A DNA stretch of 64,000 nucleotides from an uncultured bacterium (GTDB lineage: Bacteria > Desulfobacterota > Binatia > HRBIN30 > CADEER01). Position 1 is the first letter of the stretch. Each line of letters starts with the position of its first letter. The translations under genes and the position numbers were made by a program. This document shows positions 1 through 64,000 of the stretch, in pieces. Location of the stretch: the NCBI GenBank assembly GCA_902826395.1, contig CADEER010000016.1, forward strand, positions 1-64,000, in the 5' to 3' direction. Below the pieces are notes generated by a model. That model did no database searches and was not told the origin of the DNA. It worked only from the letters and a program-made list of their open reading frames with translations.

Positions 1-3000
1 AAGAAGAGGCGGTAAAGGGCCGGCAGTACGAGCAGTGTCAGGGCGGTGCTCGATACCAGACCGCCGATGACGACCGTGGCGAGCGGCTGCTGGACCTCGG
101 CGCCGGTGCCGGTGGCGATCGCCATCGGGACGAAGCCGAGCGACGCGACCAAGGCCGTCATCAGCACCGGGCGCAGGCGGGTGACCGCGCCCTCGACGAT
201 CGCGTCTTCGAGCGCCCGACCCTGTTGGCGCAGCTCGTCGATGAACGTGACCATCACCAAGCCGTTGAGCACGGCGACGCCGGACAGTGCGATGAAGCCG
301 ACGGCAGCGGAGATCGAGAAGGGCATATCCCGCAACCACAAGGTGAAGATGCCGCCGCTCAGGGCGAGCGGTACCGCGGTGAACACCATTGCCGCCGGTG
401 CCAGCGCTCCGAACGTTCCGTAGAGCAGGCAGAGCACGATCAGAAAACAGATCGGCACGACGACGGCCAGGCGCCGTTTGGCCTGGGCCAGGTTCTCGAA
501 CTCTCCACCCCAGCTCAGCCAGGTTCCGGGCGGCAGAGTCACCTCGTCGGCGATACGGCGCTGCGCTTCGTCGACGAAGGATCCGATGTCGCGGCCGCGC
601 ACGTTGCTCTGCACGACGATACGCCGTTTCGAGTTCTCCCGACTCACCTGGTTGGGTCCCTCCGTCAGCCGCAGATGGGCGACGGCCGAGAGGGGCAGAT
701 AGGGCGCCTCGGCCGCGTTGCCTGTCGCAATCGACAAACCCGCCTCGCCGCGATGAGCATGGCTGAGCGGGATCGGCAGGTTCTCCAAGCGCGACAGATC
801 CTCGCGGAACTCCTTCGGCAGTCGCACGACGACGTCGAAGCGGCGGTCGCCCTGGAAGATGTCGCCGGCGCGCCGGCCGCCGACCGCGGCGGCGACTACG
901 TCGTGAACGTCGGCGACGTCGAGCCCGTAGCGGGACAGGGCGTCGCGATCGGCCTCGATGGTGAGCAACGGTGAGCCGGTCACCTGCTCGACGCCAGTGT
1001 CGGCGGCGCCGGGGATCGAAGCGACGATCGCGGCGATCGCTTGCGCGGTGGGCAGGATGGCGTCGAACTCGTCGCCGAAGACCATGATCGCGACATCGGC
1101 GCGGACGCCGGCAATGAGCTCGGCGAAAAGCATCTGGATCGGCTGCGTGAGCTCGTAGGCGTTGCCCGGGACGGTGGCGATGATCTCCTCGATGCGCTCG
1201 CTCACCTCGGCCTTGGCGTCATCGGGGTTCGGCCAGTCGCTGCGCGGCCGCAAGATGATGAAGGTGTCGGAGACGTAGGGCGGCATCGCATCCTGACCGA
1301 CCTCGCCGGTGCCTGTGCGGGAGAACACGAAGGCAACCTCGGGCATGTCGCGCAGCCGGCGTTCGAGCGCGCGCTGCATCGTTGTGGCCTGGTCGACGCC
1401 GGTGCTTGGGATGCGAATGGCGTGAACCAACACGTCGAGCTCTTCCAGCGTCGGGGCGAATTCCTGTCCGAGAGTGCGGAAGAGAAGGAGCGAGCCGGCG
1501 AAGCCCAGCGCCGCGGCGAGGACGACCGCGTGGCGCCAGCGCAGGGCCCAGCGCAGCGTAGGCACGTAGAGCCGCTTCGCCCAGGTGATTACGCGATTCT
1601 CGCGCTCGCGAACCTCGCCGCTGACGAAGATCGCGACCATCGCCGGGACGAAGGTGAGCGACAGGACGAATGCGGCGCCGAGGGCGAAAATGACGGTCAT
1701 CGCCATCGGCTGGAACATCTTTCCCTCGACGCCGGTGAGAGACAGGATCGGGATGTAGACGGTGATGATGATCGCTTCGCCGAACGCCGTGGCGCTGCGC
1801 ACCTGGCGGCTGGCGGCGAAGACCGTATCGAGGCGCTCCTGCAAGGTCAGGACGCGGCCGAGCGCTGCCTGCCGCTCGGCGAGGCGGCGCAGGCAGTTCT
1901 CGACGATGATCACCGAACCGTCGACGATCAGCCCGAAGTCGATGGCGCCGAGACTCATCAGATTGCCGCTGGTTCCCGTCTGAACCATGCCGATCGCCGC
2001 CAGCAGCATCGACAGCGGGATCGCCATCGCCGTGATGAGCGCGGCGCGGAAGTTCCCCAGCATGGCGAAGAGGACGACGATCACGAGGAGGGCTCCCTCG
2101 ACCAGGTTGTCGCGGACCGTCCGAATGGTTGCGTCTACCAGGCGCGAGCGATCGAGCACGGTCTTGGCCAGGATGTCGGGCGGCAGGCTGCCGCGGACAT
2201 CCTGCATCGCGCGGTCGACGGCGGTGGCGACGGTGCGGCTGTTTTCGCCGAGCAGCATGATCGCCGTGCCGAGGACGACCTCCTCACCGTCCTCCGACGC
2301 GCTGCCGCTGCGAGCCTCGGCGCCGATGCGCACGGTGGCGAGGTCGCGCACCCGGATCGGCGTTCCGTGGCGCTCCGCCACGGTAATCGCCGCCAACTCT
2401 TCGGGCTTCGCCACGCGGCCCGCGGCGCGCACGGTGTAGGCTTCGCCGTTGTTCTCGATGAAGCCGGCGCCCGTGTTCAAGTTGTTGCGCTCGAGCGCTT
2501 CGATGAGGTCCTGGAAGGTGATGCCGAGGGCCGCCATGACGCGCGGATCGGGCTGCACCTGGTACTGCTTGACGTAGCCGCCGACCGCATCGACGCCGGC
2601 CAGTCCGGGCACCATGCGCATCTGCGGCCGGATGATCCAGTCCTGTACCGTTCGCAGGTAGGACGCGAGCTCGATGTCGCCGCGCAACCATTCTCCCTCG
2701 GGCGTCAGGTACGATCCGTCCGGCTGCCAGCCCGCCTCGCCAGCGCGTTTGGTGGCGCCGCGGCCGCCCGGGTGGGCGTATTCGACCGTCCACATGTAGA
2801 TCTCGCTCAGGCCGCTGGCGACCGGACCGAGCGCCGTGTCCACATCGGCGGGCAGTGACGGCGCGGCGGCAGCGAGCCGTTCGCCGACCTGTTGGCGGGC
2901 GAAGTAGATGTCGATGTCGTCGCGAAACACGGCGGTGATCTGGGCGAAGCCGTTGCGCGAGATCGAGCGCGTGTACTCGAGACCGGGGATGCCGGCGAGC

Positions 3001-3215
3001 GCCGTCTCCAGCTCGAAAGTGACTTGGCGTTCCATTTCTGCCGGCGAGAGCGCCCGCGCGACGGCATTGATCTTCACCTGTCGGTTGGTGATGTCGGGTA
3101 CCGCATCGATCGGAAGGCGGCTGAGGGCGTGCAGACCGAGCGCCGCGAGGGCAATCGTGATGGCGACCACCAGACCGCGGCGGTCGATCGAGAGACGCAG
3201 AATTCGCTCCAGCAT
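1..3215 (-). CDS. czcA: Heavy-metal efflux RND permease, CzcA-type (C-terminus beyond left edge)
   Basis: Inner-membrane proton-driven pump of a tripartite metal exporter. About 1071 residues are visible and the frame stays open at base 1, so only the last residues are missing. The start MLERILRLSIDRR is typical of the family. Transmembrane segment 4 carries GAIDFGLIVDGSVIIVEN: the DFG and DG acidic residues are those of the Zn/Co/Cd/Ni (HME1-2) subgroups, not the Cu/Ag CusA group. The start lies 7 bases after the adaptor gene's stop, so it is the last gene of the operon OMF-adaptor-pump. The exact metal is inferred from the family only. Confidence 0.93.
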   Translation of the reverse strand, partial: MLERILRLSIDRRGLVVAITIALAALGLHALSRLPIDAVPDITNRQVKINAVARALSPAEMERQVTFELETALAGIPGLEYTRSISRNGFAQITAVFRDDIDIYFARQQVGERLAAAAPSLPADVDTALGPVASGLSEIYMWTVEYAHPGGRGATKRAGEAGWQPDGSYLTPEGEWLRGDIELASYLRTVQDWIIRPQMRMVPGLAGVDAVGGYVKQYQVQPDPRVMAALGITFQDLIEALERNNLNTGAGFIENNGEAYTVRAAGRVAKPEELAAITVAERHGTPIRVRDLATVRIGAEARSGSASEDGEEVVLGTAIMLLGENSRTVATAVDRAMQDVRGSLPPDILAKTVLDRSRLVDATIRTVRDNLVEGALLVIVVLFAMLGNFRAALITAMAIPLSMLLAAIGMVQTGTSGNLMSLGAIDFGLIVDGSVIIVENCLRRLAERQAALGRVLTLQERLDTVFAASRQVRSATAFGEAIIITVYIPILSLTGVEGKMFQPMAMTVIFALGAAFVLSLTFVPAMVAIFVSGEVRERENRVITWAKRLYVPTLRWALRWRHAVVLAAALGFAGSLLLFRTLGQEFAPTLEELDVLVHAIRIPSTGVDQATTMQRALERRLRDMPEVAFVFSRTGTGEVGQDAMPPYVSDTFIILRPRSDWPNPDDAKAEVSERIEEIIATVPGNAYELTQPIQMLFAELIAGVRADVAIMVFGDEFDAILPTAQAIAAIVASIPGAADTGVEQVTGSPLLTIEADRDALSRYGLDVADVHDVVAAAVGGRRAGDIFQGDRRFDVVVRLPKEFREDLSRLENLPIPLSHAHRGEAGLSIATGNAAEAPYLPLSAVAHLRLTEGPNQVSRENSKRRIVVQSNVRGRDIGSFVDEAQRRIADEVTLPPGTWLSWGGEFENLAQAKRRLAVVVPICFLIVLCLLYGTFGALAPAAMVFTAVPLALSGGIFTLWLRDMPFSISAAVGFIALSGVAVLNGLVMVTFIDELRQQGRALEDAIVEGAVTRLRPVLMTALVASLGFVPMAIATGTGAEVQQPLATVVIGGLVSSTALTLLVLPALYRLF

Positions 3216-3222
3216 GAGGATC

Positions 3223-4227
3223 TCAGTGGTGGTGGCCGTCGGCACTCTTCGAGAGCTCGGCTTTGACGAGGAACGAGCCCTCGTCCGCGTAGCGCTCGCC
3301 GGCCGCGACACCGGCATCGATCGACACCGTGGCGGCGCCGACGGCTCCCACCGTCACTCGCCGGGCTTCGAAGTAGCCGTCGTGTGCCACGAAGACGACC
3401 GTGCGATCACCGATGGTGTGCAGGGCGCGCCGTGTCACGACGACATCGGCTGCGACCGGTTGTGGCACAGTAGCAATGATAAAGAGGCCGGGCCGCCACC
3501 GGCCGTCGTGGTTGTCGAGGACGACACGCGCCGTCGCGGTGCGGGTCGCCTGATCGATCACCGGCGCGACGTACGAGATGACGCCGTCGGCACGCACGAC
3601 GCCGTCGTCGCTGGCGATCGAGACTGCTTGTCCGACGCGAACGCGCGACAGCGCTTTCTGGTAGATGTGGACCTCGACCCAGACCGTCGACAGGTCGGCG
3701 ATGATGAAGGCGTCGGTATCGCGTGTGACCGTCTCGCCGGGCGCAATGTGCTTGTCGAGGATGACGCCGCCAAAGGCCGCCGCCAGGTCGTAGACGGTGA
3801 GATTGTCGCTCTCGATACGCGCCAGCACGTCGCCGGGGCGCACGGTGTCGCCGATGTTCTTGCGCACCTCGCGCACGAGGCCGGCAAATCGCGGCGCCAA
3901 ATGGGCGACGCGGTCGGCGTTGGGACGGACCTCCCCGGGCAGCTCGAATCCGACGTCGACATTACCGGCAGTCGCGGTCGCCAGGACCACACCGTGCGCT
4001 TCGAGCTCGGCCGCGGTGAATCGCTGCTGCGGGCCTCCGTGTTCATCGCCGTGTTCGTCGGTGTGCTCGTCGGCGTGTTCGTCCGTCCCGCTGGCGGGGT
4101 GACCAGCGGGCCGCGCGTCGGTGTGTTTGTCGTCGGGAGATCCGCCTGCGACCGCGGCCGCCAGCGCGAGCGATGCAGCATAGACGAGGGCGAGCCCGCG
4201 GTGAGTTGCGATGCGATTCCATGTCAT
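3223..4227 (-). CDS. czcB: Periplasmic adaptor of the CzcCBA metal exporter, His-rich
   Basis: Membrane-fusion (HlyD/CzcB) protein of 334 residues linking the CzcA pump to the outer-membrane channel. After an N-terminal hydrophobic export segment comes a His/Asp/Glu-rich stretch (about residues 33-66) built on repeated DEH units. The barrel-sandwich/lipoyl region follows (GLVREVRKNIGDTVRPGDVL) with its beta-barrel. The protein ends in Gly-His-His-His. Such His-rich segments bind divalent metals in CzcB relatives, so a metal-capture role before the pump is likely. The start overlaps the upstream OMF stop by 4 bases (ATGA), which implies translational coupling. Confidence 0.92.
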   Translation of the reverse strand: MTWNRIATHRGLALVYAASLALAAAVAGGSPDDKHTDARPAGHPASGTDEHADEHTDEHGDEHGGPQQRFTAAELEAHGVVLATATAGNVDVGFELPGEVRPNADRVAHLAPRFAGLVREVRKNIGDTVRPGDVLARIESDNLTVYDLAAAFGGVILDKHIAPGETVTRDTDAFIIADLSTVWVEVHIYQKALSRVRVGQAVSIASDDGVVRADGVISYVAPVIDQATRTATARVVLDNHDGRWRPGLFIIATVPQPVAADVVVTRRALHTIGDRTVVFVAHDGYFEARRVTVGAVGAATVSIDAGVAAGERYADEGSFLVKAELSKSADGHHH

Positions 4228-5579
4228 CGTGTGGTCTCCTCGTCTTCCAGGCCGCGGCCGAGCAAGCGGGCGATGTCGGCGCGCGCCTCGTGGTAGGCGG
4301 AGAGCGCGTCCAGCTCACGGGCGCGCAGGTCGAACAGCGAGCGCTGAGCATCGAGCACGTCGAGATACGACAGCACGCCGGCGCGGAAGGCGTCGGTCGT
4401 TTCGTCGAAGGCGAGGCGCGCCGCTGGAACCGCGCTGTCGCGGAGCATCCGGACCTGCTCGAAAGCGCCGCGCAGATCCTGATGGCGTTGGGCGAGGGCG
4501 GTGCGCACGACTAGCTCGGTGGCAGCCAACTGGGCGCGCGCCTGATCGACCTCGTGCGCAGCGGCGAGCTCGTTGCCGCGATTGCGGTCGAAGATCGGAA
4601 TTGGCATCGAGACGGAAAGAACGAGAGCGGCATCGTCGCCGCTGCTGAAGTGCCGGCCGGCGACGCGCACGGTCGGGTCGGGAAGCCAAAGGGCCTGCGC
4701 CAGAGATAGCTTCTCCTCGTATTGTGCGACGGCGGTGGCGCGGCTCGCCAGCTCGGGGTTGGTTTCGATGTCGCGTGTCAGCGCGGCGAGGGGTGGTGGA
4801 TCGGTGACGCCGTCGCGCAGATCGCCTACGGCGGCGTCGAACCGCGGGTCGGTGCTGCCCCAAGTCGCCGCAAGAGCAAGGCGGCTGGCGGCGAGGTCGC
4901 GATTGGCTTGCGCAAGTTCGAGCCGCACCTCGAGCAGCGCGACTTCGGCTTTGACACGTGATGCACTCGGCACAGCGCCGGCCGCTGCCTGGTTGGTGAG
5001 AACCTCGACTCCACGTTTCGCGACGGCTTCGAGCTCGGCGGCGAGCCCGAGGCGCTCCTGGGCGACGAGCAATGTGGTGAAGGCTTTCGCGGTTTGCGCC
5101 AGGAGGGCGGTGCGGCTGGCGGCGTTGTCCAACAGCGCCAGCTCGTGCCGAAGCCCGGCGATATGGCGGCGCCGGTCGCGCTTGCCGCCGATTGGCACGG
5201 GCTGCGATAGCCACACCGTCGTTTCGGCTTGCTCGACGCCCTGGCGATTGCCGCTGCCGGCGATGTTCTCCAGCTCGAGCTCGAACGTGGGGTTCGGCAG
5301 TAGACCGGCCTGGCGGATCTCCGCCGCTCGAGCGTCGGCCTTCCGCCGTCCTGCGCGCAGTAGGGGATGATTCAGACGGGCGGCCTGTTGCGCCGCGGCC
5401 AGATCGAGGCGGCCACGCGGTTCTTCGAATGGCAGCTCGGGCTCGATGGTGCCGGTGGCAGGTTCCGCCGCATCGCTTGCCCGCGCGGGAGATAGAGTGA
5501 CTAGGGCGCTTGTGGCGAGGCAGCAGGCGGCGGCCAGCAACCGCCGGGTGAACCGGGGAAAGTGGATCTCGTGCTTCAT
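4224..5579 (-). CDS. TolC-family outer membrane efflux protein (CzcC-like)
   Basis: Outer-membrane channel of the metal exporter, 451 residues. I chose the start MKHEIHFPRF because it is preceded by GAGGA about 7 bases upstream and opens a clear signal peptide (hydrophobic run ending ...LSPARA). The open frame continues 28 codons further upstream without signal-like sequence. Two OEP repeats are visible, the first around LDLAAAQQAARLNHPLLRAGR and the second near GVLSYLDVLDAQRSLFDLRARELDAL, as in CzcC/CusC. It is the first gene of the three-gene operon. The second RND system downstream lacks its own channel and may share this one (inference). Confidence 0.9.
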   Translation of the reverse strand: MKHEIHFPRFTRRLLAAACCLATSALVTLSPARASDAAEPATGTIEPELPFEEPRGRLDLAAAQQAARLNHPLLRAGRRKADARAAEIRQAGLLPNPTFELELENIAGSGNRQGVEQAETTVWLSQPVPIGGKRDRRRHIAGLRHELALLDNAASRTALLAQTAKAFTTLLVAQERLGLAAELEAVAKRGVEVLTNQAAAGAVPSASRVKAEVALLEVRLELAQANRDLAASRLALAATWGSTDPRFDAAVGDLRDGVTDPPPLAALTRDIETNPELASRATAVAQYEEKLSLAQALWLPDPTVRVAGRHFSSGDDAALVLSVSMPIPIFDRNRGNELAAAHEVDQARAQLAATELVVRTALAQRHQDLRGAFEQVRMLRDSAVPAARLAFDETTDAFRAGVLSYLDVLDAQRSLFDLRARELDALSAYHEARADIARLLGRGLEDEETTR

Positions 5580-5769
5580 TCCGACGTCCTCACGGACTGC
5601 GTGGAGGGCCGACGGCCGGCGACGCGTGCGGGTCAACGCGCGCGCCGCAGTGGGCGTCGGCACGGAGCCAGCGCCGCGGCATGCGGATCGAGCGAGATAC
5701 CGCCAGCAAATGCGGGCGGAGTGTCGGGATCGTAGGTCGCGGCGCGATCGGACTCGCGGCGGCGAGTGA

Positions 5770-6207
5770 TCAGACGATCAGAACGACGCTATGCCTGCAG
5801 AGCAGCGTGTTGTTGCACGACTTGAAGACGTTCAATGGCGCCAGCGTCGTGCGCTGTGGCAGCCGCGGCGCTCCGACGTGCCACGCGGCGATGGCCGGGG
5901 CGAGGGCCTGACGCTGCGATGAGACGTGTCCGGAATCGCCCTCGACCAGGGGTACGTCGCGACAGCCGTGGTGCGATGGGCCGCCCATGTCCGGCGCGGA
6001 TCGCTTCGGGTGATGGCGCCGGTCTTCGGTCAAACAGTCGGAGCCGGCGTGTGCGAGCTCGAGGGTCGTGTGGCCGTCGTCGCCGACGCACAAAGTCCAG
6101 TCGGCCGAGGCGCCGCCCGCACTGACCGCCAGCGTCAGGCCGAGGGCCGTGGCGATGACACGGATCGCGGGGGCTCGGCGCTTCGACGTCGCGACTTTGA
6201 GGAACAT
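5770..6207 (-). CDS. Small exported His-rich protein beside the metal efflux operon
   Basis: About 145 residues of unknown function. I chose the internal start MFLKVATSKRR because it opens a signal peptide (ALGLTLAVSAGGASA) and the sequence upstream does not look coding. The mature part has scattered Cys (DWTLCVGDDGH, DCLTED, NNTLLC) and many His (RRHHPK, PSHHGC). It lies 190 bases upstream of the CzcCBA-type operon on the same strand. This suggests a periplasmic metal-binding or metal-sensing accessory, but no named family is recognised. The 190-base spacer to the channel gene holds no other gene that I can see. Confidence 0.6.
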   Translation of the reverse strand: MFLKVATSKRRAPAIRVIATALGLTLAVSAGGASADWTLCVGDDGHTTLELAHAGSDCLTEDRRHHPKRSAPDMGGPSHHGCRDVPLVEGDSGHVSSQRQALAPAIAAWHVGAPRLPQRTTLAPLNVFKSCNNTLLCRHSVVLIV

Positions 6208-6347
6208 GAGCTGGTGGCAACATAGCACATCGAATGGGCGGCGCGACGGGACTTGTTGCTGCGCCCCGGGGGTTGCGGCTCGGTGGGACGGGACTCGCAT
6301 GAGGCGGTTCGGTCGTTCGCGACGTCGGCCGGTTGGCCGGGGATCGC

Positions 6348-9300
6348 TCAGGCCCCGGCGTGCGCTGGATCGGAGTCCGGGACGGAGTCGAGTGGTTGGC
6401 GCGCGCCGATAAACCGCTCCCGCAGGCGCTCGACGAGGATGTACATCGCCGGCACGACGAAGAAGGAGAGGATCGTCGAGAACAGCATACCGCCGACCAC
6501 CGCGATCCCGAGCGGCGCGCGCGACTCGCCGCCGGCACCGCCGCCGAGCGCGATCGGCAGGATGCCGATGATGGTCGACAGGGCCGTCATGAGGATCGGT
6601 CGGAAGCGCGCCTTGGAAGCCTGGAAGGTCGCCGTCGCGATATCCTCGCCGCGCTCTCGAAGCTGATTGGCGAACTCGACGATCAGGATCGAGTTCTTCG
6701 TTATCAGGCCGACCAGCATCACCAGGCCGATCTGGCTGAACAGGTTCAGCGTGCTGCCTGTGATCCGCAATGCCACGAGTGCGCCGGTGAACGACAGGGC
6801 GACGGCGGAGAGAATGGTCAGGGGGTGCAAGAAGCTTTCGAACTGCGCGGCGAGGACGAGGTAGATGATGATCACCGCGAGCACGTATGCGAATGCGAGC
6901 GCACTGCCGGACTCGACGTAGTCCTCCGACTCACCGGAGAAGGCGGTCCGATAGCCGGCTCGCTCGGGCAGGACTTCGTCGGCGATGCGCTGCACTTGCT
7001 CCAACGTGCTGCCGAGCGGCGTACCCTGCGTGAGATGCCCGGTGACCGTCGCCGCGCGCAAGCGGTCGAAGTGGGGAATGCTGCGCGGTGTCACCGTCTC
7101 GCCCAGGGTCACGACCGATGACAAGGGGACGAGCTGGCCGTCGGCGCCGCGCACGTAGGAACTGAAGAGGTCGCGACGACTCGAGCGTCCCTCGCGCGCC
7201 AGTTGTGCGATCACGTCGTAGGTCTCGCCGCTCTGCTTGAAGGAGGTCAGGTCGAGGCCGCCGAAGAGGACCTGCAAGGTGGTGGCGACATCGCGCGCCG
7301 AGACGCCGAGGTCGTTGGCGCGCTCGCGATCGATGTGGACGTCGACTTGCGGCTTGTTGAGCACGAGGTTGTTGCGAACGTTGACTAGGCCGGGAATGGC
7401 GCGAGCGCGGTTCGCGATCTGGTCGGCGTAGTGCGCGAGCTCGGCGACGTCCGGTCCCTGGATGACCAGCGAAACCGGCGCAGCCGTCATTCCGACGCTG
7501 AGGGCGGGCAGATTCATTGGGAATGCCAGGATGCCGCCGACCTGGAAGAGCTCCTGGCGCAGCGCTTCGACCACTTGCATCTGCGAGCGGCTGCGCTCTT
7601 CCCACGGCGCCAGGGTCGCGAACATCGCGCCCTCGTTGACCGTGCCCGGAGTGCCGATGCCGAAGGCGACGACGGAGAACAGCTTGGTGACCTCGGGCGC
7701 ACCCAGAACGATGTCCTCGGCCTTGGCCTGGTAGCGATCCGTGTACTCCAGGGTGCTGCCCTCGGGGCCTTGCGTGAAGACGCGCATGGCGCCCTGGTCG
7801 GCGAGCGGGATGAACTCGGTCGGCGCGGTGCGCAGCAGGAAGACGCCCAGGCCGACCCATACGGCGCCGATCAAGAGCATCAAGCCGGCGCGGGGTAATA
7901 CGCGCGCAAGCAGCCATGCGTAGCCGTCAGAGAGGGCGTTGATGGCGCCGCCGAGCCAAGCCCGCAGTCCCGTCTCCTCACGCGCCGGACGCAGGATGCG
8001 CGCGCACAGCATCGGGGAGAGGGTCAGGGCGACAAAGCCCGAGATGGCAACCGCCGTGGCGACAGTGATGCCGAACTCGCGAAACAGCCGCCCGGTCTTG
8101 TCGCCGAGGAAGGCGAGAGGCAGAAAGACGGCGATCGCCGACACCGTCGCCGCCATCACGGCAAAGGCGATCTCATCGATGCCGCGCCGTGCCGCCTGCA
8201 GCGGCGTCGAGCCTTCCTCGACCCAGCGGGCGATGTTCTCGAGCACGACGATTGCGTCGTCGACCACCAGGCCGATCGCCAGGGTCAGACCCATCAGTGT
8301 CAGGGTGTTGATCGAAAAGTCGAACATGTAGAGAGCGGTAAACGTCCCGATCAGAGAGACCGGGATGGCGAGCGCCGGCACGATCGTGGCGCGGAAGCTG
8401 CGCAGGAAGAGGAAGATCACCACCACGACGAGTACCACCGACTCGACGATCGTCTGTGTCACATCGCGCAGCGATCGCTCGACGTAAACCGACGAGTCGT
8501 AGGCGGTCTCCATCCGCACGCCGGGGGGCAGGGTGGGGCGAATGTCCTCGATCTCGGCCTTGACCGCGTTGGTTACGTCGAGGGTGTTCGCCTTGGTCTG
8601 TTTGACGATGCCGAGGCCGATCGCCGGCTCGCGATTGAAGCGCACCAGCTTGCGGTCGTCCTCCGGCCCCTTGGCGACGGTGGCGACGTCGCGCAGTCGC
8701 ACCGGCGCGCCAGCCACGCGGGCAATGATGAGGGCGCCGTATTCCTCTGGGGTCTTGAGCTCGCCGAGCGTGCGGATGGCGAATTCCTGCTCGACGCCCT
8801 CGATGCGGCCGGAGGGGATGTCGACGTTCTCGCGCCGCAGCGCCGCCTGGACGTCGGCTACCGTCAGTCCCTGGGCGACGAGGCGGCCGGCATCGATCCA
8901 AATGCGGATGGCAAATCGCTTCTCGCCGGCGATGAGGACCTCGGAGACGCCCGGCAGTTTGGCGAGCCGATCCTGCATCTCGGTCTCGGCGATCGTCGAC
9001 AGGTCGATCTGCGAATAGTTTCCGCCGTAAAGAGCGATCCACATGATCGGGAATGCGTCGGCGTCGTGCTTGGCGATCACCGGCTCCTCGACTTCTTCCG
9101 GCAACTCGTCGCGCGCCCGCGCGACTCGGTCGCGGACGTCGTTGGCCGCGACGTCGACGTCACGCCCCAGCTCGAACTCGACGGAGATCATGGACGCCTG
9201 TTCGTTGCTCACCGAGGTGAGATGGCGGACTCCCTCGATGGCGATCAGTTGGTCCTCGAGCGGCTGCGTGACCGAAGTCTCGATGACTTCCGGCGCCGCG

Positions 9301-9458
9301 CCGGGAAACACCGTCGTGACACCGACCACCGGCGGATCGACGTTGGGAAACTGCTGGTTCTGCAACCGCGTCATGGCGATGGCGCCGAACAGCATGATCA
9401 CCAGCGACATCACGATGGAGAGCACTGGCCGGTCGATACAGATCTGCGCCAGCTTCAT
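6348..9458 (-). CDS. RND multidrug-type efflux permease (HAE1 family)
   Basis: Proton-driven inner-membrane pump of 1036 residues, the normal AcrB/MexB length. It begins MKLAQICIDRPVLSIV and has the two-fold RND layout, with transmembrane blocks near residues 335-490 and 855-1010. Transmembrane segment 4 has LAIGLVVDDAIVVLENIARW, with the paired aspartates of hydrophobe/amphiphile exporters rather than the DFG motif of metal pumps. Its start overlaps the stop of the adaptor gene by 4 bases. No outer-membrane gene is attached. The substrate is unknown. Confidence 0.93.
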   Translation of the reverse strand: MKLAQICIDRPVLSIVMSLVIMLFGAIAMTRLQNQQFPNVDPPVVGVTTVFPGAAPEVIETSVTQPLEDQLIAIEGVRHLTSVSNEQASMISVEFELGRDVDVAANDVRDRVARARDELPEEVEEPVIAKHDADAFPIMWIALYGGNYSQIDLSTIAETEMQDRLAKLPGVSEVLIAGEKRFAIRIWIDAGRLVAQGLTVADVQAALRRENVDIPSGRIEGVEQEFAIRTLGELKTPEEYGALIIARVAGAPVRLRDVATVAKGPEDDRKLVRFNREPAIGLGIVKQTKANTLDVTNAVKAEIEDIRPTLPPGVRMETAYDSSVYVERSLRDVTQTIVESVVLVVVVIFLFLRSFRATIVPALAIPVSLIGTFTALYMFDFSINTLTLMGLTLAIGLVVDDAIVVLENIARWVEEGSTPLQAARRGIDEIAFAVMAATVSAIAVFLPLAFLGDKTGRLFREFGITVATAVAISGFVALTLSPMLCARILRPAREETGLRAWLGGAINALSDGYAWLLARVLPRAGLMLLIGAVWVGLGVFLLRTAPTEFIPLADQGAMRVFTQGPEGSTLEYTDRYQAKAEDIVLGAPEVTKLFSVVAFGIGTPGTVNEGAMFATLAPWEERSRSQMQVVEALRQELFQVGGILAFPMNLPALSVGMTAAPVSLVIQGPDVAELAHYADQIANRARAIPGLVNVRNNLVLNKPQVDVHIDRERANDLGVSARDVATTLQVLFGGLDLTSFKQSGETYDVIAQLAREGRSSRRDLFSSYVRGADGQLVPLSSVVTLGETVTPRSIPHFDRLRAATVTGHLTQGTPLGSTLEQVQRIADEVLPERAGYRTAFSGESEDYVESGSALAFAYVLAVIIIYLVLAAQFESFLHPLTILSAVALSFTGALVALRITGSTLNLFSQIGLVMLVGLITKNSILIVEFANQLRERGEDIATATFQASKARFRPILMTALSTIIGILPIALGGGAGGESRAPLGIAVVGGMLFSTILSFFVVPAMYILVERLRERFIGARQPLDSVPDSDPAHAGA

Positions 9459-10582
9459 CCGGCCGGCTCCGCGTTCGCCATCGGCGTCGCCTCGGCCGCG
9501 ATCACGCGCGCGCCGGGGAAGATCTTGTTCGTGCCCGCCGACACCACCTGGTCGCCTTCGGCGAGCTGGCCCTCGAGCACGCGATCGACCTCGACCCGCC
9601 CCTCGCGGCGGATGCCGATCTCGACGGCGACGCGCTGAGCCGTGCCGTCGCCGGTGACGCGCCAGAGATGAGGGCCCTGTGTGTCGTAGGATACCGCCGC
9701 TTCCGGCACCGTGAGTGCATCATCGTGGCGGGCGATCTCGACGCGGATGTTGGCGAACAGCCCCGGCTTGAGCACTCCATCGGCGTTGGGAATCCACGCC
9801 TTGAGCAGCAGACGACGGGTGCGCGGGTCGAGAGACGGCGCGACGAAGTAGACCTCGCCGGGGAATCGGCGGTCGGGGAAGGGCGTAACCTCGATGCTGA
9901 CCGCAGCGCCCTCCTCGGCCAGACCGACGCCGATCTCGGGGATCGAGAACACGAGTCGCAGGCGGTCCACCGCCTCGATGTCGACCAGGCCGACGTTCCG
10001 ATCGACACGATCGCCGGGCGAGACGAGCCGCGCACCGAGAACTCCATCAAACGGGGCCCGTATCTCCATGCGCTTCAACTCGACCAGCGCCAGGTCGCGT
10101 TCTGCTGTTTCCTGCTGCCAGCGCGAGCGCGCCGCGTCGAGCTCGGCCACGGAGATCGCTTGTCGGGTGCGCAACTGTTCGGCGCGCTGGTAGTCGGCGT
10201 GCGCCAGCGTCAGCGCCGCCTCTGCCTCGCGCACCTCGGCGCGCTGCTCTTCGTCGCGCAGGCGGAACAGGAGATCGCCGCGCGCGACGCGCGAACCCTC
10301 GCGAAACTCGACGGACTCGATCGTTCCCTCGGTCTCCGCCTTGATGAGGACGGATTCCTCGGCTTCGAGCTGTCCGACCAGGTCGACGATGTCGCGGATC
10401 GGCTCGCGCCTCGCCTCACTCATCTCGACCACGACTGGCGGTGGCCCGCTGCTCGCCGGTGTCGGTGTCGACGTCTCGCAGCCCGCCAGGACGGAGATGA
10501 AGAGTGACGCCGCCGCTGCGCAGATCGACAAGTCGGCGCCGCGCGTTCGGCGCTGGCGGTTGAGGCAAATGGGTTCTGACAA
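9455..10582 (-). CDS. RND efflux periplasmic adaptor lipoprotein (MexA/AcrA type)
   Basis: Adaptor for the downstream HAE1 pump, about 375 residues. The likely start is TTG at 10582 (LSEPICLNRQ) with GGAGA about 6 bases upstream. It gives a lipoprotein signal ending SVLAGC, so the mature protein would be anchored by a lipidated Cys. The open frame runs 31 codons further upstream through an Arg-rich stretch that is probably not translated. The core has the lipoyl half-motifs (VEFREGSRVARGDLLF and IRAPFDGVLGARLVSPGDRV) flanking an alpha-hairpin. It is followed by the beta-barrel and the membrane-proximal domain (SYDTQGPHLWRV). Confidence 0.88.
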   Translation of the reverse strand: MSEPICLNRQRRTRGADLSICAAAASLFISVLAGCETSTPTPASSGPPPVVVEMSEARREPIRDIVDLVGQLEAEESVLIKAETEGTIESVEFREGSRVARGDLLFRLRDEEQRAEVREAEAALTLAHADYQRAEQLRTRQAISVAELDAARSRWQQETAERDLALVELKRMEIRAPFDGVLGARLVSPGDRVDRNVGLVDIEAVDRLRLVFSIPEIGVGLAEEGAAVSIEVTPFPDRRFPGEVYFVAPSLDPRTRRLLLKAWIPNADGVLKPGLFANIRVEIARHDDALTVPEAAVSYDTQGPHLWRVTGDGTAQRVAVEIGIRREGRVEVDRVLEGQLAEGDQVVSAGTNKIFPGARVIAAEATPMANAEPAG

Positions 10583-10740
10583 GGCGATTCTCCGTCGGCG
10601 TCTTCGGCGCTCAGCTGCTCGCTCTCCAACCAATGCGGGATTCACCGCTGAGGCAAGACCCCTGCGGACTTGCATCGCGCAGTTAATTCAGGGGGACGGA
10701 ACGAGGTGGGATCCGACGCGCGGTCGACGCCTTTAGCGTT

Positions 10741-11946
10741 TCATGCCTCGAGCTCGGCGAGCGTCTGCGCGAATCGGCCTTCATAAAAGCTCGCCGCGGC
10801 GCGGGCCGTCGCCCACAACTTGTCCTGGCGCGGGAAGTCGCGAAAGGACGCGCGAAACGCGTCGGTGATCGCCGCCCACGCTTGCTCGTACGGCGGTGCG
10901 AGTGGCGGCAGCATCGCCTCGCGAGACGGCAACCGCGGAAACGCCGCATGAGGCTCGCTCTGGTACCAGTAGGCGACCGAGCTGTAGTCGTTGGCGAAAT
11001 TGTTGGCGTGGCCGTGCTCGATCGTCCAGCGCAACGAGCGCGCGAAGCGAATCGGATCGTGCACGAACCAGCGGTAGGCGCCGACCAGGCCGGAGTAGTC
11101 TTCCGACTCGACCAGATGAAAGCCGTGCATGATGCCGCTGTACTCGCTCGAAGGGCAGGCGCCGCCGCCGAAGATCTCTTCGCTGCCGGTGCCGTGCATC
11201 GACGGCGGCCATGTGTCGCCGTCGATGAAAACCATGTCGTCGCCTTCGCCGTACCAACCGCCGGCGCGATTGTCGATTTCGAGCACGAGCCCGACCATCT
11301 GACCGCATCCAGCAGCTTCCAGCGCGACGTAGTTCTCGGCGCCGCCGAGGTTTACCGCTTCGTGCAACTGCACGTTCGGCTGATCGCCGACCGCCGTGGT
11401 CGGTCGCTCCTGGCGCCACTGCGCGTGGAAGCGGAGCGTGTCGGCAGGAGGCGCGTCATCGAACGTCGCGTAGTCGATGTGATACCAGAACGCCGGCAGC
11501 AGGCCGCCGAGGAGGCGATCGCCGCGATGTTCGAGGGTGACGCGTGCGCCCTCCGCGAACGGCATCGGGAAGTAGGCGTTGAGACCGTGCGAGGCCCCGA
11601 AGCCGGGATTGACCGACACGAAGTGGCTGCGCACCAAACGAGTCCGCGCGTGCGCGAGAGTGAAGAAATCGCCAAGTGGTACTTCGACGGACGGCGTCTC
11701 CTCGCCGTCCCAGTAGCAGCGCAAGATGGCGTCGCGGTAGTCGGTGATCTGCGGGAACACCAATCCGCAGTAGATGTGCTCGATACAGCCCGGCCCGTCG
11801 TGCTCCAGCAGAGTGGCCGTCTCGCCTGCAGCGATCACCAGGTAGTCGCGGTTGCCGCCGCTGCGGTCCCAGGACGAGGCGCGTCGACTGCGGCCCCGAG
11901 GCGTCGTGAAGAGATTGCGCAGAGGATGGTTAGAGAGCGGGTGCAC
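10741..11946 (-). CDS. DUF2961 / GH172-family glycoside hydrolase
   Basis: 401-residue protein with the DUF2961 signature: IEHIYCGLVFP, ILRCYWDGEETPSVEVPLGDFF, FWYHIDYATF, GWYGEGDDMVFIDGD and HGTGSEEIFGGGACP. DUF2961 proteins founded family GH172, known for alpha-D-fructofuranose and D-arabinofuranose linkages. The specificity here is not readable from sequence. No clear signal peptide is present, although the N-terminus is unusually basic. It lies 47 bases downstream of the GH39-like glycosidase gene on the same strand and is probably co-transcribed with it. The 158 bases between this gene and the adaptor start at 10582 hold nothing that I recognise. Confidence 0.85.
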   Translation of the reverse strand: MHPLSNHPLRNLFTTPRGRSRRASSWDRSGGNRDYLVIAAGETATLLEHDGPGCIEHIYCGLVFPQITDYRDAILRCYWDGEETPSVEVPLGDFFTLAHARTRLVRSHFVSVNPGFGASHGLNAYFPMPFAEGARVTLEHRGDRLLGGLLPAFWYHIDYATFDDAPPADTLRFHAQWRQERPTTAVGDQPNVQLHEAVNLGGAENYVALEAAGCGQMVGLVLEIDNRAGGWYGEGDDMVFIDGDTWPPSMHGTGSEEIFGGGACPSSEYSGIMHGFHLVESEDYSGLVGAYRWFVHDPIRFARSLRWTIEHGHANNFANDYSSVAYWYQSEPHAAFPRLPSREAMLPPLAPPYEQAWAAITDAFRASFRDFPRQDKLWATARAAASFYEGRFAQTLAELEA

Positions 11947-11993
11947 TGGTGATGGGTGAGAGCAACGCTAGATGCGGTCAAACCGGGTCATCG

Positions 11994-14231
11994 TCAGGGG
12001 CACCGCATACTCGCGCCGTTGGCGCTCGTGCGGCAAGCAGCGAAAGCCGTCGCGCCGCACTGGCCCGGCGCCGCGGTGGGAGCGCCGAAGACGACGCGCG
12101 CAATCAGCGGTGCGCCCGCGGGTGCCGAGCCGAGTGCGAGCCCGGCGGCCTTGACGCTCAGGCGCAGAGTGCCGGCCGGCTTCACCTCCCGCACCGTCGC
12201 CTTGGTGATGCCGTTCGGCGCCAGAGAGTTGCGATACTTCCACGTCGTGCCGGCGCCGTTCATCGACCAGCCCGACCCGGCGGGTGCAGTGAGGTCGGCG
12301 AGGACGACGCCGGTGTCGCTGGTGAGGATGACCCGCAGGCCATCGGCCCGTGGATCGATGGGCGGGCTGAGCGGCGTCGTGACGGTGCCGCGCAGCTTGA
12401 GCTGATCATCGCCCGAAGGGGCTTGCAGCTTGCGCAGTTGGAGGCGCGCGTCGGCGACGACCGACGGACTGCTGCAGCCACCAGTGTCGGTGCCGCGCTC
12501 GATCTCGAGCAGCATCACCGCATACGGCGGGAGGTCGATGTCCGTAATCTGCGAGAGGTCGGAAACCAACTGCGTGTCGAGCTGCTGCAATTCTTCTGCT
12601 GCTATGGCGGCGTTCAATCCCGACGCGACGAACGCGGCGTAGCTGTTGTTGTGTGTCGAGTCGATGAGCCAGCGCTTCACCTCGTAACCGCCGGGCGAGG
12701 CGAAGCCGTCGATCGCCAGCGATATGTCGCTCGTCTGCGTGACCAGGGCGCGCTGCCGGTAGAACACGTCCTTCATGCGTTCGAGATCGACCTGTTCCGA
12801 GGGAACAGAGGTCAGCGTACCGACCGGGATGGCGTTCGCCAGGAACGCGGCGATGAGCGTCTGCCCGCCCCACCGTGTGAAGTCGGCAGGGTCGTAGCCC
12901 ATGTCGCGCAGCACCTCGACAGCCTGGCGACCAGGGCTGGTCACATAGCTCCACATCAACAGCCCGAGGCGGTCATCCTCGACGCCGGCGATGGCCCACA
13001 CGTGCGGAAAGTACTCGTCGGCGTCGTCGGCGTGGGTCATGTCGACCGATACGAGCTCGCGCGGCATGCGGCCGACGATGGTCTGCGCGTGATAGATGGC
13101 CTTGCGCAGTCCGTTCTTGTTCTTGTTGGTGCGCAGTCCCCAATCGTGCGGGAACTCCAGGCTGCCGCCCCAATCGGCGTCGTCGAGTTGGTACATCGCC
13201 TGGTAGCCGGACGCTCCGCCCTCGGCGAGGTGCGCCATGAAGGCGAGTGAATAGCTGGCGCCCATCTCGTTGTCGGTCTGCCAGCAGCCGAGCGGCGACG
13301 GCGGCGACGGCCAGCTCGGATCGTCGCGCTGTTCGTTGGGTTCGAAGCAGGCACTGAGCGGATTCCAACTGCCGACGATAATCGGAAGAGGCGGGAAGCC
13401 GTTGGCGGTCAACAGGTCGAGCACCTGCCGATTGGCGCGCCGGTTCTGTTCGGGGGGTGTGCCGAACAGATGGTAGGTGATGAAGTCGGGCTGTATACCC
13501 TGAGCCGCCGAGTACTCGATGAAGGCTTGCATGACCGGGACGGACTCGCCGGGCTTGATGCTTTCCGGGCCGCCGACGGGCTCGGGTCCGCCAACCCGTG
13601 CCGTGGGATCGGCACTGCGTGCACCGGTCACGAAGTGTTCCCAGGTTTCGAGGAACTTGGCTTGCGTGTCGGTCCAGAAGCACGGGGCGTCGGGCTCTTC
13701 CCAGAACTGGTACCAGACGTTGTCGAGATTGTGAGTGACGTTGAAGTAGGTCACCGTCGCCGCTATCGCCGCCTCCCAGTCCGCCCACTTGGTCGGGTCG
13801 GGAGCGACGGTCTGGTACTTCGGCCACTCGTCGGCGCATCCCGGCGGCGTGGATGTGACGGAAGACGAAGAGATCCACCGCGGCATACCGTGTATCTGGA
13901 GCAGGAATTGCGCGCCTTGCTGTGCCGCCAGCGCCGCGACGGTGGCGAGGCCGCTCGCCGCGAGGCGTGCCTGGTAGTTGGCGAGGCTGGTCGACGGTCC
14001 TAGGTGCAGGTGCGTCGACTCGACGACGATCCCATTGGAGCGACCGGCGTCGACCGCGAAGTCCAGCTTCATCTGCGTGCTGGTCCAGCCGAAGAAAGCC
14101 GAGGGCTCGAAGAAAGTGGGCAGGGTGCCGGCAGCCGTGTCGCCGTGCACGGCGATGGCGATCTGTTCGGCATGCGCGGGCGCAATCGAGGCGACAGCGA
14201 GGAGAAGGATAGGAATGCAGCGGCTGACCAT
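11994..14231 (-). CDS. Secreted GH39-like glycosidase with C-terminal shared beta-domain
   Basis: 745 residues from MVSRCIPILL, chosen because it has a clear signal peptide (to PAHA) and GGAGG just upstream. The frame is open for 195 more codons, but these do not look coding. The catalytic part resembles GH39/clan-A barrels: YQFWEEPDAPCFW fits the acid/base region of beta-xylosidases, followed by DFITYHLFG and further barrel strands. Assignment to GH39 is by pattern, not search. Residues about 597-745 form a separate domain with GTTWKYRN and LAPNGITKATVREVK, closely matching the neighbouring divergent secreted protein. It is likely exported and acts on a glycan. Confidence 0.72.
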   Translation of the reverse strand: MVSRCIPILLLAVASIAPAHAEQIAIAVHGDTAAGTLPTFFEPSAFFGWTSTQMKLDFAVDAGRSNGIVVESTHLHLGPSTSLANYQARLAASGLATVAALAAQQGAQFLLQIHGMPRWISSSSVTSTPPGCADEWPKYQTVAPDPTKWADWEAAIAATVTYFNVTHNLDNVWYQFWEEPDAPCFWTDTQAKFLETWEHFVTGARSADPTARVGGPEPVGGPESIKPGESVPVMQAFIEYSAAQGIQPDFITYHLFGTPPEQNRRANRQVLDLLTANGFPPLPIIVGSWNPLSACFEPNEQRDDPSWPSPPSPLGCWQTDNEMGASYSLAFMAHLAEGGASGYQAMYQLDDADWGGSLEFPHDWGLRTNKNKNGLRKAIYHAQTIVGRMPRELVSVDMTHADDADEYFPHVWAIAGVEDDRLGLLMWSYVTSPGRQAVEVLRDMGYDPADFTRWGGQTLIAAFLANAIPVGTLTSVPSEQVDLERMKDVFYRQRALVTQTSDISLAIDGFASPGGYEVKRWLIDSTHNNSYAAFVASGLNAAIAAEELQQLDTQLVSDLSQITDIDLPPYAVMLLEIERGTDTGGCSSPSVVADARLQLRKLQAPSGDDQLKLRGTVTTPLSPPIDPRADGLRVILTSDTGVVLADLTAPAGSGWSMNGAGTTWKYRNSLAPNGITKATVREVKPAGTLRLSVKAAGLALGSAPAGAPLIARVVFGAPTAAPGQCGATAFAACRTSANGASMRCP

Positions 14232-14523
14232 CGGGCCTCCAATGTCTGCGCGACGAGGAGCGCGAACGTTGGGATGATCGGTGAAGTCGCGGCGGCTGGT
14301 CAAGCACTGTTTTGCTATGCCGGACGTGTCGCCGGCGTAGCGCCCAATTCTGAATTGCCGCCTTCCCGACGAGGGTGCAGTTAGAGGTGGACCTTTGGCG
14401 CTGGTTGGATCAGAGTGCGCGCGGGCACAATGGGAGGGGCAGTTGGGGGAACGGAACGCGACGAGGCTCGCGTTTCGGAATGCGGCGCGATTCGCGGTGC
14501 TATCGAGATAAGGGGGGACAGAA
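14232..14523. other. Divergent intergenic region between two secreted-protein genes
   Basis: 292 bases hold the 5' regions of the GH39-like gene (minus) and the Cys-rich secreted protein (plus). A GGAGG site serves the minus gene and an AAGGGGGG site serves the plus gene. On the minus strand a TTGACC hexamer with a weak CGATCA at 17 bases could be a promoter. No open frame or repeat here looks genuine. Confidence 0.5.
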
Positions 14524-15387
14524 ATGAAATCAGCTACGGCGATGGGTCGGACCTTGGCGTTGGCGATGTGCTGGTTGGTGGCTGTCGGCACCAATGCCCT
14601 TGGCGCTGACGTCCCGACTACTGGAAAGAAACTACTGCTCAAGGACAACCCGAAGTTCGTTCTTCTTTCGAAAGACACGGGAATCCTCGCACCCGGCTCG
14701 ATCTGCAATCTAATGCCTCCCGATGTGCAGGTCGCTACCCTGACGTTTGACGACGGCACGAACAAGCACGTGTTCAACCTGCCGTGTGAGAATTGGAAGT
14801 CGAACTCGTCGGGCACGACCTGGACCTACAAGAACAAACTGGCGCCGGCCGGTCCGTCCGAAGTGAAAGTCGTCAAACTGAAGGACGGGCTACTCAAAGT
14901 CGTTGGGAAGGGTCTCGGAAGCATCCCGATTCCGAGCGCGATGGAGACGATCGATGTGACATTCGCCGTCCGTGGGCTCACGCAGCGCTACTGCATGTCG
15001 TTCGAAGGCACGGGCGACGGCAGCAAGTTCTCGGTCAAGGATGCACCGGCTGGTGCCTGTGCTCCGCCCGAGTGCCAGGCGAATACGGGAGGCTTCTGTT
15101 GGTTCCTCGCCGACTACGGACAGAGCTGCAACGTACTCTGCCCAGAGGCGGGCCTGGCATACGACAGCGCGACCGCGAGTTTCGCCGGCGATGCCGGGTC
15201 GGACGCCAACTGCCTGTCGGTCCTGAGCGACCTCGGTGTGGCCGCGGGTACTGTCTCGGCCGAGACCTGCTCCGCTGGCGCGGGTTGTATAGCTCGACCC
15301 GGGCCGGCGACGCCGGTGCGCTGCACTTCCCCCGCGACGACGGCGTCCGCGGCTGATCCCGGCTTCCGCGCCTGCGCGTGTCAGTAA
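14524..15387 (+). CDS. Secreted Cys-rich protein with shared beta-domain
   Basis: 287 residues of unknown function. A signal peptide ends near ALGA (residue 28) and a strong AAGGGGGG ribosome site precedes the start. Residues about 35-180 (KKLLLKDNP to DAPAGAC) match the C-terminal domain of the divergent GH39-like protein: GTTWTYKNKLAPAG, KVVKLKDGLLKVVGKG. The tail (about 180-287) is Cys-rich: CWFLADYGQSCNVLCPEAG, DANCLSVLSDLGV, GCIAR, FRACACQ. This looks like an extracellular disulfide-bonded module found in secreted proteins of related lineages. It is probably a surface or matrix protein, with no enzymatic motif seen. A strong hairpin follows. Confidence 0.72.
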   Translation: MKSATAMGRTLALAMCWLVAVGTNALGADVPTTGKKLLLKDNPKFVLLSKDTGILAPGSICNLMPPDVQVATLTFDDGTNKHVFNLPCENWKSNSSGTTWTYKNKLAPAGPSEVKVVKLKDGLLKVVGKGLGSIPIPSAMETIDVTFAVRGLTQRYCMSFEGTGDGSKFSVKDAPAGACAPPECQANTGGFCWFLADYGQSCNVLCPEAGLAYDSATASFAGDAGSDANCLSVLSDLGVAAGTVSAETCSAGAGCIARPGPATPVRCTSPATTASAADPGFRACACQ

Positions 15388-15404
15388 CCCCCTGAGCTTT
15401 AGGG

Positions 15405-15445
15405 GAAGCCCCGTCTCTCCAAAGGTACTGGAGGGACGGGGCTTC
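15405..15445. terminator. Hairpin between convergent genes
   Basis: An 11-base perfect inverted repeat (GAAGCCCCGTC / GACGGGGCTTC) is extended inward by CTCC/GGAG around a 9-base loop. It lies 18 bases after the secreted-protein stop and 20 bases before the convergent VOC gene's stop. No strong T-run follows on either strand, so it may terminate both genes as a hairpin with weak or Rho-assisted release. Confidence 0.65.
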
Positions 15446-15465
15446 AAAAGCTTCGCCCGCCGGGC

Positions 15466-15849
15466 TCAAGCCATGCGGTGCAACGCGCAGAGTTTGTTGC
15501 CGGACGGGTCGCGCAGGTAGGCGAGATACATCTTGCCGAAGTTGCCTTCGCGCACGCCGGGCGGCTCTTCGCAGGTGGTTCCACCGTTCGCCAGGCCGGC
15601 GGCGTGCCAGGCGTTCACCGCCGCTGGATCATTCGCGGCGAATCCGACGGTACCGCCGTTGGCGACCGAAGCCGCGGCGCCGTTGATGGGTTCGGTGACG
15701 GCGAACACGCCGCCGGTCGAAGACAGGTAGAAGATCCTCCGGTTGTCGTCGATGAAGCCCGGCGCGACGCCTAGCGTGCCGAGCACGGCGTCGTAGAATT
15801 TCCTGGAAGCTTCGAGGTCGTCGGTGCCGACCATGACGTGACTGAACAT
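15466..15849 (-). CDS. VOC-superfamily (glyoxalase/bleomycin-resistance fold) protein
   Basis: 127 residues from MFSHVMVGTDDLEASRKFYD, preceded by AAGGAGA. The N-terminal betaalphabeta module with an early His (HVMVGTDDL) and the C-terminal LAYLRDPSGNKLCALH are the standard halves of VOC metal-dependent enzymes. The last segment supplies metal-ligand-type residues. The exact reaction cannot be read. It is a single-gene unit, convergent with the secreted protein and divergent from the peroxiredoxin gene. The open frame extends 20 codons upstream of the chosen start. Confidence 0.85.
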   Translation of the reverse strand: MFSHVMVGTDDLEASRKFYDAVLGTLGVAPGFIDDNRRIFYLSSTGGVFAVTEPINGAAASVANGGTVGFAANDPAAVNAWHAAGLANGGTTCEEPPGVREGNFGKMYLAYLRDPSGNKLCALHRMA

Positions 15850-16019
15850 CGCATCTCTCCTTCTATGCCGGCCGAAAGCTCGACTCGGGTGAATGGCGAA
15901 CGCTGTCATGCATCAGTGCTTGCGCTCGTTCAAGCGACCCGCGCACGGATCGAGCCAATCGGATCGGGACGTTGACTCAGCTCGGCTCAGCTACGATGGT
16001 TCGCGCCGGAGGATCTCGA

Positions 16020-16583
16020 ATGCAAACGACGTCGACGGTTCGCGTGTGTATCTGGGGATTCCTGCTCGGCGTGGCGCTGGTCGGGTGCGGCGAGACGACG
16101 CGGCCCGACGGCAACGTCGGGTTGCTGCCCGTCGGCTCGGTTGCGCCGGAGATCATCGGCGAGGATGCCGCCGGCAATCCGGTGAAGCTCTCCGATCAGA
16201 AGGGCAAGATGAGCGTCGTCTTCTTCTATCCGAAGGACGGCACACCCGGATGTACGAAGCAGGCGTGCGCCTTCCGCGATGCCTTCGACAAGTTGCAGCA
16301 AGCCGGCGTCACGGTGTTCGGCGTTTCGCGCGACTCCGTCGAGAGTCATCGCGAGTTCCGCAAGGAGCACAGCCTGCCTTTTGCGATGGTGGCGGACGAG
16401 TCGGGAGAGGCCATGTCGGCCTACGGTGTGCCGTCCAAGTTTCTGATCATGACCGCTCGCGTGACCTTCCTGATCGACCACGAGGGCAAGGTCGCGCAGA
16501 TATGGCCCGAGGTCGATCCGGCAGTCGACGCCGAGCGGGTCCTCGCGGCGGCCAACGAGATCGCAGCGCGCAAGCCGAGCTGA
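16020..16583 (+). CDS. bcp: Lipoprotein peroxiredoxin, BCP/PrxQ type
   Basis: Thiol peroxidase reducing hydroperoxides, 187 residues from ATG at 16020 with GGAGG upstream. A lipobox LVGC (Cys23) predicts lipid anchoring in the cell envelope, unusual for a BCP, which is normally cytoplasmic. The peroxidatic Cys78 lies in FFYPKDGTPGCTKQAC, with Cys83 as the resolving Cys five positions on (CX4C), the classic PrxQ arrangement. Later FGVSRDSVESHREF and TFLIDHEGKV complete the thioredoxin fold. It would need a periplasmic thiol reductant; none is visible nearby. Confidence 0.88.
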   Translation: MQTTSTVRVCIWGFLLGVALVGCGETTRPDGNVGLLPVGSVAPEIIGEDAAGNPVKLSDQKGKMSVVFFYPKDGTPGCTKQACAFRDAFDKLQQAGVTVFGVSRDSVESHREFRKEHSLPFAMVADESGEAMSAYGVPSKFLIMTARVTFLIDHEGKVAQIWPEVDPAVDAERVLAAANEIAARKPS

Positions 16584-16643
16584 GACTGCGGTCGTGGAGA
16601 CGGTGCGGAAGGTCGGTAGACCCCCGCACATCGCGAGCTTCGG

Positions 16644-18332
16644 TCAAGATCGGCGCGCCGCGCGCAGAGCCGCGTCGAGCTCGTGGATCACCGTCAAACG
16701 CTCCTCGGCCGTTACTTTGAGCGCGTTGATCAGGTCCAATCGCTCCTCGGCGATCGCCGATAGAGCGTGAATGCCTTTCAGCCGTTCCTCAGCGGCGGCT
16801 GTGAGAACGCGGATCATTTCCAATCGCTCATCGGCGGTGGCCTGTAGAGCGCGAAGCGCTTCGAAGCGTTCATTCGCAACTCGGGTGAGAGTGATCACCC
16901 CTTGAAGGCGGGCGTCCGCTTGCTCGTTGCTATCGCGAAGCGATGCGCCCAAGGCGGCGAGGTGGCGGTGAATCGAGGCCAGCAACTCGGTCCATGCGGG
17001 CCATGACCCCGTATCCGAACTTTTGGCCTCGCTCCCGGGCTTTGCCGGGCCGTCCTGGATCATCTCGAAGAGGAAGTCGTACGCCCGAGACCCGGCTTCA
17101 ATCAGGTTGCGCGCCTGCCGCAGTCGGGCGGCGCGTTGCGCGGGCGCTTCCTCCCACGCGCGTCGCACGGCGCTCGCCAGGAGCTCGGATAGTCCGGCAT
17201 CCTCCAGATCGAGCGGGGACCCGGCGTCGAAGAGGTCGAGCAACCCTGCCATCTTCAAGCGGTAGTGCGTCGACCGCGCCAGGGCGACAACCGGGATCCC
17301 CTGTGCCAGTGCGAACACCGCAGCGTGGTAGCTCCCGGTCACGACCACGCGACAGCGGCATAATGACGCGAAGAGCGCATCGAGAGTGTTCCTCGAATCG
17401 TTGCGCGCAGTTGGTAGCAGTGCGGCAATGGCGTCGGAATCGGACGGCTCGTATAGCGAAATCGGGAGCGACACCAGCTCCGCGCCAAGCGCGGCGGATG
17501 CGATCTGCAATCCGCTCCGGAGCTTCTCGACGATCGCGTGATCCGTCTCGACGGCGATCCCCGCATAGGCGGCGCTTCGGATGTTCACACCGATCGCGTT
17601 GCCGAGATCGGCTTGCAGCGCCAGGTGCGCGATCTCGAGTCCGTCGTCGCCGGTGATGTGAATCGAGTCAGCCGAGACGCCGTAGCTCCGCAACACGGCG
17701 GGTGAAGTCCGACCCTCGCGGCAACCGATCAAATCGAGTCGCGGGAGGATGTCAGCGGCGACGGCGCGGAGGAGCGGATCCTCGACCGGCTCGAAGCCGC
17801 ATCCGACGATGGCCGCCGACTTGCCGGCGCGAACCGCCTCGCCGAGCGTTTGGAGCACGCCCGCGGCGTGGTCGGCGAACGCCTCACTGAAGTACCCGCC
17901 GCCCATTGCTATGACCGCGTCGGATGCCTGGATCGCGCGCAACCATTCGAGCCGCGTCGCTGCGGCTCTCTGCCGGCCAGCGCTCTCCAGCGCGCGCGAC
18001 ATCGCGGCCGGATCGCGCCGCCACTCTTCGTCCTCCAAAAGGACGAGCGAGGCGAGGCTGCTGCGGTTCTCCGGGGCGGATAGCAGACGCAAGAGCGACC
18101 ACTCGCGGCGGTCACCGACCACCAGGGGCTGTGCACCGGGGATGAGGGCAGATACCCCGTCCGGGTCGCTGGTGATCACTCGCAATGCTGCGTTCGGATA
18201 TCGGCCGAGGATACGGCGCGAAAGCGTCTGCAGCATCGCGATGTCGCCGAGATTGTTCAGCCGGTACGTGCTGCACTCGATCAGCACGGAGCGGATTTCC
18301 GCCGGCGTTCGCGGAGATTGGATTGAGATCAT
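16644..18332 (-). CDS. Polysaccharide pyruvyl transferase-like protein with five 14-residue C-terminal repeats
   Basis: About 562 residues from MISIQSPRTP; MRRRTAATRL at 18368 is an alternative start. The open frame continues upstream into the tRNA-Gly terminator and gene, which argues against a longer protein. The body (about 15-450) has the pyruvyl-transferase/CsaB-type fold signals: STYRLNNLGDIAMLQ, VIAMGGGYFSEAF, LIGCREGRTSPAVLRSYGV, VVVTGSYHAAVFALAQGIPVVAL. These enzymes add pyruvate ketals to cell-surface glycans. Residues about 486-555 are five back-to-back 14-residue units of the form AEERLxxIxxLxxx, forecast to make a coiled coil. The domain call rests on motif reading. Confidence 0.78.
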   Translation of the reverse strand: MISIQSPRTPAEIRSVLIECSTYRLNNLGDIAMLQTLSRRILGRYPNAALRVITSDPDGVSALIPGAQPLVVGDRREWSLLRLLSAPENRSSLASLVLLEDEEWRRDPAAMSRALESAGRQRAAATRLEWLRAIQASDAVIAMGGGYFSEAFADHAAGVLQTLGEAVRAGKSAAIVGCGFEPVEDPLLRAVAADILPRLDLIGCREGRTSPAVLRSYGVSADSIHITGDDGLEIAHLALQADLGNAIGVNIRSAAYAGIAVETDHAIVEKLRSGLQIASAALGAELVSLPISLYEPSDSDAIAALLPTARNDSRNTLDALFASLCRCRVVVTGSYHAAVFALAQGIPVVALARSTHYRLKMAGLLDLFDAGSPLDLEDAGLSELLASAVRRAWEEAPAQRAARLRQARNLIEAGSRAYDFLFEMIQDGPAKPGSEAKSSDTGSWPAWTELLASIHRHLAALGASLRDSNEQADARLQGVITLTRVANERFEALRALQATADERLEMIRVLTAAAEERLKGIHALSAIAEERLDLINALKVTAEERLTVIHELDAALRAARRS

Positions 18333-18453
18333 CTGCTTCAGTCGCGTGGCGGCAGTTCGCCTGCGCATGCGGTCGGCGTCGATATCACGCGACGTCCAAC
18401 CGGGATAGAGCTTGGCGTCTCTGTGTCGGCCTGTGCGCCACAGGGGGAAAAGA

Positions 18454-18482
18454 CGAAAGCCCCTGTGGCACAGGGGCTTTCG
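18454..18482 (-). terminator. Terminator of tRNA-Gly
   Basis: A perfect 14-base inverted repeat (CGAAAGCCCCTGTG / CACAGGGGCTTTCG) sits 4 bases after the tRNA 3' end on the minus strand and is followed there by TCTTTT. It is a strong intrinsic terminator separating the tRNA from the pyruvyl-transferase-like gene downstream. Confidence 0.85.
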
Positions 18483-18486
18483 TGAG

Positions 18487-18558
<72 letters not shown>

Positions 18559-18595
18559 ATTCGGTGGCGGAGCCTAGGTCAGTGATCGGTGTGTG

Positions 18596-20524
18596 TCAAT
18601 TTTCAATGTCGTCGGCATTCGCGACGGTGGTGCGCTGTACCGCGATCAACGCGACCTGGTTGTTCTGCTTTGGCGCCCATAAGCCCGGGAGAACCTCGAG
18701 GCCATCGCGTCTCGCCGGCGTGAGCCGGCGCCACTCGTCGAGCGTCATGATCGCGATCGCTCCCGGTGGCAGGGCGGAAACGGATTCGAGTACCGGCAGC
18801 GCGCCGCCGAGATGGAATGCGACCGCGGCGTCGAAGCTCGGCGTTGTTGCCAACGATCGCGCGGCGGCGACCGCGCTCAAGCGCGCTGCGTAGTCCGCGC
18901 GGTCGTTCGCCGGTGTCACCGCCGGCATTATGGCGTGCTGGACGAGGAGAAGCAGCGCTACGACGCTGGCGAGCAACGCCGCGACCGTGCCTCGCGCATG
19001 CCGATAGAGAGAACAATAGAGGAGCGCCAAAGCGGCGGCGCAGGTCGCGGCGGCATATGTGCAGAGGCGAAGCGTCCAGATGTCGAAGCCGGCCGAGATC
19101 GCTGCCGCGACCGAGTTTGCAGCGGCGCGAGCAACGATCGGATCGACGATCGCTCGTCGCAGTGGGAGGCCGGCGAGCTCCAGCGCGAAGGCTACCGCGA
19201 TCGCGCCGGTGAGCAGTGCCACGCCGATGGCAAGCACGGATGTCAGCCGGTACAGCCAGCGCGGCGCTGAGCGGCGCTGCCACAGGTCGGCGAGCCACAG
19301 GCCGACCAGCGTCGTCGCCGCCGGATAAAGCGGTAGGAGATAGACGCTGCGCTTGCTGTCGGAGATGCTGAAGAAGCCGAAGACGACGGCGATCCAGACC
19401 AGCGAGTGCGCGGCGAGGGTGCGCACTGCTCCTCTGCCGCCGGACGCGATGGCAACGGCGTGAGCCGCATAGCCGGGGAGGAACAGGGTCCACGGCAGGA
19501 AGCCCGCGGCCAGCGCGCCGAATAGATAGCCCAGGCCGTGCCGGTGACCGACATCGATCTGCGCCGTACCGAAGAACCGACCGAAGTTCTCGGCGAGGAT
19601 CTGCGTGCGGACGAACTCTTCGCCGCCGGCCCGCGCTGCCATCCCGTACCACAGGGCGGTCAGGACGCCCACGCAAGCGAAGCCGAGGAACGGCCGCAGC
19701 GGTCGAACGGCGGTCCACGCAACGTAGAGGAAAACAACCGCGAAGGTGACGCCGGCAAGCGCTGCGACGGCCTCCGTCGGCGCGCCCAGTTGATGAGCGA
19801 TCAGCGCCAGTGCGGCGATGCCGCCGAGCGGCAGCACCCAACGCGTGCCACTATCGATGAGCAGCACGACGATCGCGCACAGCGTCGGGAGCACGATGCC
19901 GATGGGGCCCTTGGCCAGCGTGCCCCAGGCCATGCCGCCGTACAGGAGAAACAGAGCAACCGGCCGCGGGCGGAGCACGGCCAGATACAGACCGGCAAAC
20001 GACGCAGTCGTGCCGAGTGCCAGGGTCATGTCGATGCGGGCGCTGACCGCGGCCCGCATCCACTCGAAGCTGGTGAGAAGTGCGAGCGCTGAGAAGAGGC
20101 CGGCGAGGGGTGTGCCGGCGCCAACGCCGACGACGAGCAGCAACAAGGCTGCAACACCCGACTGCACGGCTGACGGCATGCGTACGCTCTGCTCGTCGAC
20201 CTGGCCGGTCGCGGCTGCCGCGGCGCCGCCCAACCAGTAGAAGAGCGGCGGCTTGCGCGGCATCTCGTAGCCGTTGCGCAGCGGCAAGATGTATCGATCG
20301 CTGTGGACGAGGTCCTGAACCGCGATCGCCTCGCGCGGCTCTCCCTTGCTGTGAAAAGGGATCTCGTCGAGGCCGCGGAGCTGCAATACGGCCCAGACCG
20401 CGAACAGGACGAGTGCCAGCGGCAGGATCAGCAGGCGTTGCGGATCGGCAGACTGGCGCGGAGGCGACGTAGCTTGATCCTCGACTGCCACCGGCACGCT
20501 TTCACTCGGAACGTCTGACGCCAT
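18596..20524 (-). CDS. ArnT-like GT39/GT83-family membrane glycosyltransferase
   Basis: 642-residue polytopic inner-membrane enzyme. After a cytoplasmic N-terminus of about 28 residues come about a dozen hydrophobic segments. The first periplasmic loop has IPFHSKGEPREAIAVQDLV and the basic stretch GYEMPRKPPLFYWLGG, matching the catalytic acidic residue and the 'KPPLxYW' signature of ArnT and related transferases. These use a polyprenyl-phosphate sugar to decorate lipid A, glycans or proteins. The acceptor is unknown here. The gene is a single unit upstream of tRNA-Gly and diverges from the PcRGLX-like gene. Confidence 0.87.
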   Translation of the reverse strand: MASDVPSESVPVAVEDQATSPPRQSADPQRLLILPLALVLFAVWAVLQLRGLDEIPFHSKGEPREAIAVQDLVHSDRYILPLRNGYEMPRKPPLFYWLGGAAAAATGQVDEQSVRMPSAVQSGVAALLLLVVGVGAGTPLAGLFSALALLTSFEWMRAAVSARIDMTLALGTTASFAGLYLAVLRPRPVALFLLYGGMAWGTLAKGPIGIVLPTLCAIVVLLIDSGTRWVLPLGGIAALALIAHQLGAPTEAVAALAGVTFAVVFLYVAWTAVRPLRPFLGFACVGVLTALWYGMAARAGGEEFVRTQILAENFGRFFGTAQIDVGHRHGLGYLFGALAAGFLPWTLFLPGYAAHAVAIASGGRGAVRTLAAHSLVWIAVVFGFFSISDSKRSVYLLPLYPAATTLVGLWLADLWQRRSAPRWLYRLTSVLAIGVALLTGAIAVAFALELAGLPLRRAIVDPIVARAAANSVAAAISAGFDIWTLRLCTYAAATCAAALALLYCSLYRHARGTVAALLASVVALLLLVQHAIMPAVTPANDRADYAARLSAVAAARSLATTPSFDAAVAFHLGGALPVLESVSALPPGAIAIMTLDEWRRLTPARRDGLEVLPGLWAPKQNNQVALIAVQRTTVANADDIEN

Positions 20525-20659
20525 CGCCTGCTGTAACTCTCCGCTCGTCGCGGCACCGTGCCTTTTGCGCCGCGACGCTGCAACTTCACGCCTGCGCTTG
20601 GCGCACCAAGTTGCCCGGCTGTGATTGCGCCGGTATCGTCATCAGCCGGTAGGTCGCCG

Positions 20660-22870
20660 GTGCGTCGCTCAGCTCTCATCCTCGCGCTTCTCTCGTTGCC
20701 GGCGGTCGCCGGAGCCCTGCCGGCCGGCGAGAAGATCGCCGTGCAACTCGACGTGCCCGACGCGGTGGGCGGCAGTGACTGGCCACTTGCGGTCAACGTG
20801 CCGTTTTCGCCGGGCGAGATGAAGGGGCAGCCGCTGTCGCTGCGCCGCGGTGCGACGGTGTTGCCGACCCAGGCGACGCCGCTGGCGCACTGGCCGGATG
20901 GATCGCTGCGGTGGGTGCAGCTCAATGCCGTCTTGCCCGCGCGCGCGGCGCGCGGGGCGCAGTTCGAGGTGACCGACGCGGCATCGCCGGCACCCTTGTC
21001 ACCTCTGGTCGTGGAGGAGTCGGGGCAGGGTGTTTCCGTTGACACTGGTGCGGTTGCGTTCGAGGTGCCGCGCGCGCGATTCGCGATCGCCGAGAACGTG
21101 CGGCTGCATCGCGGAAGCAAGCCGGCGATCGCAGCGGTCGGGAGCAGCATGATCGCCGACGGTCGGGTGCAGCAGCCGTCGCCGCCGAAGACACTTCGCA
21201 TCGCCCGCCGCGGTCCCGTGCACGCCGAGATCGAGATGCGCGGCGAGTGGGGGGGCGAGTTCGAATACATCGTGCGCCTGGCGGTCGACGCCGGGAGCCC
21301 GTTCGTACGCGTCCTGCACACATACGTTAAGACTGGTGGCCGCTCGGAATCGATCGTCGAGCGCATGTCGATCGACGTCCCGTTCGCCGCGCCGTTGGTA
21401 GGCGACTACGCGGTCGGAATCGATCGGGGGAAACCGCTGCGCGGAGAGATGGAAGAGCAGGACACGCATCACTTCGCGCAGGTCGACAACGAGAGAATGG
21501 AGGCCGATGGCGAGGGTCGCGCCGGGCAATTGGCCGGATGGTTCGAGCTCGCCGCAAAGCGCGGCGCCGTCGGTCTCGCCTCGCGCTGGTTTTGGCAGGA
21601 GTACCCGCAGGCCGTGTCGCTGGGCGCCGCTGGCATGACGTACGACTTGTGGTCGCCGCGCGGCGGCACCGCCAGGATCGGCATCGGGTCGTCAAAGACT
21701 CACGAAGTGGTGTTGTGGCTGACGGCGCGCGGCGTCATCGGTCGAGCGCGTGCCGGCGCGGTGGCGACGCCGCTGCGCGGCTTCGTGTCGCCGGCGCGGC
21801 TGGCGCGCAGCGGAGCGCTCGGCGATGCGATCGACCCGACCGAGACGCGGTTCGACGAAGAAGCCCTCGAGGCATCGCGTCGCTACCTGATACGCAACAG
21901 CCGCGAGAGCTGGGACGATTGCGGTGAGGTGCGCTGCACCGGTGCCCAATCGGTCGTGCGCAAGGGCGCCTACGGCATGCTCAACTGGGGCGATTGGAAC
22001 TTCCCCGGACTGCGCGACACCGTGAAGGGCACCGACGCGTGGGGGAACCTCGAATACGACACCGCACAGGTGCTGGCCCTGATCCATGCCGCGACCGCCG
22101 ATCCGACGGCCTTCGATGCCATGGTCGCGGCGGCGCGGCACCATATGGACGTCGACGTCATCCATGCGCTGCCGGGGCGTGCGGAGTGGGTGGGGATGAA
22201 CCATCCGAAGAACCCCCGCCACTTCAGCTTCGAGCTGGGCGGCGTCGATCTCGGTCACACGTGGACCGAGGGCTTGGTGTCCTACTACCTGCTCACCGGC
22301 GACGAGCGCGGCCTGGCGGCGGCGCGGGGCATCGCCGACTACCTGGTGAGGCGAGTCGGCGACTTCATGCGCGGCAACCCGCGCCAGTGGGGCTGGCCGC
22401 AGATAGCTCTGGTCGCCGTGTACGACGTGACGGGCGAGCAGCGATACCTCGACGCCGCCCGCGCCTACGCGGCGCGCGGCATGCAAGCGCATCCGCCGCG
22501 CGCCGAGAATCCGGCGTGGAAGCTCGGCATTCTGGCCGACGCTTTGGCTCACACCCACGCGCGCGGTGGTGGCGCCGAGATCGAGAAGTGGCTGGGCGAG
22601 TACGCCGCGGGCATCGTCAAGGCTCGCCCGCGCGATTCGCGGTTCTACCCGGGCGTCGCGTACATGGGGCGCATGAACGGCAACGCGCAGTGGACCGAGT
22701 TGGCGCGCGACAAGGTCGGTGGCCTCAATCTCGGCAACTGGGGCAAGCCGCTCACGATCCAGGGACGGGTGGGCTTCCGCATCCTGAGCTTGCTCCAGTC
22801 GACGCCGCCGCAGCCGGCGCGTCCGCAGGCGGCCGCTCTCGACGGCTTCACCACTTCGCGCCCTCAGTGA
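20660..22870 (+). CDS. PcRGLX/YetA-like secreted polysaccharide-active protein
   Basis: About 736 residues from GTG at 20660 (VRRSALILALLSLPAVAGA), which opens a signal peptide; the 34 codons before it do not look coding. The N-terminus (VNVPFSPGEMKGQPLSL, TPLAHWPDGSLRWVQLNAVL) matches the RIFT-barrel domain of exo-rhamnogalacturonan lyase-like PcRGLX/YetA proteins. The C-terminal half resembles an (alpha/alpha) toroid: LGGVDLGHTWTEGLVSYYLLTG, ARGIADYLV, RQWGWPQIALVAVYDVTG. It probably cleaves an acidic or deoxysugar-containing glycan outside the cell. Its 3' end overlaps the convergent Smr gene by 23 bases. Confidence 0.75.
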   Translation: MRRSALILALLSLPAVAGALPAGEKIAVQLDVPDAVGGSDWPLAVNVPFSPGEMKGQPLSLRRGATVLPTQATPLAHWPDGSLRWVQLNAVLPARAARGAQFEVTDAASPAPLSPLVVEESGQGVSVDTGAVAFEVPRARFAIAENVRLHRGSKPAIAAVGSSMIADGRVQQPSPPKTLRIARRGPVHAEIEMRGEWGGEFEYIVRLAVDAGSPFVRVLHTYVKTGGRSESIVERMSIDVPFAAPLVGDYAVGIDRGKPLRGEMEEQDTHHFAQVDNERMEADGEGRAGQLAGWFELAAKRGAVGLASRWFWQEYPQAVSLGAAGMTYDLWSPRGGTARIGIGSSKTHEVVLWLTARGVIGRARAGAVATPLRGFVSPARLARSGALGDAIDPTETRFDEEALEASRRYLIRNSRESWDDCGEVRCTGAQSVVRKGAYGMLNWGDWNFPGLRDTVKGTDAWGNLEYDTAQVLALIHAATADPTAFDAMVAAARHHMDVDVIHALPGRAEWVGMNHPKNPRHFSFELGGVDLGHTWTEGLVSYYLLTGDERGLAAARGIADYLVRRVGDFMRGNPRQWGWPQIALVAVYDVTGEQRYLDAARAYAARGMQAHPPRAENPAWKLGILADALAHTHARGGGAEIEKWLGEYAAGIVKARPRDSRFYPGVAYMGRMNGNAQWTELARDKVGGLNLGNWGKPLTIQGRVGFRILSLLQSTPPQPARPQAAALDGFTTSRPQ

Positions 22871-23591
22871 CACGCACTGACTTCTTCGCTCCACTGCGCC
22901 GCCGCAGAAGGACGTACATCGCCCCGGCGCCGCCGTCGCAGGACCGCGCGCTGGTGAAGGCGAGGACGCTGCGCGCCCACGGCCCGCGCGATAGCCAGGC
23001 GACGACGTTCTGCTTGATCACCGGGACGCGATCGGGCGAGTTGAGGCCGCGGCCGTGGACGACGAGGACGCAGCGCTCTCCATCGCGCAGGGCATTGCGG
23101 AAGAAGTCGCCGAGCGCCGCACGCGCCTCCGGCACGGTCAGGCCGTGCAAGTCGACGTGGCGGCGGAACGCAAAACTGCCGCGACGCAGGCGCCGCACCA
23201 AACCGTGGTCCACGCCCGCTGCCGAACCCTCGAGGAACTCGGTGGTATCGGTGATGTCGAAGGTGCCGCCGCCCGTCACCAGATCCGACAGCTCGGCGAG
23301 CGCCTCGGCATCGGGATCCTGGACGGCGCGCTGCGGACGCACCGGGCGAGGCGGGGGCACGATGGCGCGCTGACCGGCAGCGAGCGGACGCACCCCGGCC
23401 ATGGCCGTGGCGAAGAGAGTCTCGTCACCCGGGTCGGGGTCGAGCGCGGCCGGCGGGGGCGACTTCGGGCGCACGGTCGTCGGTGGCGGCGGTAGCTCGA
23501 GTGCGCGAAACGGCCGATTGGCGAAGGCGGCCGGCGCCTCGATCGGCTCGTCATGCCTGCCTTTCTTGTTTCTCTGGCGACGCCGGCGCAT
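22848..23591 (-). CDS. Smr (MutS2 C-terminal-type) domain protein
   Basis: 247 residues from MRRRRQRNKKGRHD. The open frame extends 104 codons upstream into the enoyl-CoA hydratase gene on the other strand, so I reject the longer version. The N-terminal ~140 residues are Pro/Arg-rich and probably disordered, with a conserved-looking stretch LSDLVTGGGTFDITDTTEFLEG. The C-terminal Smr domain is clear: HVDLHGLTVPEARAALGDF, CVLVVHGRGLNSP, VIKQNVVAWL, GGAGAMYVLLRR. Smr domains nick or bind structured nucleic acids, or rescue ribosomes in some family members; which applies here is unknown. Confidence 0.88.
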   Translation of the reverse strand: MRRRRQRNKKGRHDEPIEAPAAFANRPFRALELPPPPTTVRPKSPPPAALDPDPGDETLFATAMAGVRPLAAGQRAIVPPPRPVRPQRAVQDPDAEALAELSDLVTGGGTFDITDTTEFLEGSAAGVDHGLVRRLRRGSFAFRRHVDLHGLTVPEARAALGDFFRNALRDGERCVLVVHGRGLNSPDRVPVIKQNVVAWLSRGPWARSVLAFTSARSCDGGAGAMYVLLRRRSGAKKSVRVTEGAKW

Positions 23592-23694
23592 GTGCGGATT
23601 GTTCCATCGATCCGGCGCACAAGCCATCACCGGACCTGGCGCGGCCGTTGCCGCGTGATAGGGGACGGTGCATGACGGTCGCAGGGGCGGAATC

Positions 23695-24489
23695 GTGACT
23701 GAGGACGCGCGAGAGTTGCTGGTCGCGCGCGACGGGGCGATCGGTTGGATCACCATCAACCGGCCACAGGCGCACAACGCTCTCAACGGCGTTGTCTGGG
23801 AGGGCATCGCAGCGGCGGTCGACGAGCTCGGCGCTGCCGAGGAGGTGCGAGTCATCGTCGTGCGCGGTGCGGGCGATCGTGCGTTCATCTCGGGCGCGGA
23901 CATCAGCGAGTTCGACCGACTGCGCGGCGACGCCGACAGCGCCCGCGCCTACGACGAGCTGTCGGAGCGTGCCTGGGGCGCCCTCGAGCGCGTCGGCAAG
24001 CCTGTCATCGCCATGATCAACGGCCTCTGCTACGGCGGCGGAGTCTCGATCGCCGCGTGCTGCGATCTGCGCATCGCCGCGGCCAGCGCGCGGTTCGCCA
24101 TTCCGGCGCTGCGACTCGGCCTGGCCTATCCGCTGGTCGCCGTCGAGCGGCTGGTCGATCTCGCGGGTGCGGCGACAGCCGCGGATTTGTTGCTGACCGG
24201 CCGCGCCGTAGACGCGGCGGAAGCACGCGAGCTGGGCCTGGTTCATCGCGTCGTCGCCGACATCGATCTCGAGGCGGCGGTGCGCGACACGGCGGCGCAG
24301 ATGGCGAGCGGCGCGCCGCTGACGCTTGCCGCGCACAAGCTGGCGATTCGGCAGGCGCTGTTGGGGCGTGGTGAGCGCGATGTCGATGCCCTCACGGCTG
24401 CAATCCGCCGTTGCTTCGACAGCGAGGACTACCGCGAGGGAGTCGCTGCGTTCGTCGCCAAGCGGCAGCCGCGATTTCGCGGCCGGTGA
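23695..24489 (+). CDS. Enoyl-CoA hydratase/isomerase family protein
   Basis: 264-residue crotonase-fold enzyme from GTG at 23695, preceded by AGGGGCGGA. It acts on CoA thioesters, typically adding water to 2-enoyl-CoA in beta-oxidation. The oxyanion-hole motifs are visible: RAFISGADISEFDRL and INGLCYGGGVSIAACCDLRIAA. However, the usual second catalytic Glu region reads RFAIPALRLGLAYPL in place of an ...PE.xLG pattern, so the exact reaction may differ from hydration. The gene stands alone and diverges from the Smr gene. An imperfect hairpin follows at 24504-24521. Confidence 0.88.
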   Translation: MTEDARELLVARDGAIGWITINRPQAHNALNGVVWEGIAAAVDELGAAEEVRVIVVRGAGDRAFISGADISEFDRLRGDADSARAYDELSERAWGALERVGKPVIAMINGLCYGGGVSIAACCDLRIAAASARFAIPALRLGLAYPLVAVERLVDLAGAATAADLLLTGRAVDAAEARELGLVHRVVADIDLEAAVRDTAAQMASGAPLTLAAHKLAIRQALLGRGERDVDALTAAIRRCFDSEDYREGVAAFVAKRQPRFRGR

Positions 24490-24565
24490 GGCGCCCGGGC
24501 TGTGTCGCTTGTCAAAGCGACTCGCATGCCCGCGTGAAAACAGTCTCGAGTAGACAAATTGTCGC

Positions 24566-24594
24566 TTGACGACTCATATGCTCGCCCGTAGCCT
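24566..24594 (+). promoter_or_regulatory. Predicted sigma-70-type promoter
   Basis: TTGACG and TAGCCT are separated by 17 bases. They end about 23 bases before the start of the acidic-tail exported protein, whose GAGGAGG ribosome site follows immediately. The nearby hairpin GTCGCTT-GTCA-AAGCGAC (24504-24521) and a second GTCGCTT copy just before the -35 box could form a regulator site (inference). Confidence 0.4.
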
Positions 24595-24616
24595 CGGACG
24601 CCGAGGAGGTTGTGGA

Positions 24617-25315
24617 ATGCGATCACGAATGATGCTGTTGTCGGGCGTCGCGGCTCTCTGCGCGATGACGGGTGCTACGTCTGCGGCGGGTCTCGAGTTC
24701 CGCGAAGAACCCTACCGCGTGGGGATCGTCGACGTCGGGGAGCCTGTCCTGCTCGACTACGCCGAGCTCACCAACGAGATGAAGGCCAACATGGAGCTGC
24801 GCGACTGGATCGAGTCATACGGCCGTCCTGAATACGCAGAGTTCCAGAAGGTCGCACTCTCCGACCCCTTCCTCCCCTACGAGATCCGTCTCTATTACAT
24901 CGAGGGGCGCAAGTACGTGACGTTCGGGCGGGTTTCCGTCTCCCCCGGTCTCACCGACTTTGGCGTCCGCAAGTACATCGGCAAGCTCGATTCGGCGATG
25001 CTGCAGCGGCTGCTCACGGCCCGCCCGCTCGAGGAAGCAGCGCGCATGGCCGCCGCCGAAGAGGTGGGCTTGGGCTACAGCCCCTATCGGGCGCCGAGCC
25101 AGTACGATGCGGTCGTCGTACCAGCGGGTGCCGTCGCGATCGAGACGCAGGAGGAGGTCGTGGAGATCGTCACGCCGGAGACCGTGGTGGTCGCCGATGA
25201 GATCGATGTCCAGGTCGAAGCGGCGGACGGGAGCGCGGTCGAGGTCGAAGAGGTGACGATCGAAGAGGTCGACGCCGTACAAGAGGCTGCCCCGCCGGCC
25301 GGCGCCGACAACTGA
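24617..25315 (+). CDS. Exported protein with acidic C-terminal tail, unknown function
   Basis: 232 residues from MRSRMMLLSGVAAL, chosen for the GAGGAGG site and the signal peptide (cleavage near TSAAG). The middle (about 30-145) looks like a compact alpha/beta domain: YRVGIVDVGEPVLLDYAEL, YGRPEYAEFQKVALSDPFLPYEIRLYYIEGRKYVTFGRVSVSP, VRKYIGKLDSAM. The last ~70 residues are rich in Val and Glu (EVVEIVTPETVVV, VEVEEVTIEEVDAV) and look like an extended acidic tail. No family is recognised. A small single-pass membrane protein follows 76 bases later and may be co-expressed. Confidence 0.65.
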   Translation: MRSRMMLLSGVAALCAMTGATSAAGLEFREEPYRVGIVDVGEPVLLDYAELTNEMKANMELRDWIESYGRPEYAEFQKVALSDPFLPYEIRLYYIEGRKYVTFGRVSVSPGLTDFGVRKYIGKLDSAMLQRLLTARPLEEAARMAAAEEVGLGYSPYRAPSQYDAVVVPAGAVAIETQEEVVEIVTPETVVVADEIDVQVEAADGSAVEVEEVTIEEVDAVQEAAPPAGADN

Positions 25316-25391
25316 CGGTCGACGCGCGCGCAGCGCGGCGTTGACAGGTCGGATATGCGTTGGTAGCGACTCCGGTCAGGAGGAACGACGC

Positions 25392-25592
25392 GTGCTGCTC
25401 GCTGCTGCCGGCCCCAATACGCCGCTTTCGCACTTCATCTACATCCTGACGCTGCCCGACAACATTCCGATCGTCGGCTTGATGGTGTTGTTGTTCTACT
25501 TCACCTACCTCGCGATGCGCGAGGCGCGGAAGAACGACGAGCTCGAGCGGCAGGGGCGGCACGAAGAGATCATCAGCCGCATGCAGGAGTAG
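25392..25592 (+). CDS. Small single-pass membrane protein
   Basis: 66 residues from GTG at 25392, chosen because AGGAGGAA lies just upstream; the open frame starts 17 codons earlier. One transmembrane segment (IPIVGLMVLLFYFTYLAM) is followed by a charged cytoplasmic tail (REARKNDELERQGRHEEIISRMQE) that could form a short helix or coiled coil. The motif TLPDNIPIVGL immediately before the helix looks conserved. The function is unknown. The size and layout resemble accessory subunits of membrane complexes, but no complex is encoded next to it. Confidence 0.65.
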   Translation: MLLAAAGPNTPLSHFIYILTLPDNIPIVGLMVLLFYFTYLAMREARKNDELERQGRHEEIISRMQE

Positions 25593-25619
25593 CGCGCCGC
25601 CGACAGGGGCGCGCGGCGA

Positions 25620-26018
25620 TCACGACGCGGCGGCCTGGATCTCCGCTCGGAGGTCGTCGGTGATCAGGCCGTCATTCGGACGGCGCATCCAGAACTGCCA
25701 CCAGGGGATCGCCTCGTTCTGCTTGCGTTGGAACGCCTGGATCGAGTTGACCAACACGGGATCGATCTTGCCGTCGATCTCGCCCATGAACTCCTTGAGA
25801 GTTGTGAGGTTGGTCTGGACCTCCTTCACGAGTGCTCGGTCTACCTTCTGGCTGAGAGCAGGCCCGTCGTAGTCCTTGATGGAGGCCTCGATGTCCGCTG
25901 CCGCGGCGCGGGCGCGGTCTTCGGTATTGGGCCCAGCGCAGCCGGTCGCCGAGACACAGACGAGGAGGGCGGCTGCCGCGAGGCTTCGCATCGAAAAGGG
26001 ACGGAGCATCGTGACCAT
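25620..26018 (-). CDS. Lipoprotein with peptidoglycan-binding-like motif
   Basis: 132 residues from MVTMLRPFSM, preceded by GAGAGG at 7 bases. A lipobox SATGC predicts an envelope lipoprotein. The mature part is helical, with IDGKIDPVLVNSIQAFQRKQN and DGLITDDLRAEIQAA. This G-x-I/L-D-x-x-x-x-x-x-I-x-x-F-Q pattern is that of PG_binding_1 domains, but interrupted, so binding is uncertain. It starts 11 bases downstream of the hisG stop and is probably co-transcribed with it, although a functional link to histidine synthesis is not obvious. Confidence 0.72.
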   Translation of the reverse strand: MVTMLRPFSMRSLAAAALLVCVSATGCAGPNTEDRARAAAADIEASIKDYDGPALSQKVDRALVKEVQTNLTTLKEFMGEIDGKIDPVLVNSIQAFQRKQNEAIPWWQFWMRRPNDGLITDDLRAEIQAAAS

Positions 26019-26029
26019 GGCGAGACCTC

Positions 26030-26905
26030 TCAAATGATCTTGTTGAGCGGGTATTCGATGATGCCCTCGGCCCCGGCTTTATGCAGATCGGGGATGAGGT
26101 CGCGGACGACGTGTTCGGCGATGACGCTCTCGACCGCGAACCAGTCGCTGCCGTAGAGCGGCGAGACGGTCGGCGAGGTGATGCTCGGGATCATCTTGAC
26201 GATCTGGTCGAGCACGGCCTTCGGTACGTTCATCTTCAGTCCGACCTTTGCCTCGGCCTGCATGGCGCCGTTCAACAGCATCGAAATCTGCTCGATCTTG
26301 GCGCGCTTCCAGGGATCGTCCCAAGCGGCGCGACTGGCGATGAGCTGTGGATTGGATTCGCAAATCTCGTGGATGATCTTCAAGCCGTGGGCGCGGATCG
26401 TGCTGCCGGTCTCGGTCACCTCTACGATCGCGTCGACCAGGCCCTGCGCGACCTTGGCCTCGGTGGCGCCCCACGAGAACTCGACCGTGACGTCGACACC
26501 GTGTTCCGCGAAGTAGCGCTTCGTGAGGCCGACCATCTCGGTAGCGATGCGCTTGCCCTGCAGTTGCGACAGGTCGGTGACCGGCGAGTCGCCGTTCACG
26601 ACCACCACCCAACGGGTCGGTCGCATGCTCGCCTTCGAGTAGACGAAGTCGGCGACGACATGGATGTCGGACTCGTTCTCGAGCGTCCAGTCCTTGCCCG
26701 TGATCCCGGCGTCGAGAGAGCCCCCTTCGACGTAGCGCGACATCTCCTGTGGCCGCGCCAGTACGCAGCGCAGTTGGTCGTCGTCGACGCTCGGGAAATA
26801 GCTGCGGCTGCCGCCGTCGATCTTCCAACCAGAGCGACGGAACAACTCGATCGTGGCCTTCTCCAGGCTGCCTTTGGGAATTCCGAAAGTGAGTTGCTGT
26901 GACAT
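26030..26905 (-). CDS. hisG: ATP phosphoribosyltransferase, long form
   Basis: First enzyme of histidine biosynthesis, joining ATP and PRPP. The 291 residues fit the long HisG form, with catalytic domains I-II and a C-terminal ACT-like regulatory domain (about 215-291) for histidine feedback, so no HisZ is needed. Signals: [62 protein letters not shown] (PRPP loop), [24 protein letters not shown]. It is not within a his operon; only a lipoprotein gene follows. MGRS four codons upstream is an alternative start. Confidence 0.95.
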
Positions 26906-27041
26906 CGATCTACCCATCTCGCACTTTCAGCGCGCCCTGTGAGGAGGGGGCGCGCGCAGCGGTTCAGAATAGAGGCGGCTACCACAGGGGGCCGGCGCTG
27001 GCAACGCGAGTGCGGGCGATGAATCGACGGTCGTTGACGCC

Positions 27042-27079
27042 GCGGTACAGGGCGCCGCGGTGTCGGCGCCCTGTACCGC
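27042..27079. repeat. Perfect 15-base inverted repeat upstream of lpxD
   Basis: GCGGTACAGGGCGCC and its exact complement flank an 8-base loop and end 27 bases before the lpxD start codon. There is no T-run on either side, so it is not a standard intrinsic terminator. It may be a leader hairpin or a protein-binding palindrome. The rest of the 201-base spacer between hisG and lpxD shows no gene. Confidence 0.8.
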
Positions 27080-27106
27080 CTACTCCGAGTGCGCTAGTTC
27101 TGCACC

Positions 27107-28138
27107 ATGCGGCTCGACGAGATCGCGCGCGCCCTCGATTGCGAGCTGCGCGGCGCGCCCGATACCGAGATCGTGCGCGTCTGGCCGATCGAGACGGCTG
27201 CCGCGGGCGATCTGTCGTTCGTGGCCAATCCGCGCTACCGGCGCTATCTATCGACGACACAGGCGAGCGCGCTGATCGTGGCACCGGACCTCGATGATCT
27301 CGACGTCCCGACGCTTCGCACCACCGAGCCGTACCTCGCCTTCGCGAGGGCATTGAGGCTCTTCTACGTGGCGCCTCCGCGGCAGGAGGGAATTCACGCG
27401 ACCGCGGTGATTGCCGGAGATGCGCAAATCGGGGCAGGGGCATCGATCGGACCGCACGCCGTCGTCGAGGGCGGCGTGCGCATCGGCACCGATGCCACAA
27501 TCGCCTCCGGCGTCACCATCTGTCACGGCGCCGTTATCGGTGACCGGTTCACCGCCTATCCCCGCGTGACGGTGCGCGAGGCGGTTCGCATCGGCAACGA
27601 CGTCATCCTGCACGCTGGCGCTGTGATCGGATCCGACGGCTTCGGGTATGTGCCGAGCGCAGCGGGTGTACTCGAGAAGATCGTGCAGGGCGGCACGGTG
27701 ATCCTTGGAGACGAGGTCGAGGTCGGCGCCAACGCCACCATCGACCGCGCGACGGTGGGTGCGACGGTGGTGGGTCGAGGATCCAAGATCGACAATCTGG
27801 TGCAGATCGGGCACGGCTGCGAGATCGGCGAGTTCTCGGTACTGGCTGCGCAGACCGGCCTGGCGGGGAGCACGCGTGTCGGGTCGTGGGTGCAGATGGG
27901 CGGCCAGACTGGAACAACTGGCCACCTGACGATCGGCGACCTGAGTCGGCTGGCCGCGCGAACCGGCGTAGTCAGCGACATTGCTCCGGGCTCTGTAGTC
28001 GGCGGGTATCCGGCGGTTCCGATCGAGGCGTGGCGGCGTTCTCGGGTGTTGTTGAACAAGCTGGGCGACGTCCTGCGTCGGTTGAGGAGGCTGGAAAAGG
28101 CCCTCGGCGCCGACGAAGACAGCGCTCCGTCGCCTTGA
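27107..28138 (+). CDS. lpxD: UDP-3-O-(3-hydroxyacyl)glucosamine N-acyltransferase
   Basis: Third enzyme of lipid A synthesis; it transfers a 3-hydroxyacyl chain from acyl carrier protein to the glucosamine amine. The 343 residues have the usual layout: an N-terminal uridine-binding domain (ARALDCELRGAPD, DLSFVANPRYRRYL), a left-handed beta-helix of hexapeptide repeats (about 100-300), and a C-terminal helix. The catalytic His lies in NLVQIGHGCEIGE. GFGYVPSAAGVLEKIVQGG is the family loop. The acyl-donor carrier acpP is encoded about 0.9 kb downstream. It shows that the organism makes lipid A. Confidence 0.96.
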   Translation: MRLDEIARALDCELRGAPDTEIVRVWPIETAAAGDLSFVANPRYRRYLSTTQASALIVAPDLDDLDVPTLRTTEPYLAFARALRLFYVAPPRQEGIHATAVIAGDAQIGAGASIGPHAVVEGGVRIGTDATIASGVTICHGAVIGDRFTAYPRVTVREAVRIGNDVILHAGAVIGSDGFGYVPSAAGVLEKIVQGGTVILGDEVEVGANATIDRATVGATVVGRGSKIDNLVQIGHGCEIGEFSVLAAQTGLAGSTRVGSWVQMGGQTGTTGHLTIGDLSRLAARTGVVSDIAPGSVVGGYPAVPIEAWRRSRVLLNKLGDVLRRLRRLEKALGADEDSAPSP

Positions 28139-28188
28139 TTTCGCCATTGTTCACGGGTAGCTTCCCAGCGATTCGAGGTGACGCGCAC

Positions 28189-28722
28189 ATGAAAATTCGC
28201 GTCCGAGATGTCGGCGAAATACCGGAGGAGGTCGAGTTTGAGCAGGATACGTCGGAGCTGAACCCGAGACTGGAGAAGGGGACGAGCCGCGATTACGAGT
28301 GCCGGGTTCCGGCGCGCGTAGGCATGACCCAATATCGAACCGGTCGGGACCTCTTCTTCGACGGCGACCTCGAGACGACGATTGTCGGGCGCTGCGCCCG
28401 CTGTTTGGAGGAGTACGAGCTCCCGGTCTCGACGCCATTCCGCTATCTGCTGGCGCCGCGCGGCGACCAGGTGGCCGGGAGCGCGGGCGAAGACGCCGAG
28501 ATCAGTGTCTACGAAGGGGAGGAGGTCGATCTGGCGCCGTTGATCTTCGAACGGATCCTCCTCAGCCTGCCGACCACGCCTCTCTGTAACGAGCAATGCC
28601 GCGGACTGTGTCCGCGTTGCGGAATCAACTTGAACGAAAGCGAGTGTAACTGCCCAGCCAGCGAGGGCGACCCGAGGATGGCGATCTTTCGCACCTTGCG
28701 GGTCGACCGCATCGACGGCTGA
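28189..28722 (+). CDS. YceD/DUF177 family protein (large-ribosomal-subunit 23S-linked factor)
   Basis: 177 residues from MKIRVRDVGEIPEE with GAGGTG upstream. The DUF177 core is visible: CARCLEEYELPVSTPFRYLL, YEGEEVDLAPLIFERILLSLP. The tail has a four-plus-Cys cluster, CNEQCRGLCPRCGINLNESECNC, suggesting a zinc or other metal site. In many bacteria this gene directly precedes rpmF and is needed for normal 23S rRNA accumulation. The same arrangement is seen here with a 29-base gap. It is probably co-transcribed with rpmF and acpP. Confidence 0.9.
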   Translation: MKIRVRDVGEIPEEVEFEQDTSELNPRLEKGTSRDYECRVPARVGMTQYRTGRDLFFDGDLETTIVGRCARCLEEYELPVSTPFRYLLAPRGDQVAGSAGEDAEISVYEGEEVDLAPLIFERILLSLPTTPLCNEQCRGLCPRCGINLNESECNCPASEGDPRMAIFRTLRVDRIDG

Positions 28723-28751
28723 TCGGTTGCTCTCGACGGGAGTAGGGTCCA

Positions 28752-28931
28752 ATGCCGGTACCGAAACGTAGAACGTCCACTTCGAAGAAGAACAAGCGCC
28801 GCGCCCACGATTCGCTGACGGCGACGGAAACGACGGCTTGTCCGGATTGCGGCGAGCGCACGCTTCGTCATCGCGCCTGCCCGCACTGCGGACTGTATCG
28901 CGGGCGGCAGGTCGTGGAAGTCGAAGAGTGA
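28752..28931 (+). CDS. rpmF: Ribosomal protein bL32
   Basis: 59 residues. MPVPKRRTSTSKKNKRRAHD is the standard bL32 start. Four Cys (CPDC at 30/33 and CPHC at 43/46) form the zinc-binding C+ type of this ribosomal protein. It belongs to the large subunit near the peptide exit side. It sits 29 bases after the DUF177 gene, the usual neighbour. It is followed 80 bases later by acpP, whereas many genomes place plsX-fabH-fabD-fabG in between. Confidence 0.96.
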   Translation: MPVPKRRTSTSKKNKRRAHDSLTATETTACPDCGERTLRHRACPHCGLYRGRQVVEVEE

Positions 28932-29011
28932 CGGGTAGCGAGGTGTCGGGCGTCGGAGGGACGCCGGCGCCGCTCGCCGCAGCAGCTCGCTAAAAGAGGA
29001 GGATCGAGGGG

Positions 29012-29251
29012 ATGGCGTCAGACGTTGAAGCGAAGGTCAGGGAGATCGTTTGCGAGCAACTAGGCGTGAGCGAGGGGGACGTCACTCTCGACGCCTCGTT
29101 CCTCGAGGATCTCGGCGCTGATTCACTCGACATCGTCGAGCTCGTGATGGCGCTCGAGGAAGCGTACGACATGGAGATCTCGGACGAGCAGGTCGAGAAG
29201 ATCCGCACCGTTCAGGACGTCGTCTCCTACATCGAAGCGCAGCAGGGCTGA
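29012..29251 (+). CDS. acpP: Acyl carrier protein
   Basis: 79-residue acidic four-helix carrier for fatty-acid and lipid A synthesis. The phosphopantetheine attachment site is Ser38 in [21 protein letters not shown]. An AGAGGAGG ribosome site precedes the ATG. It supplies acyl chains for LpxD, encoded upstream. Its 3' end lies 25 bases from the convergent nadB stop. Confidence 0.97.
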
Positions 29252-29276
29252 GACACGACGGAGCCGCCGAGCGGCT

Positions 29277-30935
29277 TCAGGATCCGCCGGGACGGGCGCC
29301 TCGCCTCTGCAGCGAGGCGAGGAACTGACCGTCGAGATGAAACGGCTCGGCGCGTCGCAGTACCGTGTCGACCGGAGCGTGCGCGGTTCCGGGATAGTCG
29401 ATGTTGTAGTGGAGGCCGCGGCTCTCGCGGCGCTTGATGGCCGAGCAGATGATGAGCTCGGCGACGACGGCGAGGTTGCGCAGCTCGATCAGGTCGCCCG
29501 TCACGGTGAAATCCCAGTAGTACTGACGGATTTCCTCGCGCAGCGCGCTGATGCGCTGGTGGGCGCGCGCCAGTCGGCGATTCGAGCGGACGATGCCGAC
29601 GTAGTTCCACATGAAGCGGCGAATCTCTTCCCACGTCTGGGTCACGACGACCGATTCGTCGCTGTCGACCGCCTGGCCCGGGTTCCACGGCGGCAGCGGC
29701 GGGGGCACCGCGGCCCGCTCGGCGATCAACCGAACAGCGTGATTGGCGGCACGGGTGCCGAAGACGATCGCCTCGAGCAGCGAATTCGACGCGAGCCGAT
29801 TGGCGCCGTGTAGCCCCGTCATGCTGACTTCGCCGGCTGCGTAGAGGCGGCGGATCGGCGTTGCGCCGTCGAGATCGGTCATGACCCCGCCGCAGCAGTA
29901 GTGGGCGGCTGGGACGACCGGGATCGGCGTGGTGGCGATGTCGATGCCGAAGCCGAGGCAGCGCTCGTAGATGGTGGGGAAGCGGCGTCGCAGGAAGTCG
30001 GCGTCGCGGTGGGAGATGTCGAGCAACACGTTCTCGTAGCCGTGCATCTTCATCTCACTGTCGATCGCGCGCGCGACGACATCGCGCGGCGCCAGCTCGG
30101 CGTCGGGATGATATGCGTGCATGAACGGCGCCCCGTCCGGACGCCGCAAAATCGCGCCCTCGCCGCGCAGTGCCTCACTGACCAGAAACGACTTGGCGTG
30201 CGGGTGATAGAGGCAGGTCGGGTGGAACTGGATGAACTCCATGTTGGCGATCGGCGCGCCCGCCCGATACGCCATCGCAATGCCGTCGCCACTCGCGATG
30301 TCGGGATTCGATGTGTAGAGGTACACCTTGCCTGCGCCCCCCGCCGCCAACAGCGTGGCGCGTGCAGCGATCGTGGTGACGCGGTTCGCCTGCCGATCGA
30401 ACACGTAAGCGCCCCAGCAATCGTCCTCGCCGGTGAGCGGGTCGAGTTTGCGCTGGGTAATGAGGTCGATCGCCATGTGGTGCTCGAGGACGCGGATCCG
30501 CGGTTCGTTGCGCACCGCATCGGTCAGGGCTCGCATGATCTCGGACCCGGTGGCGTCGGATGCGTGCAGGATGCGCCGATGTCGGTGACCGCCTTCCATG
30601 CCGAGGTCGTAGTCCTCGCCGCCTTCCTCGTCGCGCGAGAAGCGGGTTCCCATCTCGATTAGATCGCGGATCCGGTCGGGACCCTCGCGTACCACCAGCT
30701 CGACGGTCGACGGTTTGCAGAGACCTGCGCCCGCGCGAATCGTGTCTTCGACGTGCGAGGCGAACGAATCGTCGGCGCTCCACACCGAGGCGATGCCACC
30801 TTGCGCATACGCCGTGGCACTCTCCGGAAGCCGATCCTTGTTGAGCACGATGACGGTTGCGCCGGAACGGGCGACGCGCAGAGCGAAGGAAAGGCCCGCC
30901 AGACCGCCGCCGATGACCAAACAGTCGGCTTCCAT
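29277..30935 (-). CDS. nadB: L-aspartate oxidase
   Basis: FAD enzyme turning L-aspartate to iminoaspartate, the first step of de novo NAD synthesis. 552 residues from MEADCLVIGGGLAG; the frame is open 26 codons earlier without a better start. FAD-binding GGGLAG is at the N-terminus. Other signals are TAYAQGGIASVWSADDS, RRILHASDATG, FIQFHPTCLYHP and VVPAAHYCCGGVMTDLDG, plus the C-terminal helical domain with RREIRQYYWDF-like sequence. The partner nadA is not adjacent. It diverges from the lytic transglycosylase gene. Confidence 0.95.
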   Translation of the reverse strand: MEADCLVIGGGLAGLSFALRVARSGATVIVLNKDRLPESATAYAQGGIASVWSADDSFASHVEDTIRAGAGLCKPSTVELVVREGPDRIRDLIEMGTRFSRDEEGGEDYDLGMEGGHRHRRILHASDATGSEIMRALTDAVRNEPRIRVLEHHMAIDLITQRKLDPLTGEDDCWGAYVFDRQANRVTTIAARATLLAAGGAGKVYLYTSNPDIASGDGIAMAYRAGAPIANMEFIQFHPTCLYHPHAKSFLVSEALRGEGAILRRPDGAPFMHAYHPDAELAPRDVVARAIDSEMKMHGYENVLLDISHRDADFLRRRFPTIYERCLGFGIDIATTPIPVVPAAHYCCGGVMTDLDGATPIRRLYAAGEVSMTGLHGANRLASNSLLEAIVFGTRAANHAVRLIAERAAVPPPLPPWNPGQAVDSDESVVVTQTWEEIRRFMWNYVGIVRSNRRLARAHQRISALREEIRQYYWDFTVTGDLIELRNLAVVAELIICSAIKRRESRGLHYNIDYPGTAHAPVDTVLRRAEPFHLDGQFLASLQRRGARPGGS

Positions 30936-31059
30936 TGGCTGGGGCTTTAGCGCCCTCGATCCGGCCGAGCAAGGAGGGCAACGCTCCGTTGGGGCTCGCG
31001 CGGCGGATGGCAAAATTCTCGATTGACCGGGCTACCGGTTGAACGTATCCTCCCCGGCG

Positions 31060-31653
31060 ATGCGTTCGGTACTGGTTGGGTTGGGTGTTCTGGCGGCGCT
31101 GACTTTGCCGGCGGTGGTGAATGCGGAAATCTTCATGTACCGCGCGCCCGACGGCTCGGTTCACTTTAGCAACGCACCGGCCAAAGCGGGTTACAAACGC
31201 TACCCCAGGCAATTCGGATTCGGTTCGGGCGCGCCGATGCGCGTCGTCGATCGACCGCACCATTCGTCGTTCGATTCGATTATCAACGATGTGGCAGGCA
31301 GGCGCGGCGTCGACCCGGCATTGGTGAAGGCGGTCATCCGTGCAGAGTCCGGCTTCGTTCCGACGGCCCGCTCCCCGAAAGGGGCACTCGGCTTGATGCA
31401 GTTGATGCCGGCGACGGCGCGCATGCACAAGGTGTGGCACGCGTTCGACCCCTCGCAGAACATCGAGGGTGGAGTGAAGCACTTGCGGATGTTGCTCGAC
31501 AAGTATCGGGGCAACGTCCGGCTGGCTCTTGCAGCCTACAACGCGGGTCACGGGGCGGTCGAGAAATACGGCGGCGTGCCTCCGTACAAAGAGACGGTCG
31601 AATACATTCAGCGCGTCACCAGTTACCAGCGGCACTACCGCGCGCACTTCTGA
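31060..31653 (+). CDS. Periplasmic lytic transglycosylase (SLT domain, DUF4124-like N-terminus)
   Basis: 197 residues with a signal peptide to VVNA. The first mature segment, EIFMYRAPDGSVHFSNAPA, is a DUF4124-like beta module. The SLT domain follows (about 80-195): catalytic Glu in VKAVIRAESGFVPTARSPKGALGLMQLMPATA and the C-terminal AAYNAGHGAVEKYGG. It cleaves the MurNAc-GlcNAc bond of peptidoglycan with 1,6-anhydro ring formation. It probably shares a transcript with pgsA, whose GTG start lies 11 bases after its stop. Confidence 0.92.
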   Translation: MRSVLVGLGVLAALTLPAVVNAEIFMYRAPDGSVHFSNAPAKAGYKRYPRQFGFGSGAPMRVVDRPHHSSFDSIINDVAGRRGVDPALVKAVIRAESGFVPTARSPKGALGLMQLMPATARMHKVWHAFDPSQNIEGGVKHLRMLLDKYRGNVRLALAAYNAGHGAVEKYGGVPPYKETVEYIQRVTSYQRHYRAHF

Positions 31654-31663
31654 GGATTGCCCG

Positions 31664-32245
31664 GTGGCTGCCGCGCGGCCGCTGGCGGCGTCGCCGCTGA
31701 ACGCGGCCAACCTCATCACCGGATTTCGGATCGCGCTCGTCCCGCTGCTGATCTATCTGCTGGTCGAAGACACGCCGCGATCATCTCTGCTCGCCGGCCT
31801 GACGTTCTTCGTCGCGTGCTTGAGCGACTTCTTCGATGGCTACCTGGCGCGCCGGCACGGACTCGGGACCGACGTGGGGAAGTTCCTCGATCCGCTCGCG
31901 GACAAACTGCTGGTCGTTTCGGCTCTGATCATGCTCGCGGCCATGGAAGACCCGCGCGTGCCGGCGTGGCTGGTCGCGGCGATTGCCGGTCGCGAGCTGG
32001 CAGTGACCGCGCTGCGCATCGTCGCATTGCAGCGCGGTGTCGTCATCGAAGCCGACCAGCTGGGCAAGTACAAGACGATCTATCAGATGTTTGCCCTGCA
32101 CGGACTGCTGCTGCATTACCCGTTTGCCGGCGTCGACTTCCAATCGGCGGGGACGTGCTTTCTCTGGGTGTCCGCCGCGCTCGGCTTCTGGTCGGCTGGA
32201 GTCTACTACTGGCGCGTCATGCGCCTCGCCCCTGCGGCGGTATAG
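31664..32245 (+). CDS. pgsA: CDP-diacylglycerol-glycerol-3-phosphate 3-phosphatidyltransferase
   Basis: Inner-membrane enzyme forming phosphatidylglycerol phosphate from CDP-diacylglycerol. 193 residues from GTG at 31664 with GAGGA 8 bases upstream. The N-terminus NAANLITGFRIALVPLLIYLL and the CDP-alcohol phosphotransferase motif DFFDGYLARRHGLGTDVGKF...DPLADK are complete, with the aspartates that bind the two metals. Several hydrophobic helices span the protein, and KYKTIYQM is also typical. It lies downstream of the transglycosylase gene in one unit. Confidence 0.94.
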   Translation: MAAARPLAASPLNAANLITGFRIALVPLLIYLLVEDTPRSSLLAGLTFFVACLSDFFDGYLARRHGLGTDVGKFLDPLADKLLVVSALIMLAAMEDPRVPAWLVAAIAGRELAVTALRIVALQRGVVIEADQLGKYKTIYQMFALHGLLLHYPFAGVDFQSAGTCFLWVSAALGFWSAGVYYWRVMRLAPAAV

Positions 32246-32263
32246 CGCCTGTCGAGAGATCCC

Positions 32264-32584
32264 TCAGGGCAGGGGCGCCATGAACACGAGCAAGCGCAAT
32301 CGGCCCGGTCCGGGATTGGCGACGCCGTGCGCTTCCCCACCAACCGCCAGGGCGGCGCTGCCGGCCGGTAGTGAACGCGAGTCGGCGCCGATGCGGATTT
32401 CGGCTCGCCCCTCGAGTACGTAGTACACTTTGTCGGAGCCTGCGTGGACGTGCGCGTCCTGCGATTGCCCGGGCTCCAGGCAGTAGACGTCGCAGAACAT
32501 GCGCTCCGTCTGGAACACGTTGTTCTTTTTCATTTTGCCGTCGGCGAATGCCGACAGCGCCCCTACATCGCGAAACAGCTCCAT
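32264..32584 (-). CDS. Small cupin-domain protein
   Basis: 106 residues, one cupin barrel. Motif 1 appears as GQSQDAHVHAGSDKVYYVLEG, with the His and Glu-type metal ligands partly kept, and motif 2 as PAGSAALAVGGEAHGVANPG, with a His. It probably binds a metal; the substrate is unknown. The N-terminus MELFRDVGALSAFADGKMKKNNVFQ is a conserved-looking extension. It is convergent with pgsA and lies 21 bases downstream of the membrane-protein gene, likely in one unit. Confidence 0.82.
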   Translation of the reverse strand: MELFRDVGALSAFADGKMKKNNVFQTERMFCDVYCLEPGQSQDAHVHAGSDKVYYVLEGRAEIRIGADSRSLPAGSAALAVGGEAHGVANPGPGRLRLLVFMAPLP

Positions 32585-32605
32585 TGGGCACCTCGATCTG
32601 CGCGT

Positions 32606-33073
32606 CTACATCGAGACCGCGATCCAGACGATGAGCGAGCACAGCACCAACACGAGACTCGCCACGACCTGAATGCGGGTCAGTACCGAAGCAACCCAGG
32701 CGGCATCGGGCGCCTCGCCGATCTCGACTTTGCCGACCAGCCGATTGCCGAGTCCGAAGGCTAGGTAGGATGCAACGATGATCAGGGCAAACGTCACCAG
32801 CAGCTTCCAGAACAGCATGGTGCCCATGACGACGAAGAACTTCTCGCGTAGCGCATCCTTGATCGATGTGAGGGCGAACGCGCCGCTCATGATCATCACT
32901 CCCAGCACGGCGATGCTGAACGGATCGTACACCTTCATAGCCTTGGCGGCGCGCGCCATGCGCCGGCCCGGGTCGGGTTCGGCGCGTGCCCGCGGGATGT
33001 AGTACACCGCGATCGCGAAGGTCGCGGCGGCGTACAAGAGTAGGGAAATCACGTGGATCCAGGGATAGGTCAT
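32606..33073 (-). CDS. Four-helix inner-membrane protein (CopD-like)
   Basis: 155 residues with about four hydrophobic segments: HVISLLLYAAATFAIAVYYI, IAVLGVMIMSGAFALTSI, FFVVMGTMLFWKLLVTFALI and a C-terminal VASLVLVLCSLIVWIAV. The spacing resembles small CopD/DUF-type membrane proteins, but the conserved His pairs of haem-binding relatives are limited to one near the N-terminus (PWIHVI). The function is unknown. It is transcribed away from nuoB, separated by 151 bases. Confidence 0.68.
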   Translation of the reverse strand: MTYPWIHVISLLLYAAATFAIAVYYIPRARAEPDPGRRMARAAKAMKVYDPFSIAVLGVMIMSGAFALTSIKDALREKFFVVMGTMLFWKLLVTFALIIVASYLAFGLGNRLVGKVEIGEAPDAAWVASVLTRIQVVASLVLVLCSLIVWIAVSM

Positions 33074-33171
33074 GTTGGCTCCGCGCCGCGTGACGTCGGG
33101 ATGTATCGCGACCCGAAGGCAATTGCCACGCCACCAAGGGCTTGCGCACTCGTGGTGATTGCCCGGCCGCG

Positions 33172-33200
33172 TTGACTACCCGGTGGCTTGCGAATAAGCA
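33172..33200 (+). promoter_or_regulatory. Possible sigma-70-type promoter for nuoBFG
   Basis: TTGACT is followed after 17 bases by TAAGCA, which is weak. The site lies 25 bases upstream of the nuoB start, in the 151-base spacer between divergent genes. The -35 box is good and the -10 box is poor, so this is a suggestion only. Confidence 0.3.
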
Positions 33201-33224
33201 GGAACCCTCTACAGTTGGCGAACG

Positions 33225-33749
33225 ATGGAGCTCAGAAGTATCTCCAAGACCGAGGGCGGTGAGGCGCTCCTGGAAGACAGCGTGATCCTCACCACCGTGG
33301 ACAAGGCGGTCGGCTGGGCGCGCAAGTATTCGCTGTTTCCATATCCGTTCGCGACCGCTTGTTGTGCGATGGAGTTCATGTCGCTGTCGATGTCACCGTA
33401 CGACATCGACCGCTTTGGCGCCCTGCTGCCTCGGTTCACGCCGCGCCAGGCCGATCTCCTGATGGTGATTGGCACGGTCACGTGCCGACAGGCACCGATT
33501 CTCAAGCGCGTGTACGAGCAGATGGCCGAGCCGAAGTGGGTCATGTCGTTTGGCGCGTGCGCGTCGACCGGCGGATTCTACGACAACTACACGACCGTTC
33601 CGGGAATCGATCGCATCATTCCCGTCGACGTCTACGTGCCCGGGTGTCCGCCGCGACCGGAATCCGTCCTCGACGGACTGATGGCTTTGCAGCGCAAAAT
33701 CCAAGGCCAGAAGCAGAAGCTCGCGGCCGAAGTCTCCGAGCCCGTCTGA
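33225..33749 (+). CDS. nuoB: NADH-quinone oxidoreductase subunit B
   Basis: Complex I subunit holding the terminal [4Fe-4S] cluster N2 next to the quinone site. 174 residues. The ligand Cys are in FATACCAMEFMSLSM (tandem Cys pair), GTVTCRQAPILK and VPGCPPRPESVLDGL, all intact. The tandem Cys and the PYDIDRFG loop are diagnostic. It is unusual that subunits C, D, H and I do not follow; the next gene is nuoF, 18 bases on. It is the first gene of a four-gene unit. Confidence 0.95.
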   Translation: MELRSISKTEGGEALLEDSVILTTVDKAVGWARKYSLFPYPFATACCAMEFMSLSMSPYDIDRFGALLPRFTPRQADLLMVIGTVTCRQAPILKRVYEQMAEPKWVMSFGACASTGGFYDNYTTVPGIDRIIPVDVYVPGCPPRPESVLDGLMALQRKIQGQKQKLAAEVSEPV

Positions 33750-33767
33750 GCCTAGCCCGCGCGGCCC

Positions 33768-35066
33768 ATGTCCGAGAAGATCCTGTTGCGCCACGAGGAT
33801 GTGGCGGGCCTTCGTCGCCTGGACAAGTACGTCGAGGATGGCGGTTACGCGACCGCGAGGCGCGTGCTGAGCGAGTTGCAGCCCGAGCAGGTGATCGAAG
33901 AGGTCAAGCTCTCGGGTCTGCGCGGCCGCGGTGGCGCCGGCTTTCCGACCGGCATGAAGTGGGGTTTTCTCCCGAAGGACAACCCGAAGCCGCGCTATTT
34001 GTTGGTCAATGCCGACGAGAGTGAGCCGGGCACGTTCAAGGATCGGCAAATCATCGAGCACAATCCGCACTTGCTGCTGGAGAGCACGCTGATCGCCGCC
34101 TTCGCGATCCAGAGTCACAAAGCGTACATCTACATCCGCGGCGAGTTCGCGCACGGCGCCAAAGTGCTCGAGGAGGCGGTGCGCGAGGCGGTAGCGGCCG
34201 GTCACCTGGGCAGCAACATCTACGGCAGCGGCTTCGATCTCGACATCGTCGTGCACCGCGGCGCCGGCGCCTATATCTGCGGCGAGGAGACCGGACTGAT
34301 CGAATCGCTGGAGGGCAAGCGCGCCTACCCGCGAGTCAAGCCGCCGTTCCCGGCCGTGTACGGGGTGTTCGGTTCGCCGACCATCGTCAACAACGTCGAA
34401 ACGCTCTGCTGCGTGCGGCCGATCATGGAGCGCGGGCCGGCCTGGTTCAAAGCGATCGGGCCGGAGAAGAGCCCCGGACCCAAGCTCTATTGTCTGAGTG
34501 GCCACGTCGAGCGACCCGGTGTCTTCGAACTGCCGATGGGTACTTCGCTGCGCGAGATCATCTATGAGCACGGCGGCGGCATTCGCGGCGGCAAGAAGGT
34601 GAAGGCCGTCATTCCGGGCGGCTCGTCGGTGCCGGTTCTCACCGCAGACGAGATCGACATCAACATGGACTTCGACGCTGTCGCAGCGGCGGGTTCACTG
34701 ATGGGTTCCTGCGGCATCATCGTCATGGACGAAGATACTTGCATGGTGCGAGCGCTTCGCATCATCGCGCGCTTCTATCACCACGAGTCGTGTGGGCAGT
34801 GCACACCGTGCCGCGAAGGCACTGGCTGGCTGGAGAGGCTGCTCATCGGTCTCGAGGACGGTGGTGCGACCGAGCGCGATCTCGACCTGTTGCTACAGGT
34901 TGCGGAGAACATGATGGGAAACACCGTCTGTGTTCTGGCGGATGCGGCGGCAATGCCGACGAAGAGCTTCGTCACCAAGTTCCGAGCCGAGTTCGAGGAG
35001 CACCTGCGAATGGGCGGATGCCCGCAGAAGCTCGCCGCGGCATCGGCCGTGCGGGCCAGCGCGTAG
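33768..35066 (+). CDS. nuoF: NADH-quinone oxidoreductase subunit F
   Basis: 432 residues; NADH- and FMN-binding subunit that starts electron flow in complex I. The glycine-rich FMN loop LRGRGGAGFPTGMKW, the NADH region NADESEPGTFKDR, and GAGAYICGEETGLIESLEG are all present. The C-terminal [4Fe-4S] N3 site is ESCGQCTPCREGTGW plus a distal Cys in MGNTVCVLADAA. A nuoE partner, which normally precedes it, is absent from this unit. The gap to nuoG is only 4 bases. Confidence 0.96.
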   Translation: MSEKILLRHEDVAGLRRLDKYVEDGGYATARRVLSELQPEQVIEEVKLSGLRGRGGAGFPTGMKWGFLPKDNPKPRYLLVNADESEPGTFKDRQIIEHNPHLLLESTLIAAFAIQSHKAYIYIRGEFAHGAKVLEEAVREAVAAGHLGSNIYGSGFDLDIVVHRGAGAYICGEETGLIESLEGKRAYPRVKPPFPAVYGVFGSPTIVNNVETLCCVRPIMERGPAWFKAIGPEKSPGPKLYCLSGHVERPGVFELPMGTSLREIIYEHGGGIRGGKKVKAVIPGGSSVPVLTADEIDINMDFDAVAAAGSLMGSCGIIVMDEDTCMVRALRIIARFYHHESCGQCTPCREGTGWLERLLIGLEDGGATERDLDLLLQVAENMMGNTVCVLADAAAMPTKSFVTKFRAEFEEHLRMGGCPQKLAAASAVRASA

Positions 35067-35070
35067 ATCC

Positions 35071-36648
35071 ATGCCGACACTGGAGATCGACGGACAGCAG
35101 GTCACCGTTCCGGACGGAACGAACTTGATCCAGGCAGCCGCGGCGCTCGGCACCGAAGTGCCGCACTACTGCTATCACCCGGGTCTCACCGTGGCCGGCA
35201 ACTGCCGCATGTGTCTGGTCGAGATCGAGAAGATGCCGAAGCTGCAGATCGCCTGCAACACGCGGGCGACGGACGGCATGGTGGTGCGGACCAAGTCCGA
35301 CAAGGTCTTGCGAGCGCGCGAAGCCGTGCTCGAGTTTTTGCTCGTCAACCATCCGGTCGATTGTCCGATCTGCGACCAGGCCGGGGAGTGCAAGCTGCAA
35401 GACTACTACATGGACCACGACCGACAGGAGAGTCGGGTCCCGCTGCAGTCCAAGGTTCAGAAGGGCAAGGCGATCGACATCGGTCCTCTCATCATGCTGG
35501 ACCAGGAGCGGTGCATCCTGTGCACCCGCTGCACGCGCTTCCTCGACGAAGTTACCGGCACCGGTGAGCTGGGCGTCTTTCAACGCGGTGACCACTGCGA
35601 GATCGACGTGTTTCCAGGCATCGCCCTCGACAACCCGTACTCCGGCAACGTTGCCGACATATGCCCGGTCGGAGCGCTGACGAACAAGGATTTCCGGTTC
35701 CGGGCGCGCGTCTGGTACCTCGACACCGCGCCGTCCGTCTGCCCGACCTGCGCCACCGGTTGCAACATCGACGTGCATCACCGCCGCAACGAGATCTTCC
35801 GCTTCCGTCCGCGCCACAATCCCGACGTCAACGCCTATTGGATGTGCGACGAAGGACGCCTCAGCTACAAGCGCTTTCAAGGCGAGGGTCGCTTGCTCCA
35901 GCCGGTGAAGCGCGCTCGCGGCGCGTGGCAGCCGATCGACTGGAAGCAGTGTCGGGCCGAATTCGCCGCCGCGCTGCAGGATGCCGAAGGCCCGGTGGCT
36001 GGGATCGTGTCGGCGCAAAGCACCAACGAGGAGATCCATCTGTTCCGGCGCCTTTTGGAATCGCGCCCGGGTGGTTGCATCGCCGGTCACTCCTGGTCGC
36101 CGCCGGACGCGAGCCGCGACGACTTTCTGATCGACGCCGACAAAAACCCCAATACGGCGGGCTTGCGAGCCCTGGGTCTCGATCCAGGATCGGCGCGCGC
36201 GTTGATCGAGCGGGCGCTGAAGGGCGAGATCAGCGTGTTGCTGACGTATCGGACCGATCTTTCGAGAATCTGCAACTCGGAGGAGATGGACCGCCTCGGC
36301 GACAAGCTGCAGCACGTCATCGTCATCGACACGCACTACGGCCCGAGCGTCGAGATCGCCGATCTGGTTCTGCCCATCGCCGCGTTTGCCGAGACCGACG
36401 GCAGCTTCGTGAATCGCAGCCAACGGGTGCAGCGGCTGCGGAGGGCGATTGCGCCGGCCGGCAACAGCCTCGAGGGGTGGCGGCTTCTCGGTGACCTGGT
36501 CGCCGGCGAGGGCACGGCTGCGGTCGAGGACGCCAGCGGCGTATTCGACGAGCTCGCCGCCGGTACGGCCGCCTTCAACGGTCTGTCGCTCGACAGCCTC
36601 GGAGGGGCGGGCGCTCCTCTCAGCGCAGCGCCCGCCGGGCGCGAATGA
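35071..36648 (+). CDS. nuoG: NADH-quinone oxidoreductase subunit G, short form
   Basis: 525 residues, against roughly 700-900 for most NuoG. Residues 1-~90 are a [2Fe-2S] ferredoxin domain (CYHPG, GNCRMCLVEIE, IACNT). The N5-type His/Cys site follows (HPVDCPICDQAGECKLQDYY), then N4 ligands (ERCILCTRCTRF, ICPVGAL). An N7-type site (CPTCATGC plus a Cys 28 residues on) is kept. The rest (about 290-525) is a shortened molybdopterin-oxidoreductase-like domain, including VIVIDTHYGPSVEIADLVLPIAAFAETDGSF. No frameshift is seen, so it appears to be a natural short variant. Confidence 0.92.
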   Translation: MPTLEIDGQQVTVPDGTNLIQAAAALGTEVPHYCYHPGLTVAGNCRMCLVEIEKMPKLQIACNTRATDGMVVRTKSDKVLRAREAVLEFLLVNHPVDCPICDQAGECKLQDYYMDHDRQESRVPLQSKVQKGKAIDIGPLIMLDQERCILCTRCTRFLDEVTGTGELGVFQRGDHCEIDVFPGIALDNPYSGNVADICPVGALTNKDFRFRARVWYLDTAPSVCPTCATGCNIDVHHRRNEIFRFRPRHNPDVNAYWMCDEGRLSYKRFQGEGRLLQPVKRARGAWQPIDWKQCRAEFAAALQDAEGPVAGIVSAQSTNEEIHLFRRLLESRPGGCIAGHSWSPPDASRDDFLIDADKNPNTAGLRALGLDPGSARALIERALKGEISVLLTYRTDLSRICNSEEMDRLGDKLQHVIVIDTHYGPSVEIADLVLPIAAFAETDGSFVNRSQRVQRLRRAIAPAGNSLEGWRLLGDLVAGEGTAAVEDASGVFDELAAGTAAFNGLSLDSLGGAGAPLSAAPAGRE

Positions 36649-36995
36649 CTGGCGACGAGCGCGGCGGCGCGGCCGACGGCGACTCGCGCTACTACCAGGG
36701 ACAGATCATCCAGTTGCGGCGCGGTTCGGAGACCGGCGTGGTGCGCTCATCGACCGGCCGAGAAATCCCCTTCGTCTTTCGCTTCGTCGAGTCGCGCGGC
36801 GTGTTGCGCCGCTTTTCCGACCTGCAAGAGGGAATGCACGTCGGATTCGACGTCGGCTGGACGTCGAGCGGCCTGCGCGTCACCGTCCTGCAAGCGGATC
36901 TGCGCGGCGGATCAAACCGGCAGGCCGGTGCGGAAGAGCAGGTACCGGCCGACGAGCTCGCCGACGGTAGCGCCGAGGACGGCGATGTAGAATAG
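36645..36995 (+). CDS. Small beta-barrel (cold-shock-like) protein coupled to nuoG
   Basis: 116 residues; the start overlaps the nuoG stop by 4 bases. The centre (YYQGQIIQLRRGSETGVVRSS, PFVFRFVESRGVL, LQEGMHVGFDVGWTSSGLRVTVL) reads as five short beta strands with basic and aromatic residues, like an OB/cold-shock fold, so nucleic-acid binding is possible. The tail is acidic. Translational coupling to nuoG suggests co-production, but a role in complex I is not supported by sequence. Its 3' end overlaps the convergent membrane-protein gene by 84 bases. Confidence 0.6.
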   Translation: MTGDERGGAADGDSRYYQGQIIQLRRGSETGVVRSSTGREIPFVFRFVESRGVLRRFSDLQEGMHVGFDVGWTSSGLRVTVLQADLRGGSNRQAGAEEQVPADELADGSAEDGDVE

Positions 36996-37721
36996 GCCGG
37001 TTGCCGCCATGGTCTGGGGGATCAAGAGGGTGCGCCAGATCATGAACGCGAGAGCGGCGGTGCCGAGCGGACTGATCGCCAGGCGTCCGAGGAAGACCCA
37101 GCGATAGTCGTCCCACAGCAGACCAGAGTCGCTCCACGCCGCGATGGCCGCGGCGCCGATCAACAATAGGAGCTGCAGGGCGAGACAGGCGCCGTAGAAG
37201 CGCAGGACTCGCCACAGCGGCGCCAGGGAGAGATCGCGGTCGATGAGATACCAGTGTCCGAGCAGCATGCCGGAACCGGCGGTGCCGAGAACGAGCGCCG
37301 CGACCGCAAAGCTGAGGGGATAGACCAGATAGGCGAGCGGGACCGTGCTGGCCGATGCAAACGATGTCGCGCTCGCCGTCAGCGCGACGAAGCCGCTTAG
37401 CCACGCCGCCGAGAAGAGTCGCGCGCGGATGATGACGTACTCGTACCACAGGGATGCGAGGTAGGCCCCGGCGAGGACGCTGTACAGGCACCACAGAGCG
37501 ACTTCGACACCGCCGAGGCCGCCGGCGGCGGAACTGGGTCGGAGCCAGAGGAGAAAGTGACCGAGCGCTGCCAGGGTGCCGATCGCCGCGAAGACGAACG
37601 CGGACGACTTGTAGTAGCCTCGATCCATGTCGTGGAACGGCGGAATGCTGAGACAGAACAGCCCGCCGACCGAGAGCTGCGCAAAGACGAGTAGAAACGT
37701 GCGCGGAAACAGGATGTCCAT
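36912..37721 (-). CDS. Polytopic inner-membrane protein, unknown function
   Basis: 269 residues from MDILFPRTFLLVFAQ; upstream open frame (117 codons) is Arg-rich and does not look coding. About eight hydrophobic segments are visible, including LGTLAALGHFLLWL-like, LWCLYSVLAGAYLASLWYEY, LVYPLSFAVAALVLGTAGSGMLLGHWYLID and LLLLIGAAAIAAW. Two conserved-looking His (FHDMDRGYYKSS and LLGHWYLIDRDLS) could be cofactor ligands, as in membrane oxidoreductase subunits, but no family is recognised. No good ribosome site is seen. It lies 41 bases after the smaller membrane protein gene. Confidence 0.62.
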   Translation of the reverse strand: MDILFPRTFLLVFAQLSVGGLFCLSIPPFHDMDRGYYKSSAFVFAAIGTLAALGHFLLWLRPSSAAGGLGGVEVALWCLYSVLAGAYLASLWYEYVIIRARLFSAAWLSGFVALTASATSFASASTVPLAYLVYPLSFAVAALVLGTAGSGMLLGHWYLIDRDLSLAPLWRVLRFYGACLALQLLLLIGAAAIAAWSDSGLLWDDYRWVFLGRLAISPLGTAALAFMIWRTLLIPQTMAATGLFYIAVLGATVGELVGRYLLFRTGLPV

Positions 37722-37762
37722 CGATGGGGCGGCGCCGTAGCGGCGGTTCGATCGGCGGGCGA

Positions 37763-38119
37763 CTAAGCCTCGCGGCGATCGCCCAGAAAGCGGATCGCCC
37801 CGACGGTGAACAGTCCAAAGCCGCAAATGGCGAGCACCCGCCCGCCGTTGTTGACGAGCGCATAGAAGTCGCGCTTCGCGGCGGCCATCTCCTGCCCGGC
37901 GGGCACGCGGTGCAGGCGTCGCAAGAGGCTGGCGTTGGTGCGGGAATCGAGCCGCGTCAGACCCGACAAGTCGCCGGGATCGACGGCACGGGAGGCGGCG
38001 AGGCGCTGCGAGTACTCGATCACCTTGCCCCGGCTGACTACCCAGTTGCCAATCCCGAGGGCGAGGAGACACAGGCCGATGGGCAGCAGGGGGTGGCTCC
38101 AGAAACGCGACGCATTCAT
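37763..38119 (-). CDS. Two-helix membrane protein, unknown function
   Basis: 118 residues from MNASRFWSHPLLPIGL. A transmembrane segment lies near each end (LLPIGLCLLALGIGNWVV and GRVLAICGFGLFTVGAI). Between them is a soluble loop (SRGKVIEYSQRLAASRA... VPAGQEMAAAKRDFYALV). The function is unknown. It is probably co-transcribed with the polytopic gene 41 bases downstream and diverges from meaB. The 176-base spacer to meaB shows no gene. Confidence 0.58.
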   Translation of the reverse strand: MNASRFWSHPLLPIGLCLLALGIGNWVVSRGKVIEYSQRLAASRAVDPGDLSGLTRLDSRTNASLLRRLHRVPAGQEMAAAKRDFYALVNNGGRVLAICGFGLFTVGAIRFLGDRREA

Positions 38120-38295
38120 CAGTGTTTTTGGGCTAGCAGCGGTCTGATGGCAGGGCAAGCGATCCACGAGACGGCTGATCCGTCCGGACCGGCTGCAGCG
38201 GCGCGGGTCGTGGCGTGGCCGTGGGATCGCAGCTAAGCTGCGGCGAGGCCGGGCGGATACCGGTCGCAATCAGGAGGGGCGGAGAGCCGGCATCG

Positions 38296-39276
38296 ATGCG
38301 GGAAACGACACGCGATCTACTGGACAAGATGGAACGAGGCGACCGCCGTTCACTGGCCCGACTGATGACGATCGTAGAGAACCGCGAAGCGGAGACGGCC
38401 GAGATCATGAGCGCCGTGCACGGTCGCGGTGCGGCGGCCGTGATCGGCATCACGGGGCCGCCCGGGGCGGGCAAATCGACGTTGCTCGACGCCCTGACGG
38501 GTGAGTTGCGGCGGTCCGGCCGCAGCGTGGGAATCGTAGCCGTCGACCCGTCGAGTCCCTTTTCCGGCGGCGCGGTTCTGGGCGACCGGATTCGCATGCA
38601 GAGCCACTTTCTCGACGAGGGTGTCTTCATCCGCTCGCTGAGTGCGCGCGGCAACGTCGGCGGCCTGGCTCGGGCGTCTCGCGACATTGCCCGGCTGCTC
38701 GAAGCGGCTGGCAAAGATGTGGTCATCGTGGAGACGGTCGGCGTCGGTCAGAGCGAGCTCGACATCATGCGACTCGCAGACACGGTGGCGGTGGTGCTGG
38801 TCCCCGAGGCCGGCGACACCGTGCAGGCGATGAAGGCCGGCCTGCTCGAGATCGCCGACATCTTCGTGGTCAACAAGGCGGATCGCGATGGCGCCGAGAA
38901 GATGCGGGTCGAGCTCGAGCAGATGCTTCATCTGCGGCCGGCCGACGGCTGGGAAGTGCCCGTCCTGATGACGGTGGCTACCGGCGGCAAGGGGGTCGCC
39001 GAGCTGTTGAAGGCGCTCGATGCGCATCGGACCTACCTGTCGTCGAGCGGAGTTGGGCAGAAGCGCGACGCAATCGGGCGGCACAACGAATTCGTTTCCG
39101 TCTTGCGCGACGAGCTCAGCCGGCGCATCCAGCGCGCCATGGGAGACGATCGGTTCGGTTCGCTGCTGGCGCGAGTCGAACGCGGCGAAGTCGACCCGTA
39201 CGGCGCGGCCCTCGAGGCAGTGGGCGACCGCGATCTGGTAGCTCGCTTGCTGGCGCGCGCCGAGGACGCCGGCTGA
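38296..39276 (+). CDS. meaB: MeaB/ArgK-family GTPase (methylmalonyl-CoA mutase chaperone)
   Basis: 326 residues from MRETTRDLLDKMERGD, with AGGAGGGG upstream. G-protein motifs are complete: P-loop GITGPPGAGKSTLLDAL, switch region VAVDPSSPFSGGAVLGDRIRM, G3 ETVGVGQSE, G4 VNKADRDG. Members of this family guard loading and repair of the B12 cofactor in acyl-CoA mutases. No mutase gene is in the window, so its client must be elsewhere. The phosphatase gene follows 15 bases on, likely in the same unit. Confidence 0.93.
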   Translation: MRETTRDLLDKMERGDRRSLARLMTIVENREAETAEIMSAVHGRGAAAVIGITGPPGAGKSTLLDALTGELRRSGRSVGIVAVDPSSPFSGGAVLGDRIRMQSHFLDEGVFIRSLSARGNVGGLARASRDIARLLEAAGKDVVIVETVGVGQSELDIMRLADTVAVVLVPEAGDTVQAMKAGLLEIADIFVVNKADRDGAEKMRVELEQMLHLRPADGWEVPVLMTVATGGKGVAELLKALDAHRTYLSSSGVGQKRDAIGRHNEFVSVLRDELSRRIQRAMGDDRFGSLLARVERGEVDPYGAALEAVGDRDLVARLLARAEDAG

Positions 39277-39291
39277 GTCGCGCGTGCCGAC

Positions 39292-40020
39292 ATGAGCAGC
39301 CGGTCGGAAGGGCGAGTCTTCGTCATCGGCGACATCCACGGGTGTCCCGACGAGCTCGACGCGTTACTGCGCGCCATTCGACCGGAAAAGGATGACACGC
39401 TGTGCTTTCTCGGCGACTACGTCGACCGAGGGCCGGCCTCACGCGACGTTGTCGATCGGTTGCTGGATCTCGATGGCGGCGTGGCGGAGTGCGTTTTCCT
39501 ACGCGGCAACCACGAAGACATGCTCCTGTCCTTTCTCGGTCGGGGTGGGCATTTTGGCGATGCGTACCTGGACAACGGCGGCGGGACGACGTTGCGCAGC
39601 TATGGCTTGGCGCCGCGTCCGGACCCGGAGGCGGCGGCACTGCTGCCGGCAGCCCATCTCGCGTTCTTCGATCGCCTCGAGCTCAAACGCGACTTCGGGG
39701 CGTCGCTCTGCGTGCACGCCGGGGTTCGGCCCTCAGTGCCACTCGGCCGGCAGAGCGTCGAGGATCTGTTGTGGATCCGCGAGGAGTTCTTCGATGCCCC
39801 GCACCAGTTCAACAAGTTCGTGCTGTACGGGCACACGCCGCGGCGCGAAATCGACATCGTGGCGCCGTACCGCATCGGACTCGACACCGGCCTGGTGTAC
39901 GGCGGGGCTCTGAGCTGTCTCGAGTTGCGGGCCGCTCGACTGTGGCAGGTACAGCGTTTCTCGTCGCACGTGACGCAAGAAAGCATTGCCGATCAACTCG
40001 GCGGTGCGGTCTTGGCTTGA
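39292..40020 (+). CDS. PPP-family metallophosphatase (bacterial Ser/Thr phosphatase type)
   Basis: 242 residues. Metal-site motifs are in order: VFVIGDIHGCPDEL, CFLGDYVDRGPASRDVV and VFLRGNHEDMLL. Later single-His motifs are VHAGVRP and VLYGHTPRREIDI. This set defines the two-metal PPP superfamily (PrpA/PrpE, ApaH-like). It may dephosphorylate proteins or diadenosine polyphosphates; sequence alone does not decide. A TTGATC...TAGCAG pair just after its stop could be the promoter of tRNA-Met. Confidence 0.9.
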   Translation: MSSRSEGRVFVIGDIHGCPDELDALLRAIRPEKDDTLCFLGDYVDRGPASRDVVDRLLDLDGGVAECVFLRGNHEDMLLSFLGRGGHFGDAYLDNGGGTTLRSYGLAPRPDPEAAALLPAAHLAFFDRLELKRDFGASLCVHAGVRPSVPLGRQSVEDLLWIREEFFDAPHQFNKFVLYGHTPRREIDIVAPYRIGLDTGLVYGGALSCLELRAARLWQVQRFSSHVTQESIADQLGGAVLA

Positions 40021-40124
40021 TCGACCGGAGCTTTTGCTCTAGCAGTCCGGGAGCGATACGGGGCCGGCACGCACCGGCGGATTGGCGCTGAAGACGGCCG
40101 CGCTGAGCGGCGAATGCGTGCGAC

Positions 40125-40197
40125 GGCGGCGTAGCTCAGTTGGTAGAGCACGGGACTCATAACCCCGGTGTCGGCAGTTCGATCCTGCCCGCCGCCA
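40125..40197 (+). tRNA. tRNA-Met (anticodon CAT)
   Basis: 73 nt, acceptor stem GGCGGCG/CGCCGCC with discriminator A. The D arm is GCTCAGTTGGTAGAGC and the anticodon loop is CTCATAA. The T arm is GGCAG-TTCGATC-CTGCC. CCA is not encoded. The anticodon stem ends in an A31-C39 mismatch where elongator Met tRNAs usually have A-U. Its acceptor and T arms fit elongator Met better than Ile2. A GC-rich hairpin (CGCCCCCTCCGGGGGGCG) follows at about 40206-40223 without a T-run. Confidence 0.92.
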
Positions 40198-40362
40198 TTC
40201 CTTCCCGCCCCCTCCGGGGGGCGTGCAACTGGTTGAATTCGAGTGCTTTCTAGGAGAGCGCCAAAATTCCCCTGTCTACTGCAGCAAAGTGTCGCGTTTG
40301 CTCATCCCCCCAGTTGCGGGAGCCAGGAGGAATGGCCCCCGACTCCAAGTAAGGGGAACACA

Positions 40363-40974
40363 ATGTCTGAGCTGGATGATTCGACGGTGGGGAGGGGTTG
40401 GGAGCCGTCTGGTACCGGCGCGACGAGGTCCAAGAAGCCCGCAGAGACGTGTCGATCGAATGCAAACCACGGCGGCGGCGTCAAATGCGGCATGGCTAGC
40501 AAAAGCGCCAAGGCAATCAATCGCATCGACAAGCACGAACGACCAATGGGCAATGTGGCCAAACGCTTGCGAGGCATGGGTCTCGAGGTAACGGAAGGTG
40601 CTACCACGAGCAGCTACGACTTGTTGATCAACGATCAGATCCGCGTGACTTTGCGCGTCGCCTATCCGGGGCTGCGCCGGCACCGGGTAACGGTTGGGGG
40701 TCGCAGCTACCGCTACCGCTACGAGACCTGGCACTTCAACTTTCATCACCATGGCCGGCTCGACGAGCGGTACACCGACTTCTTTGTTTGCATGGCGATG
40801 GATCCGAAAGAGGGCAAAGATCGCGTCTACGTCATTCCCTGGAGCCAGGTGAGCGGCAAGACGTTTTCCCTGCACAGCGGGCGCGGCACGTACCGCGGAC
40901 GCTACGCGCCGTTTGCGGACGCGTGGGATTCGATCGCTCTCGCGGCCCGCGGATCGATGCGTCGCGTTGCTTGA
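40363..40974 (+). CDS. Orphan basic protein between tRNA genes, unknown function
   Basis: 203 residues from MSELDDSTVGRGWE, preceded by AAGGGGAA; ATG at 40492 (MASKSAKAINRI) is an alternative. The C-terminal ~120 residues look like one domain: SSYDLLINDQIRVTLRVAYPG, ETWHFNFHHHGRL, TDFFVCMAMDPKEGKDRVYVIPW, VSGKTFSLHSGRGTYRGRYAPF. The order (Asp, then a basic beta strand, then DFFVC and a Lys-rich loop) recalls PD-(D/E)XK endonuclease-like hypothetical proteins, but the acidic pair is not clear. Base composition looks less GC-rich than its neighbours. It may be acquired DNA beside a tRNA. Confidence 0.6.
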   Translation: MSELDDSTVGRGWEPSGTGATRSKKPAETCRSNANHGGGVKCGMASKSAKAINRIDKHERPMGNVAKRLRGMGLEVTEGATTSSYDLLINDQIRVTLRVAYPGLRRHRVTVGGRSYRYRYETWHFNFHHHGRLDERYTDFFVCMAMDPKEGKDRVYVIPWSQVSGKTFSLHSGRGTYRGRYAPFADAWDSIALAARGSMRRVA

Positions 40975-41032
40975 GCGACATTTGAAAGCGCACTCGAGCC
41001 AGGGGCTGCGCCGGCAAGTAATCCTTTAGGCT

Positions 41033-41061
41033 GCGGCAGCTGACCGTACGTCAGCTGCCGC
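41033..41061. repeat. Perfect 12-base inverted repeat after the orphan gene
   Basis: GCGGCAGCTGAC, a 5-base loop and the exact complement. It lies 59 bases after the orphan gene stop. No T-run follows. It may act as a terminator-like hairpin or a binding site. The remaining spacer to 41158 holds only the small gene's leader. Confidence 0.7.
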
Positions 41062-41157
41062 CCAAGCATCTTCGCCTACAGGCCGTGTCAGGTCGCTTGC
41101 GGACACATGTCGCAATCCTGTAAGGCAGGATCAGTGACCCTAGCGAAAGGATCTGCC

Positions 41158-41388
41158 ATGAAGCGTGATTTGAAACTCGAGGATCTCAAGCAGCGCAGCG
41201 AAGTGGTGCCGATGAAGCTCCTATCGGTCCGTGTCCCCGTCGATCTGATTGATCGCATCGACGACGTCGTCGATCTGCTCAATGCGGGCAAGGGAGAAGT
41301 CGTCGTGGCGCTCCTCAACGAGGGATTGGGGCGCTACTCGACGAGCTCGGGCAACTCCGTACGCGGCCGGGTGAAGAAGAAGCGCTGA
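41158..41388 (+). CDS. Small ribbon-helix-helix-like protein
   Basis: 76 residues from MKRDLKLEDLKQRSE, with AAAGGA upstream; an in-frame ATG at 41107 would add 17 residues. The segment KLLSVRVPVDLIDRIDDVVDLLNAGKGEVVVALLNEGL has the beta strand plus two helices of CopG/MetJ-type ribbon-helix-helix DNA-binding proteins. The tail is basic (RGRVKKKR). It would act as a dimeric regulator, possibly of the neighbouring orphan genes or as an antitoxin; no toxin partner is recognisable. Confidence 0.6.
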   Translation: MKRDLKLEDLKQRSEVVPMKLLSVRVPVDLIDRIDDVVDLLNAGKGEVVVALLNEGLGRYSTSSGNSVRGRVKKKR

Positions 41389-41504
41389 GCAGGCATTGGC
41401 TTCACCCCCGCTGGCCTTGTTCGGGTCCATGAGCCCGCTTGCGCCTCGCCGCGGGCGCGTGTTAGCAGCAACTTCGCGCGAAGAGCGCTAGGCGCCAAGG
41501 CGCT

Positions 41505-41577
41505 GGCGGCGTACCCAAGTGGTTAAGGGAGAGGTCTGCAAAACCTCCACTCAGCGGTTCGAATCCGCTCGCCGCCT
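41505..41577 (+). tRNA. tRNA-Cys (anticodon GCA)
   Basis: 73 nt, acceptor stem GGCGGCG/CGCCGCC with discriminator T, as expected for Cys. The anticodon arm is GAGGT-CTGCAAA-ACCTC. The T arm is AGCGG-TTCGAAT-CCGCT. CCA is not encoded. The 181 bases after it, up to the next gene, include an A-rich patch (eight A at about 41675) and no gene. Confidence 0.93.
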
Positions 41578-41758
41578 CTCTCTCTTCCCCCGAACCACCG
41601 GTTTCCGGGTGCGGTGCCCGACCCAACTGGCTCGGGACGCGGGCGCCCCCTGAACTCTAGGGTTCCGTCGGCCAAAAAAAACTCTGGAGAAACATCTCTC
41701 GGAAGGGGACACTCGTCGAAGAAATCTTGATTCACATTTCCGGGGGGAACAAAGGGGG

Positions 41759-42142
41759 ATGGCTAGAGACCGTGGCGGGGCCAGGGGAGGCCTCGATGCG
41801 TTGGTCGGAGCCGCTAGCGCGGAATGGCGCGCTGAGCCGTATTCCGGCCCTAAAGCGCTGATGTTGGCGATTCTCGAGGACGCCATTCGGACGTTCCTCA
41901 GCAAGGACGCGCGCGCTCGCGAAGAGGCGGAGAGTTGGATGTTCGGCCGTCATCCGCCCTCCGTCTTCTCGTTTACCGTCGTCTGCGAGACCCTCGGACT
42001 GGAGCCCAAGGCCGTGCGGTTGGCGATGCGCCGGTTGGATGAACAGGCAGTGTCGGGTGCGCTCCTGCCGCGCAGCCGGCCCAATGCGCGCGGCGCGCGC
42101 AACGGCGGGTTGTTCGGTGAGGATCGCGGCGCCGAGGACTGA
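41759..42142 (+). CDS. Small conserved-looking protein between tRNA-Cys and tRNA-Asn
   Basis: 127 residues from MARDRGGARGGLDAL, with GGGGGGAA and AAAGGGGG upstream. The middle reads KALMLAILEDAIRTFLSKDARAREEAESWMF, then PPSVFSFTVVCETLGLEPKAVRLAMRRL. This second part is helix-turn-helix-like. The pattern 'EDAIR-F...R..EAE.W....FSF..VCE.LGL.P..VR' looks like a conserved family of small proteins, but I cannot name it. DNA binding is possible. No partner gene is present, and tRNA-Asn lies convergently downstream. Confidence 0.6.
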   Translation: MARDRGGARGGLDALVGAASAEWRAEPYSGPKALMLAILEDAIRTFLSKDARAREEAESWMFGRHPPSVFSFTVVCETLGLEPKAVRLAMRRLDEQAVSGALLPRSRPNARGARNGGLFGEDRGAED

Positions 42143-42223
42143 TCGTCCTCATCCGAATGGTTCGTCGATTGTGATCGCGGTTTGCTCACGGCGCTGGCCG
42201 GTGAGCCGAACGTTCGGCAGTGG

Positions 42224-42252
42224 GGGCCTCGCCGGTAGTGCCGGCGAGGCCC
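42224..42252. repeat. Perfect 12-base inverted repeat downstream of tRNA-Asn
   Basis: GGGCCTCGCCGG, loop TAGTG, and the exact complement. It is placed 43 bases after the 3' end of tRNA-Asn (minus strand) and 82 bases after the convergent gene's stop. No T-run on either strand. It is a likely bidirectional transcription barrier. Confidence 0.65.
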
Positions 42253-42294
42253 GTGCTCGCGTCGCCGCGGAGGGTTTGTCCGAAGCGGGATAGG

Positions 42295-42367
42295 CTCCTC
42301 GGGCCGGACTCGAACCAGCGACCAATCGGTTAACAGCCGATCGCTCTACCAACTGAGCTACCGAGGA
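42295..42367 (-). tRNA. tRNA-Asn (anticodon GTT)
   Basis: 73 nt on the minus strand. Acceptor stem TCCTCGG/CCGAGGA with discriminator G. The anticodon arm is ATCGGCTGTTAACCGAT. The T arm includes GGTTCGAGTCC. CCA is not encoded. It diverges from the antiporter operon; the 294-base spacer to that operon holds its promoter and no other gene that I can see. Confidence 0.94.
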
Positions 42368-42615
42368 TCACGTTGCGCTGGGCCGTGGCCCGCGAACCTG
42401 GATCGGCTACCACAGGAGTTCCGGCCGAGCAAGACACATCAGGACGCTCTCGCCAATCCCAACTGTCGGCCCTGAGCCGCAGCTTCCATTCTGTTGAGGC
42501 ATTTCCGCGGAGCCGAGCGCTGATGGCCAACGCCGGAGAATCTTGCGACGGCATTGCGCGACAGCGATGTGTAGTGTCGACACGGAATTCATCGATTTCG
42601 CTGTCGCCGTTTCCC

Positions 42616-42644
42616 TTGACCGAACAACGGACGCCGATTAGATC
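42616..42644 (+). promoter_or_regulatory. Predicted sigma-70-type promoter of the Mrp-type operon
   Basis: TTGACC and TAGATC are spaced 17 bases apart. The predicted transcription start falls about 10 bases before the mnhE ATG, so the leader would be very short or start codons further on may be used. It is the best promoter-like sequence in the spacer. Confidence 0.45.
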
Positions 42645-42661
42645 CCGCCCCAGGTTTGCGC

Positions 42662-43165
42662 ATGGCCCCGTTTCTGCACTGGTTGATCCTTTTCATCTTC
42701 TGGCTGTTGCTGTCGGGAATGTTCGACGCGAAGCACGTGGGTATCGGAGTCATCGCCACGGCCGCTGTGGCATTGGTCGGGCGCCGCATGCAGACGATCG
42801 GAGCAGGCGAGGGCGCCGAGATGCATCTGGCGAACGTCCGCTGGGACGGAGTTTTCACGTACTCATTTTGGCTCTTGAAGGCGATCTTCGACGCCAATCT
42901 GGAAGTCGTCCGTGTCGTGTTTGATCCACGGCTGCCGATCGAACCGGCTTTGGTTCGGGTACCGACACGAGTCAGCACAGACATCGAGATCACGCTGCTC
43001 GCCAACTCGATCACCGCGACCCCGGGCACGATCACGGTGCGCGCCGCCGACGAGGAGAATCGGGAGTTCGTCGTCCACACCCTCATGAACCCCGACGGCG
43101 TGGCGCCCGCCGTGCGCGACATGGAAGACCGCGTGCTCCGGGCGTTGCGATCGCACGTAGGCTGA
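42662..43165 (+). CDS. mnhE: Mrp-type antiporter subunit E
   Basis: 167 residues. An N-terminal pair of hydrophobic helices (LHWLILFIFWLLLSGMF, VGIGVIATAAVALVG) is followed by a soluble domain with PALVRVPTRVSTDIEITLLANSITATPGTITV, the MrpE/MbhA signature. It is a structural subunit of a multi-protein cation/proton antiporter. A TTG two codons earlier is an alternative start. It opens the operon; the F gene begins 2 bases after its stop. Confidence 0.9.
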   Translation: MAPFLHWLILFIFWLLLSGMFDAKHVGIGVIATAAVALVGRRMQTIGAGEGAEMHLANVRWDGVFTYSFWLLKAIFDANLEVVRVVFDPRLPIEPALVRVPTRVSTDIEITLLANSITATPGTITVRAADEENREFVVHTLMNPDGVAPAVRDMEDRVLRALRSHVG

Positions 43166-43167
43166 CC

Positions 43168-43437
43168 GTGGAGACGCTGGTTGCCATTCTGTCGGTGTTG
43201 TTGATCGCGTCGATCCTCGTCACGCTCGGGTTGACACTCGCACGCCAGGGGCTCTTCGACCGCATCATCGGCATCGGCGTGATCGGCACGAAGACCACCG
43301 TGTTGTTGACCTACCTCGGGCTGCTCTTCGGGCGGCCGGATGCCTTCGTCGACATCGCGCTGACCTATGGCCTCTTGAATTTCGTGCTCACGCTGGCGGT
43401 TGCTCGCTACTTCACCTGGGACGAGATGGGCGAATGA
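43168..43437 (+). CDS. mnhF: Mrp-type antiporter subunit F
   Basis: 89 residues from GTG at 43168. Three hydrophobic helices with DRIIGIGVIGTKTTVLLTYLG between helices 1 and 2 and a C-terminal FVLTLAVARYF fit MrpF/MbhB. It is a small membrane subunit needed for complex assembly. It ends with a 4-base overlap into subunit G. Confidence 0.9.
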   Translation: METLVAILSVLLIASILVTLGLTLARQGLFDRIIGIGVIGTKTTVLLTYLGLLFGRPDAFVDIALTYGLLNFVLTLAVARYFTWDEMGE

Positions 43438-43736
43438 TCTGGATCGGCGGCATCTTCATGCTTTTGGGGGCGTTCTTCTTCCTCGCCGGGACGATTGGAT
43501 TCTACCGCCTCCCCGACTTCTTCACGCGCATGCACGCGATCGGCAAGTCGGACACTCTCGGCGCGTTCTTGTCACTGGTCGGCGTCGCCTGTTGCACGGG
43601 TTGGTCGCTCGTGTCGGTGAAACTGCTGCTGGTCGCGATCTTCATTCTGATCGCCAATCCGGCAGCGACGCACGCCATCGCGCGTGCTGCGCTGGCCGCC
43701 GGGGTGCGCCCCTGGACGACGGGCAAGGCCCGATGA
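43434..43736 (+). CDS. mnhG: Mrp-type antiporter subunit G
   Basis: 100 residues, three helices. GTIGFYRLPDFFTRMHAIGKSDTLGA is the MrpG/MbhC signature, found between helices 1 and 2, and NPAATHAIARAA closes the domain. The start overlaps subunit F's stop by 4 bases, and its own stop overlaps the next start. Confidence 0.93.
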   Translation: MIWIGGIFMLLGAFFFLAGTIGFYRLPDFFTRMHAIGKSDTLGAFLSLVGVACCTGWSLVSVKLLLVAIFILIANPAATHAIARAALAAGVRPWTTGKAR

Positions 43737-43987
43737 ACGCCGAGCTCGACATATTCACTTTGCTTCTATTTCCGTCGTTGATCGTGATGGCGATCGCGGC
43801 CCTGCACGTTCGCGATCTGCTTGCGGCGGTATTCCTGTTGAGCGCCTATAGCTTCGTCACCGCGCTGTTGATGGCTCACATGGGCGCCGTGGATGTCGGC
43901 TTCACGGAAGCGTCGGTCGGCGCCGGGCTGACCGGGGTGTTCTTTTTGATGGCGATTGCCAGAACGACACGGAGCTCGAAGGATTGA
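43733..43987 (+). CDS. DUF4040 / MbhD-like subunit (MrpA C-terminal piece)
   Basis: 84 residues, three helices. DLLAAVFLLSAYSFVTALLMAHMGAVDVGFTEASVGAGL is the DUF4040 motif that corresponds to a transmembrane block at the C-terminus of full-length MrpA, the segment related to NuoJ. Here it is a separate gene, as in archaeal Mbh/Mrp clusters. The conserved acidic residue in GFTEASVGAG lies on the proposed ion path. Starts and stops overlap with both neighbours. Confidence 0.88.
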   Translation: MNAELDIFTLLLFPSLIVMAIAALHVRDLLAAVFLLSAYSFVTALLMAHMGAVDVGFTEASVGAGLTGVFFLMAIARTTRSSKD

Positions 43988-44265
43988 AGGCCCTTGGCGC
44001 TCTCTGCGTTGCGGCACTGGGGATGCTGTTCCTGGTTGCCAGTCAATCGCTGCCGCCGTTGCGCACGGCCGATGCACCCATTCGCCGTCGCGTCGAGCCG
44101 TACTACGTGGCGAACGCCGTGACCGACACGGCGACGCCGAATATCGTTTCGGCGATTCTCGCCGACTACCGTGGATTCGACACCTTCGGCGAGACGACGG
44201 TCGTGTTCACCGCCGGACTCGCCTGCTATCTGCTGCTCGGCCGACGTGAGAGCGAGCGCGGTTGA
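43984..44265 (+). CDS. MbhE-like subunit
   Basis: 93 residues from TTG at 43984, overlapping the previous stop (TTGA). Helix 1 (LGALCVAALGMLFLVAS) is followed by an extracytoplasmic loop and the signature VTDTATPNIVSAILADYRGFDTFGETTVVFTAGL. This defines MbhE / the final part of MrpA. In bacteria with a one-piece MrpA this segment is fused; here it is separate. Confidence 0.88.
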   Translation: MKALGALCVAALGMLFLVASQSLPPLRTADAPIRRRVEPYYVANAVTDTATPNIVSAILADYRGFDTFGETTVVFTAGLACYLLLGRRESERG

Positions 44266-44747
44266 TGAAAAGCCGCGCGATCCCGCCCTACGACAGCGTC
44301 ACGGTGCGCACTGTCGTCAAGGTTTTAGTGCCGTTCATTCAGGTATTTGGCCTCTACGTCGTATTCCATGGCGCCACGAGCCCCGGCGGCGGCTTCCAGG
44401 GAGGCGCCATTCTGGCGGCGAGCCTCATTCTGACTCGCTTGACCGCCGGACCCCGTGTCAGTGTCGGATACTTGCCCGGCTTGAGCGCGCTGCGGCTCGG
44501 AGCGTGCGGTGTCTTGATCTACGCCGGCGTCGGATATCTGCCCCTGCTGTGGGGCGCGCCGTTCCTCGATTACGGTGCCGTTCCGCTGCCGGTGCCGGAG
44601 GGGCACGCTGCGGAGGTTCGCGCTCTCGGCATCGAGGCGGTCGAGGTCGGCGTGGCGGTGGCGGTGTGCTGCGTCATGCTCTCGATCTTCGATGATCTGG
44701 CGCCGGCGCGCCGGCCGGTTCGTTCCGCCAAGGCGGAGGGCACGTGA
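44265..44747 (+). CDS. mnhB: Mrp-type antiporter subunit B
   Basis: 160 residues from ATG at 44265; a TTG one codon earlier would overlap the preceding stop by 4. VLVPFIQVFGLYVVFHGATSPGGGFQGGAILAASLIL is the MnhB-domain signature, and four helices are expected. An acidic residue in HAAEVRALGIEAVEVGVAV is also typical. It forms part of the antiporter's central membrane block. Its GTG-type downstream overlap links it to subunit C. Confidence 0.92.
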   Translation: MKSRAIPPYDSVTVRTVVKVLVPFIQVFGLYVVFHGATSPGGGFQGGAILAASLILTRLTAGPRVSVGYLPGLSALRLGACGVLIYAGVGYLPLLWGAPFLDYGAVPLPVPEGHAAEVRALGIEAVEVGVAVAVCCVMLSIFDDLAPARRPVRSAKAEGT

Positions 44748-45103
44748 GCGACTTGTTCGCGTCCCGCTTTGAATACTGGATGACGACAGCGCTGATCGTC
44801 ATCGGCTTCTATGGAATCGTCGCCAAGCGCAATCTGGTGAAGCAGTTGATCGGCCTCAACATCATGCAGACCGCGATCATTCTCTTGTTCATTTCGATGA
44901 GCGTACAACCCGGCGGAACCGTGCCGATCATCGACGCGTCGCGGAGCGGCGCGATCTACATGAGCCCGCTGCCTCACGTACTGATGCTCACCGCGATCGT
45001 CGTCATGGTAGCCACCGCCGGGGTCGCGTTCGCGTTGCTGATCCGTATCCACCGGCGTTTCGGCACTCTCGAAGAAGACGAGTTGCTCGAGCGAAGCCGT
45101 TGA
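44744..45103 (+). CDS. mnhC: Mrp-type antiporter subunit C
   Basis: 119 residues from GTG, overlapping mnhB by 4. It is a NuoK-like three-helix subunit: VIGFYGIVAKRNLVKQLIGLNIMQTAIILLFISM and a later segment MSPLPHVLMLTAIVVMVATAGVAFALLI. The TAIV..A helix is shared with NuoK/MrpC. The Pro-Leu-Pro-His stretch matches the usual 'D(P)LPQALVLTAIVI' region, though His replaces Gln. Confidence 0.93.
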   Translation: MSDLFASRFEYWMTTALIVIGFYGIVAKRNLVKQLIGLNIMQTAIILLFISMSVQPGGTVPIIDASRSGAIYMSPLPHVLMLTAIVVMVATAGVAFALLIRIHRRFGTLEEDELLERSR

Positions 45104-45146
45104 TGCGGTCCGAGCAGGGGAATTGCAGCCGCACCGTGAGGGGTTC

Positions 45147-46652
45147 GTGGACGCGGCGCTGATTCCGGTGGGGCTGGTGGTGGTACCTCTCACCGGAGCG
45201 CTGTTGATTGCCGCGACGTCGATAGGCGCGACACGGCGTGCGCACGCGCTGACGGTGATCACGAGCGGCATCAATCTGGCGGCGGCGCTCGGCGCCCTGA
45301 TCGCGTGCAGCGACGGTGGAGTCATCGAGTACGCGTACGGCGGCTGGCGCCCGCCGTTCGGAATCGCGGTGCGCATTGACGGTATCGGGGCTCTCATCGC
45401 GGCGCTGATCGCCGGTGTAGCCCTGGCAGTCTTCATCTACTCGCCGCAGATCCTGCGGGTTGAGCTTCCGCGCGACGAGCCGTCGTTCTTCGCGATGTCG
45501 CTGTTGCTGGTCGCGGCGCTGCAGGGAATGGCAGTGACCGCTGACCTGTTCAATTTGTACGTGTTCCTCGAGATCGGGTCGCTCGCCGCCTACACCCTGG
45601 TCGCCGTCGGCGGCGGCGTCGCCACCCTCGCGAGCTTTCGCTACCTGCTCATCGGCACCGTCGGAGCAAGTTTCTATCTGCTCGGCGTCGCCTACCTGTT
45701 CGCTCTGACGGGATCGTTGAACGGAGCGGACATCGCGCAAGCGCTGATGGAGGTGGCACCCAGCGCTGCGCTGGTCGCGGCGGTCGTTTTTCTCGCCATC
45801 GGGCTCGGGCTGAAGATGGCGATCTTCCCGATGCACGGCTGGCTTCCCGACGCGTACACCTACGCACCATCGGCTGCATCGGCTCTCATCGCCGGCCTGA
45901 TGACCAAGGTCAGTGCGCTGGCGCTGTTGCGCGTGCTCTACGGCGTCATCCAGCCGGCACATCGCTCTCTGCTGCTTCCGATCGGCGATGTCATCGTGAT
46001 TCTCGGCTGCGCCGGAATCGTCGTCGGCTCTCTGATGGCCGTGGCTCAGCGCGACCTCAAACGGCTTCTCGCGTACTCCAGCATTGCCCACCTCGGCTTC
46101 ATCGCCCTGGGGCTCGGCATCGGCAATCGCGATGCGGTTACGGGCGCCGTCTTCAACATGGTGGCGCACGGCGTCGCCAAGGCGACCCTCTTTCTGATCG
46201 TAGGAGGCATGACGTATCGGCTCGGCAGCCGCTCGGTGAAATCTCTGGCAGGATTGGGGCGCTCGATGCCGCTCAGCGCAGCCGCGCTCGTGATCGCGGC
46301 GTTTTCGATGATCGGGCTGCCGCCGACGGCCGGCTTCACCGCGAAGTGGTATCTGATCATGGGTTGTCTCGAAGCGGATCGGCCGGATCTGTTCGCCGTG
46401 GTCGTCGCCAGTACGCTGCTCTCGGCGTGGTATTTTCTGCGACTGTTCGAGGCCGCCTTTTTCAGCGCAGAGGATCACTCTGCGGATGAACCGCTGCGCG
46501 CTGGGTGGGAGCTGCCGGTGTCGATGTTGGCTCCTATCGCCGCCGGCGCCGCGGCACTGATCGCTCTCGGGTTGGCCAATCAAACGGTCATCGTGCGCCT
46601 GATCGAATCCTCGGCACTGGTAGCCGGTCTCGCCAGGGGAGCGACACCGTGA
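45147..46652 (+). CDS. mnhD: Mrp-type antiporter subunit D (first of three channel subunits)
   Basis: 501 residues from GTG at 45147, with GAGGGG upstream. It is a 14-helix NuoL/M/N-family proton channel. Key residues are visible: helix 5 Glu in LFNLYVFLEIGSLAAY, helix 7 Lys in AGLMTKVSALALL, and the broken-helix Lys in NMVAHGVAKATLFLIVGG. HGWLPDAYTYAPSAASALIAG is the loop-helix typical of MrpD. It closely follows subunit C and overlaps the next channel gene by 4 bases. Confidence 0.93.
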   Translation: MDAALIPVGLVVVPLTGALLIAATSIGATRRAHALTVITSGINLAAALGALIACSDGGVIEYAYGGWRPPFGIAVRIDGIGALIAALIAGVALAVFIYSPQILRVELPRDEPSFFAMSLLLVAALQGMAVTADLFNLYVFLEIGSLAAYTLVAVGGGVATLASFRYLLIGTVGASFYLLGVAYLFALTGSLNGADIAQALMEVAPSAALVAAVVFLAIGLGLKMAIFPMHGWLPDAYTYAPSAASALIAGLMTKVSALALLRVLYGVIQPAHRSLLLPIGDVIVILGCAGIVVGSLMAVAQRDLKRLLAYSSIAHLGFIALGLGIGNRDAVTGAVFNMVAHGVAKATLFLIVGGMTYRLGSRSVKSLAGLGRSMPLSAAALVIAAFSMIGLPPTAGFTAKWYLIMGCLEADRPDLFAVVVASTLLSAWYFLRLFEAAFFSAEDHSADEPLRAGWELPVSMLAPIAAGAAALIALGLANQTVIVRLIESSALVAGLARGATP

Positions 46653-48121
46653 ACGATTCGCTTCTGCCGCTGTCCGCGGTCGCGATCCCGGCCGTCGCTG
46701 CCGTTGCGGTCCTGCGCGCCGGACGCTGGCCCAACTTGCGCGAGGCGTGCAGCGTGTCGGCAGCGGTCGCCCTGGTCGTCGTTACGACGCTGATGCTGGC
46801 GGAGCTGCGCAGTTCGGGTCCGGCGCACATCACGATTGCTGAGCTGATTCCGGGCGTCGCGCTGCGGCTGCGCGGCGATGCGCTCGGAGTCCTCTTCGCG
46901 GTGCTCGCGTCGGTGCTCTGGGTGGTGACCTCGGTGTACTCGATCGGCTACATGCGCGGCCTCGACGAGCACGCGCAGACGCGGTTCTACGCGAGTTTCG
47001 CAGCCGCCCTGGCGGCAACCATGGGCGTGGCCTTCGCCGCGAACCTTCTTACGCTCTACCTGTTTTACGAGATGTTGACGCTGGCGACCTATCCGCTGGT
47101 CGCCCACAAGGAGATCGAGCCGGCGCTGATCGCCAGCCGCAAGTATCTCGCCTACACGATGGCCGCCGGAGTCGCGCTGCTCGCCGGCATGGCCGTGCTC
47201 TACTCGGTGACCGGCACACTCGAGTTCGAGGCCGGCGGGATTCCCGGCCTGGCAGAGGCGCCGGCTGCTACTCGCTACTTCGTCTTCACGGCGCTGATCG
47301 CCGGATTCGGGGTCAAGGCAGCTCTGCTGCCGTTGCACGGTTGGTTGCCGAGCGCGATGGTCGCGCCGACGCCGGTGAGCGCGCTGCTGCACGCAGTGGC
47401 GGTGGTGAAATCAGGCGTGTTCGGTTGTATCCGCACGATCGGGTTCGTGTTCGGAGGCGCGGCCCTCGCCGGGCTCGGCGTCGCCGAGGCGCTGGCCTAT
47501 CTGGCGGGGACGACCGTCCTGTTCGGATCGGTAGTGGCGCTCTCGCAGGACGATCTCAAACGGCGGCTGGCTTTTTCGACGGTCAGTCACCTGTCGTACA
47601 TCGTGCTGGGCGCCGCGCTGCTCACCACCACGGCGACGGCCGGGGCCGTGCTTCACCTCGTCAACCACGCTCTGCTCAAGATCACGCTCTTCTTTTGCGC
47701 GGGTGCGATCTACGTGACCACGGGTCGCGATCGCGTCAGTCAATTGGCAGGCATCGGACGGCGCATGCCGCTCACCATGGGAGCCTTTGCGATCGGCACC
47801 CTCGGCCTGGCGGGTGTGCCGCCGTTCAATGGGTTCATCAGCAAGTGGTATCTCTGCATGGGCGGCCTGGAAGCGGATCACACCGGCTTGGTGCTGATCC
47901 TCGTGATCAGCGGCGTGCTGAACATCGCCTATCTCTTCCCGATCGTGTACACCGCCTTCTTCCGTGCTTCCGACGACTTCACGGAGTTCGGCGAAGCGCA
48001 TCCGGCGATGTTGGTGCCGTTGCTGCTGACCGCTCTCGCCTCCCTGTTGCTCGGCGTCTGGCCGGATGCGGGACCCGGGGCGTGGAGTCTCGCCCAGACG
48101 ATCGCCGGAGAGCTGCCGTGA
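46649..48121 (+). CDS. Second NuoL/M/N-type antiporter channel subunit
   Basis: 490 residues from GTG overlapping the previous stop. The channel signature repeats: helix Glu in TLYLFYEMLTLATYPLV, Lys in LHAVAVVKSGVFGCIR, and VNHALLKITLFFCAGAIY. LPLHGWLPSAMVAPTPVSALLHA is in the MrpA/NuoL-like form rather than the MrpD form. It may take the place of the N-terminal channel of MrpA, split from the MbhD/E pieces. It overlaps the small next gene. Confidence 0.9.
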   Translation: MNDSLLPLSAVAIPAVAAVAVLRAGRWPNLREACSVSAAVALVVVTTLMLAELRSSGPAHITIAELIPGVALRLRGDALGVLFAVLASVLWVVTSVYSIGYMRGLDEHAQTRFYASFAAALAATMGVAFAANLLTLYLFYEMLTLATYPLVAHKEIEPALIASRKYLAYTMAAGVALLAGMAVLYSVTGTLEFEAGGIPGLAEAPAATRYFVFTALIAGFGVKAALLPLHGWLPSAMVAPTPVSALLHAVAVVKSGVFGCIRTIGFVFGGAALAGLGVAEALAYLAGTTVLFGSVVALSQDDLKRRLAFSTVSHLSYIVLGAALLTTTATAGAVLHLVNHALLKITLFFCAGAIYVTTGRDRVSQLAGIGRRMPLTMGAFAIGTLGLAGVPPFNGFISKWYLCMGGLEADHTGLVLILVISGVLNIAYLFPIVYTAFFRASDDFTEFGEAHPAMLVPLLLTALASLLLGVWPDAGPGAWSLAQTIAGELP

Positions 48122-48345
48122 GCTGGAAGTGGGTCATGTTGTCGGCGGCCGGGGCGCTGGTTGTTGCGGGGGCGCTGTTTGGGCGCAACCCGCACCCTCA
48201 TATGTGGTGGGAGACGATCCCTGCGTACGGAGCCGCAATCGGCTACGGCGGTGCCTGGGTGCTGATCATCCTCGCCAAATCGATCCTGGCTCCACTCCTT
48301 CGCCGCGACGATCAGGCAGCCCCGCACACCGAGGGAGAAGTATGA
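48118..48345 (+). CDS. Small membrane protein of the antiporter operon
   Basis: 75 residues from GTG overlapping the preceding stop by 4 bases; its own stop overlaps the next ATG. Two hydrophobic stretches (KWVMLSAAGALVVAGALFG and GAAIGYGGAWVLIILAKSILAPLL) enclose a loop NPHPHMWWETIPAYGA. Proteins with a 'WWE..P' loop of this size recur in antiporter clusters of related lineages, to my knowledge without a described role. Complete translational coupling on both sides argues for a true subunit or assembly factor. Confidence 0.8.
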   Translation: MSWKWVMLSAAGALVVAGALFGRNPHPHMWWETIPAYGAAIGYGGAWVLIILAKSILAPLLRRDDQAAPHTEGEV

Positions 48346-50060
48346 ACGCGGTGTCGCCGGTGCTGCCGATGCTGGTTGCGGCGTTGCTGCTGCCGACGCT
48401 GCCGGCGAACGGCCGGCGCCTTGCGTGCGTGGCCGCGCCCCTCGCGTCGCTCTATCTCGCGTTCGTTCTGCCGGAGGGCGCATGGTGGTCGCTGTCGTTT
48501 CTCGGCTACGAGGTCGAGCTGCTGCGCTGCGATCGGTTGAGCCGCATCTTTGCGCTGACCTTCGCCCTGGCTGCGGTCGTCGCCAATCTCTATGGCTGGT
48601 ATCGCGAGCGCTGCGGCGAGCAGATCGCCGCGCTGCTGTACGCCTCGGGTGCAATGGCGGTGGTATACGCCGGTGATCTGCTGTCGATGTTGGTGGCGTG
48701 GGAGATCATGGCCGTGGCCTCGGCGGTGCTTGTATTCAAGGGGCAGAGTGCCGCCGCGATCGCCGCCGGGCAGCGCTACCTGTTGATGCACCTCGCGGCT
48801 GGCGGCGTCATGCTGCTGGGAGTCGCCGGCGTTCTCGCCGACGATGGTGCGATCGGTTTCGGGCGCCTCGCCAGCGGAGGATGGGCGACCTATGCGATTC
48901 TCGCAGCGCTCTGCGTCAATGCCGCCGTGCCGCCGTTGCATGCGTGGCTTTCCGACGCGTATCCCGAGGCATCGGTGTCCGGCAGCGTATTCCTCAGTGC
49001 CTTTACGACCAAAGCGGCCGTCTACTGTCTGGCGCGCGGTTTCGCGGGTGAGGAGCTGCTGATTTGGGCAGGTGCCGGCATGGCGCTGTACGGCGTCGTC
49101 TTCGCGACCATGGAAGACGACATGCGGCGGCTCCTCTCGTACCACATCGTGTCGCAGGTCGGTTACATGGTCTGCGGTATTGGAATCGGTTCGGCGCTGG
49201 CACTCAACGGCGCGGTCGCGCACGCCGTCTGTAACCTTCTCTACAAGACGTTGCTCTTCATGGCGGTCGGCGCCGTGATCTACCGCACAGGCCGGCGACG
49301 ACTCAGCGAGCTCGGAGGCATCCGCGCCACGATGCCTCTGACGTTGCTCCTCTACATGGTTGGCGGTCTGGCGATCTCGGGGCTGCCGCTCCTCAATGGC
49401 TTCGTCTCGAAGTCACTGGTGTTGAGCGGTGCTGCCGACGCGCACTTGGCGGGAGTCGTATTGCTCCTGAATCTCGCCTCGGTGGGGACGTTTCTGTCGG
49501 TCGGCTTGAAGCTGCCGTTCTTCGCCTGGTGGAACGCGGCAGAGCCTGCTGTCGACGGAGATGAGGCACCGCCGTCGATGCTGGTCGCCATGGCGATCCT
49601 GGCGCTGCTCTGCGTAGTCACGGGAGTCTATCCTCGCGCCCTCTACGATCTCCTGCCGTTGCAACCCGTCAGTTATGACCCGTTCACGGAGTACCACGTC
49701 TTCGAAGTCCTTCTGGCGATGGCTTTCTGCGGCATCGTGTTCTGGCAGGCGCTCGTCCGGCTGACTCCCCACGCGGGGCGTACGCTCGACTTCGACGAGA
49801 TCTACCGCCGCCCGTCGCGTTGGCTGGCAACTGGTGCATCGGTGCGGCTCGATGGCGTCGCCAACTGGCTCGGCAACTGCATCGGCGCCTGGCGGACCGC
49901 AGTCGTGAGCTGGGCGAAGGACCCGACGTCGTTCGGCGACGACGAGCAGAAAGGTTGGTACGACGAGAACGCAAAGCGCCCGCCGGTCGGCGCGCTACTC
50001 ACGCTGATCCTGGCGACGCTCGTCGCGCTGGCGGCGGTGATGTTCGCGGCGAGGGCTTGA
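48342..50060 (+). CDS. Third NuoL/M/N-type antiporter channel subunit, extended C-terminus
   Basis: 572 residues. The channel residues are again present: Glu in LLSMLVAWEIMAVASAVLV, Lys in LSAFTTKAAVYCLARG, and AVCNLLYKTLLFMAVGAV. VPPLHAWLSDAYPEASVSGSVFL is the helix 6-7 loop. After the channel core the last ~140 residues carry TLDFDEIYRRPSRWLATGASVRLDGVANWL and one more transmembrane helix, resembling the extra C-terminal part of NuoL-like subunits. It is the last gene of the operon. Confidence 0.9.
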   Translation: MNAVSPVLPMLVAALLLPTLPANGRRLACVAAPLASLYLAFVLPEGAWWSLSFLGYEVELLRCDRLSRIFALTFALAAVVANLYGWYRERCGEQIAALLYASGAMAVVYAGDLLSMLVAWEIMAVASAVLVFKGQSAAAIAAGQRYLLMHLAAGGVMLLGVAGVLADDGAIGFGRLASGGWATYAILAALCVNAAVPPLHAWLSDAYPEASVSGSVFLSAFTTKAAVYCLARGFAGEELLIWAGAGMALYGVVFATMEDDMRRLLSYHIVSQVGYMVCGIGIGSALALNGAVAHAVCNLLYKTLLFMAVGAVIYRTGRRRLSELGGIRATMPLTLLLYMVGGLAISGLPLLNGFVSKSLVLSGAADAHLAGVVLLLNLASVGTFLSVGLKLPFFAWWNAAEPAVDGDEAPPSMLVAMAILALLCVVTGVYPRALYDLLPLQPVSYDPFTEYHVFEVLLAMAFCGIVFWQALVRLTPHAGRTLDFDEIYRRPSRWLATGASVRLDGVANWLGNCIGAWRTAVVSWAKDPTSFGDDEQKGWYDENAKRPPVGALLTLILATLVALAAVMFAARA

Positions 50061-50100
50061 GTTTTCACTGCTGCGGCGAGTCGCGGAGCGCTTCGTTCGC

Positions 50101-50130
50101 TTGACTATCGGACTTCGTTTTACTCAATAT
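50101..50130 (+). promoter_or_regulatory. Possible promoter of the Cys-rich lipoprotein gene
   Basis: TTGACT with CAATAT 18 bases (or TCAATA 17 bases) downstream, in the 145-base spacer after the antiporter operon. It lies about 75 bases upstream of the lipoprotein start. The -10 element is only partly consensus. Confidence 0.35.
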
Positions 50131-50205
50131 GTCGGCGCACTCGGCCTGGGGGAGAGCCCGGGCTCTGGGCCCACACTCCAACGCGAGGGAAGGGAAGGGG
50201 GATCC

Positions 50206-51687
50206 ATGAAGTTGCGATTCATCGCCATCTTGCTGGCCGCAGCTACATTCGGCGTCGTCGGCTGCGGAGACGACATCACCAACATCATCGAAGAGGTGGT
50301 CCCGACGCCGACTAGCGGCACGGCGCCGCCTGTCACCGCGACACCGGTTCCCCCGACGACGCCACCCGACGGCACTCCCACGGTAGAACCGGTATGTAGG
50401 CCGGCCGAAGGCGGCGAAGCAGTCGTCTGCGGCGACGGCGACTGCGTCGCTCCCGAGCAGTGCGATATCGGCGGTATCTGCGTCGGCGGCGACAACGCTC
50501 TCGATCCCTGCACCGGTCCGGGCGACTGCACCGGCGGCCGTTGCACGGTGGTCGGCGGCCAGGCGGCCGGCGATGGCTCTTGCGCGGCGAACTGCACTCT
50601 GGAGACGATCCGCACCGCCGACTACGGCCCGGGGACGGGCGCGGTCGTGCAGACCCTGTCGTTCGCGGTGCCGGTTCCGCTCACCGGTTCGCAGACCTTC
50701 CAGGCCGGTGTCGCGCGCAGCGATGACACGATCGATACGAATGGCGAGACCACCTTCCGCGCCGGCGACTACCCGATCATCGCGAAGGCGCCGAACATCG
50801 TCATCGATCCGGCCTCGGTCCTTGGCCTGGTGTGCGCCTGCGTACGCGGCATCGAGGTGCCCGCCTTCGGCGCCGGCAACTCCTCGACCGGACTCATCTC
50901 ATGCGGCGGCGGCCAGCTCGAGGACCTCGACTACATCAGTACGCAGGATCACCATACCGACCCGCTCGGTACCTTCGTGCCCAACGCCGAGTGTTCACAC
51001 GATCCCGATCCGAATTGTGAAGCCGAGTTCGAAATCGTCCCCGGCGTCGTCTCGCGCTCGTGCCGCGAGCAGGAAGACGCGGAGTGCAACGAGCCGACGG
51101 AGAACCGACACGCGGGCGTCTGCAACAGCCCGCGCAACCTGACCTTCTCGGGCAGCCAGGCGGCCGGGGCGGCGATCATTTTCCAGAACACCGCGATCGG
51201 CCTGTTGAGCGATCGCGGCGAGTGCAACATGGACGTCGCGGGTATGGACCCGTGTCCGTACGCAGACTACGGCCCGGACTGTGTACCGTGCACGGATGAC
51301 GACCTCGACAAGGGCGTGCCCGAGAACAACCCGACGACCACCGGCTCGGCGGCGGCTATTGTCTACAACGCCGGCAATCGCGCCAACACGACCATCACCG
51401 AGGGTTCCGGAACGCCCTGTGACGACAACACGGACTGCACCGAGACGGTCTGTGGCATTTCCGAAACCTGCCTGACTGCGGCCGACGACAGCATGATCTG
51501 CGGTCTGCGTTGCGGCAGTCTGCCGTGCCAGACGTCCTCGGTCGGCGCTCCGTTCACTTGCAGCTTGCTGGCCTCGAACCCGACCGGCGGCCTCGGTGGC
51601 GGGGCCTTCGCCGTGGCATTCCCGTCGATCGACGCGGCCACCATCGGCGACAACGTGACGTCGGTCAGGTTCGCTTTCGCCGAGTAG
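50206..51687 (+). CDS. Large Cys-rich lipoprotein, unknown function
   Basis: 493 residues from MKLRFIAILLAAATF with GGGAAGGGGGG upstream. Lipobox VVGC then a Thr/Pro-rich linker (about 35-65) that would hold it away from the membrane. Next come disulfide-rich units of the type CGDGDCVAPEQCDIGGIC and DPCTGPGDCTGGRCTVV, like the Cys-rich repeats of secreted proteins in myxobacteria and relatives. The large middle (about 160-400) is beta-rich with further Cys. Later TPCDDNTDCTETVCGISETC repeats the theme. It is probably an outer-surface protein. Confidence 0.75.
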   Translation: MKLRFIAILLAAATFGVVGCGDDITNIIEEVVPTPTSGTAPPVTATPVPPTTPPDGTPTVEPVCRPAEGGEAVVCGDGDCVAPEQCDIGGICVGGDNALDPCTGPGDCTGGRCTVVGGQAAGDGSCAANCTLETIRTADYGPGTGAVVQTLSFAVPVPLTGSQTFQAGVARSDDTIDTNGETTFRAGDYPIIAKAPNIVIDPASVLGLVCACVRGIEVPAFGAGNSSTGLISCGGGQLEDLDYISTQDHHTDPLGTFVPNAECSHDPDPNCEAEFEIVPGVVSRSCREQEDAECNEPTENRHAGVCNSPRNLTFSGSQAAGAAIIFQNTAIGLLSDRGECNMDVAGMDPCPYADYGPDCVPCTDDDLDKGVPENNPTTTGSAAAIVYNAGNRANTTITEGSGTPCDDNTDCTETVCGISETCLTAADDSMICGLRCGSLPCQTSSVGAPFTCSLLASNPTGGLGGGAFAVAFPSIDAATIGDNVTSVRFAFAE

Positions 51688-51711
51688 GCAGCCAATCCGA
51701 AACTGAGGAAC

Positions 51712-51745
51712 GAAGGGGCGGTGTCCGACAGGGCACCGCCCCTTC
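51712..51745. terminator. Terminator between convergent genes
   Basis: Perfect 12-base stem GAAGGGGCGGTG / CACCGCCCCTTC with a 10-base loop, followed by TCGTTGGTCT. It lies 24 bases after the lipoprotein stop and 14 bases from the convergent kinase stop. It is likely bidirectional. Confidence 0.8.
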
Positions 51746-51759
51746 TCGTTGGTCTGACC

Positions 51760-53247
51760 TCAGACCGACATGCCCTCGAGTGCTTCGTAGAGTCGGCGCC
51801 AGCGTTCGTAAGCGGCGCCGGCCCGAGCCGTCGCCTGCGGATCGACGATCGAGTGATGGCCCATGACGCGGGCTGCCTCGGCGGCGTCGGAATAGAAGCC
51901 GGCGGCTCCCAACACCAGAGCCGCGCAGCCCAGCGCCGTGCTCTCGGCGACCTCGGCGCGTTCGATCGGAAGTGCGGTGGTGTCGGCGATGAGCTGCGCG
52001 AGAAGTGTGCTGCGCGACATGCCGCCGCCGATTTTCAATCGAGTCGGTGTCGCGCCGGTGGCGACCCGCAGTTGCTCGAGGTTGCCGCGCACTGCATAGG
52101 CGATGCTCTCGAGCACCGAGCGGATGAGCTGGCCGGCGTCGGGGCGAAGCTGCAAGGAGGGGAAGGGGAACAAGACGGCACCGGGTAGATCGGGCCGGAC
52201 CTTGGTGATGTCGAAGATGCGCGGCCCGGCGAAGGAGAAGACCGCCGCGGCGGCCGAGGCCTGGGCCAGCTCTTCGGCGCGCTCGTAGCGCTCGCCGGCG
52301 GCTTCGCCGAGAACGAGGTCGAGCAGCCATTCGTATGCGTCACCGGTGCTGCCGGCGTTCGACTCCAACACCCAGCGATCGGGCACGACGTGACACCCCG
52401 CCCAGAGATTGGCCGCCGGATCGAGAACCGGCTCGCCGAGGACCATTTGAACCGGGCTAGTGGTCCCCAGAGTCACCGCGACGTCACCGGGGTCGACGGC
52501 GGCGACGCCGAGCAGGCCGCACTGGGTGTCGGCGCCGCCGAGATAGACAGGGGTGCCCGGCGGCACGCCGAGATGCGCCCCACCCGCGGCACCGATCGCG
52601 CCGACCTGGTCGCCGGCGGCGCCGACCTGCGGAAGAATGGAGCGATCGACTGCAAAGAGATCGAGAATTTCGTCCGACCAGCGCCGCTGGCGAAAGTCGA
52701 ACAGCATCGATTCGGAGGCGTTCGACGGCTCCGCCATCGCCACGCCGCAGGCGCGATAGATCATCCAGTCGTTGATCATCAGCAGCCGCGCGATGCGACG
52801 CCGGTCGTGGCGGCAAAACCAGAGATAGCGGGCGATTGCGAAGATGAACGGCGCGGTGTGTCCGGTAATCTCGTAGAGCCGCTGCGCACCGAGCTTCTCG
52901 AGGACTTCGAACCCCTCCATGAATCCGCGGCTGTCGAGGTTCGGCCCGGCGTAGATCTCGCGTCCGGCATCGTCGAGGAAGACGCACCCCTCCCGCTGGC
53001 TGCTGGCGACGACGCCGACCACATCCTCGCCGTCGGTCGCGCGCAGCGCGGCGCGCGCGCAATCGCCGAGGATGGTCCAGAACTCGTCGGGGTCGAAGGC
53101 GTATTCCTTCACCATCGGCACCTCGGCGTTGGCGACGACCTGATACATCCAACGCCGCGAGGCGCGGCCTCGCACGCGACCGCTCTCGTCGATGGCCACA
53201 CACTTGGCGCCGCCCGTCCCGGCGTCGAGAACGAGAACGACGGGCAC
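51760..53247 (-). CDS. FGGY-family carbohydrate kinase
   Basis: 495 residues, two actin-like ATPase domains. The phosphate loop is VLDAGTGGAKCVAID, and the second ATP-binding part has VTLGTTSPVQMVLG and RLKIGGGMSRSTLLAQLIADTTALPI. The pattern MVKEYAFDPDEFWTILGDCARAAL is close to autoinducer-2 kinase/xylulokinase-like members. The substrate sugar is not determined. The gene is 4 bases downstream of the dehydrogenase gene on the same strand, so a two-step pathway is likely. Confidence 0.9.
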   Translation of the reverse strand: MPVVLVLDAGTGGAKCVAIDESGRVRGRASRRWMYQVVANAEVPMVKEYAFDPDEFWTILGDCARAALRATDGEDVVGVVASSQREGCVFLDDAGREIYAGPNLDSRGFMEGFEVLEKLGAQRLYEITGHTAPFIFAIARYLWFCRHDRRRIARLLMINDWMIYRACGVAMAEPSNASESMLFDFRQRRWSDEILDLFAVDRSILPQVGAAGDQVGAIGAAGGAHLGVPPGTPVYLGGADTQCGLLGVAAVDPGDVAVTLGTTSPVQMVLGEPVLDPAANLWAGCHVVPDRWVLESNAGSTGDAYEWLLDLVLGEAAGERYERAEELAQASAAAAVFSFAGPRIFDITKVRPDLPGAVLFPFPSLQLRPDAGQLIRSVLESIAYAVRGNLEQLRVATGATPTRLKIGGGMSRSTLLAQLIADTTALPIERAEVAESTALGCAALVLGAAGFYSDAAEAARVMGHHSIVDPQATARAGAAYERWRRLYEALEGMSV

Positions 53248-53251
53248 GGCG

Positions 53252-54256
53252 CTACCTGGCGAGGACCTGCGGGTTGGCCACGTATCGCGGCCGTCGACCC
53301 TCGAGCCAGGCCACGACGTCTTCGACCATCATTCTGGTCTGGTGATCGACGACATCGCGGGTGGCGCCACCGAGATGCGGTGCGACCAGCACGTTTGGCA
53401 GTTGGACGAAGCGATTGTCGGACCGAACCGGCTCCTGTGCGAATACGTCGAGAGCACCGCCCGCGAGGTGACCGGAGCGCAGTGCCTCATAGAGCGCGTC
53501 GTCGTCGACGATCGCGGAACGCGCCAGGTTGAGGAAATAGCTGCCGGGCTTCATGGCGGCGATTCGCTCGGCGGAAATCAGGCCGCGATTCTCGGGCACG
53601 TCGGGGCAGTGCAGGGTGACGATGTCCGAACGCCGCATCAGATCGTCGAGGCCGACTGCATCGGCGCCCGCTTCGGCGACGTCGGCGGGGTCGACGAACG
53701 GGTCGTATACGAGCAGCGGGGCACCGAAGGCCCGACAGCGCTGCACGACGCGACGGCCGATCGCGCCGAAGCCGACCACGCCGACGACACGTCCACCGAG
53801 CTCGAAGCCGCCGTAACGCTCGTAGGCCGTGAGATAGTCGGCGATGCTGCGGAAGGTCAGCGCGCCGGACTTCAGCCCCTGATTCACGGTGTAGATGTTG
53901 CGCAGCAACGCCAGCATGAAGCCGATGGTCAGGTCGGCGACGGCATCGGCGTTGCGCGCCGGAGTGTAGAGCACCGGAATGCCCATCTCGGTGGCACGCG
54001 CGATGGCGACGTTGTTGGGGTCGCCGCGACAACTGCCGATCAACTGCAGCCGTGTCTGGGCGATCGCCTCGTCGAGCACGAAGTCGGCCTCGACGATCAA
54101 GACGTCCGCGCCGATCGCGTTGATCCGCTGCGCGAGGGCGCCGGCGTCGAGGTAGATGTGCTTGGTCTGCCGCCAGTCCTCGTGCACGATCTCCATGTGC
54201 CGGCCGAGTGCCTCCAGGCCGTACGACGCAAACGACGCGGTGATGTACGCCTTCAC
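53252..54256 (-). CDS. D-isomer-specific 2-hydroxyacid dehydrogenase
   Basis: 334 residues from GTG at 54256, with GAGGTGG upstream; the upstream open frame (235 codons) overlaps dtd on the other strand and is rejected. NAD-binding motif VVGVVGFGAIGRRVVQRCRAFG. Catalytic residues are visible: Arg in NLARSAIVDDDALYEAL, Glu in DVFAQEPV and His in VLVAPHLGGATRDV. It resembles phosphoglycerate-dehydrogenase-like members. It is likely to act in the same sugar-acid route as the kinase that follows. Confidence 0.9.
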   Translation of the reverse strand: MKAYITASFASYGLEALGRHMEIVHEDWRQTKHIYLDAGALAQRINAIGADVLIVEADFVLDEAIAQTRLQLIGSCRGDPNNVAIARATEMGIPVLYTPARNADAVADLTIGFMLALLRNIYTVNQGLKSGALTFRSIADYLTAYERYGGFELGGRVVGVVGFGAIGRRVVQRCRAFGAPLLVYDPFVDPADVAEAGADAVGLDDLMRRSDIVTLHCPDVPENRGLISAERIAAMKPGSYFLNLARSAIVDDDALYEALRSGHLAGGALDVFAQEPVRSDNRFVQLPNVLVAPHLGGATRDVVDHQTRMMVEDVVAWLEGRRPRYVANPQVLAR

Positions 54257-54406
54257 CGCGCCACCTCGGCCTTTGACCCGTGCCGGGCGTGTCGCATAGT
54301 CACTCCGATGTGTTTCCGCTGCATTGCGAGGTGTTCCGATGAATCGGGGTCGCATACTCCCGAGCACCGCCACCGCTGTCAAATCGGTGGCTGATCCGGT
54401 GGTCAA

Positions 54407-54862
54407 ATGAAGGCCGTCGTGCAGCGTGTCCAGAGCGCGAGCGTCACCGTCGACGGCACGCGCATCGCCCACATCGAACGGGGCTTGCTGGTTCTTGTCG
54501 GTGTGCGGACCGGTGACCGCGAGGCTGATGCCGACTGGCTCGCCGACAAAATCGCCGCCCTGCGAATCTTTCCCGACGAAGCCGGGCGCTTCGATCGGTC
54601 GCTCGAAGACGTCGGCGGCGCGGTGCTGGCAGTGTCGCAGTTCACCCTCTACGCCGACACGCGCAAGGGGCGTCGGCCGTCGTTCGTCGAGGCGCTGCGT
54701 GGCGACGAGGCTGTAGCGCTCTACGAGTCGTTTGTGGCGCGGCTGCGGGGCCGCGGCGTCGCCGTGCAGACCGGTCGCTTCGGAGCCGATATGCAAGTCG
54801 CCTTGATCAACGATGGGCCGGTCACGATAATTCTCGAACATCCGCAGCGCGGTGACGCATGA
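54407..54862 (+). CDS. dtd: D-aminoacyl-tRNA deacylase
   Basis: 151 residues. It removes D-amino acids (and Gly from tRNA-Ala) attached by mistake to tRNA. The two diagnostic motifs are [14 protein letters not shown] and the Gly-cis-Pro loop [12 protein letters not shown]. Start [13 protein letters not shown] is standard. The stop overlaps a following 38-codon ORF by 4 bases. The first gene of a plus-strand string of translation-related genes. Confidence 0.95.
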
Positions 54863-54975
54863 CGAGAGAGCGAATCGATGACGCGGCGACGCTGCCAACG
54901 GCCGAGACCTGTGAAGCTCATGGTCGGCTGGTCTTGCTCGGAAAAGCCGGCGGCCCGGCACTCGAGGGCTGCTGA
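54859..54975 (+). CDS. Tiny coupled ORF between dtd and the DUF1285-like gene
   Basis: 38 residues, [10 protein letters not shown]... ending ALEGC. It starts in a 4-base overlap (ATGA) with dtd and its TGA overlaps the ATG of the next gene by one base. It fills the gap exactly in frame for coupled translation. The residues show no known motif. It may serve only to carry ribosomes across the gap, or be a remnant. No independent evidence shows that the peptide is stable. Confidence 0.35.
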
Positions 54976-55436
54976 TGGCGGGCGCCGGTTTCTACGCGAT
55001 CCACAATTCGGAGATTCGCTTCGGCAGTGACGGGGTGTGGTACGCCGACGGCGAGCCGATCGACAATCCGCGCATCGCGCGGCTCTTTTCCCAGAGCGTG
55101 GTGCGCGCCGGCGCCGAGGAGGGGAGCTACATGCTGCGCGTCGGCGACGAGACGGCGGCGATCCTCGTCGACGACACGCCGTACGTGGTGACGAGAGTGA
55201 GCGTCTCCGACCGGTTGCTGGCGACGCTCAACGACGAGTCGAGCGAGGAGATCGCAGCGGAATCGCTCCGTCTGGGCACAGGCAACGTCTTCTACTGCCG
55301 GGTGAAGGGCGGGCATGAGGCGGCCCGTTTCCTGCGAGCCGCACACTACCAACTCGCCGAACACATCGACGAGACAGCCGGCGGAGAGTTCGAGCTGCGC
55401 CTGGGGACGCGTGCCTTCCCAATCCGCAGCCGCTGA
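54975..55436 (+). CDS. DUF1285-like protein
   Basis: 153 residues. The pattern EIRFGSDGVWYADGEPIDNPRIARLFSQSVVR, then GSYMLRVGDETAAILVDDTPYVVTRVSV, is typical of DUF1285 proteins, which are predicted to bind small ligands. The C-terminal half (FYCRVKGGHEAARFLRAAHYQLAEHI, FELRLGTRAFPI) completes a beta-rich fold. The function is unknown. It lies between dtd and trmL, and its 3' end overlaps the trmL start by 26 bases. Confidence 0.78.
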   Translation: MAGAGFYAIHNSEIRFGSDGVWYADGEPIDNPRIARLFSQSVVRAGAEEGSYMLRVGDETAAILVDDTPYVVTRVSVSDRLLATLNDESSEEIAAESLRLGTGNVFYCRVKGGHEAARFLRAAHYQLAEHIDETAGGEFELRLGTRAFPIRSR

Positions 55437-55917
55437 CCCGACAGAGGCGGGACTCGTTTCGGTGGTGCTGGTGCATCCCGAGATCCCGCCCAACACCGGC
55501 AGTATCGGGCGCCTGTGTGCGGCGACGCGCTCGACCCTGCAACTCATCGAGCCGCTCGGCTTTTCGCTCGAAGACCGCTATATGCGGCGCGCTGGCCTCG
55601 ACTATTGGCCCTACTTGCAGCTCGTCGTTCACCCCGCGTGGGCCGCCTACCAGGAGACCGCCACAACGCGTAGACGGCTCTATTTTTCTGCTCGTGCGAC
55701 AGCCACTTACCTGGACGCCCCTTATGAAGTACCGGAAGGTCTGGACCTGATCTTCGGCGGCGAGACACGCGGCCTGCCCGCGGATGTCACGGCCGCGGCT
55801 GGCAGCGATCTCTACCGGATCCCGATTGCCCACCCGCAGGTGCGGTCGCTCAACCTCGCCAACGCCGTCTCGATCGTGCTGTACGAGGCGTTGCGCCGCC
55901 GCGGCGCGCTCGGCTGA
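55411..55917 (+). CDS. trmL: tRNA (cytidine(34)-2'-O)-methyltransferase, TrmL type
   Basis: 168 residues from GTG at 55411; GTG at 55462 is a shorter alternative that fits the usual family start better. SPOUT-fold motifs: VLVHPEIPPNTGSIGRLCAAT, IFGGETRGLP, and the knot LNLANAVSIVLYEALRR. It methylates the ribose at the wobble position of certain tRNAs using S-adenosylmethionine. It is the last gene of the dtd string. A minus-strand small gene converges 6 bases later. Confidence 0.92.
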   Translation: MPSQSAAADPTEAGLVSVVLVHPEIPPNTGSIGRLCAATRSTLQLIEPLGFSLEDRYMRRAGLDYWPYLQLVVHPAWAAYQETATTRRRLYFSARATATYLDAPYEVPEGLDLIFGGETRGLPADVTAAAGSDLYRIPIAHPQVRSLNLANAVSIVLYEALRRRGALG

Positions 55918-55923
55918 TCGGGG

Positions 55924-56205
55924 TTACTCGGGCTGGCCGTCGCGCAGACGGCTGCAGGCGCCGCCGCCGCACTCCGGATTGCCGCAGCCCTGCGACTCGA
56001 GCAGGCCGTAGCCGTGGTCGGGCAGATCCGCGCCCGAGGAGGATCGCAAGTCGTCGACCACCGGTCCGTCGCAGTGCACGCACAGCGCGTTGGGCGCGAC
56101 TTCATCGCTGAAGTTCGGGTGCGTCAGGACGCGTTGATCGCATGCCGGGCAGTAGCCGACGGTGAAAACGATCTCATCGAAGTCCGACCCAATGTCGAGC
56201 GCCAT
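55924..56205 (-). CDS. Small Cys-rich zinc-ribbon-like protein
   Basis: 93 residues. CPAC (19/22) and CVHC (42/45) have the spacing of a treble-clef or zinc-ribbon knuckle pair. A second Cys group at the end (GCGNPECGGGACSRL) could bind a further metal. No signal peptide is present, so it should be cytoplasmic. The function is unknown. The gene is divergent from the transglutaminase-like gene, with 111 bases between them. Confidence 0.62.
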   Translation of the reverse strand: MALDIGSDFDEIVFTVGYCPACDQRVLTHPNFSDEVAPNALCVHCDGPVVDDLRSSSGADLPDHGYGLLESQGCGNPECGGGACSRLRDGQPE

Positions 56206-56316
56206 GCGCGGAACCTAGCGCCATGCCCGCGGATCCACAACACCTCGAGGCAAACGAATCGCCGACGCCCAATCGCGCGTGGCGAGCCCCGCCGACGTGT
56301 GGCACCATGGTGGGCC

Positions 56317-57786
56317 ATGGGCGGCGTTACCTCGCAGTTGGCGCGCTTCGTCGTCGTCTCGGTCTGGATCGCACTGATGGTGGCGCTCTGGCAGCAGGGC
56401 GACGGCACATCCGAACAAGGCGCTTCGCGCCTGTTGCCGCAGACGGGTAAGACCGGCCTCGGCGCGTGGATGGGCCTGTACATGAACGACAAGAAGGTCG
56501 GCTACTCGAGCTTCGCGATCGAGCCGGTAGGCGAGGGCTACCTTCTGACCGACCGATCGGTGCTGCGGCTGCGCATGATGGAGCAGGACCAGACGATCAC
56601 GGCGCACAGCACTGCCGAGACCGACAGCGCCTACGCGCTGCGCTCCTTCCGCGTGCGGTTGCAGAGCGGAGTCGGGGACTTCGAAGTCGCCGGCATGGTC
56701 GACGGCGCCGCTCTGGCGGTCACCACCAAACTGGGCACGCAATCGGACGTGCGATCGTTGCCGATCGATGGCCCCGTGTACCTGCCGAGCACGCTGCGCG
56801 CGCGCCTGGTGGCCGATGGCCTCGAAGTGGGGGCGACACGGCGTGCGTCGGTGTTCGATGCCGCGGCGATGGCGGCGGCGCCGATCACCGTCGAGGTCGT
56901 CGCCCGCGAGCCCCTCGCGTCGCTCGACGGGCCAGTAGATGCCTGGCGTCTGCGGGAGTCGTTTCGCGGAATCGACAGCACGGTCTGGCTGGATGACGCC
57001 GGCGCAGTGCTGCGCGAGGAGGGCCCGCTCGGGTTGGTCGCGATTCGCGAGACCGCCGAGCGCGCCACCGGCCACGGTTGGGGCCAAGGTTCGCTGGTCG
57101 ATTTGATGGACGCGGTCGCGGTGCCGATAGCGGCGCCGATCGCCTCGCCGCGCGAGCTCGCGCACCTGCGCGTGCGCGTCGCCGGCCTCGGCTCGCTCGC
57201 GCCGCCGGATGACGAGCGCCAGCGCCTCGACGGCGATGCGCTCACCGTTGATCGCGAATCTCTCGCGGCATCCGACACCTTCGCGCTCCCGTACACGCGG
57301 CCCGACCATGCTGCGGCCCTGGCAGCCAGCGGTTTCGTGCAAAGCGATCATCCGAGGCTGAAGGCTGTCGCCGCTGAGATCGTCGGCGGTGAGAGCGACG
57401 CCCGCGCCGCCGCGGTGAAACTGCGGCGCTGGGTGTACGAGGAGATCGAGAAGCGCCCGGTGGCGAGCATTCCGAATGCACTGCAAGTCCTCGAGATGGG
57501 GGCCGGCGACTGCAACGAGCACGCGGTGCTGTTCGCCGCACTGGCGCGCGCCATCGGCCTACCGGCCCGCATCGCCGCCGGCATCGTGTATGCAGACGGC
57601 GTCTTCCTCTATCACGCCTGGAACGAGGTATGGCTCGGGCGGCAATGGGTGAGCGTCGATGCCGCCTTCGACCAGATGCCGGCCGACGCGACGCACGTGA
57701 AGCTGATCGCCGGCGAGCCCGACCGTCACGTCGACCTGGTGCCGGTGATCGGCAAGCTCACGATCGACGTACTCGACGCCGGTTGA
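56317..57786 (+). CDS. Membrane-anchored transglutaminase-like protein
   Basis: 489 residues from MGGVTSQLARFVVVSVW; the first ~25 residues form a signal anchor. The N-terminal two-thirds (about 45-330) is beta-rich, with GAWMGLYMNDKKVGYSSFAIEPVGEGYLL. The C-terminal transglutaminase-core domain keeps the Cys-His-Asp triad: Cys399 in GAGDCNEHAVLFAALARAIGLPAR, His433 in YHAWNEVWL and Asp448 in VSVDAAFDQMP. It probably acts outside the inner membrane as a peptidase or acyl-transfer enzyme. The substrate is unknown. Confidence 0.85.
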   Translation: MGGVTSQLARFVVVSVWIALMVALWQQGDGTSEQGASRLLPQTGKTGLGAWMGLYMNDKKVGYSSFAIEPVGEGYLLTDRSVLRLRMMEQDQTITAHSTAETDSAYALRSFRVRLQSGVGDFEVAGMVDGAALAVTTKLGTQSDVRSLPIDGPVYLPSTLRARLVADGLEVGATRRASVFDAAAMAAAPITVEVVAREPLASLDGPVDAWRLRESFRGIDSTVWLDDAGAVLREEGPLGLVAIRETAERATGHGWGQGSLVDLMDAVAVPIAAPIASPRELAHLRVRVAGLGSLAPPDDERQRLDGDALTVDRESLAASDTFALPYTRPDHAAALAASGFVQSDHPRLKAVAAEIVGGESDARAAAVKLRRWVYEEIEKRPVASIPNALQVLEMGAGDCNEHAVLFAALARAIGLPARIAAGIVYADGVFLYHAWNEVWLGRQWVSVDAAFDQMPADATHVKLIAGEPDRHVDLVPVIGKLTIDVLDAG

Positions 57787-57823
57787 GCGGCGTCGAGGCG
57801 TGACTGCTCCGCGGCGCGGTGAT

Positions 57824-59371
57824 TCAGCGGCCGGGGATCCACATCCGGAACCCGACGCGGTCGTTGGTCTCGTCGCGCCACAGGGCGAGTGTGCCGCCGA
57901 GAATCTCGAGCAGGCGGCGTGCGACGAAGACTGCGAACGGAACCGCCGGCATCTCGCCGTCCTCGGGAAGCTCGATCACCACGGCGGCGGCGCGCTGCAG
58001 ATCACTCATTCCCTCGGGCGCGATCTCCACGGCGAAGCCGTCGCTCAGTGGGCGTGCCGCCGCGTGCAGCGATATCCCCTCGTTGGTGGAGATTGCCGCT
58101 TCGAATAGCTGGCGCACGGCAACCCTTACTTTCAGCGGGTCGCTCAGAAGAAACAGTGGTCCCGTTGCGGCAAGGTCGATGCGCACCTCTTCGCGATGGC
58201 GACTGCCCGAGATCTCGTCGATCTGCTCCCGCAGCAGCGACGTAAGGTCGATCTCCGAGGTCTGGTCGGCGCGGCCGCCGACCTCGAATCGGCTGACGTC
58301 GAGAGTTGCATTGATCAGATCGAGAAGACTGCTGGCGCTGTGGTGTGCGCGCCGCAGGACATCGCGCTGCTCGTCGCCGATGCTGCCGAAGTCGCCGTGT
58401 GCCATCAGTTCCGTGTAGCCGAGGATGGCGGTCAGCGGATTGCGCAACTCGTGCGACATGGTGGCGACGAACTCGGACTTGGTCCGTTCCGAGACCCGCA
58501 GATCCGCCACCAGATCGGCGTGGCGGAGTGCGGCGGCCCCCAGATCGCCGATCGCCGCGAGGGAGGCGAGGGCTGTGGGCGATGGCTGCACGGGCGGCGC
58601 CCAGCCGGCGATCAAGATACCCTGATGCGCGCGGCGGCCGGCGAGCAGGGCGAAAGCGGCCATACCACCCCGGCTGATGGCGCGCGCCAAGGCCGAGTCG
58701 TCGCTCTTCACGTACTGGACGGCGGCCCGTTCGACGTTCCAGCCGAGCGCACTTGCGAGCTCGTCGGGCGTCATGTTGTGACAGCCGTGTAGCGCGGCGG
58801 AAACGGATCCGACGCTGCCCGTGACCTCGAACGCGCGGGCCTCGGCGGTGACGCGTAGCAGCGCGACCCAAGTCGCGCCGGTGAGCCGCGCCGCCTCCTC
58901 TGTGATCGATTGACAGAGTTGTAGCTCCGATGCCGTGCGCAGCAGCCCTAGACAGAATTGCAGAGACGGCGGCTCCGGGTCGCCGACGAGGCGTTGGAGG
59001 TTGCGCAGCAGGCGCGCCGCCACGCGGTCGCGGCTCACGACCTCGATGTGCGGGGCGGGCGCAGTGCCATCCGCCACCAGCAGTGTCGGCGTCGGTGCGA
59101 GGCAAGAGAGCCAACGCGCGATGACGTCGTCCTCGGTGTGGGACGCATATACGACGGCGGCGCCGAACGTCGCGCCGCCGCGCGGTCCTGCATCTCGAGG
59201 TACTCGCTCGACCGCCAATCCGGCGACCTCCGGTAGCGCCATCAGCTCGGCCGCGGCCTCGTCGTCGGCGCCGACGATCAGTAGATCGACCGGCGCGGAG
59301 CCTTCAGAAACGTCGACGCTGGTCACGGCGAGTGCATATCGCGGGCGCCCGAGAATGCGCAAAACCTGCAT
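57824..59371 (-). CDS. Histidine-kinase-like protein with degenerate ATPase domain
   Basis: 515 residues from MQVLRILGRPRYA. An N-terminal receiver-like segment (APVDLLIVGADDEAAAEL) lacks the usual aspartate pocket. A GAF-like part follows (about 140-290). The dimerisation domain with the phospho-His is intact (FVATMSHELRNPLTAILGYTEL). The ATPase domain is not: the N-box position reads RQLFEAAISTNEG and no DxGxG or GxGLGL loop is seen, though VFVARRLLEILGGTLAL marks its end. It probably accepts phosphate or regulates its partner. It lies 48 bases downstream of the active kinase gene. Confidence 0.8.
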   Translation of the reverse strand: MQVLRILGRPRYALAVTSVDVSEGSAPVDLLIVGADDEAAAELMALPEVAGLAVERVPRDAGPRGGATFGAAVVYASHTEDDVIARWLSCLAPTPTLLVADGTAPAPHIEVVSRDRVAARLLRNLQRLVGDPEPPSLQFCLGLLRTASELQLCQSITEEAARLTGATWVALLRVTAEARAFEVTGSVGSVSAALHGCHNMTPDELASALGWNVERAAVQYVKSDDSALARAISRGGMAAFALLAGRRAHQGILIAGWAPPVQPSPTALASLAAIGDLGAAALRHADLVADLRVSERTKSEFVATMSHELRNPLTAILGYTELMAHGDFGSIGDEQRDVLRRAHHSASSLLDLINATLDVSRFEVGGRADQTSEIDLTSLLREQIDEISGSRHREEVRIDLAATGPLFLLSDPLKVRVAVRQLFEAAISTNEGISLHAAARPLSDGFAVEIAPEGMSDLQRAAAVVIELPEDGEMPAVPFAVFVARRLLEILGGTLALWRDETNDRVGFRMWIPGR

Positions 59372-59419
59372 TGGGCGGCGATTGCGCACTCGGTCATTCG
59401 CCCGCGCCCGGCCCGCGCC

Positions 59420-61363
59420 TCAGGCCGCTGTGGTCGGCGCCGCGCCCGGCAGCGGAACGTGGATGCGGAAGCTGGCGCCGCGCCCCGGCGCGCTCGACAC
59501 CTCGATCTCGGCAGCCAGGGCGGCGGCAAGGCGCTTGACGATGTAGAGGCCGAGGCCGACGCCGCCCGCGTGAGACTCGCCGTCGGGCGCCTGTCGGAAC
59601 ATCTCGAAGATCTGCGACAGATGCTCAGCCTTGATGCCGACCCCGGAGTCCTGCACCAGGAAGGTGACGTACGGCTTGCTCGGATGGCGCGATGCCGACA
59701 CCAGCACCAATCCGTTGTTGGTGAACTTCATGGCGTTGTGGATCAGGTTGCGCAGCAGGATCTGCAGCTTCGAGGCGTCCGTGATCAGGCTCGGCAGGTC
59801 TTCCTCGATCTTCCATTCGAGATCGACCGTAGACTTGCGCCAGGATGGCGGAATTCGCTTCTGCAGGTCGATCAGCATCTGGCGCACGTCGACATCGGTC
59901 GGATCGAGCGAGACGATGCCGCGCTCGAGCCGGCTCATGTCGAGTGTCGCCTGGATCAGCTCGAGCAGTTGGATCGCCTGCTCGCGCACCGTCTGCAGGG
60001 TGGAGCTGTGCTCGCCGTCGAGGTCGCCGAAGGCGCCCTCGAGCTGCATGTCGGTGTAGCCGATGATGACGTTCAGCGGCGTCCGCAGCTCGTGCGACAT
60101 GGTCGCCATGAACTCTTCCTTGAGCGCGTTCGCCGATTGCAGGTCGGCGATCAGGCGGCCGTGCGCCAGAGCGGCGGCGGCGTGCGGTGCCATGCCGGTG
60201 AGGATGTCGTTGTCGGCTTCGCTGAAGGCGCTGCGCCCTTTGGATCGGGCGACGATGAGGACTCCGACGACCTGCGAGCCGCGATAGAACGGGACGGCGT
60301 ACAGCGAACGCGCCTGCCAACGGCGAACCAGCGACAGCAGCACCGGCTCGCGGATGGCGCTGAAGGCGAGCGGCGTCACCAGCTTGCCCGTCCCCTTGCG
60401 CAGACGGGTGATCCAGTCCGGCGTCAGCTCGAGCTCGCGCAGCTCGCTCAGGTCGACAGGACCGCCGCCGGTCGCGGCGCCCACCCTAAACGCCTCGACG
60501 CTCTCGTCCCATAGCAGCAGCATCGCGCCGCAGGCGCCGAGCGTGCGCGCCGTGTCGTTGACGATCGTCTGGGCGATCTCGCCCTGCTCGTGCGAGGCAA
60601 AGGAACGCGCCAGGTCGAGGACTGCCGCCGGCGCCCGCCGGCCGGGTGCGGCGGTGTCGGCCTGTGGTGCCGGGCGCGCCGCCGGCGTGTGCCTCGCGCG
60701 GCTGCCGTAGAGAGCTCCGACCATCAGTGAGGTGACCACCGTGGCGGCGCCGACATGCGACAGCGGCAGGGTGCCCACCGCCAGCAGCGACGGGCCTGCA
60801 CCGACGGCGACCATCGCCGTCGTGAGCAGTACCACCGACCACTGTTGCGGCCACAACAAGGCCGAGATCAGCGTCGGCGCGCATAGAGCCGAGGCGGCGG
60901 CGATCGGTTCGAGCGGCGCCCAACCAACCCAGTAGCCCGTAGCGAGAGCTCCGGCGAGCGCGGCGAGCAGCATGGTCAGTCGCACGACCCGCGCTACCGC
61001 CGCGCGTACATCGATGCGCGGCAGCAGGGCCAGCAGCCCCGCCGCCGCGCTGAGACCGACCGCGACACCGCTCCAGGCGCCCGGCGAAAGCTCGATCCAC
61101 GAGCCGATGCCGATGGCGGCGGCAACCGCCGCGCACAGCAGGAAGCACGTTATGAGAACCAGGCGAACGTCGAACACGCGGCGCGGCGGTGGCGCCTCTT
61201 CGGTCTGCTCGGGTCGGATGCGATGCACTTCGCCGCCGCGCACGACGGCGCGGGCTGGCTTCGCCTCTCGTGGACCCGACTCCTGGACCGCCTCGATCAC
61301 TTCGCTGCGCCTCGTTCCTGGCGCGCCGTCGGTGTATCCCGGCGCGCAGTCGCTACCCTTCAT
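59420..61363 (-). CDS. Membrane sensor histidine kinase with GAF domain
   Basis: About 647 residues from MKGSDCAPGYTDG; GTG at 61411 is a longer alternative. A cytoplasmic N-terminus is followed by about six transmembrane helices (about 65-215), then a GAF-like domain (about 235-400: IVNDTARTLGACGAMLLLWDES, LYAVPFYRGSQVVGVLIVA). The phospho-His is in FMATMSHELRTPLNVIIGYTDM. The ATPase is complete: N-box NLIHNAMKFTNNG, G1 VQDSGVGI, F-box FEMFRQA and G2 GVGLGLYIVKRL. No response regulator is adjacent. It is transcribed divergently from the pyr operon. Confidence 0.92.
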   Translation of the reverse strand: MKGSDCAPGYTDGAPGTRRSEVIEAVQESGPREAKPARAVVRGGEVHRIRPEQTEEAPPPRRVFDVRLVLITCFLLCAAVAAAIGIGSWIELSPGAWSGVAVGLSAAAGLLALLPRIDVRAAVARVVRLTMLLAALAGALATGYWVGWAPLEPIAAASALCAPTLISALLWPQQWSVVLLTTAMVAVGAGPSLLAVGTLPLSHVGAATVVTSLMVGALYGSRARHTPAARPAPQADTAAPGRRAPAAVLDLARSFASHEQGEIAQTIVNDTARTLGACGAMLLLWDESVEAFRVGAATGGGPVDLSELRELELTPDWITRLRKGTGKLVTPLAFSAIREPVLLSLVRRWQARSLYAVPFYRGSQVVGVLIVARSKGRSAFSEADNDILTGMAPHAAAALAHGRLIADLQSANALKEEFMATMSHELRTPLNVIIGYTDMQLEGAFGDLDGEHSSTLQTVREQAIQLLELIQATLDMSRLERGIVSLDPTDVDVRQMLIDLQKRIPPSWRKSTVDLEWKIEEDLPSLITDASKLQILLRNLIHNAMKFTNNGLVLVSASRHPSKPYVTFLVQDSGVGIKAEHLSQIFEMFRQAPDGESHAGGVGLGLYIVKRLAAALAAEIEVSSAPGRGASFRIHVPLPGAAPTTAA

Positions 61364-61504
61364 GCGATCTGTATGCCAGCACCGCACTCGCTTACGACTG
61401 TGCTCGTTCACCTTCTCCGGCGTCGCTCACAACACTGGCCGCGCCGCAAATGGACGGCGGCGCCGATCGAATGACGGAGATCTGGCGAGCGCGTGGGATC
61501 GCAG

Positions 61505-61533
61505 TTGACTCGGTGTCCGCGGAGGTCTAGCTA
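61505..61533 (+). promoter_or_regulatory. Predicted promoter of the pyr operon
   Basis: TTGACT with a 17-base spacer and TAGCTA. The predicted start site falls within a few bases of the PyrR-binding hairpin, so the transcript would open with that structure. The -35 is near perfect and the -10 only fair. Confidence 0.5.
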
Positions 61534-61536
61534 AGG

Positions 61537-61577
61537 GTCTCCTTTAAATGCTGGTCCCGTGAGACCAGAAAGGTGAC
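61537..61577 (+). promoter_or_regulatory. PyrR-binding hairpin in the pyr leader
   Basis: The lower stem GTCTCCTTT pairs with AAAGGTGAC with one mismatch. A purine-containing internal bulge follows, then the upper stem TGGTC/GACCA and a six-base loop CCGTGA. Read as RNA, UCCCGUGAG fits the UCCNGNGAG core of known PyrR sites. The right arm holds AAAGG, the ribosome site of the leader peptide that begins at 61580. PyrR with UMP/UTP would therefore hide that site. Confidence 0.82.
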
Positions 61578-61579
61578 AC

Positions 61580-61612
61580 ATGCAGGTCTTCCAGCTCAGG
61601 GTTCCGAGGTAA
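61580..61612 (+). CDS. Ten-residue pyr leader peptide
   Basis: [10 protein letters not shown], then TAA. The AAAGG ribosome site lies 6 bases upstream inside the PyrR-binding hairpin. The TAA supplies the first bases of the terminator's 5' arm, so a ribosome at the stop would cover the terminator arm. No run of particular codons is seen, which fits control by ribosome presence rather than by amino-acid supply. Confidence 0.7.
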
Positions 61613-61642
61613 GGGCCTCCTCTCGCGAGGGGGCCCTTTTTT
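61611..61642 (+). terminator. Attenuator terminator before pyrR
   Basis: The stem AAGGGCCTCCTC, loop TCGC and the pairing arm GAGGGGGCCCTT (one G-T pair) are followed by further T. The pyrR ATG starts at 61644, directly after the T-run, and the only good ribosome site (GAGGGGG) lies in the 3' arm. Formation of the hairpin would therefore stop transcription and also hide the pyrR ribosome site. Confidence 0.82.
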
Positions 61643-61643
61643 C

Positions 61644-62222
61644 ATGTCCGGACCGGTAAAGCCGGTGCGGCCGCCGCGCGTCGTGGTCGACGGCAAGGGG
61701 GTCGAGCGCATGCTGGCGCGGATGGCGCACGAGATCGTCGAGCGCAACCCGGGCGTCAGCGACGTCGTTCTGGTCGGCATCCGCTCGCGCGGCGTCGACA
61801 TCGCAACGCGACTGGCAAAGAACATCGCACGCATCGAAGGGGCCGAGCTGCCGCTCGGCGTCATCGACATCACTCTCTACCGCGACGATCTCAGCCGCTC
61901 GCCGCAGCAGCCGCCCGAGGTCAAAGCGACCGACATCCGCTTCCCGATCGACGACAGCCACGTCGTGCTGGTCGACGACGTGCTGTACACGGGGCGCACG
62001 ATCCGCGCGGCGCTCGATGCGCTGATGGACTTCGGCCGGCCGCGCAGCGTGCAACTGGCGGTACTGATCGACCGCGGGCATCGAGAGCTGCCGATCCGCG
62101 CCGACTACGTCGGCAAGAATCTGCCCACCGCCCCGACCGAGTCGGTCGAAGTCGCGATTCTCGACCGCGACGGGTTGGATCAGGTGACGATCGTCGAGGC
62201 GGTGGAGAACGGCAACCGATGA
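61644..62222 (+). CDS. pyrR: PyrR: pyr mRNA-binding attenuator / uracil phosphoribosyltransferase
   Basis: 192 residues. The PRTase signature is [36 protein letters not shown] and [28 protein letters not shown] are the other PyrR motifs, including the RNA-binding basic face. With UMP or UTP bound it attaches to the leader hairpin of the same operon and lowers its expression; PRPP opposes this in studied members. Its stop overlaps pyrB's start by 4 bases. Confidence 0.96.
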
Positions 62223-63166
62223 CGTTCAACGGCAACCACCTGCTCGGCCTCGAGGGAATGTCGCGCGACGAGATCGAGTACCTGCTCGATTCGGCGGACT
62301 CCTTCCGCGAGATCTCGGAGCGCGAGATCAAGAAGGTGCCGACCCTGCGCGGCAAGACGGTGGTTGGCCTCTTTTTCGAGTCGAGCACGCGGACCCGCAC
62401 GTCGTTCGAGATCGCCGCCAAGCGCCTGAGCGCCGACTTCGTCAGCATCAGCGGCTCCACCAGCAGCGTCAGCAAGGGCGAGACGCTGCTCGACACGGCG
62501 CGCAACGTAGCTGCGATGCGTCCCGATTGTCTGGTCATGCGCCACCCGCGATCGGGAGCGCCGCACTTTCTGGCGCGGCACGTCGGCTGCCCGGTGGTCA
62601 ACGCCGGCGATGGTTCACACGAGCATCCGACGCAGGCGCTGCTCGATCTGCTGACCATCCGCGGTGTACGGGGCCGCATCGCCGGCCTCGAGGTCGCGAT
62701 CGTCGGCGACGTCCTGCACAGCCGGGTGACGCGCTCCAACGTGCACGCGCTGCGCACCATGGGGGCGCGCGTCCGCCTGGTCGGTCCGCCGACCCTGCTG
62801 CCGTCGGCGCTCGCCGAGTGGGGCGACATCCATCACGATCTCGCATCGGGCGTGCGCGGTGTCGACGTGGTGATGATGCTGCGCCTGCAGCGCGAGCGGC
62901 AGGGAGCGAACTTCCTGCCGACGCTCGACGAGTACTCGCGCTACTTCTGCCTGACGCGCGAAATGTTGGAGCTGGCCAAGCCGAACGCAATCGTCCTGCA
63001 CCCCGGACCGATCAACCGCGGCGTCGAGATCTCGAGCGAGGTCGCCGACGGCCAGGCGTCGATGATTCTCGAACAGGTGGCAAACGGCGTCGCGGTGCGC
63101 ATGGCGATCCTCTATCTGTTGGCGGGGCGCGGTCGCGCATCGGTCGAACAGAGGCAGGCCGTATGA
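62219..63166 (+). CDS. pyrB: Aspartate carbamoyltransferase catalytic subunit
   Basis: 315 residues. It joins carbamoyl phosphate and L-aspartate in pyrimidine synthesis. The carbamoyl-phosphate loop is [40 protein letters not shown] and the C-terminal [11 protein letters not shown] are the other family motifs, all intact. No pyrI regulatory subunit follows; instead pyrC starts in a 4-base overlap, as in operons where PyrB and PyrC associate. Confidence 0.97.
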
Positions 63167-64000
63167 GCGAAGGCGGCGCGATCCTGTTCGCCGGCGGCAC
63201 CCTGATCGACCCGGCCAACGACCGTCATGGCGCCTACGACGTGCTGGTCGAGGAGGGCCTCGTTGCCGCGGTCGGCGCACCGGGCAGCATCGGTGCGGAT
63301 GCCCAGCGCATCGACGCGACCGGCTGCTGGGTGGTGCCGGGGCTGATCGATATGCACGTCCACCTGCGCGAGCCCGGCTACGAGTACAAGGAGACGGTCG
63401 CCACCGGCACTCAATCCGCGGTGGCGGGTGGCTTCACCGCCGTCGCGTGCATGGCCAACACCAAGCCGGTCAACGACAGCGCCGCCGTCACCGAGTACAT
63501 CCTCGACCGCGCCCGCGAGTCGGCGCTGGCGCGCGTGCACCCGATCGGCGCCGTATCCGTCGGCCTGGCAGGTCGCGAGCTCGCCGAGATCGGTGAGATG
63601 TACGAGGCCGGCGTCGTCGCCGTATCCGATGACGGCATGCCGATCGCCGACGGTGCGCTCATGCGCCGTGCGCTCGAGTACACGCAACTGTTCGGGATTC
63701 CGGTCATCGTCCACGAAGAGGATCCGCAGCTCGCAGGCGACGGAGTCATGCACGAGGGGCGCGTCTGCCTGCATCTCGGGCTCAAGGGCATGCCGTCGGC
63801 CGCCGAGGAGGCGATGGTGGCGCGCGATCTGGCGCTGTTGGCGCAGACCGGCGGCAAGCTGCACCTGGCGCACCTGAGCACTGCCGGATCGATCCGCTTG
63901 CTGCGCGACGCTCGCGAGCGCGGCCTGCCGGTGACCGCCGAGGTGACGCCGCACCATTTCATTCTCACCGACGAAGCGGTGCGCGAGTACGACACCAACG
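63163..64000 (+). CDS. pyrC: Dihydroorotase, class I (C-terminus beyond right edge)
   Basis: About 279 residues visible. The metal-binding motif [20 protein letters not shown] marks a long-type (class I) dihydroorotase. Further signals are [42 protein letters not shown] and [10 protein letters not shown]. It closes carbamoyl-aspartate to dihydroorotate. The frame is open at the last base, so the end of the gene, including the last catalytic Asp region, is not visible. Confidence 0.95.

Follow-up and report, generated by a model that had tools for sequence, protein, structure and literature searches.

The closest described counterparts of the domain reported here are terminal modules that attach exported proteins to the cell envelope. 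The GW modules of Listeria InlB, Ami and IspC, which are shorter SH3-like repeats, are small terminal modules with a non-covalent hold on the envelope. The T9SS CTDs of Bacteroidota are beta-sandwiches that end dozens of unrelated exported proteins, with surface display as their feature. Both T9SS CTDs (PMC8545088, PMC9143113) and GW modules (PMC10714868) are terminal envelope-attachment tags. Two further points of comparison are beta-sandwich CBMs (e.g. CBM9), appended to glycosidase-like proteins, and the C-terminal beta domain of GH79 glycosidases (PF16862).

The domain that we describe, referred to below as the terminal domain, shares some features with each of these. It differs from T9SS CTDs in being found at the N-terminus as well and in belonging to another phylum, with no sequence or fold match to them (Pfam, NCBIfam, PDB) and no evidence of cleavage. 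It differs from GW modules in being a single predicted sandwich of ~150 residues from a Gram-negative-type lineage, and none of the 56 family members matched Pfam GW. The similarity to CBM9 is limited to a weak Foldseek match (1i82, E 0.09, TM 0.31), whereas the cargo is mostly non-CAZyme and the signature residue is lysine. PF16862 was matched weakly by one member only (E 0.0065–0.0074; 17.6 bits against a cut-off of 27). Judged by sequence and fold, the terminal domain belongs neither to T9SS CTDs nor to GW modules, which it would resemble functionally.

The window (the whole stretch of DNA analysed, 64,000 nucleotides) contains two copies of the terminal domain in neighbouring, divergently transcribed genes (Table 1). 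The earlier note had proposed that one domain, marked by the motifs GTTWKYRNSLAPNG and GTTWTYKNKLAPAG, lies at 11994–12443 and 14626–15060. Both motifs are present in the translated copies, and the HMM envelopes agree with these positions. Copies A and B, aligned as a pair alone, have 36% identity over 69 residues (BLASTP, E 1e-9). When profiles were built from disjoint sets, one of relatives of the glycosidase copy only and the other of relatives of the other copy only, hhalign matched them with 96.7% probability (E 3.6e-10). The similarity is beyond chance by both methods, and one homologous domain of ~145–155 residues is common to the two proteins.

Table 1. Positions in the window of the two domain-bearing genes and their parts
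Feature	Coordinates	Strand	Evidence and remarks
287-aa exported protein	14524..15387	+	ORF and translation; signal peptide MKSATAMGRTLALAMCWLVAVGTNALGA (heuristic); lysine-rich terminal domain; C-terminal Cys-rich domain
Copy A of terminal domain	14623..15060	+	HMM match; N-terminal placement, directly behind signal peptide; AF2 model
Cys-rich C-terminal domain of 287-aa protein	15061..15384	+	Relatives at 38–49% identity in G000, G002, G003 and G004
745-aa exported GH39-like protein	11994..14231	-	Translation; ATG at 14231 is the best start; signal peptide MVSRCIPILLLAVASIAPAHA; terminal domain at C-terminus
Copy B of terminal domain	12003..12440	-	HMM match; C-terminal placement; 'GQCG..F' subfamily; AF2 model
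GH39 nucleophile region of cargo, residues 287–290 'GSWN'	13362..13373	-	Alignment to PDB 2bs9 and loci L167 and L168
Divergent intergenic region between both genes, 292 bp	14232..14523	.	Sequence

In the mature form of the 287-aa protein, the terminal domain occupies the N-terminal half, and behind it lies a separate Cys-rich domain of ~105 residues, for which no match was found in Pfam or on plasmids. This unnamed Cys-rich domain, with a GGxCWF/Y motif and a CACE or CACQ end, also forms the C-terminal part of further exported proteins in the genus and family (L170, L171, L172 and L173) and is fused to the terminal domain in L073/L173 (contig C76). Near both genes lie a polysaccharide pyruvyl transferase and a PMT-type glycosyltransferase (16647–18536 and 18599–20524, respectively, both on the minus strand), enzymes that might take part in making an anionic polysaccharide of the surface.

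The sharing of the domain by two neighbours is not a local relationship; the two copies are a few among many spread over the genome. A profile built from 56 members found 60 copies in this genome at E values up to 0.001, 58 of them at 2e-9 or better; a single search with the copy A domain alone had already found ten genome places. Pairs of copies no more than 5 kb apart occurred at chance frequency (4 seen versus 2.8 expected, P 0.32, for 60 copies in 6.09 Mb), and the adjacency of copies A and B therefore carries no information. In the tree, copy B falls in a clade of seven rows (SH-aLRT 99) and copy A lies near copies linked to M28 peptidases. Local duplication of one domain between the neighbours is ruled out by these distant clades together with the chance-level close pairs.

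The family is also abundant in related genomes, with 6 to 72 copies in each of 13 other genomes reached via named records. The terminal domain was present in 54 of 145 genomes drawn from the class (Binatia-type MAGs), often at 26 or more places each, and was absent from all the listed genomes of two families (f5 and f11) in that draw. In a draw from the phylum, 6 of 247 genomes carried it and all six came from the same class; the restriction to one class refers to these two draws. The named records, which were scanned with one short motif, comprise 'Deltaproteobacteria' MAGs, 'Candidatus Binatia', UBP10/UBA1149 and UTPRO1, and one domain-bearing record is Myxococcota by its submitters' label alone. 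No viral contig carrying the domain was found. A literature search on Binatota and Binatia, limited in coverage, gave no description of such a domain.

Searches of Pfam, NCBIfam, PDB sequences, PDB folds and viral folds gave no match to a described family. Profile searches of Pfam, NCBIfam and PDB returned weak, scattered matches only, such as GH79C (E 0.0065) and DUF3551 (E 0.016), and NCBIfam XOO1806 (E 3.9e-4) was matched by just one of the 56 members; membership of a known family was rejected on this basis. The best fold matches were to generic immunoglobulin-like folds and were too weak to assign a fold from (E 0.012–0.02, query TM ≤0.37).

Fairly confident AlphaFold2 models were obtained for copy A (pLDDT 79.9, pTM 0.76, 30 sequences) and copy B (pLDDT 80.3, pTM 0.77, 23 sequences); the two predictions have alignment rows in common and so are not fully independent. 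Both models are almost all beta, with the same strand order around the invariant Trp and Cys. The corresponding strands (copy A/copy B) are 43–50/50–56, 55–61/61–67, 73–77/81–85, 87–94/93–101, 97–103/106–114, 117–123/127–133 and 129–134/142–148. Compared by this strand order, without superposition, the predicted folds of the two copies do not differ. The cysteines lend the fold support that does not depend on the models. In copy A, residues 88 and 102 are opposed on the predicted hairpin 87–94/97–103, and at this pair both cysteines are present in 20 of 95 copies, a single one in 1 and none in 74 (phi 0.97). Two other Cys pairs also covary (phi 0.95 and 1.0). The covarying pairs indicate disulfides and point to an oxidising compartment. 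The earlier description of a secreted beta-domain that has no family name and serves both as an appendage and as a nearly stand-alone domain is supported.

We noted that the position of the terminal domain within its proteins is strongly biased towards the ends. Among the 96 copies with E values up to 1e-5, the domain reaches to within 25 residues of the stop codon in 62 and follows immediately on a signal peptide in 28; four show both and were therefore counted as stand-alone. Just 10 are neither C-terminal nor behind a signal peptide, several of them in truncated contigs. By the same simple heuristic, a signal peptide was found in 84 of the 96 domain proteins compared with 23% of other ORFs. 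For 33 held-out copies, which were fetched later and lie outside the profile and the statistics, 24 were C-terminal, 5 N-terminal and 4 other, and 27 had a signal peptide. Placement switched at least nine times on the tree, fewer than with shuffled labels, and thus appears to be partly inherited and repeatedly switched. Stand-alone copies include L107 (201 aa) and L074 (214 aa).

Such a distribution is what a sorting or outer-membrane export signal, read by a dedicated lineage-specific machine and perhaps cleaved after export, might also produce. The occurrence at the termini of dozens of unrelated exported proteins, the ~60 copies per genome and the restriction to one class all fit this main rival explanation, and type IX CTDs offer a precedent (PMC8545088). 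However, the ~29% of copies that are N-terminal, directly behind the signal peptide, break the 'always C-terminal' rule of T9SS CTDs and, with the repeated switches of placement, argue against a C-terminal recognition signal. SprA_N was matched in none of the 145 class genomes, and the control genomes likewise gave no match. Overall we consider a sorting signal rather unlikely.

The proteins that carry the domain are diverse. Their cargo includes GH39-like proteins, lactonase-like propellers with heme motifs (CxxCH), parallel beta-helices (Beta_helix, NosD), M28 peptidases, phosphodiesterase/sulfatase and purple acid phosphatase domains, FG-GAP, GSDH, amidohydrolases and Cys-rich DUF4215 repeats. 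In 315 pairs of proteins with similar domains (domain E below 1e-10) the cargo had no detectable similarity; the cargo is exchangeable. The commonest cargo belongs to a recurrent exported protein of ~1100 aa with an N-terminal lactonase/YncE-like propeller, CxxCH heme motifs and the terminal domain at its end (L063, L067, L070, L083, L084, L088, L090, L133, L134 and others).

The terminal domain is most clearly set apart from its cargo by its lysine content. In summed sequences, lysine makes up 7.37% of the domain and 1.00% of its own cargo, and no other residue differs much beyond two-fold. Arginine (5.17 versus 4.75), GC3 (0.857 versus 0.841) and the share of AAG among Lys codons (85% and 87%) are equal in domain and cargo. 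Base composition is ruled out as the source of the lysines by the equal GC3 and codon use, and the contrast is therefore one of amino-acid selection. The domain exceeds its own cargo in lysine in 91 of 91 pairs, with a median pI of 9.1 versus 4.25. Among the held-out copies, lysine stands at 7.3% versus 0.65% in cargo and is higher in the domain in 27 of 29, but the median net charge is only +0.6 per 100 residues and some copies have a pI below 6. Lysine, more than net charge, is thus the constant, and a simple 'basic domain' explanation is weakened. Lysine is absent from two copies (L202). In these genomes the exported cargo (L063–L142) is itself strikingly lysine-poor (~1%) and acidic (median pI ~4.3), and part of the contrast may arise on the cargo side.

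Basic residues are concentrated at fixed columns: 94 (86%), 146 (82%), 99 (79%), and 75 and 77 (both 77%). Columns 75, 77, 94, 99, 103 and 146 are dominated by lysine, which outnumbers arginine ~3:1 at most of the conserved basic columns, whereas arginine outnumbers lysine ~5:1 in the cargo. This preference, which extends to copies without a net basic charge, could reflect covalent attachment, the selected lysines accepting a cross-link of isopeptide, transglutaminase-like or quinone type that would fix the protein into a matrix. Lysine may also be preferred for solubility or softer electrostatics, and we rate cross-linking as very improbable. The fixed lysine columns also bear on a passive folding or stability cap, a disulfide-bonded sandwich that needs no partner and shields the termini from exoproteases. 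Placement at either terminus and the paired cysteines suit such a cap, which leaves the lysine columns and the stand-alone copies unexplained; we regard it as very unlikely.

Columns 75 and 77 alternate with aromatics at 74 and 76 on one strand, suggesting that one face of the strand is aromatic and belongs to the core and that the other bears the lysines. This arrangement is relevant to whether the domain is a CBM in the CAZyme sense, which would bind a defined neutral glycan and target each enzyme to its substrate. The invariant Trp and two nearly invariant aromatics of the domain are consistent with a CBM, as is its attachment to a GH39-like protein beside a DUF2961 (GH172-type) gene. Conversely, the alternation with lysines suggests that the aromatics belong to the core, the cargo is for the most part not active on carbohydrates (peptidases, cytochrome-propellers, phosphatases), and neither a CBM family match nor a convincing CBM fold match was obtained. 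A CBM is thus improbable.

The GH39-like cargo protein itself matches Pfam Glyco_hydro_39 above the cut-off (E 3.9e-07) and the GH39 xylosidases of the PDB (E 1.5e-08), the match including the catalytic barrel. It keeps the acid/base Glu (WEEPD; W-x-E-P in the family), but at the nucleophile position it has Ser (GSWN) where homologues, including PDB 2bs9 and two from the class, have Glu (DEWN, TEWN, TEYN). Because of this replacement it is probably not a classical retaining glycosidase, so that the earlier label 'glycosidase' is doubtful; a pseudo-glycosidase or an altered enzyme is likely. A search of three further genomes of the genus gave no homologue of the protein. Directly downstream on the same strand, after a 47-bp gap, is the DUF2961 gene (10741–11946, minus strand; E 1.2e-71), whose product has no evident signal peptide; the two genes may form a small operon. 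GH172 was founded from the DUF2961 family (PMC8605356, PMC10115798).

The explanation that we favour, and to which we give about an even chance, is a terminal module for retention or display, whose lysine-studded sheet would anchor acidic proteins, once exported, on a polyanion of the cell surface or matrix. The domain-bearing proteins would cross the inner membrane by means of a Sec-type signal peptide, and the module would then fold into a disulfide-bonded beta-sandwich. Its lysine-studded sheet, formed in copy A model numbering by strand 73–77 (WTYKN) and hairpin 87–103, would face outwards and grip an anionic polymer of the surface or extracellular matrix, retaining the strongly acidic, lysine-poor cargo. 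Joined to the N- or C-terminus of a wide range of unrelated enzymes and structural proteins, one domain could in this way act as a general tag. The earlier note had suggested a carbohydrate- or surface-attachment module. Attachment to surface or matrix fits the terminal placement, the signal peptides, the diverse cargo and the selected lysines; carbohydrate binding as such is not borne out, given the lack of a CBM family match and a recurrent feature that is lysine rather than an aromatic platform. Against retention or display, net positive charge is not universal, as seen in the held-out copies and the Lys-free L202 copies, and placement beside either terminus would also fit some export or sorting signals.

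More tentatively, the retention module may be part of a lineage-specific, genome-wide protein-display system of Binatia-type bacteria, a proposal that we hold to be possible and somewhat doubtful. In such a system, the lysine-selected beta-sandwich would mark ~1% of genes for surface or matrix retention from either terminus, with a dedicated partner that could be a polyanion of the surface, machinery for sorting or an enzyme that forms cross-links. The lysine signature stands out in a secretome that is GC-rich and poor in lysine, and it offers a clue open to testing, of a kind that is rare among unnamed domain families. The terminal domain provides a way to learn how the bacteria of an uncultured class organise the proteins that they export: ~60 proteins in each genome could be recognised as the cargo of a single module, and the result of one binding or localisation experiment with a single domain would apply to them all.
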